Of a stretch of DNA of 54,044 nucleotides, positions 1 to 54,044 are shown piece after piece. The translations under genes and the position numbers were made by a program. The DNA comes from Rhodospirillaceae bacterium (lineage in GTDB: Bacteria; Pseudomonadota; Alphaproteobacteria; SMXQ01): assembly GCA_947474495.1 (NCBI GenBank), contig CANJIM010000010.1, positions 1 to 54,044 of the forward strand. Direction: 5' to 3'. The notes below the pieces were generated by a model. That model ran no database searches. It was not told the DNA's origin and saw only the letters and a program-made list of their open reading frames with translations. The first letter of the stretch is position 1. Each line of letters begins with the position of its first letter.

Positions 1-234
1 CGACTCGGCCATCCAGCATTGCTTGAGCAGCGCGCCAGTGAGATCGGCTTGACTCAGGTCGCTCTTGCGCAGATCGAGACCGGTGAGGTCGTGGAATTTG
101 AGCAGGGCACGCTGGCCGTTCACTTGTCCGGCCAAAAAGCGCTCATGCAAACGCAGCACGCGGTCCAGCTCCTGCTGGTTGATGCGTGTCCATTGGAGCC
201 CAGAAGGGCCCCCACGGTTGCTGCTGTCGTCCAT
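1..234 (-). CDS. Pentapeptide-repeat protein, N-terminal part, cut by window edge
   Basis: Reading the minus strand from an ATG at 234 gives 78 codons with no stop before the window edge, so the C-terminal part is missing. From about residue 50 the translation has the A(D/N)LXX periodicity of pentapeptide repeats (for example LTGLDLRKSDLSQADLTGA), which fold into a right-handed quadrilateral beta helix. The first 45 residues are a short helical-looking leader. Such proteins lack a common biochemical activity, so no role is assigned. The gene diverges from the secreted protein that starts at 496, with about 260 bp between them. Confidence 0.7.
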   Translation of the reverse strand, partial: MDDSSNRGGPSGLQWTRINQQELDRVLRLHERFLAGQVNGQRALLKFHDLTGLDLRKSDLSQADLTGALLKQCWMAES

Positions 235-495
235 TCATCTCTCGTTATTCGGCCGAAAAGGACGAAATTTCTTCATTATTTCAGCATGATAAATATTAAA
301 GCGGGGTTAAGCTTAACCTTGCATAACCCTGTGAAGCCCTAGAGACGGCAGCGGAACTCTCGGCACCCCCCCTAGATGTCGCGTTGCAGCATCAAAAATT
401 GCCATATTGGCGCCATGATCCCGGTTAAGATTCACAGCGTGGCCGTGAGGTCTGGCGTCTCGCCGGACTCGGGGGCGGCCCTGGAGGATCAAGCC

Positions 496-924
496 ATGTC
501 GCGTGGCCTAGTCGCGGCTCTCGTTCTGGCGCTTGCCGGCGCCGCCTCTCTCGCCACTGCTCAGCCCGCCAAGGCTGACAACTTCAGCTTTGGCTATAGC
601 AGCGGCGGCTATTACGGTCGTCCCGGCCCGGGCTGGGATCACGGTCGTCACTATCATCGCCCGCCGCCGCGCGTCGTCTATTACGCACCGCCGCCGCGCT
701 ATTACCAACCGCCGCCGCGCGTGATTTATGCGCCGCCGCCGACGGTGGTCTATGCCGATCCGCCGCAGGTCATCTACGCGCCGCCAGTCGTTGCCAACAA
801 TGTCCAGCCGAGCAATCAATATTGCCGCGAGTATCAGAGCACGACGATCGTCGGCGGCCAGAAGATCGCCTCCTACGGCACGGCCTGCCAACAGCCGGAC
901 GGCTCCTGGCGGATTGTTCAATAG
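496..924 (+). CDS. Secreted Pro/Tyr-rich protein with surface-antigen-like C-terminus
   Basis: The start is the ATG at 496 because a GGAGG ribosome site lies 8 bases upstream (484-488); the longer open frame from 376 has no such site. Residues 1-26 form a signal peptide ending near AKA. Residues 30-105 are low complexity, with repeated PPPRVVYYAPPP / PPPRVIYAPPP units. The last 35 residues contain two cysteines in a YCREYQST...GTACQQPDGSW pattern, which resembles the C-terminal part of rhizobial 17-kDa surface-antigen-like proteins. It is probably periplasmic or attached to the envelope. A strong hairpin terminator follows. Confidence 0.75.
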   Translation: MSRGLVAALVLALAGAASLATAQPAKADNFSFGYSSGGYYGRPGPGWDHGRHYHRPPPRVVYYAPPPRYYQPPPRVIYAPPPTVVYADPPQVIYAPPVVANNVQPSNQYCREYQSTTIVGGQKIASYGTACQQPDGSWRIVQ

Positions 925-962
925 GGCGCATCGTTCAGTAAGCCTCACCGCATAAGCCTCGG

Positions 963-1001
963 AACGGGCGTCGCGCAACAGCGCGGCGCCCGTTTCATTT
1001 T
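963..1001 (+). terminator. Intrinsic terminator after the Pro/Tyr-rich protein
   Basis: Arms 963-976 and 981-994 form a 14-bp stem (one T-G wobble) with loop AACA, followed by TTCATTTTT. Confidence 0.8.
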
Positions 1002-1118
1002 TACCAAAGGGATCAGGCTGTTACGTGAAAGGGCCTTCGCGGATCTGCCCTGCCCCTGCTATAGAGAAATCTCAATGGGGACTGGCCGCAAACGACAAGA
1101 GACGGGGCAATCAGCGCT

Positions 1119-2753
1119 ATGAGCAAGAGCAGTGGCTACGACTACATCATCGTCGGCGCCGGATCGGCCGGTTGCGTTTTGGCGAACCGCTTGAGCGAAG
1201 ATCCCGCCTGCCGCGTATTGTTGCTCGAAGCCGGCGGCCGCGATCTCGACCCGCTGATCCATATCCCGCTCGGCATCGGCAAGATGCACGAGTATGGCCT
1301 GCATGACTGGCATTACGAGACCGAGCCGGATCCTGCTTTGGCGAACCGCAAGGTCGATGCCAAACGCGGCAAGGTGCTGGGCGGCTCGTCCTCCGTCAAT
1401 GTCATGGCCTATACGCGCGGCAACCGCGGCGATTACGACCGCTGGGCACAAAAGGGCGTGCTCGGCTGGTCTTATCACGAGGTGCTGCCTTACTTCCGGC
1501 GCTGCGAGCGCTGGGAAGGCGGCGACGATCCCTATCGCGGCGGCAACGGTCCGCTGCACACGGAGTTCGCCCGCACCAAGGATCCGCTCTACGAGGCTTG
1601 GATCAAAGCCGGCGAAGCCAACGGCTTTCCCCACACCAAGGACTACAACGGCCTCCAGCAGGAAGGCTTCGGCCGCAGCCAATACACCATCAAGAACGGC
1701 CGCCGCTGCTCGTCCGCTGTCGCCTTTCTTCACCCGGCGATGAAGCGGCCCAATCTCACGGTCGTCACCCGCGCGCTCACCACGCGCGTGATCCTGCAGG
1801 GCACACGGGCCGTCGGCGTCGAATATCTCAAGGGTAACGATCTGCGCCGCGCCGACGCCGATCGCGAAGTGATCGTCTCGGGCGGCACCTTCAACAGCCC
1901 GAAGATTCTCAAACTCTCGGGCATCGGCCCGGCCGACGAGCTGCGCGAATTCGGCATCCAGCCGGTCATCGACCTGCCGGTCGGCAAGAATTTGCAGGAT
2001 CACCTCGCCACCGTGATCTTCTGGTCGCGCCCGAATAACACCAGCGCGTTTCGCGACAACATGCGGTTCGACCGCATGGCCTTCAACATGCTGCGCGCCT
2101 TCTTCACCGGCACTGGGCCGGCCACCGTGGTGCCGGGCGGGCTGCACGCCTTCGTCAAGTCGCGTCCCGAGCTGGCGGTGCCCGACATCGAATTCATGTT
2201 CCGCGGCCTGCCGAGCCATGCCGAGCTATGGTTTCCCGGCTGGAAGAAGGCCTATGCCGACGGCTACGGCATCCGCCCGACGCTGCTGCATCCGGAAAGT
2301 CGCGGCGAGATTCTGCTGCGCTCGACCGATCCGAAGGACCCGCCGCGCATCGTCTACAATTTCTTCAGCTCGCCCGCCGACCTGCCGGCCTTCCGCCAGG
2401 GCTTCAAGATGGCGCGCGAAGTCGGCAACCATGCCGCCCTCGCCCCGTTCCGCGGCGAAGAGACCAAGCCGGGCTTGCAGGTGCAAACGGACGCCGAGAT
2501 CGACAATTTCCTCAAGACCACGGCGATCACCGCCCATCATCCGGCCGGCACCTGCGCCATGGGCATCGGCCCCAACGCCGTGCTCGATCCGCAGATGAAG
2601 GTGCGCGGCGTCGAACGCTTGCGTGTGGTCGATGCCTCGGCCATGCCCGATATGGTCTCCGCGCACATCAATGCCTGCGTGCTGATGATGGCGGAAAAAG
2701 CTTCGGACATGATTCGCGGCAAGGCGCCACTGCCGGCCTCGACGGCGGCCTGA
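1119..2753 (+). CDS. GMC-family FAD oxidoreductase (choline/alcohol dehydrogenase-like), copy 1
   Basis: This 544-residue flavoenzyme belongs to the glucose-methanol-choline family, which oxidises alcohol groups using FAD. The N-terminal dinucleotide motif GAGSAGCVLANRL is at about residues 12-24, followed by the GMC signature around KRGKVLGGSSSVN (about 85-97). The C-terminal active-site pair is present: the His in AHHPAGTCAMG and the His in SAHINA. There is no signal peptide, so it is probably cytoplasmic. A nearly identical copy lies at 5241-6875. Between the copies sit a periplasmic binding protein and a 2-oxoglutarate dioxygenase, suggesting a pathway for an imported hydroxylated compound; the substrate cannot be read from the sequence. 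Confidence 0.93.
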   Translation: MSKSSGYDYIIVGAGSAGCVLANRLSEDPACRVLLLEAGGRDLDPLIHIPLGIGKMHEYGLHDWHYETEPDPALANRKVDAKRGKVLGGSSSVNVMAYTRGNRGDYDRWAQKGVLGWSYHEVLPYFRRCERWEGGDDPYRGGNGPLHTEFARTKDPLYEAWIKAGEANGFPHTKDYNGLQQEGFGRSQYTIKNGRRCSSAVAFLHPAMKRPNLTVVTRALTTRVILQGTRAVGVEYLKGNDLRRADADREVIVSGGTFNSPKILKLSGIGPADELREFGIQPVIDLPVGKNLQDHLATVIFWSRPNNTSAFRDNMRFDRMAFNMLRAFFTGTGPATVVPGGLHAFVKSRPELAVPDIEFMFRGLPSHAELWFPGWKKAYADGYGIRPTLLHPESRGEILLRSTDPKDPPRIVYNFFSSPADLPAFRQGFKMAREVGNHAALAPFRGEETKPGLQVQTDAEIDNFLKTTAITAHHPAGTCAMGIGPNAVLDPQMKVRGVERLRVVDASAMPDMVSAHINACVLMMAEKASDMIRGKAPLPASTAA

Positions 2754-2775
2754 GGCCGAGGCCGTAGCCTCGGCC
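2754..2775. terminator. Hairpin between convergent genes
   Basis: A perfect 9-bp stem (2754-2762 with 2767-2775, loop CGTA) separates the convergent GMC and binding-protein genes. There is no T-tract, so it may be a bidirectional transcript end or a 3' stabiliser. Confidence 0.45.
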
Positions 2776-2786
2776 CGAGCGCGTGG

Positions 2787-3827
2787 TTATTTGCTGGCGA
2801 TAATCCCGCGCAAACGCTCGATCACGGCCGGCGAGGAGCCCTCAACGAGATCGACCACCTTTTCAATCGAGCGGTGATCGGACGGATCGAGCGGGATGCC
2901 CGACTTTTCCGCTTCGGCCAGGACTTCCGGATCCTTGGCCATCTGCATGAAGGCGGTACGCATCGCTTCGACCCGCTCGCCGGGCACGCCGGGCGGATAG
3001 GCGACCGGCCGCGCGACGGCCTTCGGCGCGAAATACAACGACAGAAGACTCTTATCGGACGGATTCTTGGCGAGATCCTGCGCGATCGGCACGTCCGGCA
3101 AATCTGGCGAACGCTCGATGCCGAACTGCATGAGCACCCGCACAAGATTGTCCTGCAGATAACGCGGATTGCGCTTCACGTTCGACCAGGACCAGTCCGT
3201 GATGCCGGCAACTTCGCCGCGCTCCATGGAAAGCGAGACCTCCGTCATGCCAGGGTAGCCGGAAATGACCTTAAGCTTGGTACCCAGAACGGCGTTGATC
3301 ACCTTCGGCGTCAATTCGGTGTCGTTGGCCACGCCATTGCCGCCGACGATCAGTTCTTTGGTCAATAGATCCTGCGCCGTCGCAACCTGGGATGTATGCC
3401 AGGCCACGAGCACGCCCGGTTCGCTGGCAAGGCTGCCGATCCACTGAAGCTTCTTAACGTCGAAATTGACGTTCTCCACGATCAGCGGCTTGGCGATGAT
3501 CGCCGTGCGCTGCAGGAGAGCGATCACGCTGCCGTCCTTGGCTGCGACATTATAAAAATGGTTGGCGGCGACCAAGCCGCCCGCGGCCGGCATGTTTTGC
3601 ACGATGGCGCTGGGCTTTCCCGGTATGAACTTGCCGATGTGGCGCGCCATCAGGCGGGCCAATCCATCGTAGCCGCCGCCTGCCGACGACCCGACATTAA
3701 TCACGATCTGTTTGCCCGCGTAAAACTTCTCGATCGATTGAGCGCGGGCCGCGAGCGGCATAAGCGTGGTTATCAGAACAGTCGGCACGAGAACAAAAAG
3801 CATGTGGTTTCGCAACAAAGCCATCAT
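2787..3827 (-). CDS. Tripartite tricarboxylate-type (Bug/TctC-like) periplasmic binding protein 1
   Basis: The start at 3827 is preferred because an AAGGGGAAG ribosome site precedes a double ATG, and translation then opens with a clear signal peptide ending LAARAQ. The mature protein has the family pattern: FYAGKQIVINVGSSAGGGYD, then IVQNMPAAGG, then a GGNGVANDTELTPKVINA stretch and an SMERGEVAG segment. Proteins of this family bind small carboxylates in the periplasm and hand them to TctA/TctB membrane proteins, neither of which is encoded nearby. It diverges from the dioxygenase at 4247 and converges on GMC copy 1. It is more distant from the three tandem paralogues at 32-35 kb than those are from each other. 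Confidence 0.88.
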   Translation of the reverse strand: MMALLRNHMLFVLVPTVLITTLMPLAARAQSIEKFYAGKQIVINVGSSAGGGYDGLARLMARHIGKFIPGKPSAIVQNMPAAGGLVAANHFYNVAAKDGSVIALLQRTAIIAKPLIVENVNFDVKKLQWIGSLASEPGVLVAWHTSQVATAQDLLTKELIVGGNGVANDTELTPKVINAVLGTKLKVISGYPGMTEVSLSMERGEVAGITDWSWSNVKRNPRYLQDNLVRVLMQFGIERSPDLPDVPIAQDLAKNPSDKSLLSLYFAPKAVARPVAYPPGVPGERVEAMRTAFMQMAKDPEVLAEAEKSGIPLDPSDHRSIEKVVDLVEGSSPAVIERLRGIIASK

Positions 3828-4246
3828 CTTCCCCTTTGCATGCACACTGGCTTTAAGAATCCCTTTCATAAGAATCTTGCCGATATGCGATTCCCCTAAA
3901 CTCGCTAAGAGCATCACGCTTTGCAATTCATGCGCCAACGATTGTCGCTGCGGCGGCCCCCACTTCGCCATTGCGATTCGCGGGTCAGAATTTTCATCTT
4001 TGCTTAGCAGTCGTTCATGCCCCTGGCTTTTACTCATGATTACATCAACACGGCAGGCCGCATAAGTAAATCATGGCCCGACGACTTGCCTTCTATTTCA
4101 TTTGGCAAAACGGGGCCGGCAGATGGCTGGTCCAAAGCCCTCGCCGCACGATTATCTTTGCATTCACATGCTGACCTATTGTCTGATTGTCCCGGCAAAA
4201 CCAAAGCGATCCGATCGCTCAATTTATCGACCCAGAAGAGGCACTG
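3828..4246. other. Divergent intergenic region between binding protein and dioxygenase
   Basis: These 419 bases hold no convincing gene; the open frames crossing them lack ribosome sites and protein-like composition. They must carry the promoters of both divergent genes. The only distinct motif seen is a pair of 8-bp direct repeats close to the binding-protein start. Confidence 0.6.
3854..3876. promoter_or_regulatory. Direct repeat, possible regulator site
   Basis: TAAGAATC occurs at 3854-3861 and again at 3869-3876, 15 bp apart start to start and 27 bp upstream of the binding-protein start codon. The spacing could place both copies near one face of the helix only with some distortion, so a regulator site is a guess. 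Confidence 0.25.
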
Positions 4247-5128
4247 ATGACCGACTTGTCTTCACATGCGCCACGCGCCAGCGCAGCAGGGCGCGCATTT
4301 TTCGCGGTCCGTAATCTGACCCCGACTCTCGGGGCGGAAATCATCGGCGTCGATCTGACGCAACCGATCGCGCCGGAGATCTTCGAGGCCATCCACGCCG
4401 TCTGGCTCGAAAAGCTCGTACTTCTGATTCGTGGCCCAAAACTCTCGCAAGACGATCAAGTGCGGTTCGCCGAACTGTTCGGCCCGCTGAAGAGCCGCAC
4501 CCGGACCGACGCTACCAATCACAACAAGGGCAACGATGCAGTGATGTTCGTGTCCAACATGCGCGAGAACGGCCAGCTGGTCGGTTCGCATCCCGACGGC
4601 GAGATGCATTTTCATTCGGATCAGTCGCATCAGGAACAACCCTGTGCCGCCACCATGCTCTACGCCATGGAGGTTCCGAGCACGGGTGGCAATACCATGT
4701 TTGCCAATGCTTACTATGCCTACGAAACGCTACCGCGCGCGGTTCGCGAGCAGGTCGACGGCCTCAAGGCGATTCACGCCTATGATTACGAACATGGCGA
4801 GACCCGCAGCGGCATCGTTCGCCCCGGCGTGCCGCAGGCGTCTCATCCCATCGTGAGGACCCATCCGGAAACTGGCCGAAAGGCGCTGTATGTCAGCCGC
4901 CTGATGACCGCCCAAATCGAGGGCATGAACACCGCCGAGAGCGAAGAGCTGCTCATGTATCTGTTCGAGCATCTGGAGCGGAAAGAATTCGTCTATGAAC
5001 ATGTCTGGCAGCGTGAGGATCTCATTCTGTGGGACAACCGCTGTGCCCTGCATGCCCGCACCGACTTCAGCGCCGCAGAACTCCGGCATATGAGGCGCGT
5101 CACCATCAAAGGTGAAAAGCCGGTCTAA
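4247..5128 (+). CDS. TauD/TfdA-family Fe(II)/2-oxoglutarate dioxygenase 1
   Basis: The ATG at 4247 is chosen over the upstream start at 4187 because AGAAGAGG precedes it. The 293-residue product opens with the family pattern LTPTLGAEIIGVDLTQPI. The iron ligands are visible: HFHSD gives the first His and Asp, and WDNRCALHARTD gives the distal His, followed by the Arg (MRRVT) that normally contacts 2-oxoglutarate. The family couples 2-oxoglutarate decarboxylation to hydroxylation of sulfonates, phenoxy acids and other small acids. It lies 112 bp upstream of GMC copy 2 on the same strand, consistent with hydroxylation followed by alcohol oxidation, although the substrate is unknown. Confidence 0.9.
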   Translation: MTDLSSHAPRASAAGRAFFAVRNLTPTLGAEIIGVDLTQPIAPEIFEAIHAVWLEKLVLLIRGPKLSQDDQVRFAELFGPLKSRTRTDATNHNKGNDAVMFVSNMRENGQLVGSHPDGEMHFHSDQSHQEQPCAATMLYAMEVPSTGGNTMFANAYYAYETLPRAVREQVDGLKAIHAYDYEHGETRSGIVRPGVPQASHPIVRTHPETGRKALYVSRLMTAQIEGMNTAESEELLMYLFEHLERKEFVYEHVWQREDLILWDNRCALHARTDFSAAELRHMRRVTIKGEKPV

Positions 5129-5240
5129 TTTCCAAACAAGACAGACCTCGCCAATCGGACAGCCGCTCAGCGGCGCGTCGCTGGTGGCCCTCGTCCGGGC
5201 CTGTCCCAATCAAGAACAAAGCAATTCGAGGCGATCAGGT

Positions 5241-6875
5241 ATGAGCAAGACCACGGGATACGATTACGTCATTGTCGGCGCCGGATCGGCCGGCTGCGTG
5301 CTGGCCAATCGCCTGACCGAAGATCCCGCGTGCCGCGTGCTGTTGCTCGAAGCCGGCGGTCGCGATCTCGACCCGCTGATCCATATCCCGCTCGGTATCG
5401 GTAAGACGCTGGCCTCGCGCCGGCATGATTGGGGTTACGACACCGAACCGACGCCCAGCCTGCAAAACCGCACGATCGACGCCAAGCGCGGCAAGGTGCT
5501 CGGCGGCTCCTCCTCGGTCAACGCGATGGCCTACACGCGCGGCAACCGCGGCGATTACGACCGCTGGGCGCAGAAGGGCGCGCTCGGCTGGTCTTATCAT
5601 GAGGTGCTGCCCTATTTCCGGCGTTGCGAAAGCTGGGAAGACGGCAGCGATCCCTATCGCGGCGGCGACGGGCCGCTCGGCACGCAATGGGCGACCACCG
5701 ACGATCCTCTCTATGACGCCTGGATCGCCGCCGGCGAAGCCAACGGCTATCCCTACACGAAAGATTACAACGGCGAACGCCAGGAAGGCTTCGGCCGCAG
5801 CCAATACACCATCAAGAACGGCCGCCGCTGCTCCGCCGCCGTCGCCTTCCTACGACCGGCGATGAAGCGCCGCAACCTGACGGTGATCACGCACGCGCTC
5901 ACCACGCGCGTCATCCTGCAGGGCACGCGCGCCGTCGGCGTCGAATATCTCAAAGGCAACAGTGTCGTGCGCGCCGACGCCGACCGCGAGGTGATCGTCT
6001 CCGGCGGCACCTTCAACAGCCCGCAAATTCTCAAGCTCTCGGGCATCGGCCCGGCCGACGAGCTGCGCAGCTTCGGCATTGCCCCCGTCGTCGATCTGCC
6101 GGTGGGTCAGAATCTGCAAGACCACCTGGCGGCGATCATCTTCTGGACGCGGCCCGAGAACACCAGCGTGTTTCGCGACAACATGCGGTTCGACCGCATG
6201 GCGTTCAACATCTTGCGCGCCTACTTCACCGGCACCGGCCCGGCCACCTCACTGCCGGGCGGCCTCCATGCCTTCATCAAATCGCGCCCCGAACTAGCGG
6301 TGCCCGACATCGAATTCATGTTCCGTGGCCTGCCGAGCAATGCCGAGATGTGGTTTCCCGGAATCAAAAAGCCCTATCTCGACGGTTACGGCATACGCCC
6401 CACCCTGCTGCATCCCGAGAGCCGGGGCCAACTGCTGCTGCGCTCGGCCGATCCCAAGGACTCGCCGCGCATCGTCTATAATTTCTTCAGCTCGCCCGCC
6501 GACCTGCCGGCCTTCCGCCAAGGCTTCAAGATCGCACGCGAGGTTGGCAGCCACCCCGCGCTGGCGAAATTCCGCGGCGAGGAGGCCAAGCCGGGCCCGA
6601 GCGTCAAGACCGACGCGGAGATCGATAATTTCCTGAAAAGCACGGCCATCACCGCCCATCATCCGGCCGGCACCTGTGCCATGGGACTCGGCCCCGACGC
6701 CGTGCTCGACCCGCAGATGAAGGTGCGCGGCGTCGAATCCTTGCGCGTGGTCGACGCCTCGGCCATGCCTGACATGGTGTCGGCGCATATCAATGCCTGC
6801 GTGCTGATGATGGCGGAAAAAGCCTCGGACATGATTCGCGGCAAGGCGGCGTTGCCGGCCTCGACGGCCCCTTAA
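5241..6875 (+). CDS. GMC-family FAD oxidoreductase, copy 2
   Basis: The ATG at 5241 opens a protein of exactly the same length (544 residues) as copy 1 and, by eye, about 85% identical across its whole length. The FAD motif GAGSAGCVLANRL, the active-site AHHPAGTCAMG and the SAHINA His are all conserved. Differences cluster in residues 54-70 (LASRRHDWGYDTEPTPSL in place of the copy 1 sequence) and around 150-160, which could change the substrate entrance. It follows the dioxygenase on the same strand. Its TAA overlaps the stop codon of the convergent SemiSWEET gene. The arrangement indicates duplication within one catabolic cluster. Confidence 0.93.
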   Translation: MSKTTGYDYVIVGAGSAGCVLANRLTEDPACRVLLLEAGGRDLDPLIHIPLGIGKTLASRRHDWGYDTEPTPSLQNRTIDAKRGKVLGGSSSVNAMAYTRGNRGDYDRWAQKGALGWSYHEVLPYFRRCESWEDGSDPYRGGDGPLGTQWATTDDPLYDAWIAAGEANGYPYTKDYNGERQEGFGRSQYTIKNGRRCSAAVAFLRPAMKRRNLTVITHALTTRVILQGTRAVGVEYLKGNSVVRADADREVIVSGGTFNSPQILKLSGIGPADELRSFGIAPVVDLPVGQNLQDHLAAIIFWTRPENTSVFRDNMRFDRMAFNILRAYFTGTGPATSLPGGLHAFIKSRPELAVPDIEFMFRGLPSNAEMWFPGIKKPYLDGYGIRPTLLHPESRGQLLLRSADPKDSPRIVYNFFSSPADLPAFRQGFKIAREVGSHPALAKFRGEEAKPGPSVKTDAEIDNFLKSTAITAHHPAGTCAMGLGPDAVLDPQMKVRGVESLRVVDASAMPDMVSAHINACVLMMAEKASDMIRGKAALPASTAP

Positions 6876-7168
6876 GCTTCGGGATCCAACACGTCGGCGA
6901 CCTTGTCGCGTTTGCGCGGCAGCAGCAGCTTCATCATCAGGATGAAACCGGACAGCACGAGGCAGATGCTGTTGGTGACGATGAGCGGCCATTGGCCGAG
7001 CAAAAGCCCATAGCACGTCCATAGCGCGAAACCCACGACCGTGAGGGCATACATCGGCGCCGAGATCGCTTCGGTGTCGCGCGTGCGGATGATCTTCCAG
7101 GCCTGCGGCGTAAAACTGACGGTCGAGGCGATGGCGGCGAGCGAGCCGAGGATCGTGACGAGTTGCAC
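6872..7168 (-). CDS. SemiSWEET / PQ-loop sugar transporter
   Basis: The 98-residue product has three hydrophobic helices and a PQ-loop: SFTPQAWKIIRTRDTEAIS at about residues 18-36. This is the layout of bacterial SemiSWEETs, which dimerise to let sugars diffuse across the inner membrane. Translation starts at GTG 7168 behind GAGAG. Its stop codon overlaps that of the convergent GMC copy 2 by four bases. No sugar-metabolism neighbour helps to name the substrate. Confidence 0.88.
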   Translation of the reverse strand: MQLVTILGSLAAIASTVSFTPQAWKIIRTRDTEAISAPMYALTVVGFALWTCYGLLLGQWPLIVTNSICLVLSGFILMMKLLLPRKRDKVADVLDPEA

Positions 7169-7194
7169 GGCGTATCTCTCAAATTGCGAGCATG

Positions 7195-7227
7195 AAAAAG
7201 GCGGCAGCGCCGGGGTACGCTGCCGCC
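7195..7227 (-). terminator. Intrinsic terminator of the BON-domain gene
   Basis: On the minus strand a 10-bp GC stem (7227-7218 with 7209-7200, 8-base loop) is followed by TTTTT. It lies 33 bp past the stop of the BON gene. Confidence 0.85.
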
Positions 7228-7260
7228 TCGTTCAGTCTTACGATTTAGCGATCAGGCGAT

Positions 7261-7572
7261 TTAGCGAACAACCAGGTTGTTCTTCACCGACTGCACGCCT
7301 TCGACCTTGCGCGCCACGTCGGTCGCCATGTTCTTCTCCGACGACGAGTCGACGAAGCCGCTGAGCTGGACGGTACGGTTGAAGGTCTCGACGCTGATCT
7401 GACGGGCCTTCAGCTTCTCGTCGGCCACGAACGCCGCCTTCACCTTGGTGGTGATGCTGGCGTCATCGACATACTGCCCGGCGGTCTGGCGACCATCCAT
7501 AGCCGAGCAAGCGGGAACGGCCGCGGCAAGGGCCAGGGCAACGAAAACGGACTTAATGATCTTGGTCTGCAT
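7261..7572 (-). CDS. BON-domain lipoprotein or periplasmic protein
   Basis: This 103-residue protein starts with a hydrophobic export signal and a possible lipobox ending VPAC (Cys22). The rest is one BON domain: DDASITTKVKAAFVAD, then QISVETFNRTVQLSGFVDS and a closing VKNNLVV strand. BON domains, as in OsmY and DolP, are thought to bind phospholipid and help keep the outer membrane intact, often under stress. The start at 7572 has AAGGTG upstream. It is a monocistronic unit closed by the terminator at 7195-7227. Confidence 0.88.
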   Translation of the reverse strand: MQTKIIKSVFVALALAAAVPACSAMDGRQTAGQYVDDASITTKVKAAFVADEKLKARQISVETFNRTVQLSGFVDSSSEKNMATDVARKVEGVQSVKNNLVVR

Positions 7573-7717
7573 GATGGGGCACCTTGCGTGTGAGTTGGTT
7601 CATCCAGACAACGTCACTATTCGCGCGAAGTTCAATCGCCGAACCGTTTTTTTTCCTAGTTGAATCGCCTTATAAGCGGCCAATCCTGCCGATATAGGCT
7701 CCAAACGGCCATATTCC

Positions 7718-8110
7718 CTAGGGTAAGGCTCGCGGCTTGCGGTCGGGATCGACGGCGACGTAGGTGAAAAGTCCGGCCGTCACTTTGATCTCCTCGGCGT
7801 CGGCGCCGCGCGCCCGGCGCACCCAGCTTTCGATACTGACGGTGATCGAGGTGCGGCCCGACTTGGCGATCTCGGCGTAGCAGGTCACTTCATCGCCGAT
7901 AAAAACCGGCTTGTGAAAGATCATCTCGGTGACGGCGATGGTGACGACGCGGCCATGGGCACGCCGCGTCGCGATGCTGCTGCCGGCCAAGTCCATCTGC
8001 GACAAGAGCCAGCCGCCGAAGATGTCGCCGTGCGGATTGGCATCCGCCGGCATGGCGATGGCGCGTAGCGCGGTCTCGCCGCGCGGGGATGACGGGGAGG
8101 TTTCTATCAC
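7718..8110 (-). CDS. Acyl-CoA thioesterase, YciA-type hotdog fold
   Basis: The product carries the YciA/BFIT pattern MPADANPHGDIFGGWLLSQMD: the Asp and the downstream loop belong to the hotdog active site. VTIAVTEMIFHKPVFIGDEV and later SWVRRARGADAEEIKVTAGLFTYVAVD complete the fold. Such enzymes release CoA from acyl-CoA in the cytoplasm. I favour the GTG at 8110 (AGGACG upstream), which gives MIETSP and matches the usual short N-terminus; the frame stays open to an ATG at 8179 that lacks a ribosome site. The gene diverges from the DUF1993 gene. Confidence 0.87.
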   Translation of the reverse strand: MIETSPSSPRGETALRAIAMPADANPHGDIFGGWLLSQMDLAGSSIATRRAHGRVVTIAVTEMIFHKPVFIGDEVTCYAEIAKSGRTSITVSIESWVRRARGADAEEIKVTAGLFTYVAVDPDRKPRALP

Positions 8111-8230
8111 GATACTGCGTCCTGATATCGCCGAGGCTGTATGATCTTTGACAGTTGATATCTTACGAAGCGCCCTCATCTAAAGCGAGCGCCGATCGCG
8201 GCGTGTCTTCACCCATAGCAAGAGGTTTCC

Positions 8231-8770
8231 ATGACCGCGCCCGTTTCCGATCCGGCTGCCGAATCCGCTTTCGATCTTTATGAAGCCTCGGCGCCGGTCT
8301 TCGCCCATGCGCTGGAAAACTTAGCGAACCTACTGCGCAAGGCCGAAGAGCATGCCAAGAGCCAGGAGCTCGATCCGGCAAGTTTGATTGAGGCGCGCCT
8401 CGCCCCCGACATGTTCAGCTTGGCCCGCCAAGTGCAGAGCGCCGCCGATGCTGCCAAGATTTGCACTGCCCGCCTTGCCGGCCAGAAGCCGCCGAGCGAT
8501 CCCGACACCGAAACCACCTTCGATCAATTGCAGGCGCGCATCGCCAAGACATTGGCGTTCATCCGCAGCGTCGATCCGGCGCTGATCTCCAGCGCCATCA
8601 CGCGCAGCATCGAGGTGCCCCTGCCCTCCGGCAGCATGAGCTTCACCGGCCGCAGCTACCTGTTGAAATTCTGCCTGCCGAATTTCTTTTTCCATGTCAC
8701 GACCGCCTACGGCATTTTGCGCCACAAGGGAGTCAAGATCGGCAAGCTGGATTATCTCGGCGCGCTTTGA
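8231..8770 (+). CDS. DUF1993-family protein
   Basis: The 179-residue product matches the DUF1993 layout: an N-terminal helix pair (FAHALENLANLLRKAEEHA), a SLARQVQSAADAAKICTARLAG segment, and a C-terminal FFFHVTTAYGILRHKGVKIGKLDYLG. The family has a DinB-like four-helix-bundle character and no established activity. The start at 8231 has AGAGG just upstream. It ends at a hairpin terminator shared with the convergent lipoprotein gene. Confidence 0.88.
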   Translation: MTAPVSDPAAESAFDLYEASAPVFAHALENLANLLRKAEEHAKSQELDPASLIEARLAPDMFSLARQVQSAADAAKICTARLAGQKPPSDPDTETTFDQLQARIAKTLAFIRSVDPALISSAITRSIEVPLPSGSMSFTGRSYLLKFCLPNFFFHVTTAYGILRHKGVKIGKLDYLGAL

Positions 8771-8785
8771 GCGAACTGCTGAGGA

Positions 8786-8816
8786 AAACGGCGCCGCGCA
8801 TCGGGCGGCGCCGTTT
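8786..8816. terminator. Bidirectional terminator
   Basis: Arms 8786-8796 and 8806-8816 form an 11-bp stem with A/T ends on both sides, placed between the convergent DUF1993 and Tyr-rich lipoprotein genes. Confidence 0.8.
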
Positions 8817-8840
8817 CTCGTTCTATCGCGCGCGCAGCGA

Positions 8841-9095
8841 TCAGTGGTGCCCGCCATGGCCGCGGCCACGGCCGCCGCGCCTGCCGCGATCATCGTCGCG
8901 GTTGCTATAGGAGAAGTAGTAGCTGTTATAGGCCGGGCGTGGCGCGTAGTACGGCTGGTAGTAATAGCCTGGCGCGCTGTAGTAGGTCTGCTGCGGGTAA
9001 TAGCCGACAGGCTCCGGCGCAACGCAGCCGGCCAAGCCGAGACCGGCAGCGGCCAGCAGGACGGTTTTCGCGAGAAAAGACGAAACAGGTTTCAT
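8841..9095 (-). CDS. Small Tyr/Gly-rich lipoprotein
   Basis: The 84-residue product starts with a lipoprotein signal ending in the lipobox LAGC (Cys24). The mature part is low complexity: a Tyr/Pro/Gln-rich block (about 30-62) followed by a basic Arg/Gly/His-rich tail. A GGGAGA ribosome site precedes the ATG at 9095. Proteins like this are common in rhizobia and are of unknown role, probably in the cell envelope. It resembles the Pro/Tyr-rich secreted protein at 496-924 in composition but not in its C-terminus. Confidence 0.75.
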   Translation of the reverse strand: MKPVSSFLAKTVLLAAAGLGLAGCVAPEPVGYYPQQTYYSAPGYYYQPYYAPRPAYNSYYFSYSNRDDDRGRRGGRGRGHGGHH

Positions 9096-9292
9096 CAGGG
9101 TCTCCCAGGGGCATCGTCTCGTGGATGCCTAAACCACCGTTCGACGCAGGCGCGATAGACGCCGCCTCGAATGAATGATGGTTTAGCGGGAGATCATGGC
9201 GCGATTGCGCCGAGGGTGCGGCGGACTGATGAAATCGGCGCCGTAACGCTGCCTTACAGTTCCCGTAGGATATATTGCACTGTGAGGAGTCT

Positions 9293-9369
<77 letters not shown>

Positions 9370-9445
9370 TCACCGAGAAAAACAACGCTCGGCAGTCCGG
9401 CGCGCAGTGCGCGCCGATCCGGCCCGTCTGCGCGGCGGTCGAAAA

Positions 9446-9790
9446 TCAGCGGACTCTATTGAAGGCGAAATTGGCGGCGTAGCTTTTAGCTTTGAGCGTC
9501 GCCTGCTTCGGCTCGTCGAGCCGATAGGGAATGCCGTGCCGCTTGGCGTAGGCCACCGCTTCGTCCTTGCTGTCGAAGCGCAGCTTGACCTGACCGCGCG
9601 TGTCGGCCGACGAGATCCAGCCCATCAGCGGGTCGTGCGTCTTGGGGGCGGCGGCCTCAAACTCGAACAGCCACTGGCGCGTCTGCGCCTTGCCCTGCTG
9701 CATGGCGTTGCGGGCCGGACGGTAGATACGACCAACCGGGCCGCCCTGGACGGCTTCGCTGGTATCGGTCGGATATTCGGTCTGGCTCAC
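9446..9790 (-). CDS. NADH dehydrogenase accessory subunit, NDUFS4/ETC complex I family
   Basis: This 114-residue protein carries the ETC complex I conserved region: RIYRPARNAMQQGKAQTRQW at about 22-41, DPLMGWISSADTRGQVKLRF and EAVAYAKRHGIPY. The homologous mitochondrial NDUFS4 sits on the peripheral arm of complex I and stabilises the NADH module. Presence of this accessory subunit is characteristic of alphaproteobacteria. The gene lies between tRNA-Pro and tRNA-Arg on the same strand, with 88 and 76 bp gaps, as it commonly does away from the nuo operon. Confidence 0.9.
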   Translation of the reverse strand: MSQTEYPTDTSEAVQGGPVGRIYRPARNAMQQGKAQTRQWLFEFEAAAPKTHDPLMGWISSADTRGQVKLRFDSKDEAVAYAKRHGIPYRLDEPKQATLKAKSYAANFAFNRVR

Positions 9791-9878
9791 GGCGCGGTCC
9801 TGATTTGGTCGAAAAGCTGGCTTATTCGGTATCGCGACCGGCCCTTGCGGTCAAGACCGGCGGAAAACTTCAAAAAAG

Positions 9879-9955
9879 TGGTCGGGGCGAGAGGATTCGA
9901 ACCTCCGGCATCCAGCTCCCAAAGCTGGCGCTCTACCAGGCTGAGCTACACCCCG
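9879..9955 (-). tRNA. tRNA-Pro (anticodon TGG)
   Basis: Cloverleaf on the minus strand with acceptor CGGGGTG/CGCCCCG, anticodon stem CCAGC/GCTGG around TTTGGGA (anticodon TGG), T-arm GGAGG TTCGAAT CCTCT, and encoded CCA. Confidence 0.95.
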
Positions 9956-10028
9956 TCCGGCCTTTGCGGCGGCCAGACCCTAGTGCCCGCCCGCCCCCAG
10001 GGCAAGAGCCGTGAAGCCGGCCGAAACC

Positions 10029-10538
10029 CTATTTGAGGGGTGCGAACATCGCGTGCTGGACCGTATCGCCCGGCTTGAGGCCGAGGCGCGCTGCGGTGCC
10101 GCCCGGCAGCTCGAGCACGCCCTTCACCGGCCCCTTGGAAGGGATCGGCGTGCGGTCCATCGGCACGGCGCGCTGGGCGATGTTCACCACGCGGCCGTCG
10201 GCGGCGATGAACAGCATGTCGAGCGGAATGAGAGTGTTCTCCATCCACATGGCGACGGGCTCGCTGCGGCCGAAATCGAACAGCATGCCGGCATCGGGCG
10301 CCAGGGCGCGGCGGAACATCAGCCCCTGAGCGCGCTCAGCCGGCGTCGCCGCCAGTTCGATCTTGAAGGGATGAGTTTTGCCGTCAGCGGTGCGGATGAC
10401 CAGACTGCCGGTCTTGAACTGGGCGAGGCCAGGCGGCTCCTGTGCCGCGGCGATGCCGGGCAGGCCCGCGCCAACGGCGATCAACGCCCAGAGCGGCAAG
10501 AGCAGCAGCAAAAACGCAAGGCGGCAAAAACGGTTCAT
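10029..10538 (-). CDS. DUF192-family exported protein
   Basis: A strongly hydrophobic signal peptide (residues 1-33, ending AAAQ) is followed by the DUF192 core: FKIELAATPAERAQGLMFRR, MLFDFGRSEPVAMWMENTLI and GVLELPGGTAARLGLKPGD. The family forms a small beta barrel found in bacterial envelopes and in archaea; its activity is unknown. The start could be GTG 10541 or ATG 10538; both follow AAGGTC. In many alphaproteobacteria it sits next to a cold-shock gene, as it does here. Confidence 0.88.
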   Translation of the reverse strand: MNRFCRLAFLLLLLPLWALIAVGAGLPGIAAAQEPPGLAQFKTGSLVIRTADGKTHPFKIELAATPAERAQGLMFRRALAPDAGMLFDFGRSEPVAMWMENTLIPLDMLFIAADGRVVNIAQRAVPMDRTPIPSKGPVKGVLELPGGTAARLGLKPGDTVQHAMFAPLK

Positions 10539-10584
10539 CACGGCGCGACCTTAGCCCTGTGCCCCACGCGCGACAAGACGCCGC

Positions 10585-10613
10585 CTCTCGCCGCGCTTTC
10601 AATTCGGCGAGAG
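10585..10613 (-). terminator. Hairpin downstream of the double cold-shock gene
   Basis: A 9-bp perfect stem (CTCTCGCCG at 10585-10593 with CGGCGAGAG at 10605-10613) lies 22 bp past the stop codon. It has no T-tract and is a weak terminator candidate. Confidence 0.35.
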
Positions 10614-10634
10614 CCTGCAATCTATTGTGGGCGA

Positions 10635-11162
10635 TTAGCCGAGGCGGATGTCGGCGGCCTGGGGGCCCTTGGGGCCTTCGGCGATCAGCACTTCGACCGC
10701 TTGGCCCGGCTCCAGTTGCTGAATGCCGGCACGGCGAAGCGTCACAACGTGGACGAACACGTCGCGCTGGCTGTCGGCCGGCGTGACGAAACCAAAGCCT
10801 TTTTCGGTGTTGAACCATTTCACCGTGGCGCCGGTGAAGCTGGCGCCCGCGCGATCGATCGGTGCCGCGGCACCGTTCGTACGCGGCGCCTTCTCCGCCG
10901 GCTTGGCGGTCGACGCATCGACGTCGACGATCCGCGTCACTTGCAAACCCTTTGAACGCTTGACGGCTTCGCAGACAACCGTCGCGCCAGGCTGCAACTC
11001 TTGAAAGCCAGCGTCACGCAACACGGACAAATGCAAAAACGCGTCACTCGACCCATCGGACGGCGTGACGAATCCAAAACCCTTTACTGCATTGAACCAC
11101 TTGATCGTCCCTCGAAGCTCGAAGGTCGGCCCAGCCAGGTCCGCAGAACTGTAGTCAATCAT
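10635..11162 (-). CDS. Double cold-shock-domain protein
   Basis: Starting at the ATG at 11162 (GGGGGGAAG upstream), the 175-residue product contains two cold-shock domains: [18 protein letters not shown] with FLHLSVL near the N-terminus, and [18 protein letters not shown] with VFVHVVTL in the C-terminal half. Both keep RNP1 (KGFGFV) and RNP2-like aromatic residues for binding single-stranded nucleic acid. An Ala/Pro/Lys-rich linker of about 25 residues joins them. Two-domain proteins of this type are typical of alphaproteobacteria and probably act as RNA chaperones. Confidence 0.92.
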
Positions 11163-11243
11163 CTGCAAGTCTTCCCCCCGCACCCCATGGAAGCCCTTTT
11201 ATTATTACATAGAATCGTAACACTTTTCATCTGAGTGCGCCAA

Positions 11244-11259
11244 GCCGCCGCGCGGCGGC
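11244..11259. other. 16-bp GC palindrome in the 11163-11378 gap
   Basis: GCCGCCGCGCGGCGGC is its own reverse complement. A 7-bp stem with a 7-base loop also lies at 11355-11375, just past the antiporter stop codon. Nothing else is evident in this 216-bp gap. Confidence 0.4.
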
Positions 11260-11378
11260 CTGTCCGGACGCGCTCTCATGGTCGTAGAACCGTGACGCAA
11301 CTGCGAAGACCACCCGGAATAGTTGGGCTATTGCCTGAATCGTCTATTCCTTGTGGCCAGACAGGCGCTCTGGCCGGA

Positions 11379-12806
11379 CTAGAGGAAGAATATAATTGTC
11401 ACGAGTCCGAACAGCGGGAGCAAAATTGCGGTCGACCAGGCCATGTAGCCGAAGAAACTGGGCATGGCGACGCCGCGCTGCTCGGCGATGGCGCGCACCA
11501 TGAAGTTCGGCGCATTGCCGATATAGGTGTTGGCGCCCATGAAGACCGCTCCCGCAGAAATCGCCACCAGCGTCGAAGCAAGCGGCCCGGTCAGCACCGC
11601 CGCATCGCCGCCAGCCGTGTTGAAAAACACGAGATACGTCGGCGCGTTGTCGAGGAAGCTCGACAGGATTCCGGTGAGCCAGAAATAAGCCGCGTCGATC
11701 GGCTGGCCCGCGTCGTTGGTGACAGCGCCGACGACAACGCCGAGCGCCCCCTGCTCACCGGCGCGCAAGATGGCGATGGCCGGCACGATGGTCAGGAAAA
11801 TGCCGACGAACAGCTTGGCGACTTCACGCATCGGCTCCCAATTGAAGTGATTGGCGCGCCGGCTCTCGGCGCTGGTCAGCACAACGGATAAGCCGACGAT
11901 TGCCAGCAGCAACACATCGCGCACCAAGGCTTCCAACTCGGTCTGCACGTGATAGATCGTGAACGCGATGCCTGATTTCCATATGCCGCTGAGCAAGACC
12001 GCGCCAACAATACCGAGCAACAGCAGGAGATTGATCTTGCCCTCAATGCGGATGCCGCCGGCATCTTTGTCGCGCTGCGGGGCGCTAGCTTCTTCCTTGC
12101 TGCCCAAGTAACTGTCGAGCGCGTAGAACAGCACGAGCAGAATGCCGGCGATCAGCAGCATCGGCAGAAACACATGCTGGGTCGGCCAAAAGAACGGCAC
12201 GCCCTTGAGGAAGCCGAGAAATAGCGGCGGATCGCCAAGCGGCGTCAGCGAACCGCCGATATTGGCGACAAGGAATATGAAAAACACAACGACATGCACC
12301 TTGCGCTGTCGCCAGGCATTGGCTTCGATCAAGGGGCGGATGAGCAGCATGGCCGCGCCGGTCGTGCCCATCAGGCTGGCGATCACCGTGCCGATGGCAA
12401 GGAAGGCCGTATTGACAACAGGCGTGCCATGCGGATGGCCGACGATGCGAATGCCGCCCGCCACGGTGAATAGCGCGAGCAAAAGAATGATGAAGGGCAC
12501 ATATTCCAGCAGGATACTGTGCAGCGTTTCGTAGAGGGCCGCGGCGGGCCCGAACACCGCCGCGAACGGCAGGAGAAAGGCGAGTGCCCAAAAGAGCGCG
12601 ATCTTGCCATAGTGGCGGTGCCAAATATGCGGCGCGAGCAGCGGCATGAGGGCGATGGACAAAAGAATACCGGCAAACGGCGCGACCCAAATGAGTCCCA
12701 ACGCGGCGCCATCCACATGCGGCGCCTCGCCGCTCGCGGCAAAAGCGCCGGGTGCGTAGCAAGAGACGATCAAAAGGCCGATGGCGGCGAGAGAACGAGC
12801 GAACAT
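11379..12806 (-). CDS. Putative sodium:proton antiporter (CitMHS_2/NhaD-like)
   Basis: The ATG at 12806 follows CAGGGAATTC and gives a 475-residue protein with an N-terminal signal peptide (ending AFAAS) and about 11-12 membrane helices. Ion-transporter features include GTTGAAMLLIRPLIEAN, ANIGGSLTPLGDPPLFLGFLKG and FLDNAPTYLVFFN, the Asp/Asn-containing half-helix motifs seen in arsenite/citrate/NhaD-type carriers. It probably exchanges Na+ for H+ across the inner membrane. It diverges from the ChaN-like lipoprotein with 34 bp between start codons. Confidence 0.85.
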   Translation of the reverse strand: MFARSLAAIGLLIVSCYAPGAFAASGEAPHVDGAALGLIWVAPFAGILLSIALMPLLAPHIWHRHYGKIALFWALAFLLPFAAVFGPAAALYETLHSILLEYVPFIILLLALFTVAGGIRIVGHPHGTPVVNTAFLAIGTVIASLMGTTGAAMLLIRPLIEANAWRQRKVHVVVFFIFLVANIGGSLTPLGDPPLFLGFLKGVPFFWPTQHVFLPMLLIAGILLVLFYALDSYLGSKEEASAPQRDKDAGGIRIEGKINLLLLLGIVGAVLLSGIWKSGIAFTIYHVQTELEALVRDVLLLAIVGLSVVLTSAESRRANHFNWEPMREVAKLFVGIFLTIVPAIAILRAGEQGALGVVVGAVTNDAGQPIDAAYFWLTGILSSFLDNAPTYLVFFNTAGGDAAVLTGPLASTLVAISAGAVFMGANTYIGNAPNFMVRAIAEQRGVAMPSFFGYMAWSTAILLPLFGLVTIIFFL

Positions 12807-12840
12807 GAATTCCCTGCGTATCAAAGACGAATGCCACAGT

Positions 12841-13812
12841 ATGGCCCAGCCGCCGAAGCGCGCCAATCGAAAGCGGGCGCCTAGAATATTACGCACGCTC
12901 CTGATGATCGGCGCGACCCTACTGGCATCTTGCAGCACGTCTCAGCGCCAGCTGTCGCAAGATGATACGGAACTTCGCGATATAGCGAATCAACGCACCA
13001 TCTCACCTGCCAATCTCCTCGAGAAATTGCGCCATGCCGATGCCGTGCTGCTCGGCGAACAGCACGACAATCCTGAACATCACCGCCTGCAGTCGTGGAT
13101 CGCGCAAGAACTGATCGCCCGCGGCCGGCGCATCGTCGTCGCCTTCGAAATGATCGACGATGGACAAGCGCCGTTGCTAGACGCATTCCTCGCGAAGCGC
13201 CCACGCAACGCCGCAGAGCTTGGCGGCCAGCTTGACTGGGAGCGTAGCGGTTGGCCCGATTGGTCGGCGAATTATCAACCGATCGCCGACGCAGCGCTGA
13301 TGCAACCGAACGCGCCGGCCAAACCTATCCTGCCGGCCAATCTGTCGTTGGCGCAGGCGGGCGACATCGCCCGCAATGGCCTTGCCGTCACTGGCCTTGA
13401 TCCAACGCTCAGCGCACTCCTGCGCCGGGCCGTTGTAAATGATGCAGCCATTCTCGCGGCCCATGGGGACGACATCCGCGAATCCCACTGCGGCATGCTG
13501 CCGGATAGCGCCCTCGCCCCTTTCGCCCTTGCCCAATACGCGCGCGATGCCGTCATGGCCCGCGCTATTCAAGCGGCGCGCCGCGAAACCCCAGATGCCA
13601 TCGTCTTGCTCATCGCCGGCAACGGCCATGCCCGCAAGGATGTCGGCGTGCCGTTGCAATTGGCGCGGCTCTCGCCGGGCCTGAAGGTCGTGTCGTTAGG
13701 ATTGATCGAAGGGGAATCGGCCGCAGAAGGGGCGCCGTTCGATTATGCCTGGCTCACGGCCCCGCTCGTGCGCGAGGATCCATGTGAAGCCTTTCGCCAG
13801 GCGGTTCGCTGA
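12841..13812 (+). CDS. ChaN-family lipoprotein (haem-binding, Tiki/EreA-like fold)
   Basis: The ATG at 12841 gives a 323-residue protein with a basic start, a hydrophobic stretch and the lipobox LASC. The mature protein shows the ChaN pattern: ADAVLLGEQHDNPEHHRLQ, VVAFEMIDDGQAPLLDAFL and, near the end, IVLLIAGNGHARKDVGVP. In Campylobacter ChaN, a conserved Tyr and neighbouring residues bind paired haems and the protein is iron-regulated. The E/H-rich motifs also place it in a larger family with membrane-linked proteases. No iron-uptake genes are adjacent, so haem binding is a family inference. Confidence 0.85.
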   Translation: MAQPPKRANRKRAPRILRTLLMIGATLLASCSTSQRQLSQDDTELRDIANQRTISPANLLEKLRHADAVLLGEQHDNPEHHRLQSWIAQELIARGRRIVVAFEMIDDGQAPLLDAFLAKRPRNAAELGGQLDWERSGWPDWSANYQPIADAALMQPNAPAKPILPANLSLAQAGDIARNGLAVTGLDPTLSALLRRAVVNDAAILAAHGDDIRESHCGMLPDSALAPFALAQYARDAVMARAIQAARRETPDAIVLLIAGNGHARKDVGVPLQLARLSPGLKVVSLGLIEGESAAEGAPFDYAWLTAPLVREDPCEAFRQAVR

Positions 13813-14412
13813 CTAGCGGCCCTGCTCGGTCTTGACCGCGCTGGGAGCGAGACCGGGGCGCCAGGCGCGCACAGCGACCGGCGCGCCGTTCTGGCTGCGC
13901 AGCATGCGCACATCCTCGGCGATCTTCGCCGGCGTTGGCGCGAAAGAGCCAGCCATCATGCTTTGCGCGATGACAGCGCCGCGGCCGGCGGTGAGCGCCG
14001 ATACATAGGCCGCATTCTTCGCGACGAGGCCATTCAGTCGTTCGGCTGGCATATGAGCGAATCGCCGCCAGATGTCTTCCATGAAGTCGGCGGCAGCGCG
14101 GCTCAACGTATCGGCCGGCAACTCTTCAGGGCGGCCATCGACCATCAAGCGTTCCAGATTGGGTTCGATCGGCCCCAACTCGTCGGCAACGAAAACGGCC
14201 GGCATCAACAATGCGCCCGTTTCGCCGGCGCGGCCGGCGTAGGCAGCCTGGGCGATGAACAGAAGGCGGTGCAATTTTTGTAGTGGCAGATGCATGTCGT
14301 CGGCGCGCGCCCGGTCGAGCAACCACACGGCGACGTCGAACGAAGTCCGCGCCGCCGCGACGCCAACGGCGGTGGCTGAAGCGGGCGGCGATATTGGGGG
14401 GAGATCGGCCAT
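13813..14412 (-). CDS. SocA/Panacea-like (DUF4065-related) protein
   Basis: Residues 24-95 resemble the SocA/DUF4065 domain: FDVAVWLLDRARADDMHLP, LQKLHRLLFIAQAAYAGR and PAVFVADELGPIEPNLE. In Caulobacter, SocA is a proteolytic adaptor that delivers toxin SocB to ClpXP, and this fold (Panacea) occurs in many toxin-antitoxin pairs. No toxin-sized partner is encoded on either side: the neighbours are the convergent ChaN gene and a low-complexity ORF upstream. The C-terminal 100 residues are poorly characterised. An ordinary chromosomal role rather than a toxin-antitoxin role is possible. Confidence 0.7.
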   Translation of the reverse strand: MADLPPISPPASATAVGVAAARTSFDVAVWLLDRARADDMHLPLQKLHRLLFIAQAAYAGRAGETGALLMPAVFVADELGPIEPNLERLMVDGRPEELPADTLSRAAADFMEDIWRRFAHMPAERLNGLVAKNAAYVSALTAGRGAVIAQSMMAGSFAPTPAKIAEDVRMLRSQNGAPVAVRAWRPGLAPSAVKTEQGR

Positions 14413-14464
14413 ACTGCGGTTTTAAGCCGAATTGTCTAACGGGCGGTTAAGGCGTGCCATCGTC

Positions 14465-14932
14465 TTAAGAGGCAGCGTCGAACCCATTGCCCGGCTTGGC
14501 CAAAGCACTCTGCAGGATTTTGCGCGTGGCGCCATAAGCCTGCTCCGCGGCTCTCAGCCGCTCGGGCAACGGCAAAGGCTGCGCCACCACCAGACCTGTC
14601 TGGGTCATGCGTTCGGAAGCTGGCTCATGGGGATCGACCCGGAACTCAGGACCCGCTTCGCTCGCCGCCGGCGCGGACGCTGAAGACGCGGGCACGGCAT
14701 GCCCGCCTTCCCGCGAATCCTTTTTATCTGGATCGCGGCGCTGATCAAATGTGGGGATCACGACATCCTGCAGCGCGGATTCTTCCTGGCCGCCACTGGC
14801 GTGTCCTTCGCTCAATCGAGCGATCGAGCTCTCATCGGTTTCATGCGCGACCTGACGCGCCCCGGATGCCAGGCGCATCGCGACGCTGCCGAGATTGCTG
14901 TATTGCGGTCTCAAAAGTGAGATGCCCGCCAT
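14465..14932 (-). CDS. Hypothetical protein with disordered composition
   Basis: The ATG at 14932 yields 155 residues; a longer frame runs to 14986. It begins MAGISLLRPQYSNLGSVAMR and is then rich in Ala, Ser, Glu and Pro, with no recognisable domain, membrane segment or signal peptide. The last 30 residues (LPERLRAAEQAYGATRKILQ) may form a helix. It lies 52 bp upstream of the SocA-like gene on the same strand and could share its transcript. I do not recognise the family and the gene call itself is moderately uncertain. Confidence 0.5.
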   Translation of the reverse strand: MAGISLLRPQYSNLGSVAMRLASGARQVAHETDESSIARLSEGHASGGQEESALQDVVIPTFDQRRDPDKKDSREGGHAVPASSASAPAASEAGPEFRVDPHEPASERMTQTGLVVAQPLPLPERLRAAEQAYGATRKILQSALAKPGNGFDAAS

Positions 14933-15137
14933 GACCCATCTTCTAAAGCTGTTACCTATCCTTTTGGATGCGCCTGCCGCGCTCACAAGTCAAGTCAGAG
15001 ACGCGAATTAAATACCTAAAATACAACGCAAATTTTAATAAACTTAGCGCGGTTCAACCCGCTGAATCTGCGATAATCTAAGCAGATCAATTCTCTACTC
15101 CGCCCATGCCGCATCCCATCGTCAGTCAGGTTCAGAC

Positions 15138-15542
15138 ATGCAGTTTCGCGCCGCCAGCCATGCAGCCGTCTTCGGCCTGCTCTTCGTCTTGAGCGGCATG
15201 CCGCTGACGCCCGCAATGGCGCAACTCAACGAAATCGAGAAACTCAACGGCGCGCGTGACGCCTATAACGCCAAAAACTACGACAAGGCGTTTTATGACT
15301 GGCTCGGGCTCTGCCAAGCCGGCAACCGCGGCGCCTGCTTCAACCTCGGCTTGATGTACGCCACCGGCACCGGCGCGCCGCAGGATTACGTCGAGGCCTA
15401 TAAATGGATGCACCTCTCCGCCGAAGCCGGCCTGCCGGAAGCCATCGCCGCGCGCGCGCGCCTCGCCTCCGACATGAGTGTCAGCGAAATCAAGCTGGCA
15501 ATGGACCGCGCCGCCGAATGGAAGACCGATAACGGCCGCTGA
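15138..15542 (+). CDS. Exported Sel1-repeat protein
   Basis: The 134-residue product has a signal peptide ending PAMAQ near residue 29. The mature part contains Sel1-like repeats: GARDAYNAKNYDKAFYDWLG, GACFNLGLMYATGTGAPQDY and EAYKWMHLSAEAGLPEA. Sel1 repeats are helical protein-binding solenoids often found in envelope signalling. The stretch upstream (15001-15060) is unusually AT-rich for this genome and probably holds the promoter. It converges on the MFS exporter with 2 bp between stop codons. Confidence 0.85.
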   Translation: MQFRAASHAAVFGLLFVLSGMPLTPAMAQLNEIEKLNGARDAYNAKNYDKAFYDWLGLCQAGNRGACFNLGLMYATGTGAPQDYVEAYKWMHLSAEAGLPEAIAARARLASDMSVSEIKLAMDRAAEWKTDNGR

Positions 15543-15544
15543 GG

Positions 15545-16963
15545 CTACTCGGGCTTGTTCTGAACAGGCGCCCGGCGACGGCCGCTGATCTCCGCCCCGG
15601 CGCCGCGCCCCAGGCACATGAAACAAGCCGCCGAGATCAGCGCGCTCACCGCCATGATGACGAAGGCGGGCGGGAAGTCGGCGGCGCTCAGTTCCGTCCC
15701 GCCGCGCCACACGATCACCTGCTGTAGAACGAATCCCGCCACTGCCGCGCCGACGCTCATCGACAGCTGCTGGTTCATGCTGACGAAGCTGGTCGCTTTT
15801 CTCATATCCGGCGAGCTGACATCGGCATAGGCGAGCGAATTCATGCTGGTGTATTGAATCGAACGGATGAAACCGTAAATCACCAAGACAATGAAGATCA
15901 CGGCAACCGGCGTCGCCGCGCTGAAGCTGGCGAAACTCGCGATGAAGGCCGCTGTGATCAGGGCCGCGCCGGTCATGACACGGCGGAAGCCGAAGGTGCG
16001 AAGGATATAGGGCGACCATGCTTTCATCGGCATGGCCCCGACGGCGACCGCGAACACCAGCATGCCGGAGGCGAAGGGATTCATGCCGAACCCGAGCTGC
16101 AGCATCAGAGGCATCATGACCTGCACTGCGCCTGATGCGATGCGGAAAATAAAACCGCCGATGATCGTCCAGCGGAACGTGCGGATCGTCAAAAGACGGA
16201 GCTGCACGATGGGATGCGGCGTCACACGCGCATGCAGCACATAGAGCGCCGTGCAGACTGCGCCCAGCGCCAGCAGTCCGACGGTGACGGCGACCGGGAC
16301 GATGCCGCGATCGATCGTCTCGAAGCCGAAGACCAGCCCCGCGAGGCCAACGCCGGCCAAGAGGCTGCCGCGCCAATCGAGCTTCGGCACGTCGCTTTCG
16401 CGCACGTCGTCCATATAGCGCGTCGCCAGCCACAGGCTCACCGCGCCGATCGGCACGTTGATCAGGAAGATCCAGTGCCAGCTGAAATACGTGCTGATGA
16501 ATCCCCCGAGCGGCGGCCCGATCACGGGGCCAATCAGCGCCGGAAGCGTGAGATAAGCGAGCGCCGGCACAAGCTCCGACTTCGGCACAGAGCGTAGGAT
16601 GATCAGGCGACCGACCGGCGACATCATGGCACCGCCCATGCCCTGCAGAACCCGCGCCGCAACCAGCATCGGCGCTGAGGTGGAGGCCGCGCAGAGGACC
16701 GAGGCGACGGTGAAGATACCAATGGCAATGCGAAAGACGTTACGCGACCCGAAGCGGTCGGCGACCCAGCCGCTCAAGGGAATGAACACCGCCAAACTCA
16801 GCAGATAAGCCGTGACCGCCAGGTTGAGATGCAAAATCTCGGCATTCAAGGAGCGGGCGATCGCTGGCAAGGCGGTGAGGATGATCGTCGAGTCCAGGTT
16901 CTCCATGAAGAGAGCGCTGGCCACGATCAGGGAGATTCGATAGCGGCGTGCGGAAGCGAACAC
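15545..16963 (-). CDS. MFS drug-type exporter, DHA2 (EmrB/QacA) family
   Basis: The 472-residue protein has about 14 membrane helices. Family motifs are ENLDSTIILTALPAIARSL in helix 1 (motif D1), GWVADRFGSRNVF in loop 2-3 (motif A) and LQGMGGAMMSPVGR (motif B, helix 4), followed by PALIGPVIGPPLGG (motif C, antiporter signature). It should export small toxic compounds in exchange for protons. The start is a GTG at 16963 without a clear ribosome site. No TetR/MarR regulator or EmrA-type adaptor is adjacent. Confidence 0.9.
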   Translation of the reverse strand: MFASARRYRISLIVASALFMENLDSTIILTALPAIARSLNAEILHLNLAVTAYLLSLAVFIPLSGWVADRFGSRNVFRIAIGIFTVASVLCAASTSAPMLVAARVLQGMGGAMMSPVGRLIILRSVPKSELVPALAYLTLPALIGPVIGPPLGGFISTYFSWHWIFLINVPIGAVSLWLATRYMDDVRESDVPKLDWRGSLLAGVGLAGLVFGFETIDRGIVPVAVTVGLLALGAVCTALYVLHARVTPHPIVQLRLLTIRTFRWTIIGGFIFRIASGAVQVMMPLMLQLGFGMNPFASGMLVFAVAVGAMPMKAWSPYILRTFGFRRVMTGAALITAAFIASFASFSAATPVAVIFIVLVIYGFIRSIQYTSMNSLAYADVSSPDMRKATSFVSMNQQLSMSVGAAVAGFVLQQVIVWRGGTELSAADFPPAFVIMAVSALISAACFMCLGRGAGAEISGRRRAPVQNKPE

Positions 16964-17146
16964 TGAAATGCAAGATGCCTAAGACGCCGAGCGAATAGCG
17001 CGCGGCCATAGGGAGGTATAGTGGACCCGCCCCTCCCTTGGCTCAACAGTTTATATAGGGCCCGATATATCCTGCGCTAAACCATTTTCTGACATGAGCT
17101 AGCGCATTCCGAGGCGGCAGCGAACCGCCTCTTCGTCAGATGTGAA

Positions 17147-17734
17147 TCAGGCGGGCTTCAGATCCATCGCCTTCTTCACCGCCGGGCGCGCGCCAACGCG
17201 TGCCAGCCAAGCCGCGACATTCGGGTAGTCCTCGACCTTGACGATGTCATGCTTCACGCCATTGATGCGCGTGAAGGGAATGATATCGGCAATCGAATAG
17301 TCGTCGGCGAAAAAGTCCCGGCCGGTCAGATGTGCGTCCATCACCTCGAACAATTTCTGCGAGCCCGACACGATTGATGGCTCTTCGATGCGCCCAAGGT
17401 TGCCGAGCAGGCTCAGCACATTGGTCGCGTGAAACATCGACCATTTCAACACGTTAGGATGGTCGACCGGGGAGCCGAGAAACTTGCCTGTCTTCTCGGC
17501 GAGATAGAAGCAGATGGCCACCGATTCGAAGACATTGGCTGGCTTGCCGCCTGGGCCGTCGCTATCGATCAGCGCCGGCACCTTGCGGTAGGGATTGATC
17601 TTCTCGTAGCCGGCTGCCTTCTGATCGCCCTTGTGAATATTCGTCCATTTGATCGTGTAGGGCAGCCCCGATTCTTCGCACATGATGATGCCGCGGCGGC
17701 TGTTGGTCGTGGTCCAGGTGTACAGATCAATCAC
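17147..17734 (-). CDS. Glutathione S-transferase family protein
   Basis: Translation most likely starts at GTG 17734, which has GGGGGGAG upstream, giving VIDLYTWTTTNSRR and a 195-residue protein; the frame is open further upstream but runs into the dioxygenase gene. The N-terminal thioredoxin-like half contains INPYRKVPALIDSDG and FESVAICFYLAEKTG, the usual glutathione-binding cis-Pro and E-S motifs. The C-terminal helical half has FFADDYSIADIIPF, the conserved N-capping region. It is the last gene of a probable minus-strand unit, 28 bp after the dioxygenase, which suggests processing or detoxification of the same substrate. Confidence 0.9.
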   Translation of the reverse strand: MIDLYTWTTTNSRRGIIMCEESGLPYTIKWTNIHKGDQKAAGYEKINPYRKVPALIDSDGPGGKPANVFESVAICFYLAEKTGKFLGSPVDHPNVLKWSMFHATNVLSLLGNLGRIEEPSIVSGSQKLFEVMDAHLTGRDFFADDYSIADIIPFTRINGVKHDIVKVEDYPNVAAWLARVGARPAVKKAMDLKPA

Positions 17735-17762
17735 GGCGTCTCTCCCCCCTCGATTTTTAAAC

Positions 17763-18602
17763 TCAGTAAGGCCGGTCGCCCTTGACGGTGACACGCCGCA
17801 TCATGCGGCGCGTACCGGGATCAAAATCGGTACGCGCATGCAGGGCGCAGCGATTGTCCCACATCACCAGATCGCCGACACGCCATTTATGGCCGTAGAT
17901 GAACTCGGGCTTTTCAATCTGCAAGAACAGCTCTTCGAGCAAGGCGTCGCTCTCGGTCCGATCAAGACCGATGATGTGATTGGTCATGAGCCGGTTGACA
18001 TAAACGCCCTTGCGGCCGGTCTCCGGATGGGTGCGCACGACGGGATGAACGAATTTCGGCGCGTTCTCGTCGATCTTGTCGCTTTTGATGGTCGAGGCGT
18101 TGCCGTAATCGTAAACGTTCAGCGCCTGCAGCCCCTCAAGGCGCTTTTGAGTCGCGGTCGGCAAGGAATCGTAAACGGCGGTCGCGCTGGAAAACAGCGT
18201 GTCGCCGCCCGATGGCGGCACCTCGATGCCAAACAGCATCGTCGCCATGGCCGGGTTCTCGTAATAGCATTGGTCGGAGTGAAACTGCATTTCCCCGTCG
18301 GGCAGCGCACCTTTCTGGCCATCGATCACCACATTGGTGACCATCAGCACATAGGGATTCTTGTAAAGGCCGGGCGTCGTGCGCACCGGCTGCAGGTCGC
18401 CAAAGCGCCGGGCGAAGGCAATCTGCTGATCCTCGCTGAGCGACTGGCCGCGAAACAGAATCACTTGATGTTTGAGCCAGACGTCATGGATGGCTTTAAA
18501 AGTAGCGTCGCTCAGCGGTTGCGACAGATCGACGCCGGCAATCTCCGCCCCCAGCGCGGACGAGAGGGGCCGCACCGTCAAATTCAGCGTATCGCCTTGC
18601 AT
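17763..18602 (-). CDS. TauD/TfdA-family Fe(II)/2-oxoglutarate dioxygenase 2
   Basis: The ATG at 18602 follows GCAGGAGGG, so the long N-terminal extension of the open frame is ignored. The 279-residue protein has VRPLSSALGAEIAGVDLSQPL, the iron-binding FHSDQCYYE (His and Asp) and WDNRCALHARTDFDPGTRR (distal His and downstream Arg). It is clearly related to the dioxygenase at 4247-5128 but more divergent than the GMC copies are from each other. It precedes a GST and follows the DUF120 and SnoaL genes on the same strand. The substrate is unknown. Confidence 0.9.
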   Translation of the reverse strand: MQGDTLNLTVRPLSSALGAEIAGVDLSQPLSDATFKAIHDVWLKHQVILFRGQSLSEDQQIAFARRFGDLQPVRTTPGLYKNPYVLMVTNVVIDGQKGALPDGEMQFHSDQCYYENPAMATMLFGIEVPPSGGDTLFSSATAVYDSLPTATQKRLEGLQALNVYDYGNASTIKSDKIDENAPKFVHPVVRTHPETGRKGVYVNRLMTNHIIGLDRTESDALLEELFLQIEKPEFIYGHKWRVGDLVMWDNRCALHARTDFDPGTRRMMRRVTVKGDRPY

Positions 18603-18703
18603 CGGGAGCCCTCCTGCGGACTCGAAGCGCTTGAGAAGCTTCGATTGCTTATTTTCGCCAGGATAGCCGATCTGCTTCGCGCCTGGAAAGGGGCTCGCCC
18701 GTT

Positions 18704-19096
18704 TCAAAATTTCAGATCGAGGGAGACGGCGTCGCCGTCCCGCGCTTCGAGCCATTCGCGCAAATTCATGCCCGCCACGAGCTCGATCTGATCCTGCGGA
18801 TAGTTCTCCACCAGCGGCAGCACGATCACCACTGCCGCGAAATGGGTTTGGTGCAAGATCTTGGCGCGCAGGCAGCGCGCATCGCACCAAGTGGGATCTG
18901 GCGCCTTGAACAGCTGACCATGCGCCGCCGCATCCTGCCATGCGGCGATTGATGCTGCATCGACGCGCACATTCAACGTGCCGGGAAACGGATCGATGCC
19001 GTAACTATCGCGAAACACGCCGAGCGCCCAATCGGTGCGCGTGAATCCGGCGCCAATGCCCTGCCCTGTTTCGATCTTGCCGGAAATATGCGTCAT
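18704..19096 (-). CDS. DUF120 protein, archaeal CTP-dependent riboflavin kinase family
   Basis: This 130-residue protein matches the RibK/DUF120 pattern along its whole length. It opens with GKIETGQGIGAGFT, corresponding to the archaeal G-x-V-x-S-G-x-G loop. DPFPGTLNVRVD carries the T-x-N pair that binds Mg2+ and the phosphate donor in the Methanocaldococcus enzyme. YPQDQIELVAGMNLREWL and ARDGDAVSL match the C-terminal E-LR-L-DGD signature. The known enzyme phosphorylates riboflavin with CTP. Bacteria normally use the unrelated RibF, so this copy may have another substrate. It lies 13 bp after the SnoaL gene and 101 bp before the dioxygenase. Confidence 0.75.
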   Translation of the reverse strand: MTHISGKIETGQGIGAGFTRTDWALGVFRDSYGIDPFPGTLNVRVDAASIAAWQDAAAHGQLFKAPDPTWCDARCLRAKILHQTHFAAVVIVLPLVENYPQDQIELVAGMNLREWLEARDGDAVSLDLKF

Positions 19097-19109
19097 ATCA
19101 CTCTACCTG

Positions 19110-19529
19110 CTAGTGCAATCGGGTGGAGGACGGCGCGGCGGGCGCGGCGTCCAGTTTCGGCGCATGGTCGGTCTGACCGGATTGATGCAGCGCCATCCGC
19201 CAGATGCCGCCTTCGCGCACGAACATGTTGGTGGCGACCAGATGAATATCGCCGATCGCTTCCCAGCAAACGACAACGCCGGCGCCGTCGAGCAGGAAGG
19301 CGCGCGGCTCGAGCACAGCGATGGCCGGACGGGGCGGATTGGCGAGAATGCCGCGCCAACTCTGCACGATCTGATCACGCGATTTCAGCGGCGGCCAACC
19401 AGGATGCAGGCAGGCGACGGGATGATCCCGCGCCCATAGCTCCTCCATCGCCGCGGCGTCACCCCGCGCGAAGGCCCCATAGAACGCCTCGTTAGCCAAT
19501 AAAAGCTCATCTTCGTCCCGACCGGGCAT
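19110..19529 (-). CDS. SnoaL-like (NTF2 fold) protein
   Basis: The 139-residue product shows the SnoaL_3/DUF4440 arrangement: an N-terminal helix (LLLANEAFYGAFARGDAAAMEELWA), then DHPVACLHPGWPPLKSRDQI, a conserved strand pair and a final WRMALHQSGQ. The fold forms a small cone-shaped pocket used by steroid isomerases, polyketide cyclases and dehydratases; many members have no assigned activity. It is the first gene of the probable minus-strand unit SnoaL-DUF120-TauD-GST and diverges from a DMT transporter with 112 bp between the start codons. Confidence 0.83.
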   Translation of the reverse strand: MPGRDEDELLLANEAFYGAFARGDAAAMEELWARDHPVACLHPGWPPLKSRDQIVQSWRGILANPPRPAIAVLEPRAFLLDGAGVVVCWEAIGDIHLVATNMFVREGGIWRMALHQSGQTDHAPKLDAAPAAPSSTRLH

Positions 19530-19641
19530 CGCGGCTACTCACCACTGGCTGTTTTTGACGTCGCCATTGCTGAAGACACATTATAGGCTGTCGCCCGCGA
19601 CGACCAAGCCCTTCCCTTTCGCGTTCGATATCGGAAATCCC

Positions 19642-20547
19642 ATGACCTTGCAGGAGCGCACGCAACCGCTCATCGACCGCTACTGGAGTGTGCTGCCGGG
19701 GAACCTGCGCGGCATCATCTGGATGATGCTCTCGGCGCTCACCTTCATCGGCGTGCAGGCGGCGACCAAGCTGGTCGGCAGCCGCATCGACAGCGCGGAA
19801 ATCACCTTCTTCCGCTGCTTCTTCGGCGGCCTGGCGATCTTACCGTTTTTGATCAAAAACCATGTCGAGGCCTTCCGCACGACCATTCCGATGATGCATG
19901 TGGGGCGCGGCGTCGCCGGCGCCGCCGCCATCTTCTGCATGGTCTATTCGGTGGTGCATATGCCGCTCGCCGAGGCGACCGCCATCGGCTTCGCCCGCCC
20001 GCTGTTCATGATCCTGCTCGCCGTATTGTTCCTGCATGAGACCGTCGGCTGGCGGCGCTGGACGGCAACCGCCGTCGGGTTCGGCGGCGTGATGATCATG
20101 CTGCGCCCCGGCATCGAGGTGGTGAGTTTTGCCGCGCTCACAGCCCTCCTCGCTTCGCTGTTCTTCAGTCTGGCCCATGTCTTCATCAAAAAGATCACCA
20201 AGATCGACCATCCGATGAAGGTCATGGCCTGGTACTGGGCCGTGTCCTCCCTCGTCACCTTCATTCCGATGCTCTTTGTCTGGACGATGCCGACGCTGGA
20301 GGAATTCGTGCTGATGATGCTGGTCGGCTTCCTCTCGGGCACGGCGCAGACGCTGGTCGTCTATTCCTTGCGCGTCGGCGACGCCTCACTGGTCGAGCCG
20401 TTCGATTATTCGCGCATCGTTTGGGCGCTGCTGGCTGGGGTGCTGATCTTCGGCGAAAGCGCCGATGTCTGGGTGCTGGCCGGGGCCGCCGTGGTCGCGG
20501 CGAGCAATATCTACATCGCCCGGCGCGCCGCCAAACGCTTGGAGTAG
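19642..20547 (+). CDS. DMT-superfamily transporter (EamA domains)
   Basis: The ATG at 19642 opens a 301-residue protein with about ten membrane helices in two EamA repeats. The first repeat includes RGIIWMMLSALTFIGVQAATKLVG and EITFFRCFFGGLAILPF; the second begins near VKIDHPMKVMAWYW-like sequence and ends ESADVWVLAGAAVVAASNIYIA. Members export or import small metabolites, amino acids or nucleotides. The frame is open upstream to a TTG at 19555, but only the ATG has GGAAA nearby. It lies head to head with the SnoaL unit, perhaps exporting a product of that pathway. Confidence 0.88.
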   Translation: MTLQERTQPLIDRYWSVLPGNLRGIIWMMLSALTFIGVQAATKLVGSRIDSAEITFFRCFFGGLAILPFLIKNHVEAFRTTIPMMHVGRGVAGAAAIFCMVYSVVHMPLAEATAIGFARPLFMILLAVLFLHETVGWRRWTATAVGFGGVMIMLRPGIEVVSFAALTALLASLFFSLAHVFIKKITKIDHPMKVMAWYWAVSSLVTFIPMLFVWTMPTLEEFVLMMLVGFLSGTAQTLVVYSLRVGDASLVEPFDYSRIVWALLAGVLIFGESADVWVLAGAAVVAASNIYIARRAAKRLE

Positions 20548-21057
20548 CTACAAGTCCGTGCGGCCGGCGTCCTTGCGGTCGCGGTCGTGAAACGCCATCA
20601 CCTGCAACATTTCCAAATCGCCGTCGCCGGCGTTTTCGAACCAATAGCGCGCATAGGCCGGCATGATCGCGCCCTCCTGCGGGCCAAAATCGCCGATCGC
20701 CTCGTCGTTGGCGCCATGGAAGCGCACGCGGCCCTTGAGCACCATCCAAAGACTATCGGTGTTGCTGTGGTAATGCAGGCTGCGCTCGCCGCTGCCGCGC
20801 TTGTAGGTCTGGACCAGACCGCGAATCAAATTCGTCCGGCCGAGATCGACGCGTCCCTTGCCGCTGCCGACCGCAAAGGATTGCACCAGGCTTTCCGCTT
20901 CACTGTGCAATCGCGCGAGGCTTTCGCGTGATGGGCCCGACGCCCCCTCCGCCGACAGGCGCGGCGTTCTGGCAGGCCGAGGACGCACTCCCCCGTCCGA
21001 TGACAGGGCTTCCGGAGAGACTTGAGACGCGGACTGTTGCGGGACTGTGCTCGTCAT
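20548..21057 (-). CDS. Cupin-domain protein
   Basis: The ATG at 21057 has AGGGGAA upstream, giving 169 residues. The first 50 are Pro/Ser/Arg-rich and disordered. The cupin core follows: TYKRGSGERSLHYHSNTD (motif 1 with two His as likely metal ligands), LWMVLKGRVRFHG and GAIMPAYARYWFENAGDGDLE (motif 2 region). The Tyr/Trp where a third metal His often lies suggests a binding or sugar-isomerase-like role rather than a dioxygenase. Its stop codon abuts that of the DMT transporter. The function is not known. Confidence 0.8.
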   Translation of the reverse strand: MTSTVPQQSASQVSPEALSSDGGVRPRPARTPRLSAEGASGPSRESLARLHSEAESLVQSFAVGSGKGRVDLGRTNLIRGLVQTYKRGSGERSLHYHSNTDSLWMVLKGRVRFHGANDEAIGDFGPQEGAIMPAYARYWFENAGDGDLEMLQVMAFHDRDRKDAGRTDL

Positions 21058-21227
21058 GGCTGTTCCCCTGGGTGACGACGGTCGCTGGCCCGAACCGTCG
21101 TTCTCGTCCTTATGATCAAGTCTAGGCCCGTATGGCCAGGGGCGGCAATCGTCTCGCGCGGAAAGTTTTGCGTCCAAGCGGTCAAAAGCGGCTATGATCG
21201 TGGAAACAAAAAGCTTTCTCTTTCTGG

Positions 21228-22496
21228 GTGATATTTCCGTTGCTCCTGCAAGCCTTTCGGTCCAACCCACACGGCTGGGTCGTCGTCACCGTCTGCTTCT
21301 TCGCGCTCAGCGTCGTCTCGGCGACGCGCGCCAGCATTGGCCTGGTGATGCCCTCGCTAGAAGCCGACTTTGGCTGGAGCCGCGGCTTCATTTCTTCGGT
21401 CGCTGCGTGGGCTCTCGTCACGATGGCGATCACCGCGCCGATCGTCGGCAATCTGCTCGACCGTTATGGTGCGCGCATCATCCTCACCGTCGGGCTTTTT
21501 ATCGCCGGTATCGGGCTCTGCTCCTCGGCGGTGATCGTCAGCCAATGGCAGTTTCTGCTCAGTTTCGCCCTGCTCGCCGGCATTGGCTACGGCACCGTTG
21601 CCAAAAGCATCGTCTCGGCGACCATCGTCCTTTATTTCGAAAAAAACCGCGGCCTGGCCACCGGCTTCGCCGCCGCCGGTTCGACCGCAGGTCAGCTTGC
21701 CCTGCTGCCGACGCTCGCCTTCGTGCTGACCGCCATGGGCTGGCGCTACGGCTATGTTTTTCTCGGCATCAGCTGCTTCATCTTTATCCCCTTCGTCTGG
21801 TTTCTGATCGGCGGCGCCAAGAAGCAGCCGCCGATCAAGGACAAGTCAGCCCTGCCGACCTTGGGCCTTGCCCAGCGCATCGGGTTTCTGTTCCGCAACC
21901 GCACTTTCGTGCTGCTGCTCGGCAGCTACACGATCTGCGGCTTCACCACCGCCGGCGTCATCGAGACGCACCTGATCCCCTATGTGCAGAGTTGCGGCAT
22001 TCCCCTCGTCACCGGCGCCGCGGCCTATGGCGTGCTCGCTGGCTTCAACATGCTCGGCATGGCGGTCGCCGGCTATCTCGCCGACAAGGTGCACCGGCCG
22101 ATGCTGCTTGGCACGATTTACGCCATGCGCGGCTTGTCCTTCATTCTTCTGATGCTCGTACCGGCATACGACGTGCCGGCGCTGTTCCTCTTTGCCGTCA
22201 TGTTCGGCATTTTCGACTACTCGACCATTCCGGCGACGACGTCGCTGATCGCCAGCCACGTCGGCCTGCGCGTCATGGGTCTGGCGTTGGGAACATTAGG
22301 AATGTTTCATTCGGCCGGCGCTGCCGCCGGCGCTTTCCTAGGCGGCATGCTCTACGACATGTTTCAGCAATATACCTGGATATGGGCTACCTCGATCACG
22401 TTGGCTTTGCTCGCCGCCGTCATGGCTTTTGCCATCCATGAAAAGCCCGACGAGGCACAGCGTCTGGAGACGAGAACCGCGCCGGCCACGGCCTGA
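21228..22496 (+). CDS. MFS transporter, OFA/monocarboxylate-like
   Basis: This 422-residue protein has twelve predicted membrane helices. Helix 1-2 reads SVVSATRASIGLVMPSLEAD then FGWSRGFISSVAAWALV, typical of oxalate:formate and monocarboxylate transporters; GNLLDRYGARIIL is the loop 2-3 motif, and GYLADKVHRP is its counterpart in the second half. It likely carries organic acids. The start is a GTG at 21228 with a poor ribosome site, so the precise N-terminus is uncertain. A longer overlapping open frame (21194-22441) is a shadow with Arg/His-rich composition. Confidence 0.87.
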   Translation: MIFPLLLQAFRSNPHGWVVVTVCFFALSVVSATRASIGLVMPSLEADFGWSRGFISSVAAWALVTMAITAPIVGNLLDRYGARIILTVGLFIAGIGLCSSAVIVSQWQFLLSFALLAGIGYGTVAKSIVSATIVLYFEKNRGLATGFAAAGSTAGQLALLPTLAFVLTAMGWRYGYVFLGISCFIFIPFVWFLIGGAKKQPPIKDKSALPTLGLAQRIGFLFRNRTFVLLLGSYTICGFTTAGVIETHLIPYVQSCGIPLVTGAAAYGVLAGFNMLGMAVAGYLADKVHRPMLLGTIYAMRGLSFILLMLVPAYDVPALFLFAVMFGIFDYSTIPATTSLIASHVGLRVMGLALGTLGMFHSAGAAAGAFLGGMLYDMFQQYTWIWATSITLALLAAVMAFAIHEKPDEAQRLETRTAPATA

Positions 22497-22588
22497 TCTC
22501 GCACAACGAAACATTCACGGCGTGACGTTTCCGCGCCTGGCTCCGTAGAATAGCGACCCGCAGTTTCCGTTTTCATTCGGACCGCCTC

Positions 22589-23128
22589 ATGAAGATTTTT
22601 GCCTTCGCAGGCTCACTGCGCGCCGCCTCGTTCAATCGCACACTGCTCGCCCTCGCTGCGACCAACGCGCGGACCGCGGGCGCCACCGTCGAAATCGGCG
22701 ATTTTCGCGATTACTGTCCGCCCCATTACGACGGCGACCTCGAAGCGGCGAGCGGTCTACCAAGAGAAGCGCAGGCCCTGATCGCGAAGATCGACGCATC
22801 AGATGGCGTCATCATCGCGTCGCCGGAATACAACCGTTCAATTCCAGGCCCGCTGAAAAACGCGCTCGATTGGGTGTCCCGCGTCAAACCCTATAAACTG
22901 ACGGGCAAGCCGCTCCTGATGATCGGCGCCACCAGCGGTAAGGTTGGCTGCCTCGACGGCTTCGCCGCGCTCAGGATCACGCTGGAATTCCAGGCGGCGA
23001 AGGTTTATGCCGAAAGCTACGGCCTGTCTCGCGCGGCATCTGCCTTCACGACCAGCGGGCAGTTTGCCGACGCCGCAGAGGCCGCCAAACTCAACGCGCT
23101 GATCCGGGCGTTCGTCACGCAAGCGTAA
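22589..23128 (+). CDS. NADPH-dependent FMN reductase family protein
   Basis: The 179-residue flavodoxin-like protein has FAGSLRAASFNRTLL at residues 5-19 (FMN phosphate loop) and DGVIIASPEYNRSIPGPLKNALDWVSR at about 72-98, the hallmark of NAD(P)H-dependent FMN/quinone/chromate reductases. GATSGKVGCLDGFAALR follows. It should reduce quinones, azo dyes or metals using bound FMN in the cytoplasm. It precedes the SpmAB-like gene by 23 bp, so the two are probably cotranscribed. Confidence 0.92.
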   Translation: MKIFAFAGSLRAASFNRTLLALAATNARTAGATVEIGDFRDYCPPHYDGDLEAASGLPREAQALIAKIDASDGVIIASPEYNRSIPGPLKNALDWVSRVKPYKLTGKPLLMIGATSGKVGCLDGFAALRITLEFQAAKVYAESYGLSRAASAFTTSGQFADAAEAAKLNALIRAFVTQA

Positions 23129-23151
23129 GCGCCACATCGGGGGACGATAAA

Positions 23152-24486
23152 GTGAACGGATTGTTTTTTGGCATCGTCCTCCTCGCCTTCGGCGTCACCG
23201 GGTGGCGCCAAATTTTCACCACACCCATCGCCGGCACGCCCTCACCGATGGAGGCGCTCGGCACCGGCATGATCAACACGGCGGCGAGCTCCGTCACGCT
23301 GGCCTTGGGCCTGATCGGCGTCATGGCGCTTTTCCTCGGCTTGATGAAGGTGGCTGAAGCCGGCGGGCTGCTCGTCGTCATCGCCCGGCTGATCCGTCCC
23401 TTGATGGTCAAGCTGTTCCCCGGCGTGCCGGCAGATCATCCGGCCATGGGCGCCATGACTCTCAATATGTCGGCCAACGCCCTCGGCCTCGGCAACGCCG
23501 CGACGCCCTTCGGCATTCGCGCCATGCAGGAGCTGGATAAGCTTAACCCTCACAAGGGTACGGCGACCGACGCCATGGTGATGTTCCTCGTCATCAACAC
23601 CGCCAACGTCACCATCCTACCGACCAGCGTGATCGCCCTGCGCGCCGCCGTCGGTTCAGCCGATCCGGCCGCCGTCGTGCCGACGACGCTGTTCGCCACC
23701 ATTGTTGCCACCGGAATCGCCATCCTCTGCACCAAATGGCTCGGCCGCTACTGGCCGGTGAAGGCTGACGATTCGCTGACCGCCGGGCCGGTCGAGATCC
23801 TCGAAGGCGAAAGCTTTCCCGATGCCGACGTCTCCTCGGCCGCCACCGCCGCGGCGATCCGCCCAGAAGATGCCGGCGGCTATGCCGCCTGGATCTCTTA
23901 TCTCTTCCTCGCCTTCGTCGTCGCTCTGGTGCCGCTGACGCTGTTCTACGGCCGCGCCATCTCGCCCTGGATCATTCCCGGCATCATGGCCGGCATCCTC
24001 GTCTATGGCGCAATCAAGCGCGTCCGCATTTATGAAGCCTTCGTCGAAGGCGCGAGAGACGGCTTCACGGTGGCGGTGCGGATCATCCCCTATCTCGTCG
24101 CCATCTTGGTCGCCATCGCCATGCTGCGCGCGTCAGGCGCGCTCGACGCCATCATCGGCGTGATCGCGCCGCTCAGCAGCAAGCTCGGCCTGCCGGCCGA
24201 AGTGCTGCCGATGGCCTTGATGCGCTCGCTGTCGGGCTCTGGCGCTTACGGCATTATGGCCGACGCCCTTAAAGACCCCGCCATCGGGCCGGACAGCTAT
24301 GCCGGTCTGCTGATCAGCACCATTCAGGGCTCGAGCGAGACGACCTTCTACGTGCTCGCGGTCTATTGCGGCGCGATTGGCATCCGCCGCATGCGCCACG
24401 CGGTGATCGTGGGCATCATTGCCGACATCGCGGCGGTGTTTGCCGCCGTCGCAGTGTGCGCCTATATCGCGGCGCGCCTGTCTTAA
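23152..24486 (+). CDS. SpmA-SpmB fused nucleoside-recognition (Gate) membrane protein
   Basis: Starting at GTG 23152 behind GGGGGA, this 444-residue membrane protein joins two halves that are separate in Bacillus as spore maturation proteins A and B. The first half holds ADHPAMGAMTLNMSANALGLGNAATPFG and ELDKLNPHKGTATDAMVMFLVINTAN-like segments typical of SpmA; the second has LMRSLSGSGAYGIMADAL and IQGSSETTFYVLAVYCGAIG typical of SpmB. Both carry nucleoside-recognition/Gate domains. Non-sporulating proteobacteria have such fusions, and the transported substrate is unknown. The stop overlaps that of the convergent MFS gene. Confidence 0.88.
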   Translation: MNGLFFGIVLLAFGVTGWRQIFTTPIAGTPSPMEALGTGMINTAASSVTLALGLIGVMALFLGLMKVAEAGGLLVVIARLIRPLMVKLFPGVPADHPAMGAMTLNMSANALGLGNAATPFGIRAMQELDKLNPHKGTATDAMVMFLVINTANVTILPTSVIALRAAVGSADPAAVVPTTLFATIVATGIAILCTKWLGRYWPVKADDSLTAGPVEILEGESFPDADVSSAATAAAIRPEDAGGYAAWISYLFLAFVVALVPLTLFYGRAISPWIIPGIMAGILVYGAIKRVRIYEAFVEGARDGFTVAVRIIPYLVAILVAIAMLRASGALDAIIGVIAPLSSKLGLPAEVLPMALMRSLSGSGAYGIMADALKDPAIGPDSYAGLLISTIQGSSETTFYVLAVYCGAIGIRRMRHAVIVGIIADIAAVFAAVAVCAYIAARLS

Positions 24487-25724
24487 AGGCGGCGCTCGAA
24501 CAGGCGCTCGGCGAGCGCGAAGGCCAGGCCGAGGGCACCACAGCCGGCGAATATCCACATGCCGCCTTGCCAACCGCCCGCCATCGACACGGCGATCGCC
24601 ACGATGGGCGGTCCGGCCAGCTGGCCGACGGCGGATCCCTGCACCAGCATGCCGTTGGCGGCGCCGATGTGGCGCGGCGACGGCGCGAACAATGGCACGC
24701 CGCTGAAGGCCGCGGCCGGCAACACGCCGCCAAGGCCGGAGAACAGCAAGCAGAGCGCGTAACGCAATGCATCCGGCGCTGCCGTGGTAAAAATGCCGAA
24801 ACCGCAGGCCAGCGTCAGCGCGGCGCTGCATCCTAGCAACGACCAGCGCGGCAGACCGCGCTGCATCAGCCAGCCGCCGATCAAGTTGCCGATCACGTTG
24901 ACGACGACGACGATAACGGTGAGATGCGCCGCCAGCGTCACCGCCAAGCCGCGTTCTTCGACGAGGTAGGACGGCAGCCAAGCCATGAGGGCCATCCATG
25001 GCAGGCTATAGACCATGAAGCAGAGTGCCAAGCACCACAGGCCAGGTCGCGCCAGGGTGTCGCGCAGATCGATCCGGCTCCTCTCCTGCGGTATCGACCG
25101 TGCCCCTTCGCCGCGCATGGCGATACGCAAAACCAGCCACACGACGACGGACCACAGGAGCGTCGCGCCGGCGACAATCCACCAGAAGCCGCGCCAATCG
25201 AACAGCGCGAGCAGTGCCGGTGCGAGCAGCAGCATCAAGCCGAGTCCTGCCGGCATGTAAGCGCCCCACAGGCCGAACACCAGTCGCCTGTCCTCGCGGG
25301 AGGTCGCCTGCGTGATAAGCGACGGTCCGCTCACGACCAAGCCGACGAAGCCCAGTCCCTCGAAGGCGCGGGCGGCCAATATCCAAGCTTCGGTCATGGC
25401 CGATGCCCCGGCGGCGGCGCCGAGCGCGAGCAGCAAGAAGCTGCAAAGAATGATGCGGCGATGACCGAAACGGTCGGCGAAACCGCCCGCCACCATGCCC
25501 ACAGCCATCGCCGTCGCGCTGAAGATCGACAGCACCCAACCGGCTGTCACCAAGTCGATCTTCATTTCGGCGCGGATCGCCGGCAAGGCGGCTGGCAGCA
25601 TGCCGATATGGCCTGCGGCGATCAGTCCGGCGCCGAATATGACGGCGACGACGCTCCAACGGGTGACGGCTGGACCGTCACGGGTGACGGCCGGACCGTC
25701 CGGCTCAGTCTGCGAATTGGCCAT
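24483..25724 (-). CDS. MFS transporter, cyanate/nitroimidazole-type family
   Basis: The 413-residue protein has twelve membrane helices. Key segments are GHIGMLPAALPAIRAEMKID, GGFADRFGHRRIIL (loop 2-3 motif) and, in the second half, VNVIGNLIGGWLMQRGLPRW. A repeated T/R-rich N-terminus (DGPAVTRDGPAVTR) is an exact short duplication also visible in the DNA near 25660-25690. The ATG at 25724 follows the aldo/keto reductase stop codon by three bases, so the two genes are almost certainly translated from one message. It is probably an exporter or importer of a compound related to the reductase. Confidence 0.87.
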   Translation of the reverse strand: MANSQTEPDGPAVTRDGPAVTRWSVVAVIFGAGLIAAGHIGMLPAALPAIRAEMKIDLVTAGWVLSIFSATAMAVGMVAGGFADRFGHRRIILCSFLLLALGAAAGASAMTEAWILAARAFEGLGFVGLVVSGPSLITQATSREDRRLVFGLWGAYMPAGLGLMLLLAPALLALFDWRGFWWIVAGATLLWSVVVWLVLRIAMRGEGARSIPQERSRIDLRDTLARPGLWCLALCFMVYSLPWMALMAWLPSYLVEERGLAVTLAAHLTVIVVVVNVIGNLIGGWLMQRGLPRWSLLGCSAALTLACGFGIFTTAAPDALRYALCLLFSGLGGVLPAAAFSGVPLFAPSPRHIGAANGMLVQGSAVGQLAGPPIVAIAVSMAGGWQGGMWIFAGCGALGLAFALAERLFERRL

Positions 25725-25727
25725 ATG

Positions 25728-26714
25728 CTAAACGTTCACGCGCTTCATCTGCCCAGGCGGATAGCGCGTGCCGGCAGCGGCGCCCGGCGGCAAGATCGCA
25801 TCGATACGGGCCAGTTCTTCCGACGCGAAGATGATGTCCGCCGCCTTGAGGTTCTCTTCGAGATGCTGGCGGGTCTTGGCGCCGGGTATCGGGAAAATGT
25901 CCTCGCCACGCGACAAGAGCCAAGCGAGCGCGATCTGCGGCACTGTCGCGCCCTTGGATTTGGCGATGTCTTCGATCACGGCGAGCAACTGCATGTTGCG
26001 TTCGATGTTACCGCTCTGGAAGCGCGGCATGTCGTGGCGGCGATCATCCGCCGGCAGATCGGCCTCGCGACGGAATTGGCCGCTGAGCAAGCCACGATTT
26101 AACGGCGCATAAGCCATGAAGGCCATGCCGAATTCGCGGCAAGCCGCGATGTTGCCGCCTTCCGCATCGCGCGAGAACAGCGAATATTCCATCTGCAGCG
26201 AGGCGATGGGATGAATTTTGCGCGCCCGGCGCAGCGAGTCGGCCGAAGCCTCCGACAGACCGATATAGCGCGCCTTGCCCTGCGCGACCAGTTTGGCCAT
26301 GGCGCCGACGCTTTCTTCCACCGGCACGTTGGGATCGATGCGCGACATGCACCAGACATCGAGGCAATCGATGCCGAGGCGCTTCAAGCTATCCTCGCAC
26401 ATGCCGATCAGATAATCGGCGCGGCCGCCGCCGCGCGTCGCGCTCATGTCCTTCTCGCGCGGACTGCCGGACTTGGAATGGATCACGAACTTATCGCGTC
26501 GGCCCTTGATCACCTTGGCGATCAATTGCTGATTATGGCCATTGCCGTAGCTGGCCGAGGTATCGAGAAAATTCACCCCCATCTCGAGGGCCCGCTCGAT
26601 GGTGGCGAGCGATTCGGCATCGTCGCCGATGCCGTAGGCGCCCGACATTCCCATACAGCCCAGCCCGAGCGGCGAGACCATCAGATCCGTCGCGCCGAAA
26701 CGCCGATGCTTCAT
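25728..26714 (-). CDS. Aldo/keto reductase lacking the usual active-site His
   Basis: The ATG at 26714 follows GGGGAGA. The 328-residue protein is a clear AKR (TIM barrel, NADPH): GLGCMGMSGAYG, the FLDTSASYGNGHNQQ motif with catalytic Asp and Tyr, and the Lys in FVIHSKSG. Where this family reads YYQHRVDPNVP, this protein has WCMSRIDPNVP, so the tetrad His is Ser. The C-terminal NADP pocket (PIPGAKTRQHLEENLKA) is intact. Loss of His usually lowers carbonyl reduction, though AKR1D enzymes with Glu there reduce C=C bonds instead. The gene is followed at 3 bp by an MFS transporter. Confidence 0.9.
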   Translation of the reverse strand: MKHRRFGATDLMVSPLGLGCMGMSGAYGIGDDAESLATIERALEMGVNFLDTSASYGNGHNQQLIAKVIKGRRDKFVIHSKSGSPREKDMSATRGGGRADYLIGMCEDSLKRLGIDCLDVWCMSRIDPNVPVEESVGAMAKLVAQGKARYIGLSEASADSLRRARKIHPIASLQMEYSLFSRDAEGGNIAACREFGMAFMAYAPLNRGLLSGQFRREADLPADDRRHDMPRFQSGNIERNMQLLAVIEDIAKSKGATVPQIALAWLLSRGEDIFPIPGAKTRQHLEENLKAADIIFASEELARIDAILPPGAAAGTRYPPGQMKRVNV

Positions 26715-26823
26715 ATTTTGTCTCCCCGTTGGTCGCCCGACGCTATCGCCAAGCGCGCCCTTGAGCAAGCGAGCACCGCCAGCCCTTTCCAGGCAGCATC
26801 AAGCCGCTTACACTGGCCGCATC

Positions 26824-27237
26824 ATGACCGATTTCGCCCTGCATCCTCGCCTCGCCGCCGATACATTCGCCGTGGCCGAATTGTCTCTCAGCCGCGTTCT
26901 ATTGATGAACGACAATCGCTTCCCGTGGCTCGTTCTGGTCCCGCGCTTGCCGGAGGCCCGCGAAATCATCGACCTCGCGCCCGCCAATCGCCTCTTGCTT
27001 GCCGAGGAAATAGACCTTGCCGCCGCGGCGCTGCGCGAACTCTACCCCCTGGACAAACTGAATATCGGCGCCATCGGAAATATCGTCGAACAGCTTCATG
27101 TGCATATCGTCGCGCGTCAAAAAATCGATCCCGCTTGGCCGGGCGTAGTCTGGGGGTTTGGAACAGCCATCCCCTATGCCACCGCCGACGCCCAAACCCG
27201 CGTCGCCCGTTTGCAGGCCGTCCTATCTCGCCAATAA
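26824..27237 (+). CDS. HIT-family hydrolase-like protein
   Basis: The ATG at 26824 gives 137 residues. The HIT-type pattern is NIGAIGNIVEQLHVHIVARQ at about residues 79-98: the HxH core is present but the third His of the canonical HxHxH is Val. WLVLVPRLPEAREIIDLAP in the N-terminal half forms the typical nucleotide-binding sheet edge. HIT proteins hydrolyse nucleoside phosphoramidates or dinucleoside polyphosphates. The H-x-H-x-V version is widespread in alphaproteobacterial homologues as I recall them, so it is not necessarily inactive. It diverges from the aldo/keto reductase with about 110 bp between starts. Confidence 0.85.
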   Translation: MTDFALHPRLAADTFAVAELSLSRVLLMNDNRFPWLVLVPRLPEAREIIDLAPANRLLLAEEIDLAAAALRELYPLDKLNIGAIGNIVEQLHVHIVARQKIDPAWPGVVWGFGTAIPYATADAQTRVARLQAVLSRQ

Positions 27238-28529
27238 GTTAACCGATCCGGGAACGCCCACTAGCGGCCCGAACGAAATCGCTGTCAAATGGCCTCAGCG
27301 GACGTCCGCAGGCCAGCAGGGGGAAGGCTTTGGAAAGCGCCGAGCGCATGTCACACGCCTGGTCGAAAGGCAGCCGACCCTACGCAGCGCTTGATCTGCT
27401 TGCGCGCATGGTAATGGTCGGCGGCTTTTGCTTCGTCTTAAGCTGGGCTGCCGTCATGCTGACCCGCACCAGCGGCTCGGTCGCGGCCATTTGGCCCGCC
27501 ACGGGCATCCTGCTCGCCGTTCTGTTGCGGAGCAAACCGGCGCGTTGGCCGGCCTTCCTGCTGGCGGGTTACATAGCCGGCTGCGGCGCCAACCTTGTCT
27601 ATGGCGATAACATCTTCATCGCGGCGGCCTTGCCGCTCGGCAATGTCATAGAAACCCTCGTTGCCGCCATCTTGCTGCGGCGTTGCTTCCCGCAAGGCGT
27701 CGACCTTAGCGAAGTCAGGCAGCTCGCCGCATTGGTTGTCATTGGCATGCTCGCCGCCACCGCCTGCGGCGCGACCATTGGCGCCGCCGTGCTGGACACG
27801 GTTCAAAGCGGAAACTTCTGGCGCACCTGGTTCAATTGGTGGACGGCGGTCGGCACCGGCATTCTTCTGATCGTGCCCCTTGGGCTCACATGGCGCTCGG
27901 CGTTGGACGACGCCTCTCGCATTGCCCTCGAACGTCCCGCCGAAAGCCTACTCGCCATTCTATGCACCGCACTCGGCGTGACCGCCTTGTTCAGCCAGGA
28001 AACCATCTCTCTGCTATATGCAATCTTCCCGCTGTTGATCTGGGCCGCGCTGCGTTTAGGAGTGGTCGTCACCGCCACCATCTGCCTCGTCCTCGCGGTC
28101 GTCGCCGTGCCGCTCACCTCTTTCGGCCATGGGCCGCTCGCGGTGCTCAACTTCCCGCTGGATATCAAACTACGTCTCCTGCAAACCTTCCTGGCCGTCG
28201 TTACGCTCACGTCGCTATCTGTCGCCATCGCATTGCAACGGCGGGCTGAAGTCGAACGTGCATTACGGACGAGCGAACAGCGCTTCCGCGATTTCGCCGA
28301 TTCCATCTCCGACCGCTACTGGGAGACAGACTCCGAACACCGCTTTACTTGGCGTCTCGAACCGAGCGAACGCTTGCGGCTTTGGCCCTCTATCATCGGC
28401 AAGACACGGCTCGATTTGGCTGAAGTCGATCCGACGAAAGATGCTGTGTGGCAGAAACATCTGGACGACCTGAATGCTCAGCGGCCGATCTGCGCGCAGC
28501 GCTTTCTTAAATCGTCGGACCGCAGGCGG

Positions 28530-28600
28530 CGTGCGATGAATCGCCTGACGGCCATTTCCGGACTAGGCGGCAAGGGCCCCGCCGAATGCCTTAACCAGCC
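28530..28600 (+). pseudogene. Possible N-terminal remnant of an MBL-fold hydrolase
   Basis: In frame with the MASE1-PAS gene an ATG at 28536 begins MNRLTAISGLGGKGPAE. The LTAISGLGGKGPA part resembles, from memory, the start of a group of rhizobial metallo-beta-lactamase-fold proteins that continue with CFLVE and a Leu/Asp-rich strand. The similarity breaks immediately after GPA. If right, two gene fragments are joined here by deletion. This is a memory-based match over about 13 residues and should be treated as tentative. Confidence 0.3.
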
Positions 28601-28747
28601 GGGTGATCTGGACGCCGTTGCCGGTCATTGGAGAGGCTGTCATGTGGAAGGTCCCGGTCCGTGGAAACGCCCGGATATTAGGGACAGGACGGCGACAGCC
28701 TCGTCACAACCCCACGATTTCCAGAGGGATGACGCAGTTGCGAAAAA

Positions 28748-28765
28748 CTATGGATATATCCATAG
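28748..28765. promoter_or_regulatory. Perfect 18-bp palindrome, possible operator
   Basis: CTATGGATATATCCATAG is an uninterrupted palindrome, AT-rich against a GC-rich background. It lies in the degenerate tail of the MASE1-PAS frame, about 305 bp upstream of phoH. A dimeric regulator site is plausible; no promoter is proven. Confidence 0.35.
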
Positions 28766-28796
28766 CGTTCATGTAGCGTTCACACACTGGATGTAG

Positions 28797-29041
28797 AAAT
28801 ACGTCAGTGAGTTAGTAACGGGTTGGAGCGCGTGCACTATATATTATTGCCCCTCTCCTTGGTTTCGAACGCAAGAGCCTCTTGCGTGAAGGCTTCGCCG
28901 CCCGGAGCCCTGCCCACGCCACTGACTGCTGGTCCGGCTCGCCATTCGTTCCGCCGGGCCCCTCGCCTAACCGCACGTCTCGCTTCGCTTCACAAGATTA
29001 CGTCTGCCCCAACGCCTCCGCTTCGGAGGCGTTTTTCGTTT
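28797..29041 (+). ncRNA. Structured leader or small RNA ending in a terminator upstream of phoH
   Basis: No convincing gene lies between 28797 and the phoH start. The stretch contains a perfect 7-bp hairpin (CGCAAGA GCC TCTTGCG, near 28870-28886), GC-rich paired segments, and at 29011-29033 a 10-bp stem with loop CTT followed by TTTTCGTTTTT. Only about 25 bases separate the end of this U-tract from the phoH ribosome site, too little for an independent promoter unless it overlaps the terminator. The region could be an attenuator controlling phoH or a small RNA gene; I do not recognise a known RNA family. Confidence 0.4.
29011..29041 (+). terminator. Intrinsic terminator just upstream of phoH
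   Basis: The stem pairs 29011-29020 with 29024-29033 and is followed by a T-rich tract. On the minus strand there is no T-tract, so the direction is plus. Confidence 0.85.
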
Positions 29042-29072
29042 TTGTCTTTCGTTTCCCTTTATGGAGGTGTCG

Positions 29073-29828
29073 ATGGCTAAACGGTCCCAACGCCAAGCTG
29101 CAACAGCGCGCCAGGTTTCAGGGCGCTCCCCCGCGTTCGATGCGGAGGTCCACGCGCTGTTTCCGAAAGGGGGACCGGCTCATGCCGACGACGACCGCGA
29201 TAAAAGCTACGTGCGCAAGGTTCGCCCGCAAGGCGAGAACCAGCGCCAGTTGATGGAATGCATCGATCAGAAAAATCTAGTGCTCGCTCTCGGTCCCGCC
29301 GGCACTGGCAAAACCTACTTGGCGATCGCCAAGGCGGTCGAAGCCCTCGAAGCCGGCAAAGTCGAACGCATCATGCTGTCGCGCCCCGCGGTCGAAGCCG
29401 GTGAAAGCCTCGGCTATCTACCCGGCGATCTCGAAGAAAAGCTCGCGCCTTATCTGCGGCCTCTCTATGACGCATTGAGCGACCGCTTGGGACGCAAACG
29501 CCTCAAGACGATGCTCGGCGACGGCTCGATCGAGATCGCGCCGGTTGGCTATATGCGCGGCCGCACGCTCAACAATGCCTTCGTCGTGATCGATGAGGCG
29601 CAGAACTGCACCTACACGCAGATCAAAATGCTACTGACGCGTCTCGGCTGGCACTCGACGATGGTGCTGACGGGAGATCCCGACCAAACTGACTTGTTGC
29701 CAGGCATCTCGGGCCTCGCCGAAATCGCCAAGAAACTCGAAACCTTGCCCGACATTTCTGTCGTGCGCCTGCAAGACCGAGACATCGTCCGCCATCCGCT
29801 CGTCGCCAGCATGTTAACTGTGCTTTAA
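29073..29828 (+). CDS. phoH: PhoH-family ATPase
   Basis: The ATG at 29073 lies behind GGAGGT, which itself overlaps the alternative ATG at 29061. The 251-residue protein contains Walker A GPAGTGKT at 74-81, SRPAVEAGESLGYLPGDL, and Walker B FVVIDEAQN at about 170-178, then LTGDPDQTDLL. The basic, disordered first 45 residues are an extension. PhoH proteins are RecA/SF1-helicase-like ATPases linked to RNA metabolism, often as partners of YbeY; no ybeZ-ybeY neighbours occur here, so this is the stand-alone form. A strong terminator upstream suggests expression by readthrough. Confidence 0.92.
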   Translation: MAKRSQRQAATARQVSGRSPAFDAEVHALFPKGGPAHADDDRDKSYVRKVRPQGENQRQLMECIDQKNLVLALGPAGTGKTYLAIAKAVEALEAGKVERIMLSRPAVEAGESLGYLPGDLEEKLAPYLRPLYDALSDRLGRKRLKTMLGDGSIEIAPVGYMRGRTLNNAFVVIDEAQNCTYTQIKMLLTRLGWHSTMVLTGDPDQTDLLPGISGLAEIAKKLETLPDISVVRLQDRDIVRHPLVASMLTVL

Positions 29829-29850
29829 CCAACCCAACACAAAACGAGAA

Positions 29851-29885
29851 ACGCCCGGATGAAAAAATCATCCGGGCGTTTTTGT
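29851..29885 (+). terminator. Intrinsic terminator of phoH
   Basis: ACGCCCGGATGA pairs with TCATCCGGGCGT (29851-29862 with 29868-29879, A5 loop), then TTTTTGT. Confidence 0.9.
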
Positions 29886-29907
29886 ATCTGCGCAAATGAC
29901 GCGATAG

Positions 29908-30033
29908 TCACATGTCGTCGCGTTGATACTGTTCCTGTTTGAGTTTTTCCTCGAATTCTCGTCGGCGGCGCTCGGCCTCTTGCTTCTTCTTCTCTTCGTC
30001 GCTCAAATTCTCTGACGGTGTTTCTTTTTCCAT
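29908..30033 (-). CDS. Small charged 41-residue protein
   Basis: The minus strand from ATG 30033 encodes MEKETPSENLSDEEKKKQEA and continues as an Arg/Glu-rich helix ending YQRDDM, then TGA. More than half of the residues are charged and the heptad pattern suits a single coiled-coil. The ribosome site is weak: GGAGGG lies about 20 bases upstream. Small proteins of this type are easily missed by gene finders. Codon use is consistent with coding, but conservation in relatives would decide. Confidence 0.45.
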   Translation of the reverse strand: MEKETPSENLSDEEKKKQEAERRRREFEEKLKQEQYQRDDM

Positions 30034-30202
30034 AGATTTCAGCGTTTACACGCCCTCCTGCTGTCGTGATGGCCTTTACATGCCAAAGTTGAGGAAACGT
30101 AGTTCCACAACCTTGAATTGCCGAAGCATTGAAGATTCTTAATAAATTTCGTGTCATATTCTATGCTATATTCAGCAAAAGGCAATTTAGGGAGCGAATG
30201 GT

Positions 30203-30583
30203 TTGGCGGCGCAGATTCTCCTGGTCGATGATGAGGATATGGTGCGGGTGCAAATCCGCTCCAGCCTTGAACTCGAGGGCCATGAGGTGTGCGAAGCAAG
30301 CAATGGTCGCGAAGCGATCGAAATGCTCGACGGCTATAAGCCAGACCTCATGATCACCGATATTTTGATGCCGGAAAAAGAAGGCATCGAGACGATCATG
30401 GAAGTGCGCCAAAAATACGCCGACATTAAAATCATCGCGATATCCGGCGGCGTGCGCACCGAAAGTATGGACTTCCTCAAGATCGCCAAGCGCCTCGGCG
30501 CGGATCTCGCCCTGCACAAGCCGTTCGGCCGCCAGCAACTGTTAACGCTGGTCAATCAGCTGCTGGACGGCAAGCCCTCCTAA
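30203..30583 (+). CDS. Single-domain response regulator (receiver only)
   Basis: Starting at TTG 30203 behind AGGGAG, the 126-residue protein is one receiver domain. It has the acidic pair in ILLVDDED (residues 9-11), the phosphoacceptor Asp53 in MITDILMP, Ser/Thr in IAISGG and the invariant Lys in LHKPFG. There is no DNA-binding or enzyme output, so it works as a phosphate relay or CheY-like protein interaction switch. No cognate kinase is adjacent; the frameshifted hybrid kinase lies 5.5 kb downstream. Confidence 0.92.
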   Translation: MAAQILLVDDEDMVRVQIRSSLELEGHEVCEASNGREAIEMLDGYKPDLMITDILMPEKEGIETIMEVRQKYADIKIIAISGGVRTESMDFLKIAKRLGADLALHKPFGRQQLLTLVNQLLDGKPS

Positions 30584-30599
30584 CGCCTGCACCGCTCGC

Positions 30600-31499
30600 T
30601 TAACGCAGCTGACGCGTCGCTGACCATGCGACGATGCGCTTGCCCGTCGCATCGCTGCTTTCCGCCTGCCCGACGATGCGATCGCCGTCGACATGGCCGC
30701 GATAATCCCAGCGCACCGTGTGCGAGCCTTCGCGGATCGGCAGCCAAAAAGCGATCTCTGCCCCCGACAGCTTGGCATCGCGAATCTCGATCGGCCGCAG
30801 CGACTCGGTTTCCAGCACGCCGTCGATCTCCTGAAAATCCTGGCCTAGAACCAGACGATGTTGCTGCATTGCGCCGGCCCGCATCTCACGCCATAGCCAG
30901 GCACCATCAGCCTTGGCCGGCACCACCCACATCCGCACCCAGCTTTCGCCGTAATGGGCCGATGATTTGACCAATTCCGCCTTATCGGGCCGCCATTCGC
31001 CCATGTCGTGAAAATGCGAGACGATGCGGGTGCCAGGCTTGAGATTCAGCAGGCTCGGCCGCAATTGCAGATTGATGCGCCGATAAAGGAACATCGTCAC
31101 CACGGTTGCCGCGCTCAAATCGGTCTTGAAGATATCCTCTTCGCGAAACGCCGCGCGGTCGGCGACGCCCGCCGCCAGAGCATTGGCGCGGCTCAGCTTG
31201 ACCAGATCGGCATCGAGCTCAACGCCGAGGCCTTGCGCGCCAAAATCCTTCACCGCCGTGATGACGATTCGGCCGTCGCCCGATCCAAGATCGACGACGT
31301 GGTCGGCTGGCCCGACATTGGCGATCCGCAGCATGGTCTGTACGACAATGTCCGGCGTCGGCTCATAGGGCACGACGATGTCGCCGCCCTCCGCCGGCTT
31401 TGCCGGCGGCTCCGGTGCGCTGAAAGCCAGCGCGGGCGCGAGAGCCGCGCTGGCCAAAATGCTGCCGATCGCCAAAACCCATCGCCGCCGCATCATCAT
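30600..31499 (-). CDS. Exported class I SAM-dependent methyltransferase-like protein
   Basis: The 299-residue product starts with MMMRRR and a Sec signal peptide ending LAFSAP. The mature part has a Rossmann methyltransferase core: DHVVDLGSGDGRIVITA (motif I, about residues 67-83), LGVELDADLVKLSRANA (motif II), and DIFKTDLSAATVVTMFLYRRIN. The C-terminal 100 residues are a beta-rich extension (LWREMRAGAMQQHRLVLG onwards). SAM is not normally available in the periplasm, so export of such a fold is puzzling; the N-terminus might instead be a membrane anchor. It converges on the response regulator with 16 bp between. Confidence 0.82.
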   Translation of the reverse strand: MMMRRRWVLAIGSILASAALAPALAFSAPEPPAKPAEGGDIVVPYEPTPDIVVQTMLRIANVGPADHVVDLGSGDGRIVITAVKDFGAQGLGVELDADLVKLSRANALAAGVADRAAFREEDIFKTDLSAATVVTMFLYRRINLQLRPSLLNLKPGTRIVSHFHDMGEWRPDKAELVKSSAHYGESWVRMWVVPAKADGAWLWREMRAGAMQQHRLVLGQDFQEIDGVLETESLRPIEIRDAKLSGAEIAFWLPIREGSHTVRWDYRGHVDGDRIVGQAESSDATGKRIVAWSATRQLR

Positions 31500-31620
31500 G
31501 TCTCGCCCACTTATTTTTCGCGCTCCGTTACCCGGCGCTCAGCCTAGCATGGCTTCTTTTGCCGTGGGCACTCGCCTAAGCCGTGCTCGCCCATTAGGAT
31601 GCGTCGGGAAAGGATAAGCG

Positions 31621-32046
31621 ATGAGTATGATCCGCCTGGCGCCGGGCATTTCAGTCGATGAGCGGGCTTTGGAGTGGCAATTCGCCCGCGCCAGCGGTCC
31701 GGGCGGCCAGAACGTCAACAAGGTCGAGACCGCGGTGCTGCTGCGCCTGCCGCTCGATGCCGTGCCCTTCCCGCCCGGCGTCCGCGAACGGCTAGAAGAG
31801 GCTGCCGGCCGCCGCGTCACCAACGACGGCGAACTCGTCATTCAGGCCCAGCGCTTCCGCAGTCAGGAGCGCAACAAAGCCGACGCGCTGGAACGTCTCA
31901 TCGCCCTGGTCACCGCCGCCCGTCTGCCGCCTCGCCCGCGCCTGCCAACGCGGGTCAGCAAGGGGCAAAAAAAGAAGCGGCTGGCCGACAAGGCCAACCG
32001 CTCCAATACCAAGTCGCACCGCCGTAGACCAGGCGGCGACGATTAG
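31621..32046 (+). CDS. arfB: Peptidyl-tRNA hydrolase ArfB (ribosome rescue)
   Basis: The 141-residue protein carries the release-factor GGQ motif in ASGPGGQNVNKVETAVLLR (residues 24-42). It ends in a basic tail (KGQKKKRLADKANRSNTKSHRRR) that in ArfB enters the empty mRNA channel of stalled ribosomes. It hydrolyses peptidyl-tRNA on non-stop complexes without needing a stop codon. The ATG at 31621 has GGAAAGGA upstream. It converges on the binding protein at 32050 with 3 bp between stop codons. Confidence 0.95.
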   Translation: MSMIRLAPGISVDERALEWQFARASGPGGQNVNKVETAVLLRLPLDAVPFPPGVRERLEEAAGRRVTNDGELVIQAQRFRSQERNKADALERLIALVTAARLPPRPRLPTRVSKGQKKKRLADKANRSNTKSHRRRPGGDD

Positions 32047-32049
32047 CCG

Positions 32050-33096
32050 TTAGGGTTGCTTCATCGCTTTGATGAGGCGATCGACCACCGGCTTGGGCGT
32101 CTCGTAGATGCGTGCGACGAGCTTCTGGACGTTCTCGCCGCTGTCGAAGTCGACTTCCAGCTTGGCTTTCTCGGCATCGGCCAAATAACCGGGATCCTTC
32201 ATCGTCGCGGCGAAGGCATCGCGCAGCGCCTTCATGGTCGCTTCCGGCACGCCCGGCGGCGCGACAAACGGACGGCCGAACACTTGCTGGCCAACCATCA
32301 GCTCCAACAACTGCTTGTCCGACTCGTTCTTCACGAATTGCCAGACCGGCGGCACGCCCATCTTGGTCAGTTCAGGATCGTTCTCCATGCCGAACTGCAC
32401 AAAAATGTTGACGCCCTTGGTCTCAAGCCAGTCTGGCTTTTGCGTCTTCAGGCTCGTCCAGGCCCAGCCGCAGAGTCCATCGGCCTCGCCGCGCTCGACG
32501 GCGAGCGTGATCTCCTTGGTGCCTTTGTAGCCGCGGATGATCTTGAACTTGGTGCCGAGCACTTCGTTCATCACCGCCGGATAGTCTTGCGTCGAGCCGC
32601 CGTCCGCCGTCGCCGCGATGATCGATTCGCTTTTTATCGCGTCTTCCATCGTCTTGACCGCCGCGTCGCTGCGCATCGCGCAGACGCGGATTTCTTTGTT
32701 GGCGGTGCCGAGATAATTGAACTTCGGCGGATCGAACTTCAGCCGGCCGGGATCGAGCAGCGGCGTCATGATGGCGCCGGGAAAGACGATACCGAACACC
32801 GAACCGTCCTTCGGCGCGACGCTGTAGATGAACTCGGCCGCCTTGTTGCTGCCGGCACCCGGCATGTTCTTGACGACAATGGTCGGACTGCCGGGAATAT
32901 GCTTCGCAATATGCTTGCCGACCGCACGACCATAAATATCGTAGCCGCCGCCGGCATCGCCGCCGACGATTAGATCGACCGACTTGCCCTTGTAGAAATT
33001 CTCGACGCTCGCCTGTGCCAAGGCCTGGCCGCCGAGGCCGACCATGCAGAGACCGGCAACGGCAGACAGAATCCGGACTTGATGAGAATTCGGCAT
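32050..33096 (-). CDS. Tripartite tricarboxylate-type binding protein 2
   Basis: The ATG at 33096 has CAGGGAGT upstream and opens a signal peptide ending QALAQA. The 348-residue protein shows FYKGKSVDLIVGGDAGGGYD, IVVKNMPGAGSNKAA and LAVERGEADGLCGWAWTSLK. It is the most divergent of the three tandem copies here: the loop around residue 140 (ADGGSTQDYPAVMNEVLG) differs. No TctA/TctB genes are near. The three genes are transcribed the same way with 150-185 bp gaps and hairpins between, so each is probably its own unit. Confidence 0.87.
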   Translation of the reverse strand: MPNSHQVRILSAVAGLCMVGLGGQALAQASVENFYKGKSVDLIVGGDAGGGYDIYGRAVGKHIAKHIPGSPTIVVKNMPGAGSNKAAEFIYSVAPKDGSVFGIVFPGAIMTPLLDPGRLKFDPPKFNYLGTANKEIRVCAMRSDAAVKTMEDAIKSESIIAATADGGSTQDYPAVMNEVLGTKFKIIRGYKGTKEITLAVERGEADGLCGWAWTSLKTQKPDWLETKGVNIFVQFGMENDPELTKMGVPPVWQFVKNESDKQLLELMVGQQVFGRPFVAPPGVPEATMKALRDAFAATMKDPGYLADAEKAKLEVDFDSGENVQKLVARIYETPKPVVDRLIKAMKQP

Positions 33097-33190
33097 CAAT
33101 GACTCCCTGTTTTTTACGGCTATTGGCACCGCTTATCGACTCTTCTACACGGCGATCCTGCGCTTGTCACCTCGCCTTCCGCATAAGAAA

Positions 33191-33220
33191 AACCCCGCTC
33201 GGCAGGACCGAAGCGGGGTT
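33191..33220 (-). terminator. Intrinsic terminator of binding protein 3
   Basis: On the minus strand AACCCCGCTTCGG pairs with CCGAGCGGGGTT, followed by TTTCTTA. It lies about 30 bp past the gene ending at 33250. Confidence 0.8.
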
Positions 33221-33249
33221 CAAAGGCACGTCTGATCAAGCCATGTGGC

Positions 33250-34278
33250 TTACTTCGGGGCGGTGATCGCCTTGGTCAGCTTGTCGGCGATGTCCTGCGG
33301 CGTCGCCGCGATCTTGGCGATGATCTTCTGGATGTCCTCGCCGGTCGCCGGCTCGACATCGAGCGCGAGCTTCTCGGCTTCGGCGATGAAGGCCTTGTCC
33401 TTGGTCATATCGATGAAGGCCTTACGCAAGGCAAGGACGCGATCGTTCGGCACGTTCGGCGGCGCCACCAGCGGACGGGCGACCGTCTTCTGGATGAAGA
33501 ACAGCTCCATGATCTCGCGATCTTCTTCGCTCTTGGCGAAGTCGAGGGCGAGCGGCACGTCGAGGTCCGGCGCCTTCTCGAGCCCGACCTGCATGAGAAT
33601 GTTCAGGTTCGGGCGCAGGTCGGTGCGGCGCTTCACGTTGCTCCAAGCAAGGTCGGCGGTGCCGCCCACTTCGCCGCGCTCCATGGCCAACAAAATTTCC
33701 GTGTTGCCGGTGTAGCCCGAAACGATACGGAATTTGGTGCCGATCAGCGCGTTGAGCAAACGCGGCGTGGTTTCCGGATCAAGCGTCGGGCCGGGGCCGC
33801 CGACGATCAGCTCGGTCTTAAACAAGTCGTCGGTCGTCTTCACCGCGTTGTTCTTCCACGACACTATGGTGGCGACTTCAGGGGCGAGATTGCCGATCCA
33901 ATTCATCTTCTCGACGTCGAAGCGCACGCCGTTCGGATTGGTCAGCTTGGCGGTCAACATGCCGCGCTGGACGACGCCGATGAAAGAACCGTCCTTCGGC
34001 GCGAGATTGTAGAGATTGTTCGTCGCCGTCAGACTGCCGGCACCCGGCATGTTCTGCACGATCATGTTGGGATTGCCCGGCAGATGGCTGCCAAGGAAGC
34101 GCGCGAACAAAAGCGCCGTCGCGTCATAACCGCCGCCGGCTGCCGAGCCGACGATGATCGTCACTTGCTTGCCCTTGTAGAACTCTTCGACCGACTGCGC
34201 CTGCGACGGGGCAGCGAAGGCGGCATAGACACTCACGACAGCGCCGGCGAAACCGGCAAGTCCCATAAAACGAGACAT
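33250..34278 (-). CDS. Tripartite tricarboxylate-type binding protein 3
   Basis: The 342-residue product begins with a signal peptide ending PSQAQS and continues FYKGKQVTIIVGSAAGGGYD, VQNMPGAGSLTATNNLYN, GPGPTLDPETTPRLLNALIG and LAMERGEVGGTADLAWSNVK. It is closely similar to binding protein 4 along the whole length, pointing to tandem duplication. The ligand loop (VVQRGMLTAKLTNPNGVRFD) is nearly shared with copy 4, so the two probably bind related carboxylates. Membrane partners must be encoded elsewhere. Confidence 0.9.
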   Translation of the reverse strand: MSRFMGLAGFAGAVVSVYAAFAAPSQAQSVEEFYKGKQVTIIVGSAAGGGYDATALLFARFLGSHLPGNPNMIVQNMPGAGSLTATNNLYNLAPKDGSFIGVVQRGMLTAKLTNPNGVRFDVEKMNWIGNLAPEVATIVSWKNNAVKTTDDLFKTELIVGGPGPTLDPETTPRLLNALIGTKFRIVSGYTGNTEILLAMERGEVGGTADLAWSNVKRRTDLRPNLNILMQVGLEKAPDLDVPLALDFAKSEEDREIMELFFIQKTVARPLVAPPNVPNDRVLALRKAFIDMTKDKAFIAEAEKLALDVEPATGEDIQKIIAKIAATPQDIADKLTKAITAPK

Positions 34279-34362
34279 GAACGCTCCTATTTGAAGGCGA
34301 TCGAGCGTTTTCCAACCCTAGACATGTGCCGATCTTCTAGACCCTTTCTTGCCAAAAGAATA

Positions 34363-34389
34363 CGGCGCCTCGGTATATCCGAGACGCCG
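34363..34389 (-). terminator. Probable terminator of binding protein 4
   Basis: An 11-bp imperfect stem (34363-34373 with 34379-34389, one mismatch, TATAT loop) is followed on the minus strand by TATTCTTTT. Confidence 0.55.
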
Positions 34390-34462
34390 CAGTATATTTT
34401 CAACAGGGTAAGTACCCAATGATTGGGCGTTCTCTTGGCTACCGCTGCCGCAGGCGTGCGCC

Positions 34463-35506
34463 TTAGCGGGTGGGCGGCGCAATCGCGGCCGATAGCTTGT
34501 CGGCGAGCGCAGGCGGCGTTTTCACGATGCGGGCCACCACCTTGTCGACGTCGGCGCCCGACGTCATGCCGATGTCGAGTTTGCTTTTGTCGGCGTCCTG
34601 CATGAAGTCCAGATCCTTGCCCGTCGCCATGAAAGCGGTGCGCAAGGCTTCGATGCGATCCTTCGGCACATCGGGCGGCGCGACCAGCGGCCGCGCCACG
34701 GTCTTCTGCGCCATGATCAATTCCATGATCTGGCGATCTTCGGCATTTTTGACGTAGTCCAGGGCGAGCGGCACGTCGGGCAGATCAGGCTCCTTCTCCA
34801 ACGCGCTTTGCATCAGCACGCGGATTTTCTTGTCACGCAAGTAATCGCCGCGCCGGCTCTTCACATTCGACCACGACCAGTCGCCGAGCCCCATGACTTC
34901 GCCCCGTTCCATGGCGAGCGTCACTTCCGTCGTTCCGGGATAACCCGAGATGACTTTAAATTTGGTACCGATCAGCGCATTGAGCAGGCGCGGCGTCGTC
35001 TCGGTGTCGATGGTCGGGCCGGTGCCGCCGACGATCATCTCTTTCGTAAAGAGATCCTCCGTCGTCTGAATCGGCGAATCAGCCCAGGCGACGACCACCG
35101 CCGTCTCCGAGGCCATGTTGCCGATCCAGTTAAACTTGGCGATGTCGAATCGCACGCCGGTTGGGTTGGTGAGCGTCGCGGTCAACATGCCGCGCTGAAC
35201 CATGCCGAAGGTCGAGCCGTCCTTGGGCGAGATATTATAGAGGTTGTTGGCCGCCTGCAGGCTGCCCGCCGCCGGCAAGTTCTGCACGACGATACTGGGA
35301 TTGCCCGGCATGTGTTTGCTGAGATGGCGCGCCAGCAGCCGTGCCTGCGCGTCATAGCCGCCGCCAGGGCTCGAGCCGACGATGAAGGTGAGCTGTTTGC
35401 CCTTGTAGAACTCGGCAGGCGCTTGTGCCGCCGCCCAGCCGCTCGCCGCCACCCATGCAGATAAAGCCACAGCGCTCGCCAATGCGGGCCGATGCAGGGT
35501 CTTCAT
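34463..35506 (-). CDS. Tripartite tricarboxylate-type binding protein 4
   Basis: The ATG at 35506 follows GGGAGG. A signal peptide (ending WAAAQA) precedes FYKGKQLTFIVGSSPGGGYD, VVQNLPAAGSLQAANNLYN, GGTGPTIDTETTPRLLNALIG and LAMERGEVMGLGDWSWSNVK. The 347-residue protein is the upstream member of the three-gene tandem and is the closest relative of copy 3. It also shares the SWSNVK block with copy 1 at 2787. These are periplasmic receptors; without TctAB here the cognate permease is unassigned. Confidence 0.9.
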   Translation of the reverse strand: MKTLHRPALASAVALSAWVAASGWAAAQAPAEFYKGKQLTFIVGSSPGGGYDAQARLLARHLSKHMPGNPSIVVQNLPAAGSLQAANNLYNISPKDGSTFGMVQRGMLTATLTNPTGVRFDIAKFNWIGNMASETAVVVAWADSPIQTTEDLFTKEMIVGGTGPTIDTETTPRLLNALIGTKFKVISGYPGTTEVTLAMERGEVMGLGDWSWSNVKSRRGDYLRDKKIRVLMQSALEKEPDLPDVPLALDYVKNAEDRQIMELIMAQKTVARPLVAPPDVPKDRIEALRTAFMATGKDLDFMQDADKSKLDIGMTSGADVDKVVARIVKTPPALADKLSAAIAPPTR

Positions 35507-35768
35507 TTTGGCGCCTCCCAGGCTGTTTGCCGTCAGCCTAGCGACTGCCATCCCCCCTGACAATCTCCAGAAACCGGACAATTATCAAAAACACATATTA
35601 ATCAATGGCTTGTAACTATCCTTGACCACCCCCACCTCTTTAGGGCTTTATTTATATGCCTTTAGTTATGATCGGCTTTCAAAATGACCAGCCACAGCCC
35701 CATGCAGAACCCGTTATCGCGTTTTGATCCCCCGCCGTCAGCCGTCTCGCCCCAGGGCCCGGCCGCTC

Positions 35769-38700
35769 ATGGCGCGCGCGGTACATCACCTTCTTCTGCT
35801 CATTACCTGCGCGATTATGCTTGGTCTGGGCGCCCTTGGATTGCACAGCTGGTTTAAAGGGCAGGAGTTGCGCGAGCGCACAAGCCAGTCGGTGCAGGGC
35901 ATGGCGCATGTCATCGCCGCACAAACCGCGCGCACCGTCCAAACCATCGACATGACCCTGCAGAGCGTGCTCGACGCACTGCGCTACGACCTAGTTGATG
36001 GACAAAACGACAGTCTGCAAATCTACAATTCATTGAAGGCTAAACAAGAGCGCTCCGGCACTATCCGTAACCTGTATCTGATCGATGAGAATGGCATTCT
36101 GCTGAACGAGTCGGCGGGGTATCCGCCAGCGAATCTGTTGCTCAACGATCGTCCTTACTTCACCGTGCCGCGTTTCTATCCGGAGATGGGCTTGTTTATT
36201 AGCCCACCGATGCTCAGCCGCGTCACCAACGATTGGATCATCGTCGCCAGCCGACGCATCGAAAAGCCGAATGGCGCATTCGATGGCGTCGTCGCCGCCA
36301 GCACAGATCTGTCGCAGTTGCGGTCCGTGCTCGACAGCGCCAATCTTGGCGAGGGCTCCGAAATCGCGCTGTTCCTGAGTAACGGCAATTTATTGCTCAG
36401 CTCGTCGCGACATGAAAACAGCGCTGACACCGCCTCTCTCGGCGCCGACATGATGGCACACGCCAACCAGGCAGGTTTCACGGCCGAAAGCCCGATAGAC
36501 GGCGTGCGCCGCGTCTATGCGCTACATCGCGTACCGGATACGCAGCTCTATGTGCTCGCCGGCATCAGCGAAGAGATCATGCTGGCGAGTTGGCGGCGCG
36601 AGTGGATGATGCTCGCCGGAATATCCGCGTTGATCGCGGCGGCCATCGGCCTTTTCGGTGGGCTCGCACTGCGCGACATCCGGCGCCGCGAAACCTTGCT
36701 CGGCGCACTTGGCGAAAGCGAACAGCTCTTTCGCGATTTCGCGGAAGCGGCCTGCGATCGCTTCTGGCAGACCGACGCCCAGCATCGGATGATCTGGCAC
36801 AGTCGCGTCAGGGGAGCGACGCCGAGCTACATCGGCAAGACCCGTTGGGGCAATCTCGGCATAGATCCCGAGCAAGATCCCCATTGGTTCAAGCTGAAAG
36901 CGGACATGGATGCGCACCGCACCTTCCGCGAATTCCGCCATGCCCGCCCGAAGGAGGACGGCGCGTGCGCCATCGCATCGTGAGCGGCAAACCGATCTTC
37001 GACGCGCATGGGACCTTCCTGGGCTATCGCGGCACCTATAACGACATGACCGCCCAAGTGACGACGCAAGAGCGCGCCCAGCGCAGCCGCGATCGTTTTC
37101 TGCGCTCTATCGAGAGCCTCTCGGAAGGATTCGCGCTTTATGACGCCGACGACCGTCTCGTCGTGTGCAACACGCGCTTTCAAGAGTTGTATACGCCTGT
37201 CACCAACAGCTTGGTCCGTTGGTCGACTTCGAGGATTTCCTGCGCGAATGCGTCGAACGTAAATTGATCCCTGAAGCTGCCGGTCGGGAGGAGGAATGGA
37301 TTGCACGTCGCATGGCGCAGCACCACGACATCCCCTTCGTGCAAGAAGTCGAACGCAAAGGACGCTGGCTACAAATTCGCGAGCGGCACGATAAGGAGGG
37401 CGGCACGATCATCCTTGCCCTCGACATCCATGACCAGAAAATCGCCGAGTTGCGGCGCCAGTCTCTCGCCGCCCGCCTGCGCATGATGATCGACAACATG
37501 CCGGCAGGCTGCCTGCTGCTGGACCATAACCGCCGCATTCTGGATTGGAATCCGGCCGCCGAACAAATCTTCGGCTACAGCAAGGCCGAAATGCTCGGCG
37601 TCGATCCTATGGATTACATCGTCTCGCCGGAACTGCGCGACGCCATCGAAGGCGGCATCGCGAAAGTCTATTCCGGCGAGGAGGTCATCACGCATGTCAG
37701 CGTCAACCGCACCAAAGACGGCCGGGTGATTTTCTGCGAATGGGTCAACACGCGCTTGACCGACGACGACGACCGTTGCACGGGCATGGTCAGCATGGTG
37801 CGCGACATCACCACGCAGCGCCTTGCCGAGGAAAAGACACGGCAAGCCACGCGCATGGAAGCCATCGGTCAATTGACCGGCGGCATCGCCCATGACTTCA
37901 ACAACCTGCTGCAGGTCATCATCGGCAATTCGGAAATCCTGATCGAATCCCTGGCCGACGCGCCACAGTTGCAACGCTGGGCGAACATGACGAAGCAAGC
38001 GGCGGATCGCGGCGCCGAACTGACGATGCGGCTGCTCGCCTATTCGCGTCGCCAGACATTGGAGCCCGTCTCGGTCGACCTCAACGAAATCATCGCCGAT
38101 CTTGGCCGTCTCATCGAGCGTTCGATCGGCGTACATATTTCGGTCACGAAGTCTTTGTCAGAAGACCTTTGGCCGGCGACCTTAGATCGCGGCCAAATCG
38201 ATCAGGCCCTTCTCAACCTCCTGTTGAACGCGCGCGATGCCATGCCGAACGGCGGCAAGCTCAAAATCGCCACGAGCAATGCGACTCTCAATCTTGTCGA
38301 CACCGCCGGCGATGCGGAACCCGGCGATTTCGTCGTCGTCAAGGTCACGGATTCAGGCTCTGGCATGACGCCCGATGTCCTCAAACGGGCTTTCGAGCCG
38401 TTCTTCGGCACCAAGGCAGTCGGCCAAGGCAGCGGCCTCGGCCTCTCGATGGTGCATGGATTTGTCAATCAATCGGGCGGCCTCGTGCGGCTCGAAAGCG
38501 AAATTGGAAAGGGTACAACCGTGAGAATCTATTTCCCCCGCAGCGTTGCAAGAGAGACCGTAAAGTCACCAAGCGAGGCAACGGCGGTCGACAGCTCGCG
38601 GAAAACTATCCTTGTGGTCGAAGACAACGACATGGTCCGCACCTATGTGACGGCACAACTCGAAAGCCTCGGCTACAACGTGCTCGAAGCAGAGAACGGT

Positions 38701-38982
38701 CCGTCTGGTCTGGAAAAGCTCGCAAGCGACGAACAGGTCGACTTGCTATTCACCGACATCATCATGCCGGGTGGCATGAACGGCCGGGAATTGGCTGAAC
38801 GTGCGCTCGAACAGCATCCGCATCTTAAGGTGCTATTCACCTCGGGCTACGATGAGAGTGCCATCACGACCGATGGACGCCTTACCGAAGGAATGTTTTT
38901 GCTCAAGAAGCCCTATCAGCGCAAAGAGCTGAAGAGCAAAATCGGCGAGGTTCTGAATTCCGGCACGACGGTCGCGGTTTAA
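35769..38982 (+). pseudogene. Cache-PAS hybrid histidine kinase with two frameshifts
   Basis: Three overlapping frames encode one protein of about 1,071 residues if two bases are restored. Frame A (to 36983): two membrane helices around a dCache sensor (RPYFTVPRFYPEMGLFISPP) and a PAS domain. A one-base deletion at about 36960-36962 interrupts PAS before RIVSGKPIFDAHG. A second one-base deletion at about 37205-37207 separates CNTRFQELYTPVT from QLGPLVDFEDFL. The third frame runs to 38982 and holds another PAS, the kinase H-box GGIAHDFNNLLQV, N-box LLNARDAMPNGG, G-boxes DSGSGM and GQGSGLGLSMVHG, and a C-terminal receiver (FTDIIMPGG, KKPYQRKEL). It is either a pseudogene or a site of assembly errors. 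The ATG at 35769 lacks a strong ribosome site. Confidence 0.85.
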
Positions 38983-39010
38983 CCGCGCACGCCATTCGGT
39001 GTCGGCAAAA

Positions 39011-39042
39011 GAAAACGGCGGTTCTCCCAAACCGCCGTTTTC
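39011..39042. terminator. Bidirectional terminator
   Basis: GAAAACGGCGGTT pairs with AACCGCCGTTTTC (39011-39023 with 39030-39042), leaving T-rich tracts on either strand between the kinase and cold-shock genes. Confidence 0.85.
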
Positions 39043-39077
39043 TTATTCTGAACGCGGCCAGACGAAGGCGCCGCGGA

Positions 39078-39281
39078 TCAACCGAGCTGGAGGTTGACGG
39101 CAGCGGTCTTGCCGCGCTCTGTCGCCAACTCGTAGGTGACCTTCTGGCCTTCGGTCAAAGCCTGTATGCCGGCGCGCTGAACGGCGGTGATGTGAACGAA
39201 CACATCCTTGGAGCCTTCGTCCGGCGTAATGAATCCGAAACCCTTGGTCGGGTTGAACCACTTCACGGTGCCTGTCGCCAT
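39078..39281 (-). CDS. Cold-shock protein, single domain
   Basis: The ATG at 39281 has AGGGAG upstream. The 67-residue product is a canonical cold-shock domain: [20 protein letters not shown] (RNP1) and DVFVHITAV (RNP2). It binds single-stranded RNA and prevents inhibitory structure. The upstream gap of 212 bp probably includes a long 5' leader, as is common for such genes, but I see no conserved cold-box. It shares its terminator with the convergent kinase gene. Confidence 0.95.
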
Positions 39282-39493
39282 CGTCATCTCCCTGGTGGGC
39301 GAGTTCAAACTTCCGCGCGTCCGTCGCGCGATGCCGATCAATTAAGCTAGTCGGGGAAAGCCGGAGCGCAGCGGAGAGCAGGCGTAGCAAGCCAGCCGGT
39401 AGATAATTGATCGATTATTTTTATCATCCATTACGTAACGTGGCGAGGACAATGAGGCGTTTAGATGCCGCAGATCGCTGCAATTGCTGCCAA

Positions 39494-40724
<1,231 letters not shown>

Positions 40725-40746
40725 TCGCCGAGAGAGAGCGCAAAAG

Positions 40747-40780
40747 AAAAGGCCCCTGGTTTCCCAGGGGCCTTTTTTAT
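40747..40780. terminator. Bidirectional terminator
   Basis: AAAAGGCCCCTGG pairs with CCAGGGGCCTTTT (40747-40759 with 40764-40776, loop TTTC). It serves the helicase on the minus strand and formerly katG on the plus strand. Confidence 0.88.
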
Positions 40781-40800
40781 TCTTGTCCCTCGAAGAGCGA

Positions 40801-42426
40801 TCAGGCGTTCGGACGCTGGCCACCGGAGCGGCGCGGACCGCCTTGGCGACGGGGCCCCCGATTGGCCGAGGGGCCGCGCGGACGCTCGCCTTCGCTGGCG
40901 CCAGCCGGGGTCGGCCGCGCGTCGGCGCGGTACAGACCGGCATTGCCATTGCGGTTGCTGCGTTCAGCATCGCGGTAATCACCGTTGCGGAAATCGTCCT
41001 GGCGGGCCGGGCGCTGCGACTGGTTATTGGACGCCGGACGAGCGGAGCGATTTTCATTGGCGCGCCCGCCTTGCGGCGCACGCGCTTCCCCGTCGGCACG
41101 CGGCGCGCGCGGCTCGGCATGACGGGTCTGGCCGCTGCGATTGCTGGTCTTGTTGGCGGGACCGCCATGACGGCTGCCGCCGCTCTTGGCGCCGCTGCCA
41201 TTGCGCGACGATCCGTTGCGGCCGCCGCCGTTGCCTTGCGGGCGGCGCGGCGCGCGTTCTTCGACGGCTTCGCCGCGCGCGAGCGGCGGCAAGTCCGGCA
41301 GAACTTCGACAAAAATGCGCTGACGCGTCAGCTTCTCGATGTCCTTGAGATAAGCGCGTTCACTGCCGTCGCAGAACGACCAGGCGATGCCCTCGGCGCC
41401 GGCGCGCGCAGTGCGGCCGATGCGGTGGACGTAACTTTCCGGCTCGTTCGGCAGATCGAAGTTGATGACATGGGTGATGCCATCGACGTCAATGCCGCGT
41501 GCGGCGATGTCAGTGGCGATCAGCACGCGCGACTTGCCGGCACGGAAGCTTTCGAGCGCGTTCTGACGCGCCGACTGCGACTTGTTGCCATGGATGACCT
41601 CGACGCCACCCTTGTAGCTGCGAGCGAGCACTTCGGCGATCTTGTTGGCGCCGTGCTTGGTGCGAGAGAACACGATGGCGCGGCCGACGGCCTCATCTTC
41701 CATCAGCTTGGCGAGCAGGCGGTTCTTGGCCGGCTTCTCGACGTAGAACAGCTTCTGGGCAATGCGCTCGGCGGTGGTCGCGACGGGCGTGACTTCGACG
41801 CGCAGCGGATCGCGCAACAAGCTGGTCGCCAGCTTCGAGATGTCGTTCGGCATGGTCGCCGAGAACAGCAGGCTCTGGCGGTCGGCCGGCAAGGCGGCGA
41901 TCACCTTGCGCACATCGCGGATGAAACCCATGTCGAGCATGCGATCGGCTTCGTCGAGCACGAAGACCTCGACATCGCCGAGATTGACGTGACGATCGGC
42001 GATCATCTCCATCAAGCGGCCCGGCGTGGCGATCAGGATATCGACGCCGCGCGCCAGGGTCTTGATCTGCGGCACATGGCCGACGCCGCCCATGACGACG
42101 GCATGGGTGATTTTGAGGTAGCGGCCGTAAGTGGAGCAGCTATCGGCAATCTGCAGAGCCAGTTCGCGGGTCGGCGTCAGGATCAGCGCGCGCACGCTCT
42201 TCGCCTTGGGCGGCTTCGGCACATTGACCAGGCGCTGCAGGATCGGCAGCGTGAAGGCTGCCGTCTTGCCGGTGCCGGTTTGGGCGCAGCCCAGCAAGTC
42301 GCGGCCGGCGAGAAGATGGGGAATGGCCTGGGCCTGAATGGGCGTCGGCTTGGTGTACTCGGCAGTACGCAGGGCGTGCTGCAACGGCTCGATCAAATCG
42401 AGCTCGGCAAACGTTTGAATGGACAT
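40801..42426 (-). CDS. DEAD-box RNA helicase, RhlE-like
   Basis: The 541-residue protein has the full motif set: Q motif PTPIQAQAI, AQTGTGKT (48-55), PTRELALQ, TPGRL, DEAD in VFVLDEADRMLDMGF, SAT, ATDIAARGIDVDG and HRIGRTARAG. After about residue 375 comes an Arg/Gly/Asn-rich disordered tail that probably binds RNA nonspecifically. RhlE-type helicases act in ribosome assembly and RNA decay, often at low temperature. The opposite strand has a 566-codon open frame caused by codon composition; it is a shadow. Confidence 0.95.
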   Translation of the reverse strand: MSIQTFAELDLIEPLQHALRTAEYTKPTPIQAQAIPHLLAGRDLLGCAQTGTGKTAAFTLPILQRLVNVPKPPKAKSVRALILTPTRELALQIADSCSTYGRYLKITHAVVMGGVGHVPQIKTLARGVDILIATPGRLMEMIADRHVNLGDVEVFVLDEADRMLDMGFIRDVRKVIAALPADRQSLLFSATMPNDISKLATSLLRDPLRVEVTPVATTAERIAQKLFYVEKPAKNRLLAKLMEDEAVGRAIVFSRTKHGANKIAEVLARSYKGGVEVIHGNKSQSARQNALESFRAGKSRVLIATDIAARGIDVDGITHVINFDLPNEPESYVHRIGRTARAGAEGIAWSFCDGSERAYLKDIEKLTRQRIFVEVLPDLPPLARGEAVEERAPRRPQGNGGGRNGSSRNGSGAKSGGSRHGGPANKTSNRSGQTRHAEPRAPRADGEARAPQGGRANENRSARPASNNQSQRPARQDDFRNGDYRDAERSNRNGNAGLYRADARPTPAGASEGERPRGPSANRGPRRQGGPRRSGGQRPNA

Positions 42427-42682
42427 AGAGTCTTTCTTTGTAGTTTTGCGGCCCTGCGCGCGAGCAAGGCAACCCTTGTTTAAAGGGTCCCCGGTAACGG
42501 GGAGCGTCTCGGGATGGAGAGCATCGCAAACTTAAAAGAAAGCGAACACGCTTCGCGCGGATCACGAGATCTATAAAGACGGGCGAACAGCGTTCTGACC
42601 GCGTCTTGAAGGACTAAATGCGCCATAGCTGTGGAAAAGTCAAGGAATCCTTTATTCCTCAAGGATTTCAGCCATGTCCCCC

Positions 42683-43624
42683 TCACCGCTGCCCGGCGCG
42701 CTCCTCGGGCCAATAGGCCCAGGCAAGGCCAGTTTTGGCGTGATGGGAGGGGAAGTAATCGATCCGCTTGGCGGGCCGGTCCATCGCCGCTGCGACCGTG
42801 ATCCACGAGCGGATTTCCGCCGAGCCGCCGCGCAGGCTCGCCGAATCAAAGGTAAAGAGGTTCTGCAACTCGGCCTGCTCGCCGCGCTCCAGGCGCTCGA
42901 GAATCCAGTTGTCCATCGCCTCGTCGATCCAGCCGGCGCGCGGCCCCAGCGGATCGTGCGATAGGCCGCCCGACGCGTAAATCGCGACGCGCTCGGGCCC
43001 GTCTTTCAGGATGTCGGCGATCGCCTTGCCGAGCGCCCAGCAGCGCTTGGCCGACGGCAGCGGCGGAAAATATTCGTTGATGAAAATCGGGACGACAGGA
43101 ATGTCGTTGTTGGGCACCAATTTCGGATGCGGGAAGATCAGCATATGCGAGACGCCACGCTCGGAATGGCCGAGCGGCTGCATCTTGCCGCAGTTCGCAA
43201 CGTCGAAATCGCGCTTGATCAGGCCCTTGTGAATCCGCTTGGCGAGATCGCTATGGACCGGAACATGCAAACGCGAATCTTTCGGATCCTGCCCGAGATA
43301 GCGCGGCACCGTGGCGCCCCACACCTCGTCGCCGGTGAACACGGCGAAGGTCGGATTATTCGAAGCGTTGAACATATCGTTCTGATCATCGCCGACATAG
43401 ATCAGCGCGTCGGGCTTATAAGCGGCGATCTCGTCACGCAGGCGGGCGAAGTTCTTTTCGAGGCGCGCGATCTGCTGCTGGATGACCTCCGGCGTCTCCA
43501 GCTTCGCCGTATCCGGCTGGGAGCCCTTCATATACTCGGGGATCCCGGCATAAACCGTCGGCCAATATTCGGCCGGACAAAACATGGCGGTGGCGTGGGA
43601 CGAGGCAAGGCCGAGGCCGATCAT
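42683..43624 (-). CDS. LigB-type class III extradiol ring-cleavage dioxygenase
   Basis: The ATG at 43624 has AGGAGTT upstream, giving 313 residues. The N-terminal GLASSHATAMF supplies a metal His, and SGGLSHDPLGPRAGWIDEAMDNWIL is the LigB signature with the catalytic His (ATGGLSH in protocatechuate 4,5-dioxygenases). DALIYVGDDQNDMF and HKGLIKRDFDVANC complete the beta subunit-like fold. Enzymes of this group use Fe(II) to open catechol-type rings such as protocatechuate or gallate. No LigA subunit is adjacent, so it may act alone. It diverges from the BLUF gene with 139 bp between starts. Confidence 0.9.
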   Translation of the reverse strand: MIGLGLASSHATAMFCPAEYWPTVYAGIPEYMKGSQPDTAKLETPEVIQQQIARLEKNFARLRDEIAAYKPDALIYVGDDQNDMFNASNNPTFAVFTGDEVWGATVPRYLGQDPKDSRLHVPVHSDLAKRIHKGLIKRDFDVANCGKMQPLGHSERGVSHMLIFPHPKLVPNNDIPVVPIFINEYFPPLPSAKRCWALGKAIADILKDGPERVAIYASGGLSHDPLGPRAGWIDEAMDNWILERLERGEQAELQNLFTFDSASLRGGSAEIRSWITVAAAMDRPAKRIDYFPSHHAKTGLAWAYWPEERAGQR

Positions 43625-43763
43625 GGCGAAACTCCTGTGACGGAAGGCAGCGCCAGCTCTTGCCAAGCGGCCATTCCTTAGTATTCTAACGGCATTATTC
43701 AGGATTTCGCGCGGGACGGCAATTCCACAGTAGGTCCAAGACACGCATCTTCAAGAGCGCGGC

Positions 43764-44177
43764 ATGGCTTTACGATCGATCATCTACGTCAGTTCGGCCA
43801 CCGAGCTTTTCACCTCCGAGACGTTGCGGGATTTGCTCGCTGTATCGCGGCGCAACAATGCCGCCCGCGGCATCAGCGGCATTCTGCTCTACTGGGACGG
43901 CAATTTTTTGCAATATATCGAGGGGCCGCGCGAACAGCTCGACCTGCTGATGACGAAGGTCGGGCAGGATACACGCCATAGCGGGCTTATCGTCCTGGCA
44001 CGCGACGATATCGAAACTCGCGCCTTTCCTGATTGGACCATGGCCTTCGAGCGGATGAAGGGCACGGAGGACGGACAATCGGATTATCTGTCCGATGGCT
44101 TGCTGCGCGCCGCGCCGGAGAGCCTGTCGCCCGTGGCCCGGCGCCTGATCGAAATTTTCCGCGAGCAGTTACGCTAG
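43764..44177 (+). CDS. Short BLUF blue-light photoreceptor
   Basis: The 137-residue protein is one BLUF domain with a 35-residue C-terminal helical tail. Photocycle residues are all present: Tyr8 in RSIIYVSSA, Asn31/Asn32 in RRNNAARGISG, Gln50 in GNFLQYIEGP, and Trp91 and Met93 in WTMAFERM. These bind FAD and switch hydrogen bonding to the flavin in blue light. No EAL, GGDEF or DNA-binding domain is attached, so it must signal through a partner. It is head to head with the LigB dioxygenase and its stop codon overlaps that of the secreted protein at 44174. Confidence 0.93.
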   Translation: MALRSIIYVSSATELFTSETLRDLLAVSRRNNAARGISGILLYWDGNFLQYIEGPREQLDLLMTKVGQDTRHSGLIVLARDDIETRAFPDWTMAFERMKGTEDGQSDYLSDGLLRAAPESLSPVARRLIEIFREQLR

Positions 44178-44719
44178 GATCGCGTGCGCGGCATCAGCTT
44201 AAAGGATGAGAGCATCCGCTCGATGTCGGCCGGCATGGCAGCCGCCTTGTTGGCGCAGCCGATCACCTGATAGACCCCCGGTCCGTCGGCAATCGCCCCG
44301 GCGCGGCAGATCGTGTCGCCGTTTTGCACCGTATACTCGAGCATCGGCAAGGCGCCGCCGAACGAGCGCGGGTAGCTGCGCTCCCACTTCGCAGTGACCT
44401 TGCCGTGCATCGCATCGGCAAAGCCGTTCATGACCTTCTGCAAATCGATTCGCATGGTCGGATCGCTGTAGACGCTGTAATCCACCGCCATCGCCATGTC
44501 CTCGACGACTGCAGTATGACGCGTCGATTGATAGGCCTCGCCCGCCTGCGTGTGGCTGCTGCGCTCCATCTGCGGCTGGGCCGGAAAACTCGCGCTGAAG
44601 CCAGATTCCGGCGCGGCGACCTGAACCCAGTTCGCCGGCTCTGCACCCTGCGCCAGGCCGAAATCGAAGCTCGCCCCGATGGCCGTCCCCAGCGCCGCAA
44701 TCACGTTCACGAACCGCAT
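44174..44719 (-). CDS. Secreted protein of unknown function
   Basis: The ATG at 44719 follows GGGAGGA. A signal peptide (ending GLAQG) precedes a 155-residue mature protein that begins WVQVAAPESGFSASFPAQPQ, a layout seen in PsbP/DUF1795-like small secreted proteins. A possible disulfide could link the Cys of DTICRAG with that of VIGCANKA. The last 25 residues read MPADIERMLSSFKL, a terminal helix typical of this group. No specific role is known. Confidence 0.75.
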   Translation of the reverse strand: MRFVNVIAALGTAIGASFDFGLAQGAEPANWVQVAAPESGFSASFPAQPQMERSSHTQAGEAYQSTRHTAVVEDMAMAVDYSVYSDPTMRIDLQKVMNGFADAMHGKVTAKWERSYPRSFGGALPMLEYTVQNGDTICRAGAIADGPGVYQVIGCANKAAAMPADIERMLSSFKLMPRTRS

Positions 44720-45004
44720 AAGTTGTCCTCCCGTCGCCGATGTGGGACAGGCGCGAGCGAGGCGCCGCGAAAGAATAAAAACCTTCCGGAACATCGTGTT
44801 AACTTGTTCAGAGGCAAATATAAGGAAATCCTGATGTTTGCGGCTTTTCGGCAACATCTCCTCTATGCCGAAAGACATACCGGCAAGCGCCGAGGGCGAT
44901 TTTCGCAATAGGTTGACGTTCATCGCGCTGTCATCGCGAGCCCTAGAGCGCTTCCGCCAGTCCGTCGTGGCCGTCCGTTCTGCGAACAGCCGCTCGGCCT
45001 TGGC
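44720..45004. other. Intergenic region, nothing recognised
   Basis: These 285 bases carry the upstream region of the secreted protein and the downstream part of the DUF2272 gene. I see AT-rich promoter-like stretches near 44805-44830 but no gene, repeat or clear terminator. Confidence 0.5.
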
Positions 45005-45781
45005 TCACGGCGCGGCGTAGGCGACGCGCAAGACCGCGAGCCACGGCCGCTCGACAAGAACGGTCAAGCGCCCATCGGGCGCTAACGGCAGACGCTTGAG
45101 CGCCACCGCATCCTGCAGATTGCCGCCGATCACCGCGAGCCCCTCGCCGTTTGTGCCGATCGCAATATCGCAATGGCCGGCGAAGCGCGGCGCGGGTAAA
45201 TCGGCGAAGCGCAACGGCCGCGCCGCATCGCGCACGACGCAAATGAGATCGCCGGGCTGCGGCGCATAGCGCGCCGGATCCTCCGCGATGAGGAGGTCGG
45301 TGCCGCGAGCAGCTGCATTGACGTAAACATGATGCGCCGCCGCGTAGGGAAAGCGCGGCCCCGCCCCGGCCATGCGCATCGCATAAGAGACGAACGCCGC
45401 CGACCACGCATAGGCGCCGTCGCGCTCGGGCGGATAGCGCCGCCCCTCTGCATCGTGCAAGCCCGTATAGGCATGGCCGGTTTGATCGGCATTCAGCCCC
45501 AGCCACCAATATTCGCCGACGCGCTGCCACAGGCCCTGCCGGCGCTCGGCGCTGTCCGCCGGCGCGTCGATCTCGCTGGGCGCATCCGCCGGCACGACGA
45601 TCTCGCCGAACAGCCGCCATTCGCGCAACGCGATCTCGACGGCGGCGCTGCGTGAAAAGGGCTCGTACGGTTTACGCGCGAAATCCGGCACATGGCCGTC
45701 GCGCGGCGCGCAAGCGGCGAGCGTCCCCACCAGCAGGACGGCGCAGAACAAACGGCGCGGCTTAGAAAGTCTCGGAATCAT
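45005..45781 (-). CDS. DUF2272 lipoprotein
   Basis: The ATG at 45781 (or GTG 45784) starts a lipoprotein signal with lipobox LAACA. The mature domain shows the DUF2272 pattern: EIALREWRLFGEIVVP, WWLGLNADQTGHAYTGLH, AWSAAFVSYAMRMAGAG and APQPGDLICVVRD, a CHAP/NlpC-like hydrolase arrangement with a candidate Cys and His. Family members are rhizobial and have no assigned substrate; a peptidoglycan-related role is an inference from the fold and lipidation. It diverges from lrgA with 72 bp between starts. Confidence 0.82.
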   Translation of the reverse strand: MIPRLSKPRRLFCAVLLVGTLAACAPRDGHVPDFARKPYEPFSRSAAVEIALREWRLFGEIVVPADAPSEIDAPADSAERRQGLWQRVGEYWWLGLNADQTGHAYTGLHDAEGRRYPPERDGAYAWSAAFVSYAMRMAGAGPRFPYAAAHHVYVNAAARGTDLLIAEDPARYAPQPGDLICVVRDAARPLRFADLPAPRFAGHCDIAIGTNGEGLAVIGGNLQDAVALKRLPLAPDGRLTVLVERPWLAVLRVAYAAP

Positions 45782-45853
45782 CACCGCGCCAGACTAGGAT
45801 GAAGCGCCGGCCCCGTCTACAGTTCCCGCCGTCGCCTCTCAGCGTGGTTCACG

Positions 45854-46207
45854 ATGCTCGAATCCTTCCTGTTGCTGCTCATCGGCCAGTTGCTCGGCCA
45901 AGCGGTCGCCGATCTGTTCGGCCTGCCGCTGCCCGGCCCGGTGCTCGGCTTCGCCTTCATGTTCATCGCCTTGCTCCTGCGCCCGCAGCTGGCGGTCACC
46001 CTGGCGCCCGCCGCCGATGGATTGCTGCGCCATCTCGGCCTGCTGTTCGTGCCGGCCGGCGTCGGCATTATTCTCTATCTCGACCTGCTGCGCGCCGAAT
46101 GGCTGCCGCTGGTCGTCTCCGTGCTGGTCAGCACGCTGCTCGGCATGGTCGTCACCGCGCTGATCTTCGATCGTCTGCTCAAGCGGGCGGAGCGCAAGGA
46201 TGTCTGA
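45854..46207 (+). CDS. lrgA: LrgA/CidA-family membrane protein
   Basis: The 117-residue protein has four membrane helices and the family motif LPLPGPVLGFAFMFIALLL, with HLGLLFVPAGVGIILYLD further on. LrgA/CidA proteins are holin-like and, with LrgB, affect autolysis, membrane potential and in several bacteria pyruvate or glycolate uptake. It overlaps lrgB by eight bases, showing translational coupling. The start codon has no evident ribosome site. Confidence 0.9.
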   Translation: MLESFLLLLIGQLLGQAVADLFGLPLPGPVLGFAFMFIALLLRPQLAVTLAPAADGLLRHLGLLFVPAGVGIILYLDLLRAEWLPLVVSVLVSTLLGMVVTALIFDRLLKRAERKDV

Positions 46208-46919
46208 CGCCTTAGCGCATTTGTGGGAGCGCCTCGCCGGCGGCGCGCTGCTGTGGCTGGCGGTGACGCTCGCGGCCTATGTGATCGGCCTGTGGCTGCA
46301 TCGCCGCGCCAATGCCGCGCCGCTCGCCAACCCGCTGTTGATCGCCATCGTCCTGATCGGCGCCATCCTGATGACGACGCGCACGCCCTACGCCGATTAT
46401 TTTTCCGGCGCGCAGATCCTGCATTTCCTGCTCGGCCCCGCCACCGTCGCCCTCGCCTTGCCGCTGTTCCGCCATGTCGCGACGATCAAGCGCTTCTTCC
46501 TGCCGGTGATGCTCGCCATCATCGCCGGCTCGGTCGTCGCCGCCGGCTCGGCGGTCGCCATCGCCTATGCGCTCGGCGCGTCGCGCGCCACGCTGCTGTC
46601 GCTGGCGCCGAAATCCGTCACGACGCCGATCGCCATCGGCCTTGCCGAACAGATCGGCGGCTTGCCCGCGCTTGCCGCGGTGCTCGTGCTCGTCACCGGC
46701 GCGGTCGGCGCCGTCGGCGGGCGCTGGCTGCTCAACACGATCGGCGTGCTCGATTGGCGCGCGCGCGGCCTCGCGGTCGGCACCGTCTCGCACGGCATCG
46801 CGACGGCGCGCGCCTTTCAAGTGAACGAAACGGCGGGCGCCTTCGCCGGCCTCGCCATGGGCGTCAACGGACTGCTCACCGCCTTGCTGCTGCCGCTGCT
46901 TGTCAAGCTGTTGAGCTAA
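46200..46919 (+). CDS. lrgB: LrgB/CidB-family membrane protein
   Basis: The 239-residue protein has six or more membrane helices. LAPKSVTTPIAIGLAEQIGG and VGTVSHGIATARAFQVNETAGAFAGLAMG are hallmark LrgB segments. It is the partner of LrgA; the plant homologue PLGG1 carries glycolate/glycerate out of plastids. The ATG at 46200 sits inside the 3' end of lrgA. No LytSR-type regulator pair is close. Confidence 0.93.
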   Translation: MSDALAHLWERLAGGALLWLAVTLAAYVIGLWLHRRANAAPLANPLLIAIVLIGAILMTTRTPYADYFSGAQILHFLLGPATVALALPLFRHVATIKRFFLPVMLAIIAGSVVAAGSAVAIAYALGASRATLLSLAPKSVTTPIAIGLAEQIGGLPALAAVLVLVTGAVGAVGGRWLLNTIGVLDWRARGLAVGTVSHGIATARAFQVNETAGAFAGLAMGVNGLLTALLLPLLVKLLS

Positions 46920-47014
46920 GCGCGGCAGCGGTTGAAGCGGCGCCGCAAGCCCTGTAGGTTGCGCCGATTGGCACGCCCCATCATAAGGCTGGCGGCCTCA
47001 AACAGGAGACACCG

Positions 47015-48073
47015 ATGACCATTTCCCGCCATCTCTGCGAGTCCGCCTGCGCGGCGCTGCTCGTCGCCGGCCTCGCCACCACCGCCAGCGCCCAATCGGT
47101 CGCCGAGTTCTACAAGGGCCGCCAGATCAACGTCATCGCCAGCACCGGCGTCGGCGGCGACTACGATCTCGCGGCGCGCACCATCACGCGCCACATGGGC
47201 AAATATATTCCCGGCAATCCGCACTTCGTGGTGCAGAACATGCCGGGCGCCGGCCATGTGCTCGCCACCAACTATCTTTATAACCAAGCGGCCAAGGACG
47301 GCAGCGCCTTCGGCACGGTCGGCAACAGCATCGTGCTGCACCAAGTGCTCGACGGCAAAGGCGTGCGCTACGACGCCAGCAAGTTCAATTGGATCGGCAC
47401 CACCGGCATCAGCAACTTGATGACGGCGGTGTGGCATACGACCGGCGTGAAGAGCGTCGAGGATTTGCGCACGACGCAGGTGATCTCCGGCGGCACCGGC
47501 GCCGGCTCGGGCTCGGTGCTCTACACCACGGTTGCCACCAATCTGCTCGGCCTGAAGTTCAAGAACGTCGTCGGCTACGAACGCGCGCGCGACATCGATA
47601 TCGCCATGGAGCGCGGCGAGGTGCAGGCGCGCAGCGGTTTCAGTTACGGCAGCTTGGCCGGCGAGCATCCCGACTGGATCAAGGACGGCAAGGTCGTCTT
47701 CGTCTTCCAGGTCGGCACCAAGCGCGCGCCGGAACTGCCGAACGTGCCGCTGATGACCGATCTGGCGCGCAATGACGACGAGCGCCAGGTGCTGCGCATG
47801 ATCTCCTCGCCGGTCGGCCTCGGCCGCCCCTATCTCACGCCGCCGGACGTGCCGGCCGACCGCGTCGCCGCGCTGCGCCAGGCGTTCGACGCGACCGTGA
47901 AGGACGCCGCCTTCCTCGCCGACGTGAAGAAGCAGGACTTTGATCTTTACCCCGACACCGGCGCCAACGTCGCCGCCATCGTCGCCGAAACGGTCGGCGC
48001 CTCGCCGGCCATCATCGAGAAGGCCAAGGCGGCCATGCAGCCGAAAGACGCCCCGGCGGAAGCCAAGAAGTAA
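47015..48073 (+). CDS. Tripartite tricarboxylate-type binding protein 5
   Basis: The ATG at 47015 has CAGGAGA upstream. A signal peptide (ending TTASAQ) precedes FYKGRQINVIASTGVGGDYD, in place of the usual AGGGYD loop, then VQNMPGAGHVLATNYLYN, SGGTGAGSGSVLYTTVATNLLG and IAMERGEVQARSGFSYGSLA. The 352-residue protein is the most divergent of the five and stands alone on the plus strand 95 bp after lrgB. A carboxylate ligand is likely. A Pro/Ala/Lys tail ends the protein. Confidence 0.88.
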   Translation: MTISRHLCESACAALLVAGLATTASAQSVAEFYKGRQINVIASTGVGGDYDLAARTITRHMGKYIPGNPHFVVQNMPGAGHVLATNYLYNQAAKDGSAFGTVGNSIVLHQVLDGKGVRYDASKFNWIGTTGISNLMTAVWHTTGVKSVEDLRTTQVISGGTGAGSGSVLYTTVATNLLGLKFKNVVGYERARDIDIAMERGEVQARSGFSYGSLAGEHPDWIKDGKVVFVFQVGTKRAPELPNVPLMTDLARNDDERQVLRMISSPVGLGRPYLTPPDVPADRVAALRQAFDATVKDAAFLADVKKQDFDLYPDTGANVAAIVAETVGASPAIIEKAKAAMQPKDAPAEAKK

Positions 48074-48096
48074 CGTTCGGACAGTTCGAACGATGC

Positions 48097-48125
48097 AAGA
48101 GCGCCCGGTCCCGCCGGGCGCTCTT
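48097..48125 (+). terminator. Terminator of binding protein 5
   Basis: AAGAGCGCCCGG pairs with CCGGGCGCTCTT (48097-48108 with 48114-48125), a 12-bp perfect stem, followed by GTCGTTTCT. Confidence 0.75.
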
Positions 48126-48243
48126 GTCGTTTCTATGAACTTTGTCCTGTGCCGTCATCAGCGTTTGATGCATGAAACGATTGCGATGCGAACGGCAGGG
48201 CCGCTGAAGCGTTTACCTCTTACACGACAATCAGGAGGTCGCC

Positions 48244-48495
48244 ATGTCAGCCGAATCCCAGGATAAAGACAAACTCCACGGGCATAACGAGCCGCGCGAG
48301 ACCGGCAGTTCCGGCGGCCAAGGCCCGCTCAATACGCCGAGCGTTCCCGATCCGCAGACCAGGAAGCGCCCGATGACCGACGACGAGAAGGTCGACGAGG
48401 CCTCGCTCGAAAGCATGGATGCCAGCGATCCGCCGGCGTTCCAGCCGAGCACGACCGGCGCCTCGCCCGACCGCAAGTCCGAGAAGAAATATTAA
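48244..48495 (+). CDS. Small hydrophilic disordered protein
   Basis: An AGGAGGT ribosome site (48233-48239) directly precedes the ATG at 48244. The 83-residue product is rich in Ser, Asp, Pro, Lys and Glu, has no hydrophobic segment, and includes TRKRPMTDDEKVDEASLESM. It looks like an intrinsically disordered stress-type protein such as occurs in rhizobia. It has its own terminator, so it is probably monocistronic. I do not recognise the family. Confidence 0.65.
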   Translation: MSAESQDKDKLHGHNEPRETGSSGGQGPLNTPSVPDPQTRKRPMTDDEKVDEASLESMDASDPPAFQPSTTGASPDRKSEKKY

Positions 48496-48519
48496 GTCGG
48501 ACGAGATCTGAATAAGTAG

Positions 48520-48553
48520 AAGGGCCCCAGGTGACTGCCGGGGCCCTTTCGTT
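48520..48553 (+). terminator. Terminator of the small disordered protein
   Basis: AAGGGCCCC pairs with GGGGCCCTT (48520-48528 with 48540-48548), then TCGTTATT. Confidence 0.75.
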
Positions 48554-48554
48554 A

Positions 48555-49160
48555 TTAGCCGATCGGCAGCTCGGCGACGTCGCCGTCGGGCAGTTGCATG
48601 TCGAAGGCCGCGAGCAGCAAGGCCGTCGAGGCGTAATTGCCCATCAGGCCGACCATATCGATCAGCGTCTTGCGGCCGAAGATGCGCAAGGCGGCGGCGA
48701 ACACCTCCGGCGACACGCGCCGCTCGTCAAACAACTGCCGGCCAAACAGGATGATCGTCGCCTCTTTCTCCGGCAGGCCGTCGACCGGCCGCCGATGTTT
48801 GACGATGTCGATGACCTGCTGCGGCAAGCCTTCCTTCAGCGCCTCCGGCTCATGGGCGGCCCATTCGAATGCGCTGTCCATGCCGCGCGCCGCCATCAGG
48901 ATGATCAGCTCGCGGATCGGGCCGCTGAACTCGGCCTCGCGGCGCAGATAGCGGCTCGACGGCGCCAGGGCCGCCGAGTATTTCGGGCTGTGCAGGCGCA
49001 GGCCGCCGGGACCGTTCAGCCCCTTGATCGAGCCGCCGTTGGGATCGACATGATGGTCGTAAATTTCTTGGCCGGTGGCGTCCAGATCCTCGCGCTTGGG
49101 CATCGGCAAGCGGCAACGCGAATCGGCATAGACGTCCTTCGGCAAGGTACGGGCGGACAT
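48555..49160 (-). CDS. Carboxymuconolactone decarboxylase-like protein
   Basis: The ATG at 49160 has AGGGAGA upstream. The 201-residue protein has the CMD core RELIILMAARGMDSAFEWAAHEPEALKEGL at about 83-112, with the Glu and His of the family but without the CxxC of peroxidase-type AhpD members. LMGNYASTALLLAAFDMQLP closes the helical bundle. CMD enzymes decarboxylate lactones of aromatic catabolism; many relatives have other roles. It is divergent from the AMDase-like gene with 159 bp between, suggesting a linked aromatic-acid function. Confidence 0.85.
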   Translation of the reverse strand: MSARTLPKDVYADSRCRLPMPKREDLDATGQEIYDHHVDPNGGSIKGLNGPGGLRLHSPKYSAALAPSSRYLRREAEFSGPIRELIILMAARGMDSAFEWAAHEPEALKEGLPQQVIDIVKHRRPVDGLPEKEATIILFGRQLFDERRVSPEVFAAALRIFGRKTLIDMVGLMGNYASTALLLAAFDMQLPDGDVAELPIG

Positions 49161-49319
49161 AGTTCTCTCCCTGTGGCGTTTCTTGTCGCCCGATCATAAC
49201 CGCCGCCCATGGTCGCCGTCTGGCCGATTTTGCGACCTTTGAAAGCGCCGCCGCGCATGGAAAGATACGCCATAAGGCCAAACCAAATGGCTGAGCAGGC
49301 TGCAATGAGGGAGGTTGCG

Positions 49320-50039
49320 ATGGCGAAGGTGCGGGCTCGGATCGGCTACTCGTCGGTGGCGTTCGTCACCGAATTACTGCCGAAGTATTTTTACCAGATC
49401 GCGCCCGACGACGTGATGATGTCGATCCTTACCCTGCAGATCAGCTCCCATACCCAGGAGCAGTTCGAGGATGTCTATCGGCAAGGCCTTCGCGCCGTGG
49501 AGTCCTTCGCTCGGGCCGGCGCCGATGTCATCATCATGGGCGGCGCGCCGACCAACCTGTCGCACGGGCCCGAGGCGCTCAAAAAAGCCCTGGCCGACCT
49601 GTCGGCGAAGTATGGCGTACCGGTGAGCACCAGTTCGGTCGCCCAGGGCAATGCCCTGAAGGCGCTCGGTGCCAAGAAGGTCGGGACGATCAATCCGGCG
49701 GTCCCGCGCAAGATCGGCGATTCCGCGAGCGGCTCGCTCGGCGACGGCATGACCCTGATCGGCCGCAAACATGCCGGAGCCGTCCTGGAGGACTACAACC
49801 GCATCCCGCCGGAGACCGCCCTCGCCCTCGGCCGCGAACTGCTGCGCGAGCAGCCGGAGATCGACACCCTGATCTTCGGCTGTCCCCATTGGGCGACCAT
49901 CCCCGCCATCGAGCCCCTGGAACAGGAGTTCGGCGTGAAAGTGGTGACCGCCCTGCAGGCCATCATCTGGGAGGGGATGCGGCTCGCCGGGGTGAACGAC
50001 CGCATCGACGGCTACGGCCGGCTGTTCCGCGAGCATTGA
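49320..50039 (+). CDS. Asp/Glu racemase superfamily, arylmalonate decarboxylase / maleate isomerase-like
   Basis: The ATG at 49320 has GGGAGG upstream. The 239-residue protein starts RARIGYSSVAFVTELLPKYFY, typical of the maleate isomerase/AMDase branch. Racemases and isomerases of this fold use two cysteines: here the C-terminal one is present (FGCPHWATIP) but the N-terminal position reads GGAPTNLS, without Cys. Arylmalonate decarboxylase likewise uses only the C-terminal Cys, so a decarboxylation or an altered isomerisation is possible. A CMD-like gene diverges upstream. The substrate is not known. Confidence 0.8.
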   Translation: MAKVRARIGYSSVAFVTELLPKYFYQIAPDDVMMSILTLQISSHTQEQFEDVYRQGLRAVESFARAGADVIIMGGAPTNLSHGPEALKKALADLSAKYGVPVSTSSVAQGNALKALGAKKVGTINPAVPRKIGDSASGSLGDGMTLIGRKHAGAVLEDYNRIPPETALALGRELLREQPEIDTLIFGCPHWATIPAIEPLEQEFGVKVVTALQAIIWEGMRLAGVNDRIDGYGRLFREH

Positions 50040-50045
50040 GCCCGC

Positions 50046-50101
50046 GGCGCCAGATCAGCGGCGCCAGATCAGCGGCGCCAGATCAGCGGCGCCAGATCAA
50101 C
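50046..50101. repeat. 14-bp tandem repeat, four copies
   Basis: GGCGCCAGATCAGC is repeated head to tail at 50046-50059, 50060-50073, 50074-50087 and 50088-50101 (the last with A instead of G at position 13). Each unit contains the palindrome GGCGCC. The array fills the gap between two convergent genes and overlaps the stop codon of the minus-strand one. Confidence 0.95.
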
Positions 50102-50336
50102 GACGGTCGACCGGCAAGATCGACTTGATCGGGCCGCGCGGCTTGCCAGACATGGCGGCGATCTTGGCGTCCTGCTCTTCGATCGAGCGGCGGATGATAT
50201 CCTCGTCGTCTTCCGAAAAGCCGCTGAGTTCGGAGCGTGCCACCTTGCGATTCGACGTCTGCGCGCCGTCTTCATAGAAAACGTTGAACAGCAGGAACTC
50301 GCTCTCGCTGGTCGACTTCTTGTTGCCCTTGGCCAT
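50097..50336 (-). CDS. Small conserved alphaproteobacterial protein
   Basis: The ATG at 50336 follows GGAAGTG and encodes 79 residues beginning MAKGNKKSTSESEFLLFNVF. A central hydrophobic strand (EFLLFNVFYEDG) and an acidic helix (DDEDIIRRSIEEQDAKIAAM) are the only visible features. I recall similar small proteins in Bradyrhizobium and Rhodopseudomonas but know no function. Its stop codon (50097-50099) lies inside the fourth copy of the 14-bp repeat, so repeat expansion may have reshaped its C-terminus. Confidence 0.7.
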   Translation of the reverse strand: MAKGNKKSTSESEFLLFNVFYEDGAQTSNRKVARSELSGFSEDDEDIIRRSIEEQDAKIAAMSGKPRGPIKSILPVDRR

Positions 50337-50462
50337 GATTCGCACTTCCAAAAAATGAATCTATATCAAAGGCTTATTGATAGACCTTCACGTTCAGGCA
50401 AAACCTTCGCTTCATGTAGAACGTGAAGCGGGGCCAACCGTTGCATGGCGGCCTGCGGCAGC

Positions 50463-50702
50463 CTAAGGGCGCTTGCCGCCGATCAGGCTGGCCGGCGGCA
50501 GGTCTTCCTCGAGGATCGACATCTGCAGCGCGTAGGACACTTCGCCTTCGTCGTCGTCGCGATGCAGCACGCCGACGAACTCGTCGGCGATCATCACCTC
50601 GACCGGGGCGCCCTTCTTGGCCGGCATCAGCACCTTGATCCGCTCATTCGAGAACAGCTTGCGGAGGTAGTCCTGCACGCGGGCGATTTCGTTCGGAGTC
50701 AT
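50463..50702 (-). CDS. DUF3126-family protein
   Basis: The ATG at 50702 has GAGGAGG upstream. The 79-residue protein reads MTPNEIARVQDYLRKLFSNE and then IKVLMPAKKGAPVEVMIADEF, followed by a GEVSYALQMSILEEDL strand, matching DUF3126. This family is restricted to alphaproteobacteria and its structure is a small alpha-beta fold of unknown role. The frame extends upstream to 50792 through the mscS terminator, which supports the internal start. Confidence 0.88.
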   Translation of the reverse strand: MTPNEIARVQDYLRKLFSNERIKVLMPAKKGAPVEVMIADEFVGVLHRDDDEGEVSYALQMSILEEDLPPASLIGGKRP

Positions 50703-50724
50703 CGACAGCCTCCTCGGCGCTGTA

Positions 50725-50761
50725 AAAAGGAAAACCCGTAAGACATTGATCTTACGGGTTT
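50725..50761 (-). terminator. Intrinsic terminator of the MscS gene
   Basis: AAACCCGTAAGA pairs perfectly with TCTTACGGGTTT (50732-50743 with 50750-50761). On the minus strand it is followed by TCCTTTTT. Confidence 0.88.
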
Positions 50762-50883
50762 CAATCTGGTTGCGGGGACCCGCTCCCGTCAAATTCGGTC
50801 GGCAATATGAGCGTTTCTTGCCGGACGTGCACCGGATAAACCTTTGCGCCTGGATTGTCTAGCGGCTTCACCCCCTTCAGGGG

Positions 50884-53166
50884 TTAGGCCGGCAGGGCCC
50901 GCAGCGCCTTGTCGATGGCGAAGCGCAGATCCGACGCCACCTGCTCCATCCGTTCGGCGTTCTCGATGTCGGCCACAAGTTCGAAGCCGTAGCTGTCGCC
51001 GATCTCCTTCAGCAGCACCGAGGGCCCCGGCGTCTTCTGGACCTCCGGATGGGCCGCCGCGCAAGCAACCAGCAAATCGCGGCCGCCTTCGGCCCCAAGC
51101 GAGCCCGGCGTGCGGAAATCCAGATGCAGCCGCGCCGACTGATCCTTGTGGGTCCAGTTGGTCACCGCGCCGCCGAGGAAGTCGGCGTTCGGCACCAGGA
51201 CCGAGGCGCGGTTCTGGTCGATGATCTCCGTGGCGCGGACATTGATGCGCTTGACCACCCCCTCATTGCCGGCCACGACGATGCGGTCGCCGACCTTGAC
51301 CGGCCGCTCGATCAGCAAGATGAGGCCCGAGACGAAATTGTTGACGATATTCTGCAGGCCGAAGCCAATGCCCACCGACAGGGCGCCGACGATCAAGCCG
51401 AGCGACGACAGGTTAACGCCGAGCACCGCCACGGCGACCGCCGCGGCGATCATCACGCCGATATAGCCGAGGCCGGAGCGCAGCGAGTTGCGCACGCCGG
51501 TATCGAGCTGGGTGCCGGGGAAGACCCGCTTGTCGAGGAAGCGCTGGGCCAGCCGGGTGATCCAGATGCCGATCACGAAGGCGAAGATCGCGAACATCAG
51601 ATCGGTGATCGACAGCGTCACGTTGCCGACGCGGATGCCCTCGATCAGATGCTGGCCGAGCATGATCGCGTCCTGGCGCCCGGCGCCCCAGACGATGGTC
51701 AGGCCGAACAGCACGATCAGCGGAATGACGATGTCGAGCAGGATGCCGAGCCAGAACTGGATCAGCCGCAAAGTTGCCTGATCGGCGCCGAGCTTGGCCG
51801 CCAGAGCGCGGCCCGCCGGCCCGGCGGCGTCAAAGGCGCGCGGCAGGAACTCCTGCAGCGCCGCGCGCAGCACGCTGGCGACTGTCAGCAGCAGCAAGGT
51901 GGCGAACAGATTGGCGGTCAGATAGCGGCCGAGCGCACCATAGCCTATGAGCGCGGCGATCACGCTCAAGGCCAAGACCGCCGAAACCAAACTCGGTAGA
52001 ACGAGCAATAGGAAGCGGCTTGCCACCGCGCCCGCGGATGCGAAAGCCGCCTGCAAATTGCGCGCGAAAGCCCGGGCGAACAGCAGCGCCAGCGCCGTGA
52101 AAATCAACGCCCAAACCGCTGCCAGATTTGGCGCCGTCGTCGCGACGAACAGCGGCGCCAGCGCGATCTCGATCGCCAACAAGATCAAAAGCGCCGTGCC
52201 GGATCGGCGGATCGCCGGCTTATCTGCGACAGCAGGCAAGACGTCGAGCGCGCATTCAAGGCCGATCACGCCAAGTCCGACGATCAAGACCCCGCCGAGC
52301 AAGCCGCCGGCGAAGGGCAACAATGACGGCGGCAACACGTCGGCCGCGCCCCAATCGCTGGCGAAGGCAAGCGAGCCTGCCGCGAGCAGCCAGGGCAAAG
52401 CCGCTGCCAGGAACGCCAAGCTGGCTTGCGTCCACGGACCGACCAAGGCCGGCCCGAGCGCCGGCCAGGATTGGCGCGCCGCCGCGAAGACGACGAACCA
52501 GCCGGCCAATCCCAAAACAAGCGCCATGCCGAAGATGCGCACAGCCGTGCCGGACTTCGGCCCCACCCAAGCCCGCGTGGTCTCCGACACTTGCGGCGCC
52601 AGCACGCCGGCGATGGTCCAGGCCTCGACTGCGGCGCGCGGCCAGGCGAAGGGATTGGCGGCAGCGGTGCCGCGCACCGTCAACATGTTCACGAGAATAT
52701 CGATGCGCTGCGTCGAGATCTTGTCGCGCAGCTGGCCGGCCCGCGCGAGGATGAGATCGGCTTGGCTTTGCCAGCCTTCGAGCAAGCTATAGCGATCATC
52801 CAGGCTCTTCTTTTGCGCCTGGATGTCTGGCGTTTCGGGCACGCCGGGCTGCAGCGAGGCGAGATATGCTTCACGCAAATCGCGCGCCTCGTTGGCGAAA
52901 GGATCGATCTCTTCTTTGAAGGCGGTCACCTCTTCGGTCACCTGCCCGATCGCCTCGTCGATTTTGTCGAGACGCAAGCCGTCGAGCTTGAGGGTCGCCA
53001 ACTCTCGGCTCAAACGGTCAAGAGCCTGATTCCAGGCGACGAATTTCGGCGCCACTTCGTCGGCCGGCGGCGGCTCCTGCGCGCCGGTGGACACCGAGGC
53101 CGCGCCGAGCAAGGCCGCAAACAACAGCGCCGCGCGCAGAGCTTTCGTGATCGATCGAACCGTCAT
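50884..53166 (-). CDS. Large MscS-family mechanosensitive channel (DUF3772 N-terminus)
   Basis: The 760-residue protein starts with a signal peptide (ending STGAQ) and a periplasmic coiled-coil DUF3772 region (LSRELATLKLDGLRLDKIDEA onwards, residues 40-160). Some ten membrane helices follow. The C-terminal MscS module begins near residue 560: VGALSVGIGFGLQNIVNNFV is the Gly/Ala-rich pore helix, FVSGLILLIERPVKVGDRIVV the beta domain, and an alpha-beta tail ends RFAIDKALRALPA. Such channels release solutes upon hypo-osmotic shock; this large class resembles MscK/YbiO. It is monocistronic. Confidence 0.93.
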   Translation of the reverse strand: MTVRSITKALRAALLFAALLGAASVSTGAQEPPPADEVAPKFVAWNQALDRLSRELATLKLDGLRLDKIDEAIGQVTEEVTAFKEEIDPFANEARDLREAYLASLQPGVPETPDIQAQKKSLDDRYSLLEGWQSQADLILARAGQLRDKISTQRIDILVNMLTVRGTAAANPFAWPRAAVEAWTIAGVLAPQVSETTRAWVGPKSGTAVRIFGMALVLGLAGWFVVFAAARQSWPALGPALVGPWTQASLAFLAAALPWLLAAGSLAFASDWGAADVLPPSLLPFAGGLLGGVLIVGLGVIGLECALDVLPAVADKPAIRRSGTALLILLAIEIALAPLFVATTAPNLAAVWALIFTALALLFARAFARNLQAAFASAGAVASRFLLLVLPSLVSAVLALSVIAALIGYGALGRYLTANLFATLLLLTVASVLRAALQEFLPRAFDAAGPAGRALAAKLGADQATLRLIQFWLGILLDIVIPLIVLFGLTIVWGAGRQDAIMLGQHLIEGIRVGNVTLSITDLMFAIFAFVIGIWITRLAQRFLDKRVFPGTQLDTGVRNSLRSGLGYIGVMIAAAVAVAVLGVNLSSLGLIVGALSVGIGFGLQNIVNNFVSGLILLIERPVKVGDRIVVAGNEGVVKRINVRATEIIDQNRASVLVPNADFLGGAVTNWTHKDQSARLHLDFRTPGSLGAEGGRDLLVACAAAHPEVQKTPGPSVLLKEIGDSYGFELVADIENAERMEQVASDLRFAIDKALRALPA

Positions 53167-53222
53167 GTGCCTACCCCCGTTTGCCGAGATGCTACACCGG
53201 CACGATCCTCGGCGCAGAAAAC

Positions 53223-53255
53223 AAAAAAGCCCCGCAGCGGATGCTGCGAGGCTTT
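53223..53255 (-). terminator. Terminator after tRNA-fMet (end of rrn operon)
   Basis: On the minus strand AAAGCCTCGCAGC pairs with GCTGCGGGGCTTT around ATCC, with one U-G wobble, then TTTGTTTT. Confidence 0.8.
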
Positions 53256-53259
53256 GATT

Positions 53260-53336
<77 letters not shown>

Positions 53337-53481
53337 TCAACCGATCCGGACCAGACAGCGCGAAGCGCCGACGAGCCCGAAAACAAAAGCCGACAACCTC
53401 GTTGAGGCGCCGGCCCGTAATGGTGAATGTCGTTGTGAAGGGAAGGTCTTGATCTTCGTTTGAATGCCCGTGCGTTTAGAA

Positions 53482-53600
53482 GGCCTGGCGGCGACCTACT
53501 CTCCCGCGCCTTAAGACGCAGTACCATTGGCGCAGAGGGTTTTCACGGCCGAGTTCGGGATGGGATCGGGTGTAGGCCCCTCGCTATAACCACCAGGCCG
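53482..53600 (-). rRNA. rrf: 5S ribosomal RNA
   Basis: The minus strand reads GGCCTGGTGGTTATAGCGAG and later ACCCGATCCCATCCCGAAC and CGGGAGAGTAGGTCGCCGCC. The terminal helix GGCCTGG/CCAGGCC closes the molecule. Ends are accurate to a few bases. Confidence 0.95.
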
Positions 53601-53727
53601 TCAAAACGCACGGCCGAAGACCATCCGAAAATGGTCCGGTTATCCAAACGAAGTTTTCTTGTCCGTATTTATATCTTGCAGCTGATCGTATCGGCGACGG
53701 GTTTGCCGCTGCGCACGACGTAGTTGC

Positions 53728-54044
<317 letters not shown>

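Follow-up and report, generated by a model that had tools for sequence, protein, structure and literature searches.

CTP-dependent riboflavin kinase of the DUF120 family (PF01982) is usually regarded as an archaeal enzyme, in which a T-x-N motif binds Mg and a glutamate sits by the acceptor hydroxyl. RibF usually converts FMN onward to FAD, and UbiX takes reduced FMN and DMAP as its substrates. DMAP can be produced in E. coli by NUDIX enzymes (NudJ) and by ThiM, the latter using prenol (PMC12359138). Producing active enzyme in E. coli is difficult for some members of the UbiD family (PMC10865409).

The DNA analysed here, a stretch of 54,044 nucleotides (hereafter, the window), carries a bacterial DUF120 gene in the following setting:

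19110-19529, minus strand: SnoaL_3-like protein, 139 aa (PF13474, 63 bits), immediately upstream of the DUF120 gene, with a gap of 13 bp
18704-19096, minus strand: bacterial DUF120/PF01982 protein, 130 aa (Pfam, AlphaFold2, dN/dS)
17763-18605, minus strand: TauD/TfdA-type 2-oxoglutarate dioxygenase, 280 aa (PF02668, 255 bits), 98 bp downstream of the DUF120 gene
about 17147-17755 (start codon provisional), minus strand: glutathione S-transferase (GST)-like protein (PF13409/PF02798), downstream

Integrity, family membership and fold

A genome search found the DUF120 gene as a single copy, and AGGTAGAG precedes its start. Its counterpart in the sister genome is 88% identical at the amino acid level, with dN of 0.07, dS of 0.75 (dN/dS about 0.1) and the third codon positions as the most diverged; dN this far below dS shows a protein under purifying selection. 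The gene is real and intact: the profile match, the fold and dN/dS ruled out a shadow ORF or chance frame.

The first-pass annotation had considered the protein a homologue of CTP-dependent riboflavin kinases on the basis of three motifs, all of which are present (GKIETGQGIGAG, PGTLNVRV and LREWLEARDGD). The profile search it proposed gave a significant match to PF01982 (E-value 3e-22, 79.2 bits against the curated cut-off of 25 bits), covering profile positions 3-119 of 121. The landmarks are the G-x-G loop at residues 11-13, PGTLN at 38-42, E105 and R113. In an alignment of 71 sequences (52 bacterial and 19 archaeal), P38, G39, T40, N42, P94 and E105 are invariant across bacteria and archaea, the T-x-N residues thus being retained throughout. 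Significant phmmer matches in PDB were confined to riboflavin kinases (3cta/5trd and the MJ0056 entries).

The AlphaFold2 model, built with 71 homologues, has a mean pLDDT of 91.8. The suggested comparison with MJ0056 gave a Z-score of 17.6 to 2vbv (MJ0056 with CDP and FMN), and the same score was obtained with 5trd (RbkR with CTP), in both cases at 1.9 Å over about 126 residues; the top structural match outside the PF01982 family had a Z-score of 7.6. The protein as modelled has the cradle-loop/RIFT barrel fold of MJ0056. The cut-offs of the NCBIfam archaeal RibK equivalogs NF040694 and NF010762 were missed (50.5 of 168 and 56.1 of 279 bits, respectively). The position of T99 in MJ0056, which we take to be the FMN-contacting threonine, is occupied by Glu97 in the window protein, by T or S in 19/19 archaea and mostly by A, P or E in bacteria.

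Bacterial branch and its distribution

A tree built from 80 sequences has one branch, with a support of 100/100 and a length of 1.06, that splits the 54 bacterial rows from the 23 archaeal ones; as the root is undefined, this shows the separateness of bacterial and archaeal proteins and not direction. The label ‘archaeal-type’ given in the first-pass annotation is not supported in the sense of a stray archaeal acquisition: the gene belongs to this separate bacterial branch. Recent transfer from archaea was rejected on the basis of the tree, and a viral origin on the basis of a search that found no relative in viral contigs. The bacterial proteins are marked by F18-T19, W23, C71 (52/52), V96 and Y99.

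Counting one genome per species, relatives were found in Alpha-, Beta-, Gamma- and Deltaproteobacteria, Chloroflexota, Acidobacteriota, Nitrospinota, Bacillota and archaea. Of the 11 genomes of the window's own family, 10 carry the gene and the remaining one is a fragmented assembly; it occurs further in only 14/386 genomes of its class, and in 8/369 and 5/196 genomes of two other classes. One annotated bacterial copy, from Azoarcus, is named merely ‘DUF120 domain-containing protein’. Archaeal DUF120 relatives adjoin an apparent RibB, so annotated in Natrinema.

Divergent PF01982 proteins were seen in alphaproteobacterial families f42/f23 (L025, L028) and f131 (L026, L027). They are without C71 and W23 and their genomes are without UbiD expansion; they probably have another function, and we treated them as a separate subgroup and left them aside.

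Genomic context in the window's lineage

Pfam confirmed the SnoaL, 2-oxoglutarate dioxygenase and GST neighbours named in the first-pass annotation. The SnoaL-like and DUF120 genes are probably on one transcript, and an accessory role of the SnoaL-like protein is putative. Conservation of gene order, which the same annotation had proposed to check, proved to be limited: the sister genome, which holds the nearest DUF120 relative, has the same SnoaL-DUF120-TauD-GST arrangement, but the exact unit is confined to the window's own genus. Within the family, a SnoaL-like gene (cluster C12) is found near DUF120 in seven loci and a GST (cluster C8) in eight; in other family members DUF120 is surrounded by TAXI-like and 4Fe-4S proteins, or by a dehydrogenase and a radical SAM protein. 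In three genomes of the family (L015:10016-10927, L020 and L014) the gene immediately upstream of DUF120 encodes a TAXI/NMT1-like substrate-binding protein that lacks an obvious signal peptide.

No UbiX or UbiD gene was found within the window, nor within roughly 10 kb of DUF120 in the alphaproteobacterial families f1 and f102. The tie of the window's lineage to prenyl-FMN (prFMN) is indirect, through the shared branch, through UbiX and many UbiD genes elsewhere in the genome, and through paralogues. Among the latter, the window TauD shares 43% identity with one encoded in the UbiX/UbiD cluster of a family relative (G004). Counterparts of the cyclodeaminase-like and TctC-type proteins encoded near relatives' DUF120 genes occur in the family's UbiX clusters, with about 37-49% identity. 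TctC-type (tripartite tricarboxylate transporter) binding proteins are abundant around the UbiX/UbiD clusters of the family, and several, three of them consecutive, were recognised by eye in the window at 32053-35581 and 47015-48070.

A separate RibF, whose presence the first-pass annotation had asked about, is encoded in the same genome, as it is in 44 of the 46 bacterial genomes checked. Replacement of a lost RibF is thereby ruled out, and the retention of RibF alongside DUF120 implies that DUF120 adds something.

Co-occurrence with UbiD

The genome encodes 13 UbiD proteins. It has two matches to the Flavoprotein family (PF02441), of which the stronger, at C11, is of UbiX size and the other, a 408-aa frame, resembles CoaBC. 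UbiD counts per genome range from 9 to 18 in the window's family and from 28 to 37 in family f102. UbiD was present in all 30 further bacterial carriers of DUF120 checked, in 1 to 31 copies, some carriers having a single one.

In the window's class, at least seven UbiD genes were counted in 9/9 carriers of close-type DUF120 and in 2/377 other genomes, the counts being lower bounds with up to seven candidates scored per genome; the Fisher p of 1e-16 overstates independence, since the nine carriers fall in two families. In the class of a Dehalococcoidia MAG (G426), UbiD was found in 5/5 carriers versus 28/191 others (p 1e-4). Both correlations are uncorrected for kinship. Another genome of this class (G463, loci L145 and L150; 6.5 Mb) has an extraordinary number of first-look UbiD candidates, 90, of which 14 were scored, all above the cut-off. 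Other genomes are rich in UbiD but lack DUF120, which suggests that DUF120 is helpful and not necessary. A member of the window's own family (G009) has 15 UbiD genes and no DUF120 match.

Physical linkage to UbiX and UbiD in relatives

In a Chloroflexi locus (L072), UbiX and DUF120 are fused in a single 344-aa frame (PF02441, 145 bits; PF01982, 89 bits), the UbiX part scoring 274 bits to the NCBIfam UbiX family. In nine loci of deltaproteobacterial type DUF120 directly follows UbiX, with UbiD genes in the same operon in eight of the nine, wherever the contig extends far enough upstream. The DUF120 open frame begins inside the 3′ end of UbiX in 8/9 of these loci.

In eight loci (L061:8255-8290, L057, L059, L064, L065, L066, L070 and L073) no ATG, GTG or TTG was seen ahead of the conserved N-terminus of DUF120. 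The likely start codon of the deltaproteobacterial DUF120 is an ATT that shares bases with the stop codon of UbiX (ATTA) and follows AAAGGA or AAAGGG; frameshifting may also yield a UbiX-DUF120 fusion in these loci.

The annotated phenylphosphate-carboxylase-type operon of Azoarcus sp. KH32C has the order ppcB-ppcD-ppcA-ppcG, UbiD, UbiX, DUF120 (with a 4-bp overlap), NUDIX and AMP-binding protein. A motif search of the collected loci revealed no NUDIX gene near DUF120 elsewhere, which makes the Azoarcus NUDIX a single case.

Of 57 bacterial loci, with related ones each counted separately, 14 have UbiX within 3 kb of DUF120 and 29 have UbiX or UbiD within 10 kb of it. The independent settings include the deltaproteobacterial operon, Nitrospinota (L053), Ardenticatenia (L055/L062), Chloroflexi (L072), Chromatiales, Bacillota (L086) and Azoarcus. 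DUF120 is additionally fused to HAD phosphatases in Geobacter and Chromatiales (L068, L045) and to a PNPOx-type FMN-binding domain in Anaerolineae (L043). In plants, riboflavin kinase is fused to a HAD FMN hydrolase.

Proposed function and alternatives

We consider it probable that the window protein is a dedicated, likely CTP-dependent bacterial flavokinase that feeds FMN to UbiX for prFMN. In broader terms, the balance of evidence favours a cross-phylum bacterial subfamily of CTP-type flavokinases that would be a dedicated, hitherto unrecognised part of the prFMN pathway, supplying UbiX locally with FMN (or another of its precursors) and apart from RibF, with the window gene as its alphaproteobacterial form. 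DUF120 would move the gamma-phosphate of CTP onto riboflavin, the donor being assigned from the family, with T40 and N42 holding Mg and E105 placed by the acceptor hydroxyl. The FMN so made would come on top of that of RibF, not in its place, and would be prenylated by UbiX, the resulting prFMN serving the many UbiD decarboxylases of these cells. Whereas RibF usually processes FMN further to FAD, a monofunctional kinase would leave it free. The fold and the invariant T40, N42 and E105 speak for this function, as do the relatives in which UbiX is fused to DUF120 or overlaps it and the presence of UbiD in all carriers checked, which constitute a strong genomic tie to prFMN; doubt arises from the distance of UbiX and UbiD in the window's lineage, FMN production by RibF, the changed T99 position, the missed equivalog cut-offs, the UbiD-rich genomes without DUF120 and the carriers with one UbiD.

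The main doubt concerns the acceptor, which, given the altered acceptor-side residues and the coexisting RibF, could also be prenol or a different alcohol. A prenol (dimethylallyl alcohol) kinase would make DMAP, the other UbiX substrate, and would fit the UbiX linkage equally well; RibF already provides FMN, the site departs from the archaeal one on its acceptor side, and ThiM sets a precedent by making DMAP from prenol in E. coli (PMC12359138). We nevertheless regard this activity as unlikely: the separate NUDIX gene of Azoarcus could supply DMAP, in the simplest division of labour leaving FMN for DUF120, and the fusion to a PNPOx (FMN-type) domain fits a flavin better. To our knowledge, moreover, all characterised members of PF01982 are riboflavin kinases.

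The first-pass annotation had offered two functions, phosphorylation of another small molecule of the local cluster or supply of FMN under a special condition, and the latter fits the data much better. Phosphorylation of a substrate or intermediate of a SnoaL/TauD/GST catabolic unit would agree with the gene order kept in the sister genome and with the recurrence of GST and SnoaL near DUF120 in most of the family, but the neighbours vary among genera of the family and among phyla while the core residues stay constant, and the partners that recur across phyla are UbiX and UbiD; we give this function a small chance, slightly above that of the prenol kinase. About as improbable as the latter is a plain second riboflavin kinase whose co-occurrence with UbiD reflects the common lifestyle of aromatic-compound degraders. 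UbiD-rich genomes lacking DUF120 and the unlinked genes of the window's lineage speak for it, but lifestyle alone does not explain overlap or fusion with UbiX in several phyla.

Within the open literature searched we found no earlier statement that bacterial DUF120 or a flavokinase takes part in prFMN synthesis. Should the bacterial branch indeed feed UbiX, many bacteria that degrade aromatic compounds would possess a dedicated first step of prFMN synthesis; this would explain why the carriers possess two flavokinases from different families. DUF120 would then also be of practical use as a helper gene for UbiD enzymes.

Comparison with known systems

With the archaeal MJ0056/RibK (PDB 2vbv, 2vbu and 2oyn) the window protein has in common the fold, the G-x-G loop, PGTLN, the invariant Glu and the LR motif. 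It differs in belonging to the separate bacterial branch, in having F-T, W23, C71, V96 and Y99 where archaeal proteins usually carry other residues, and in the Glu at the Thr99 position; moreover, the bacterial gene lives beside RibF and with UbiX/UbiD, and not with RibB. The C-terminal kinase domain of RbkR from Thermoplasma acidophilum (PDB 5trd, 3cta) is alike (Z-score 17.6), whereas the winged-helix regulator domain of RbkR is absent from the window protein. RibF, the bacterial bifunctional FAD synthetase (PF01687), would share the product FMN with DUF120 but is of a different family, with a barrel that is distantly similar at most (1s4m, Z-score 6.7). LpdD and PhdC are likewise small proteins accompanying UbiX/UbiD (PMC10865409, PMC13040415). 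By the descriptions in their papers they are set apart by other folds, and they bind or mature prFMN (PMC10865409, PMC13040415), whereas DUF120 would make its FMN precursor.
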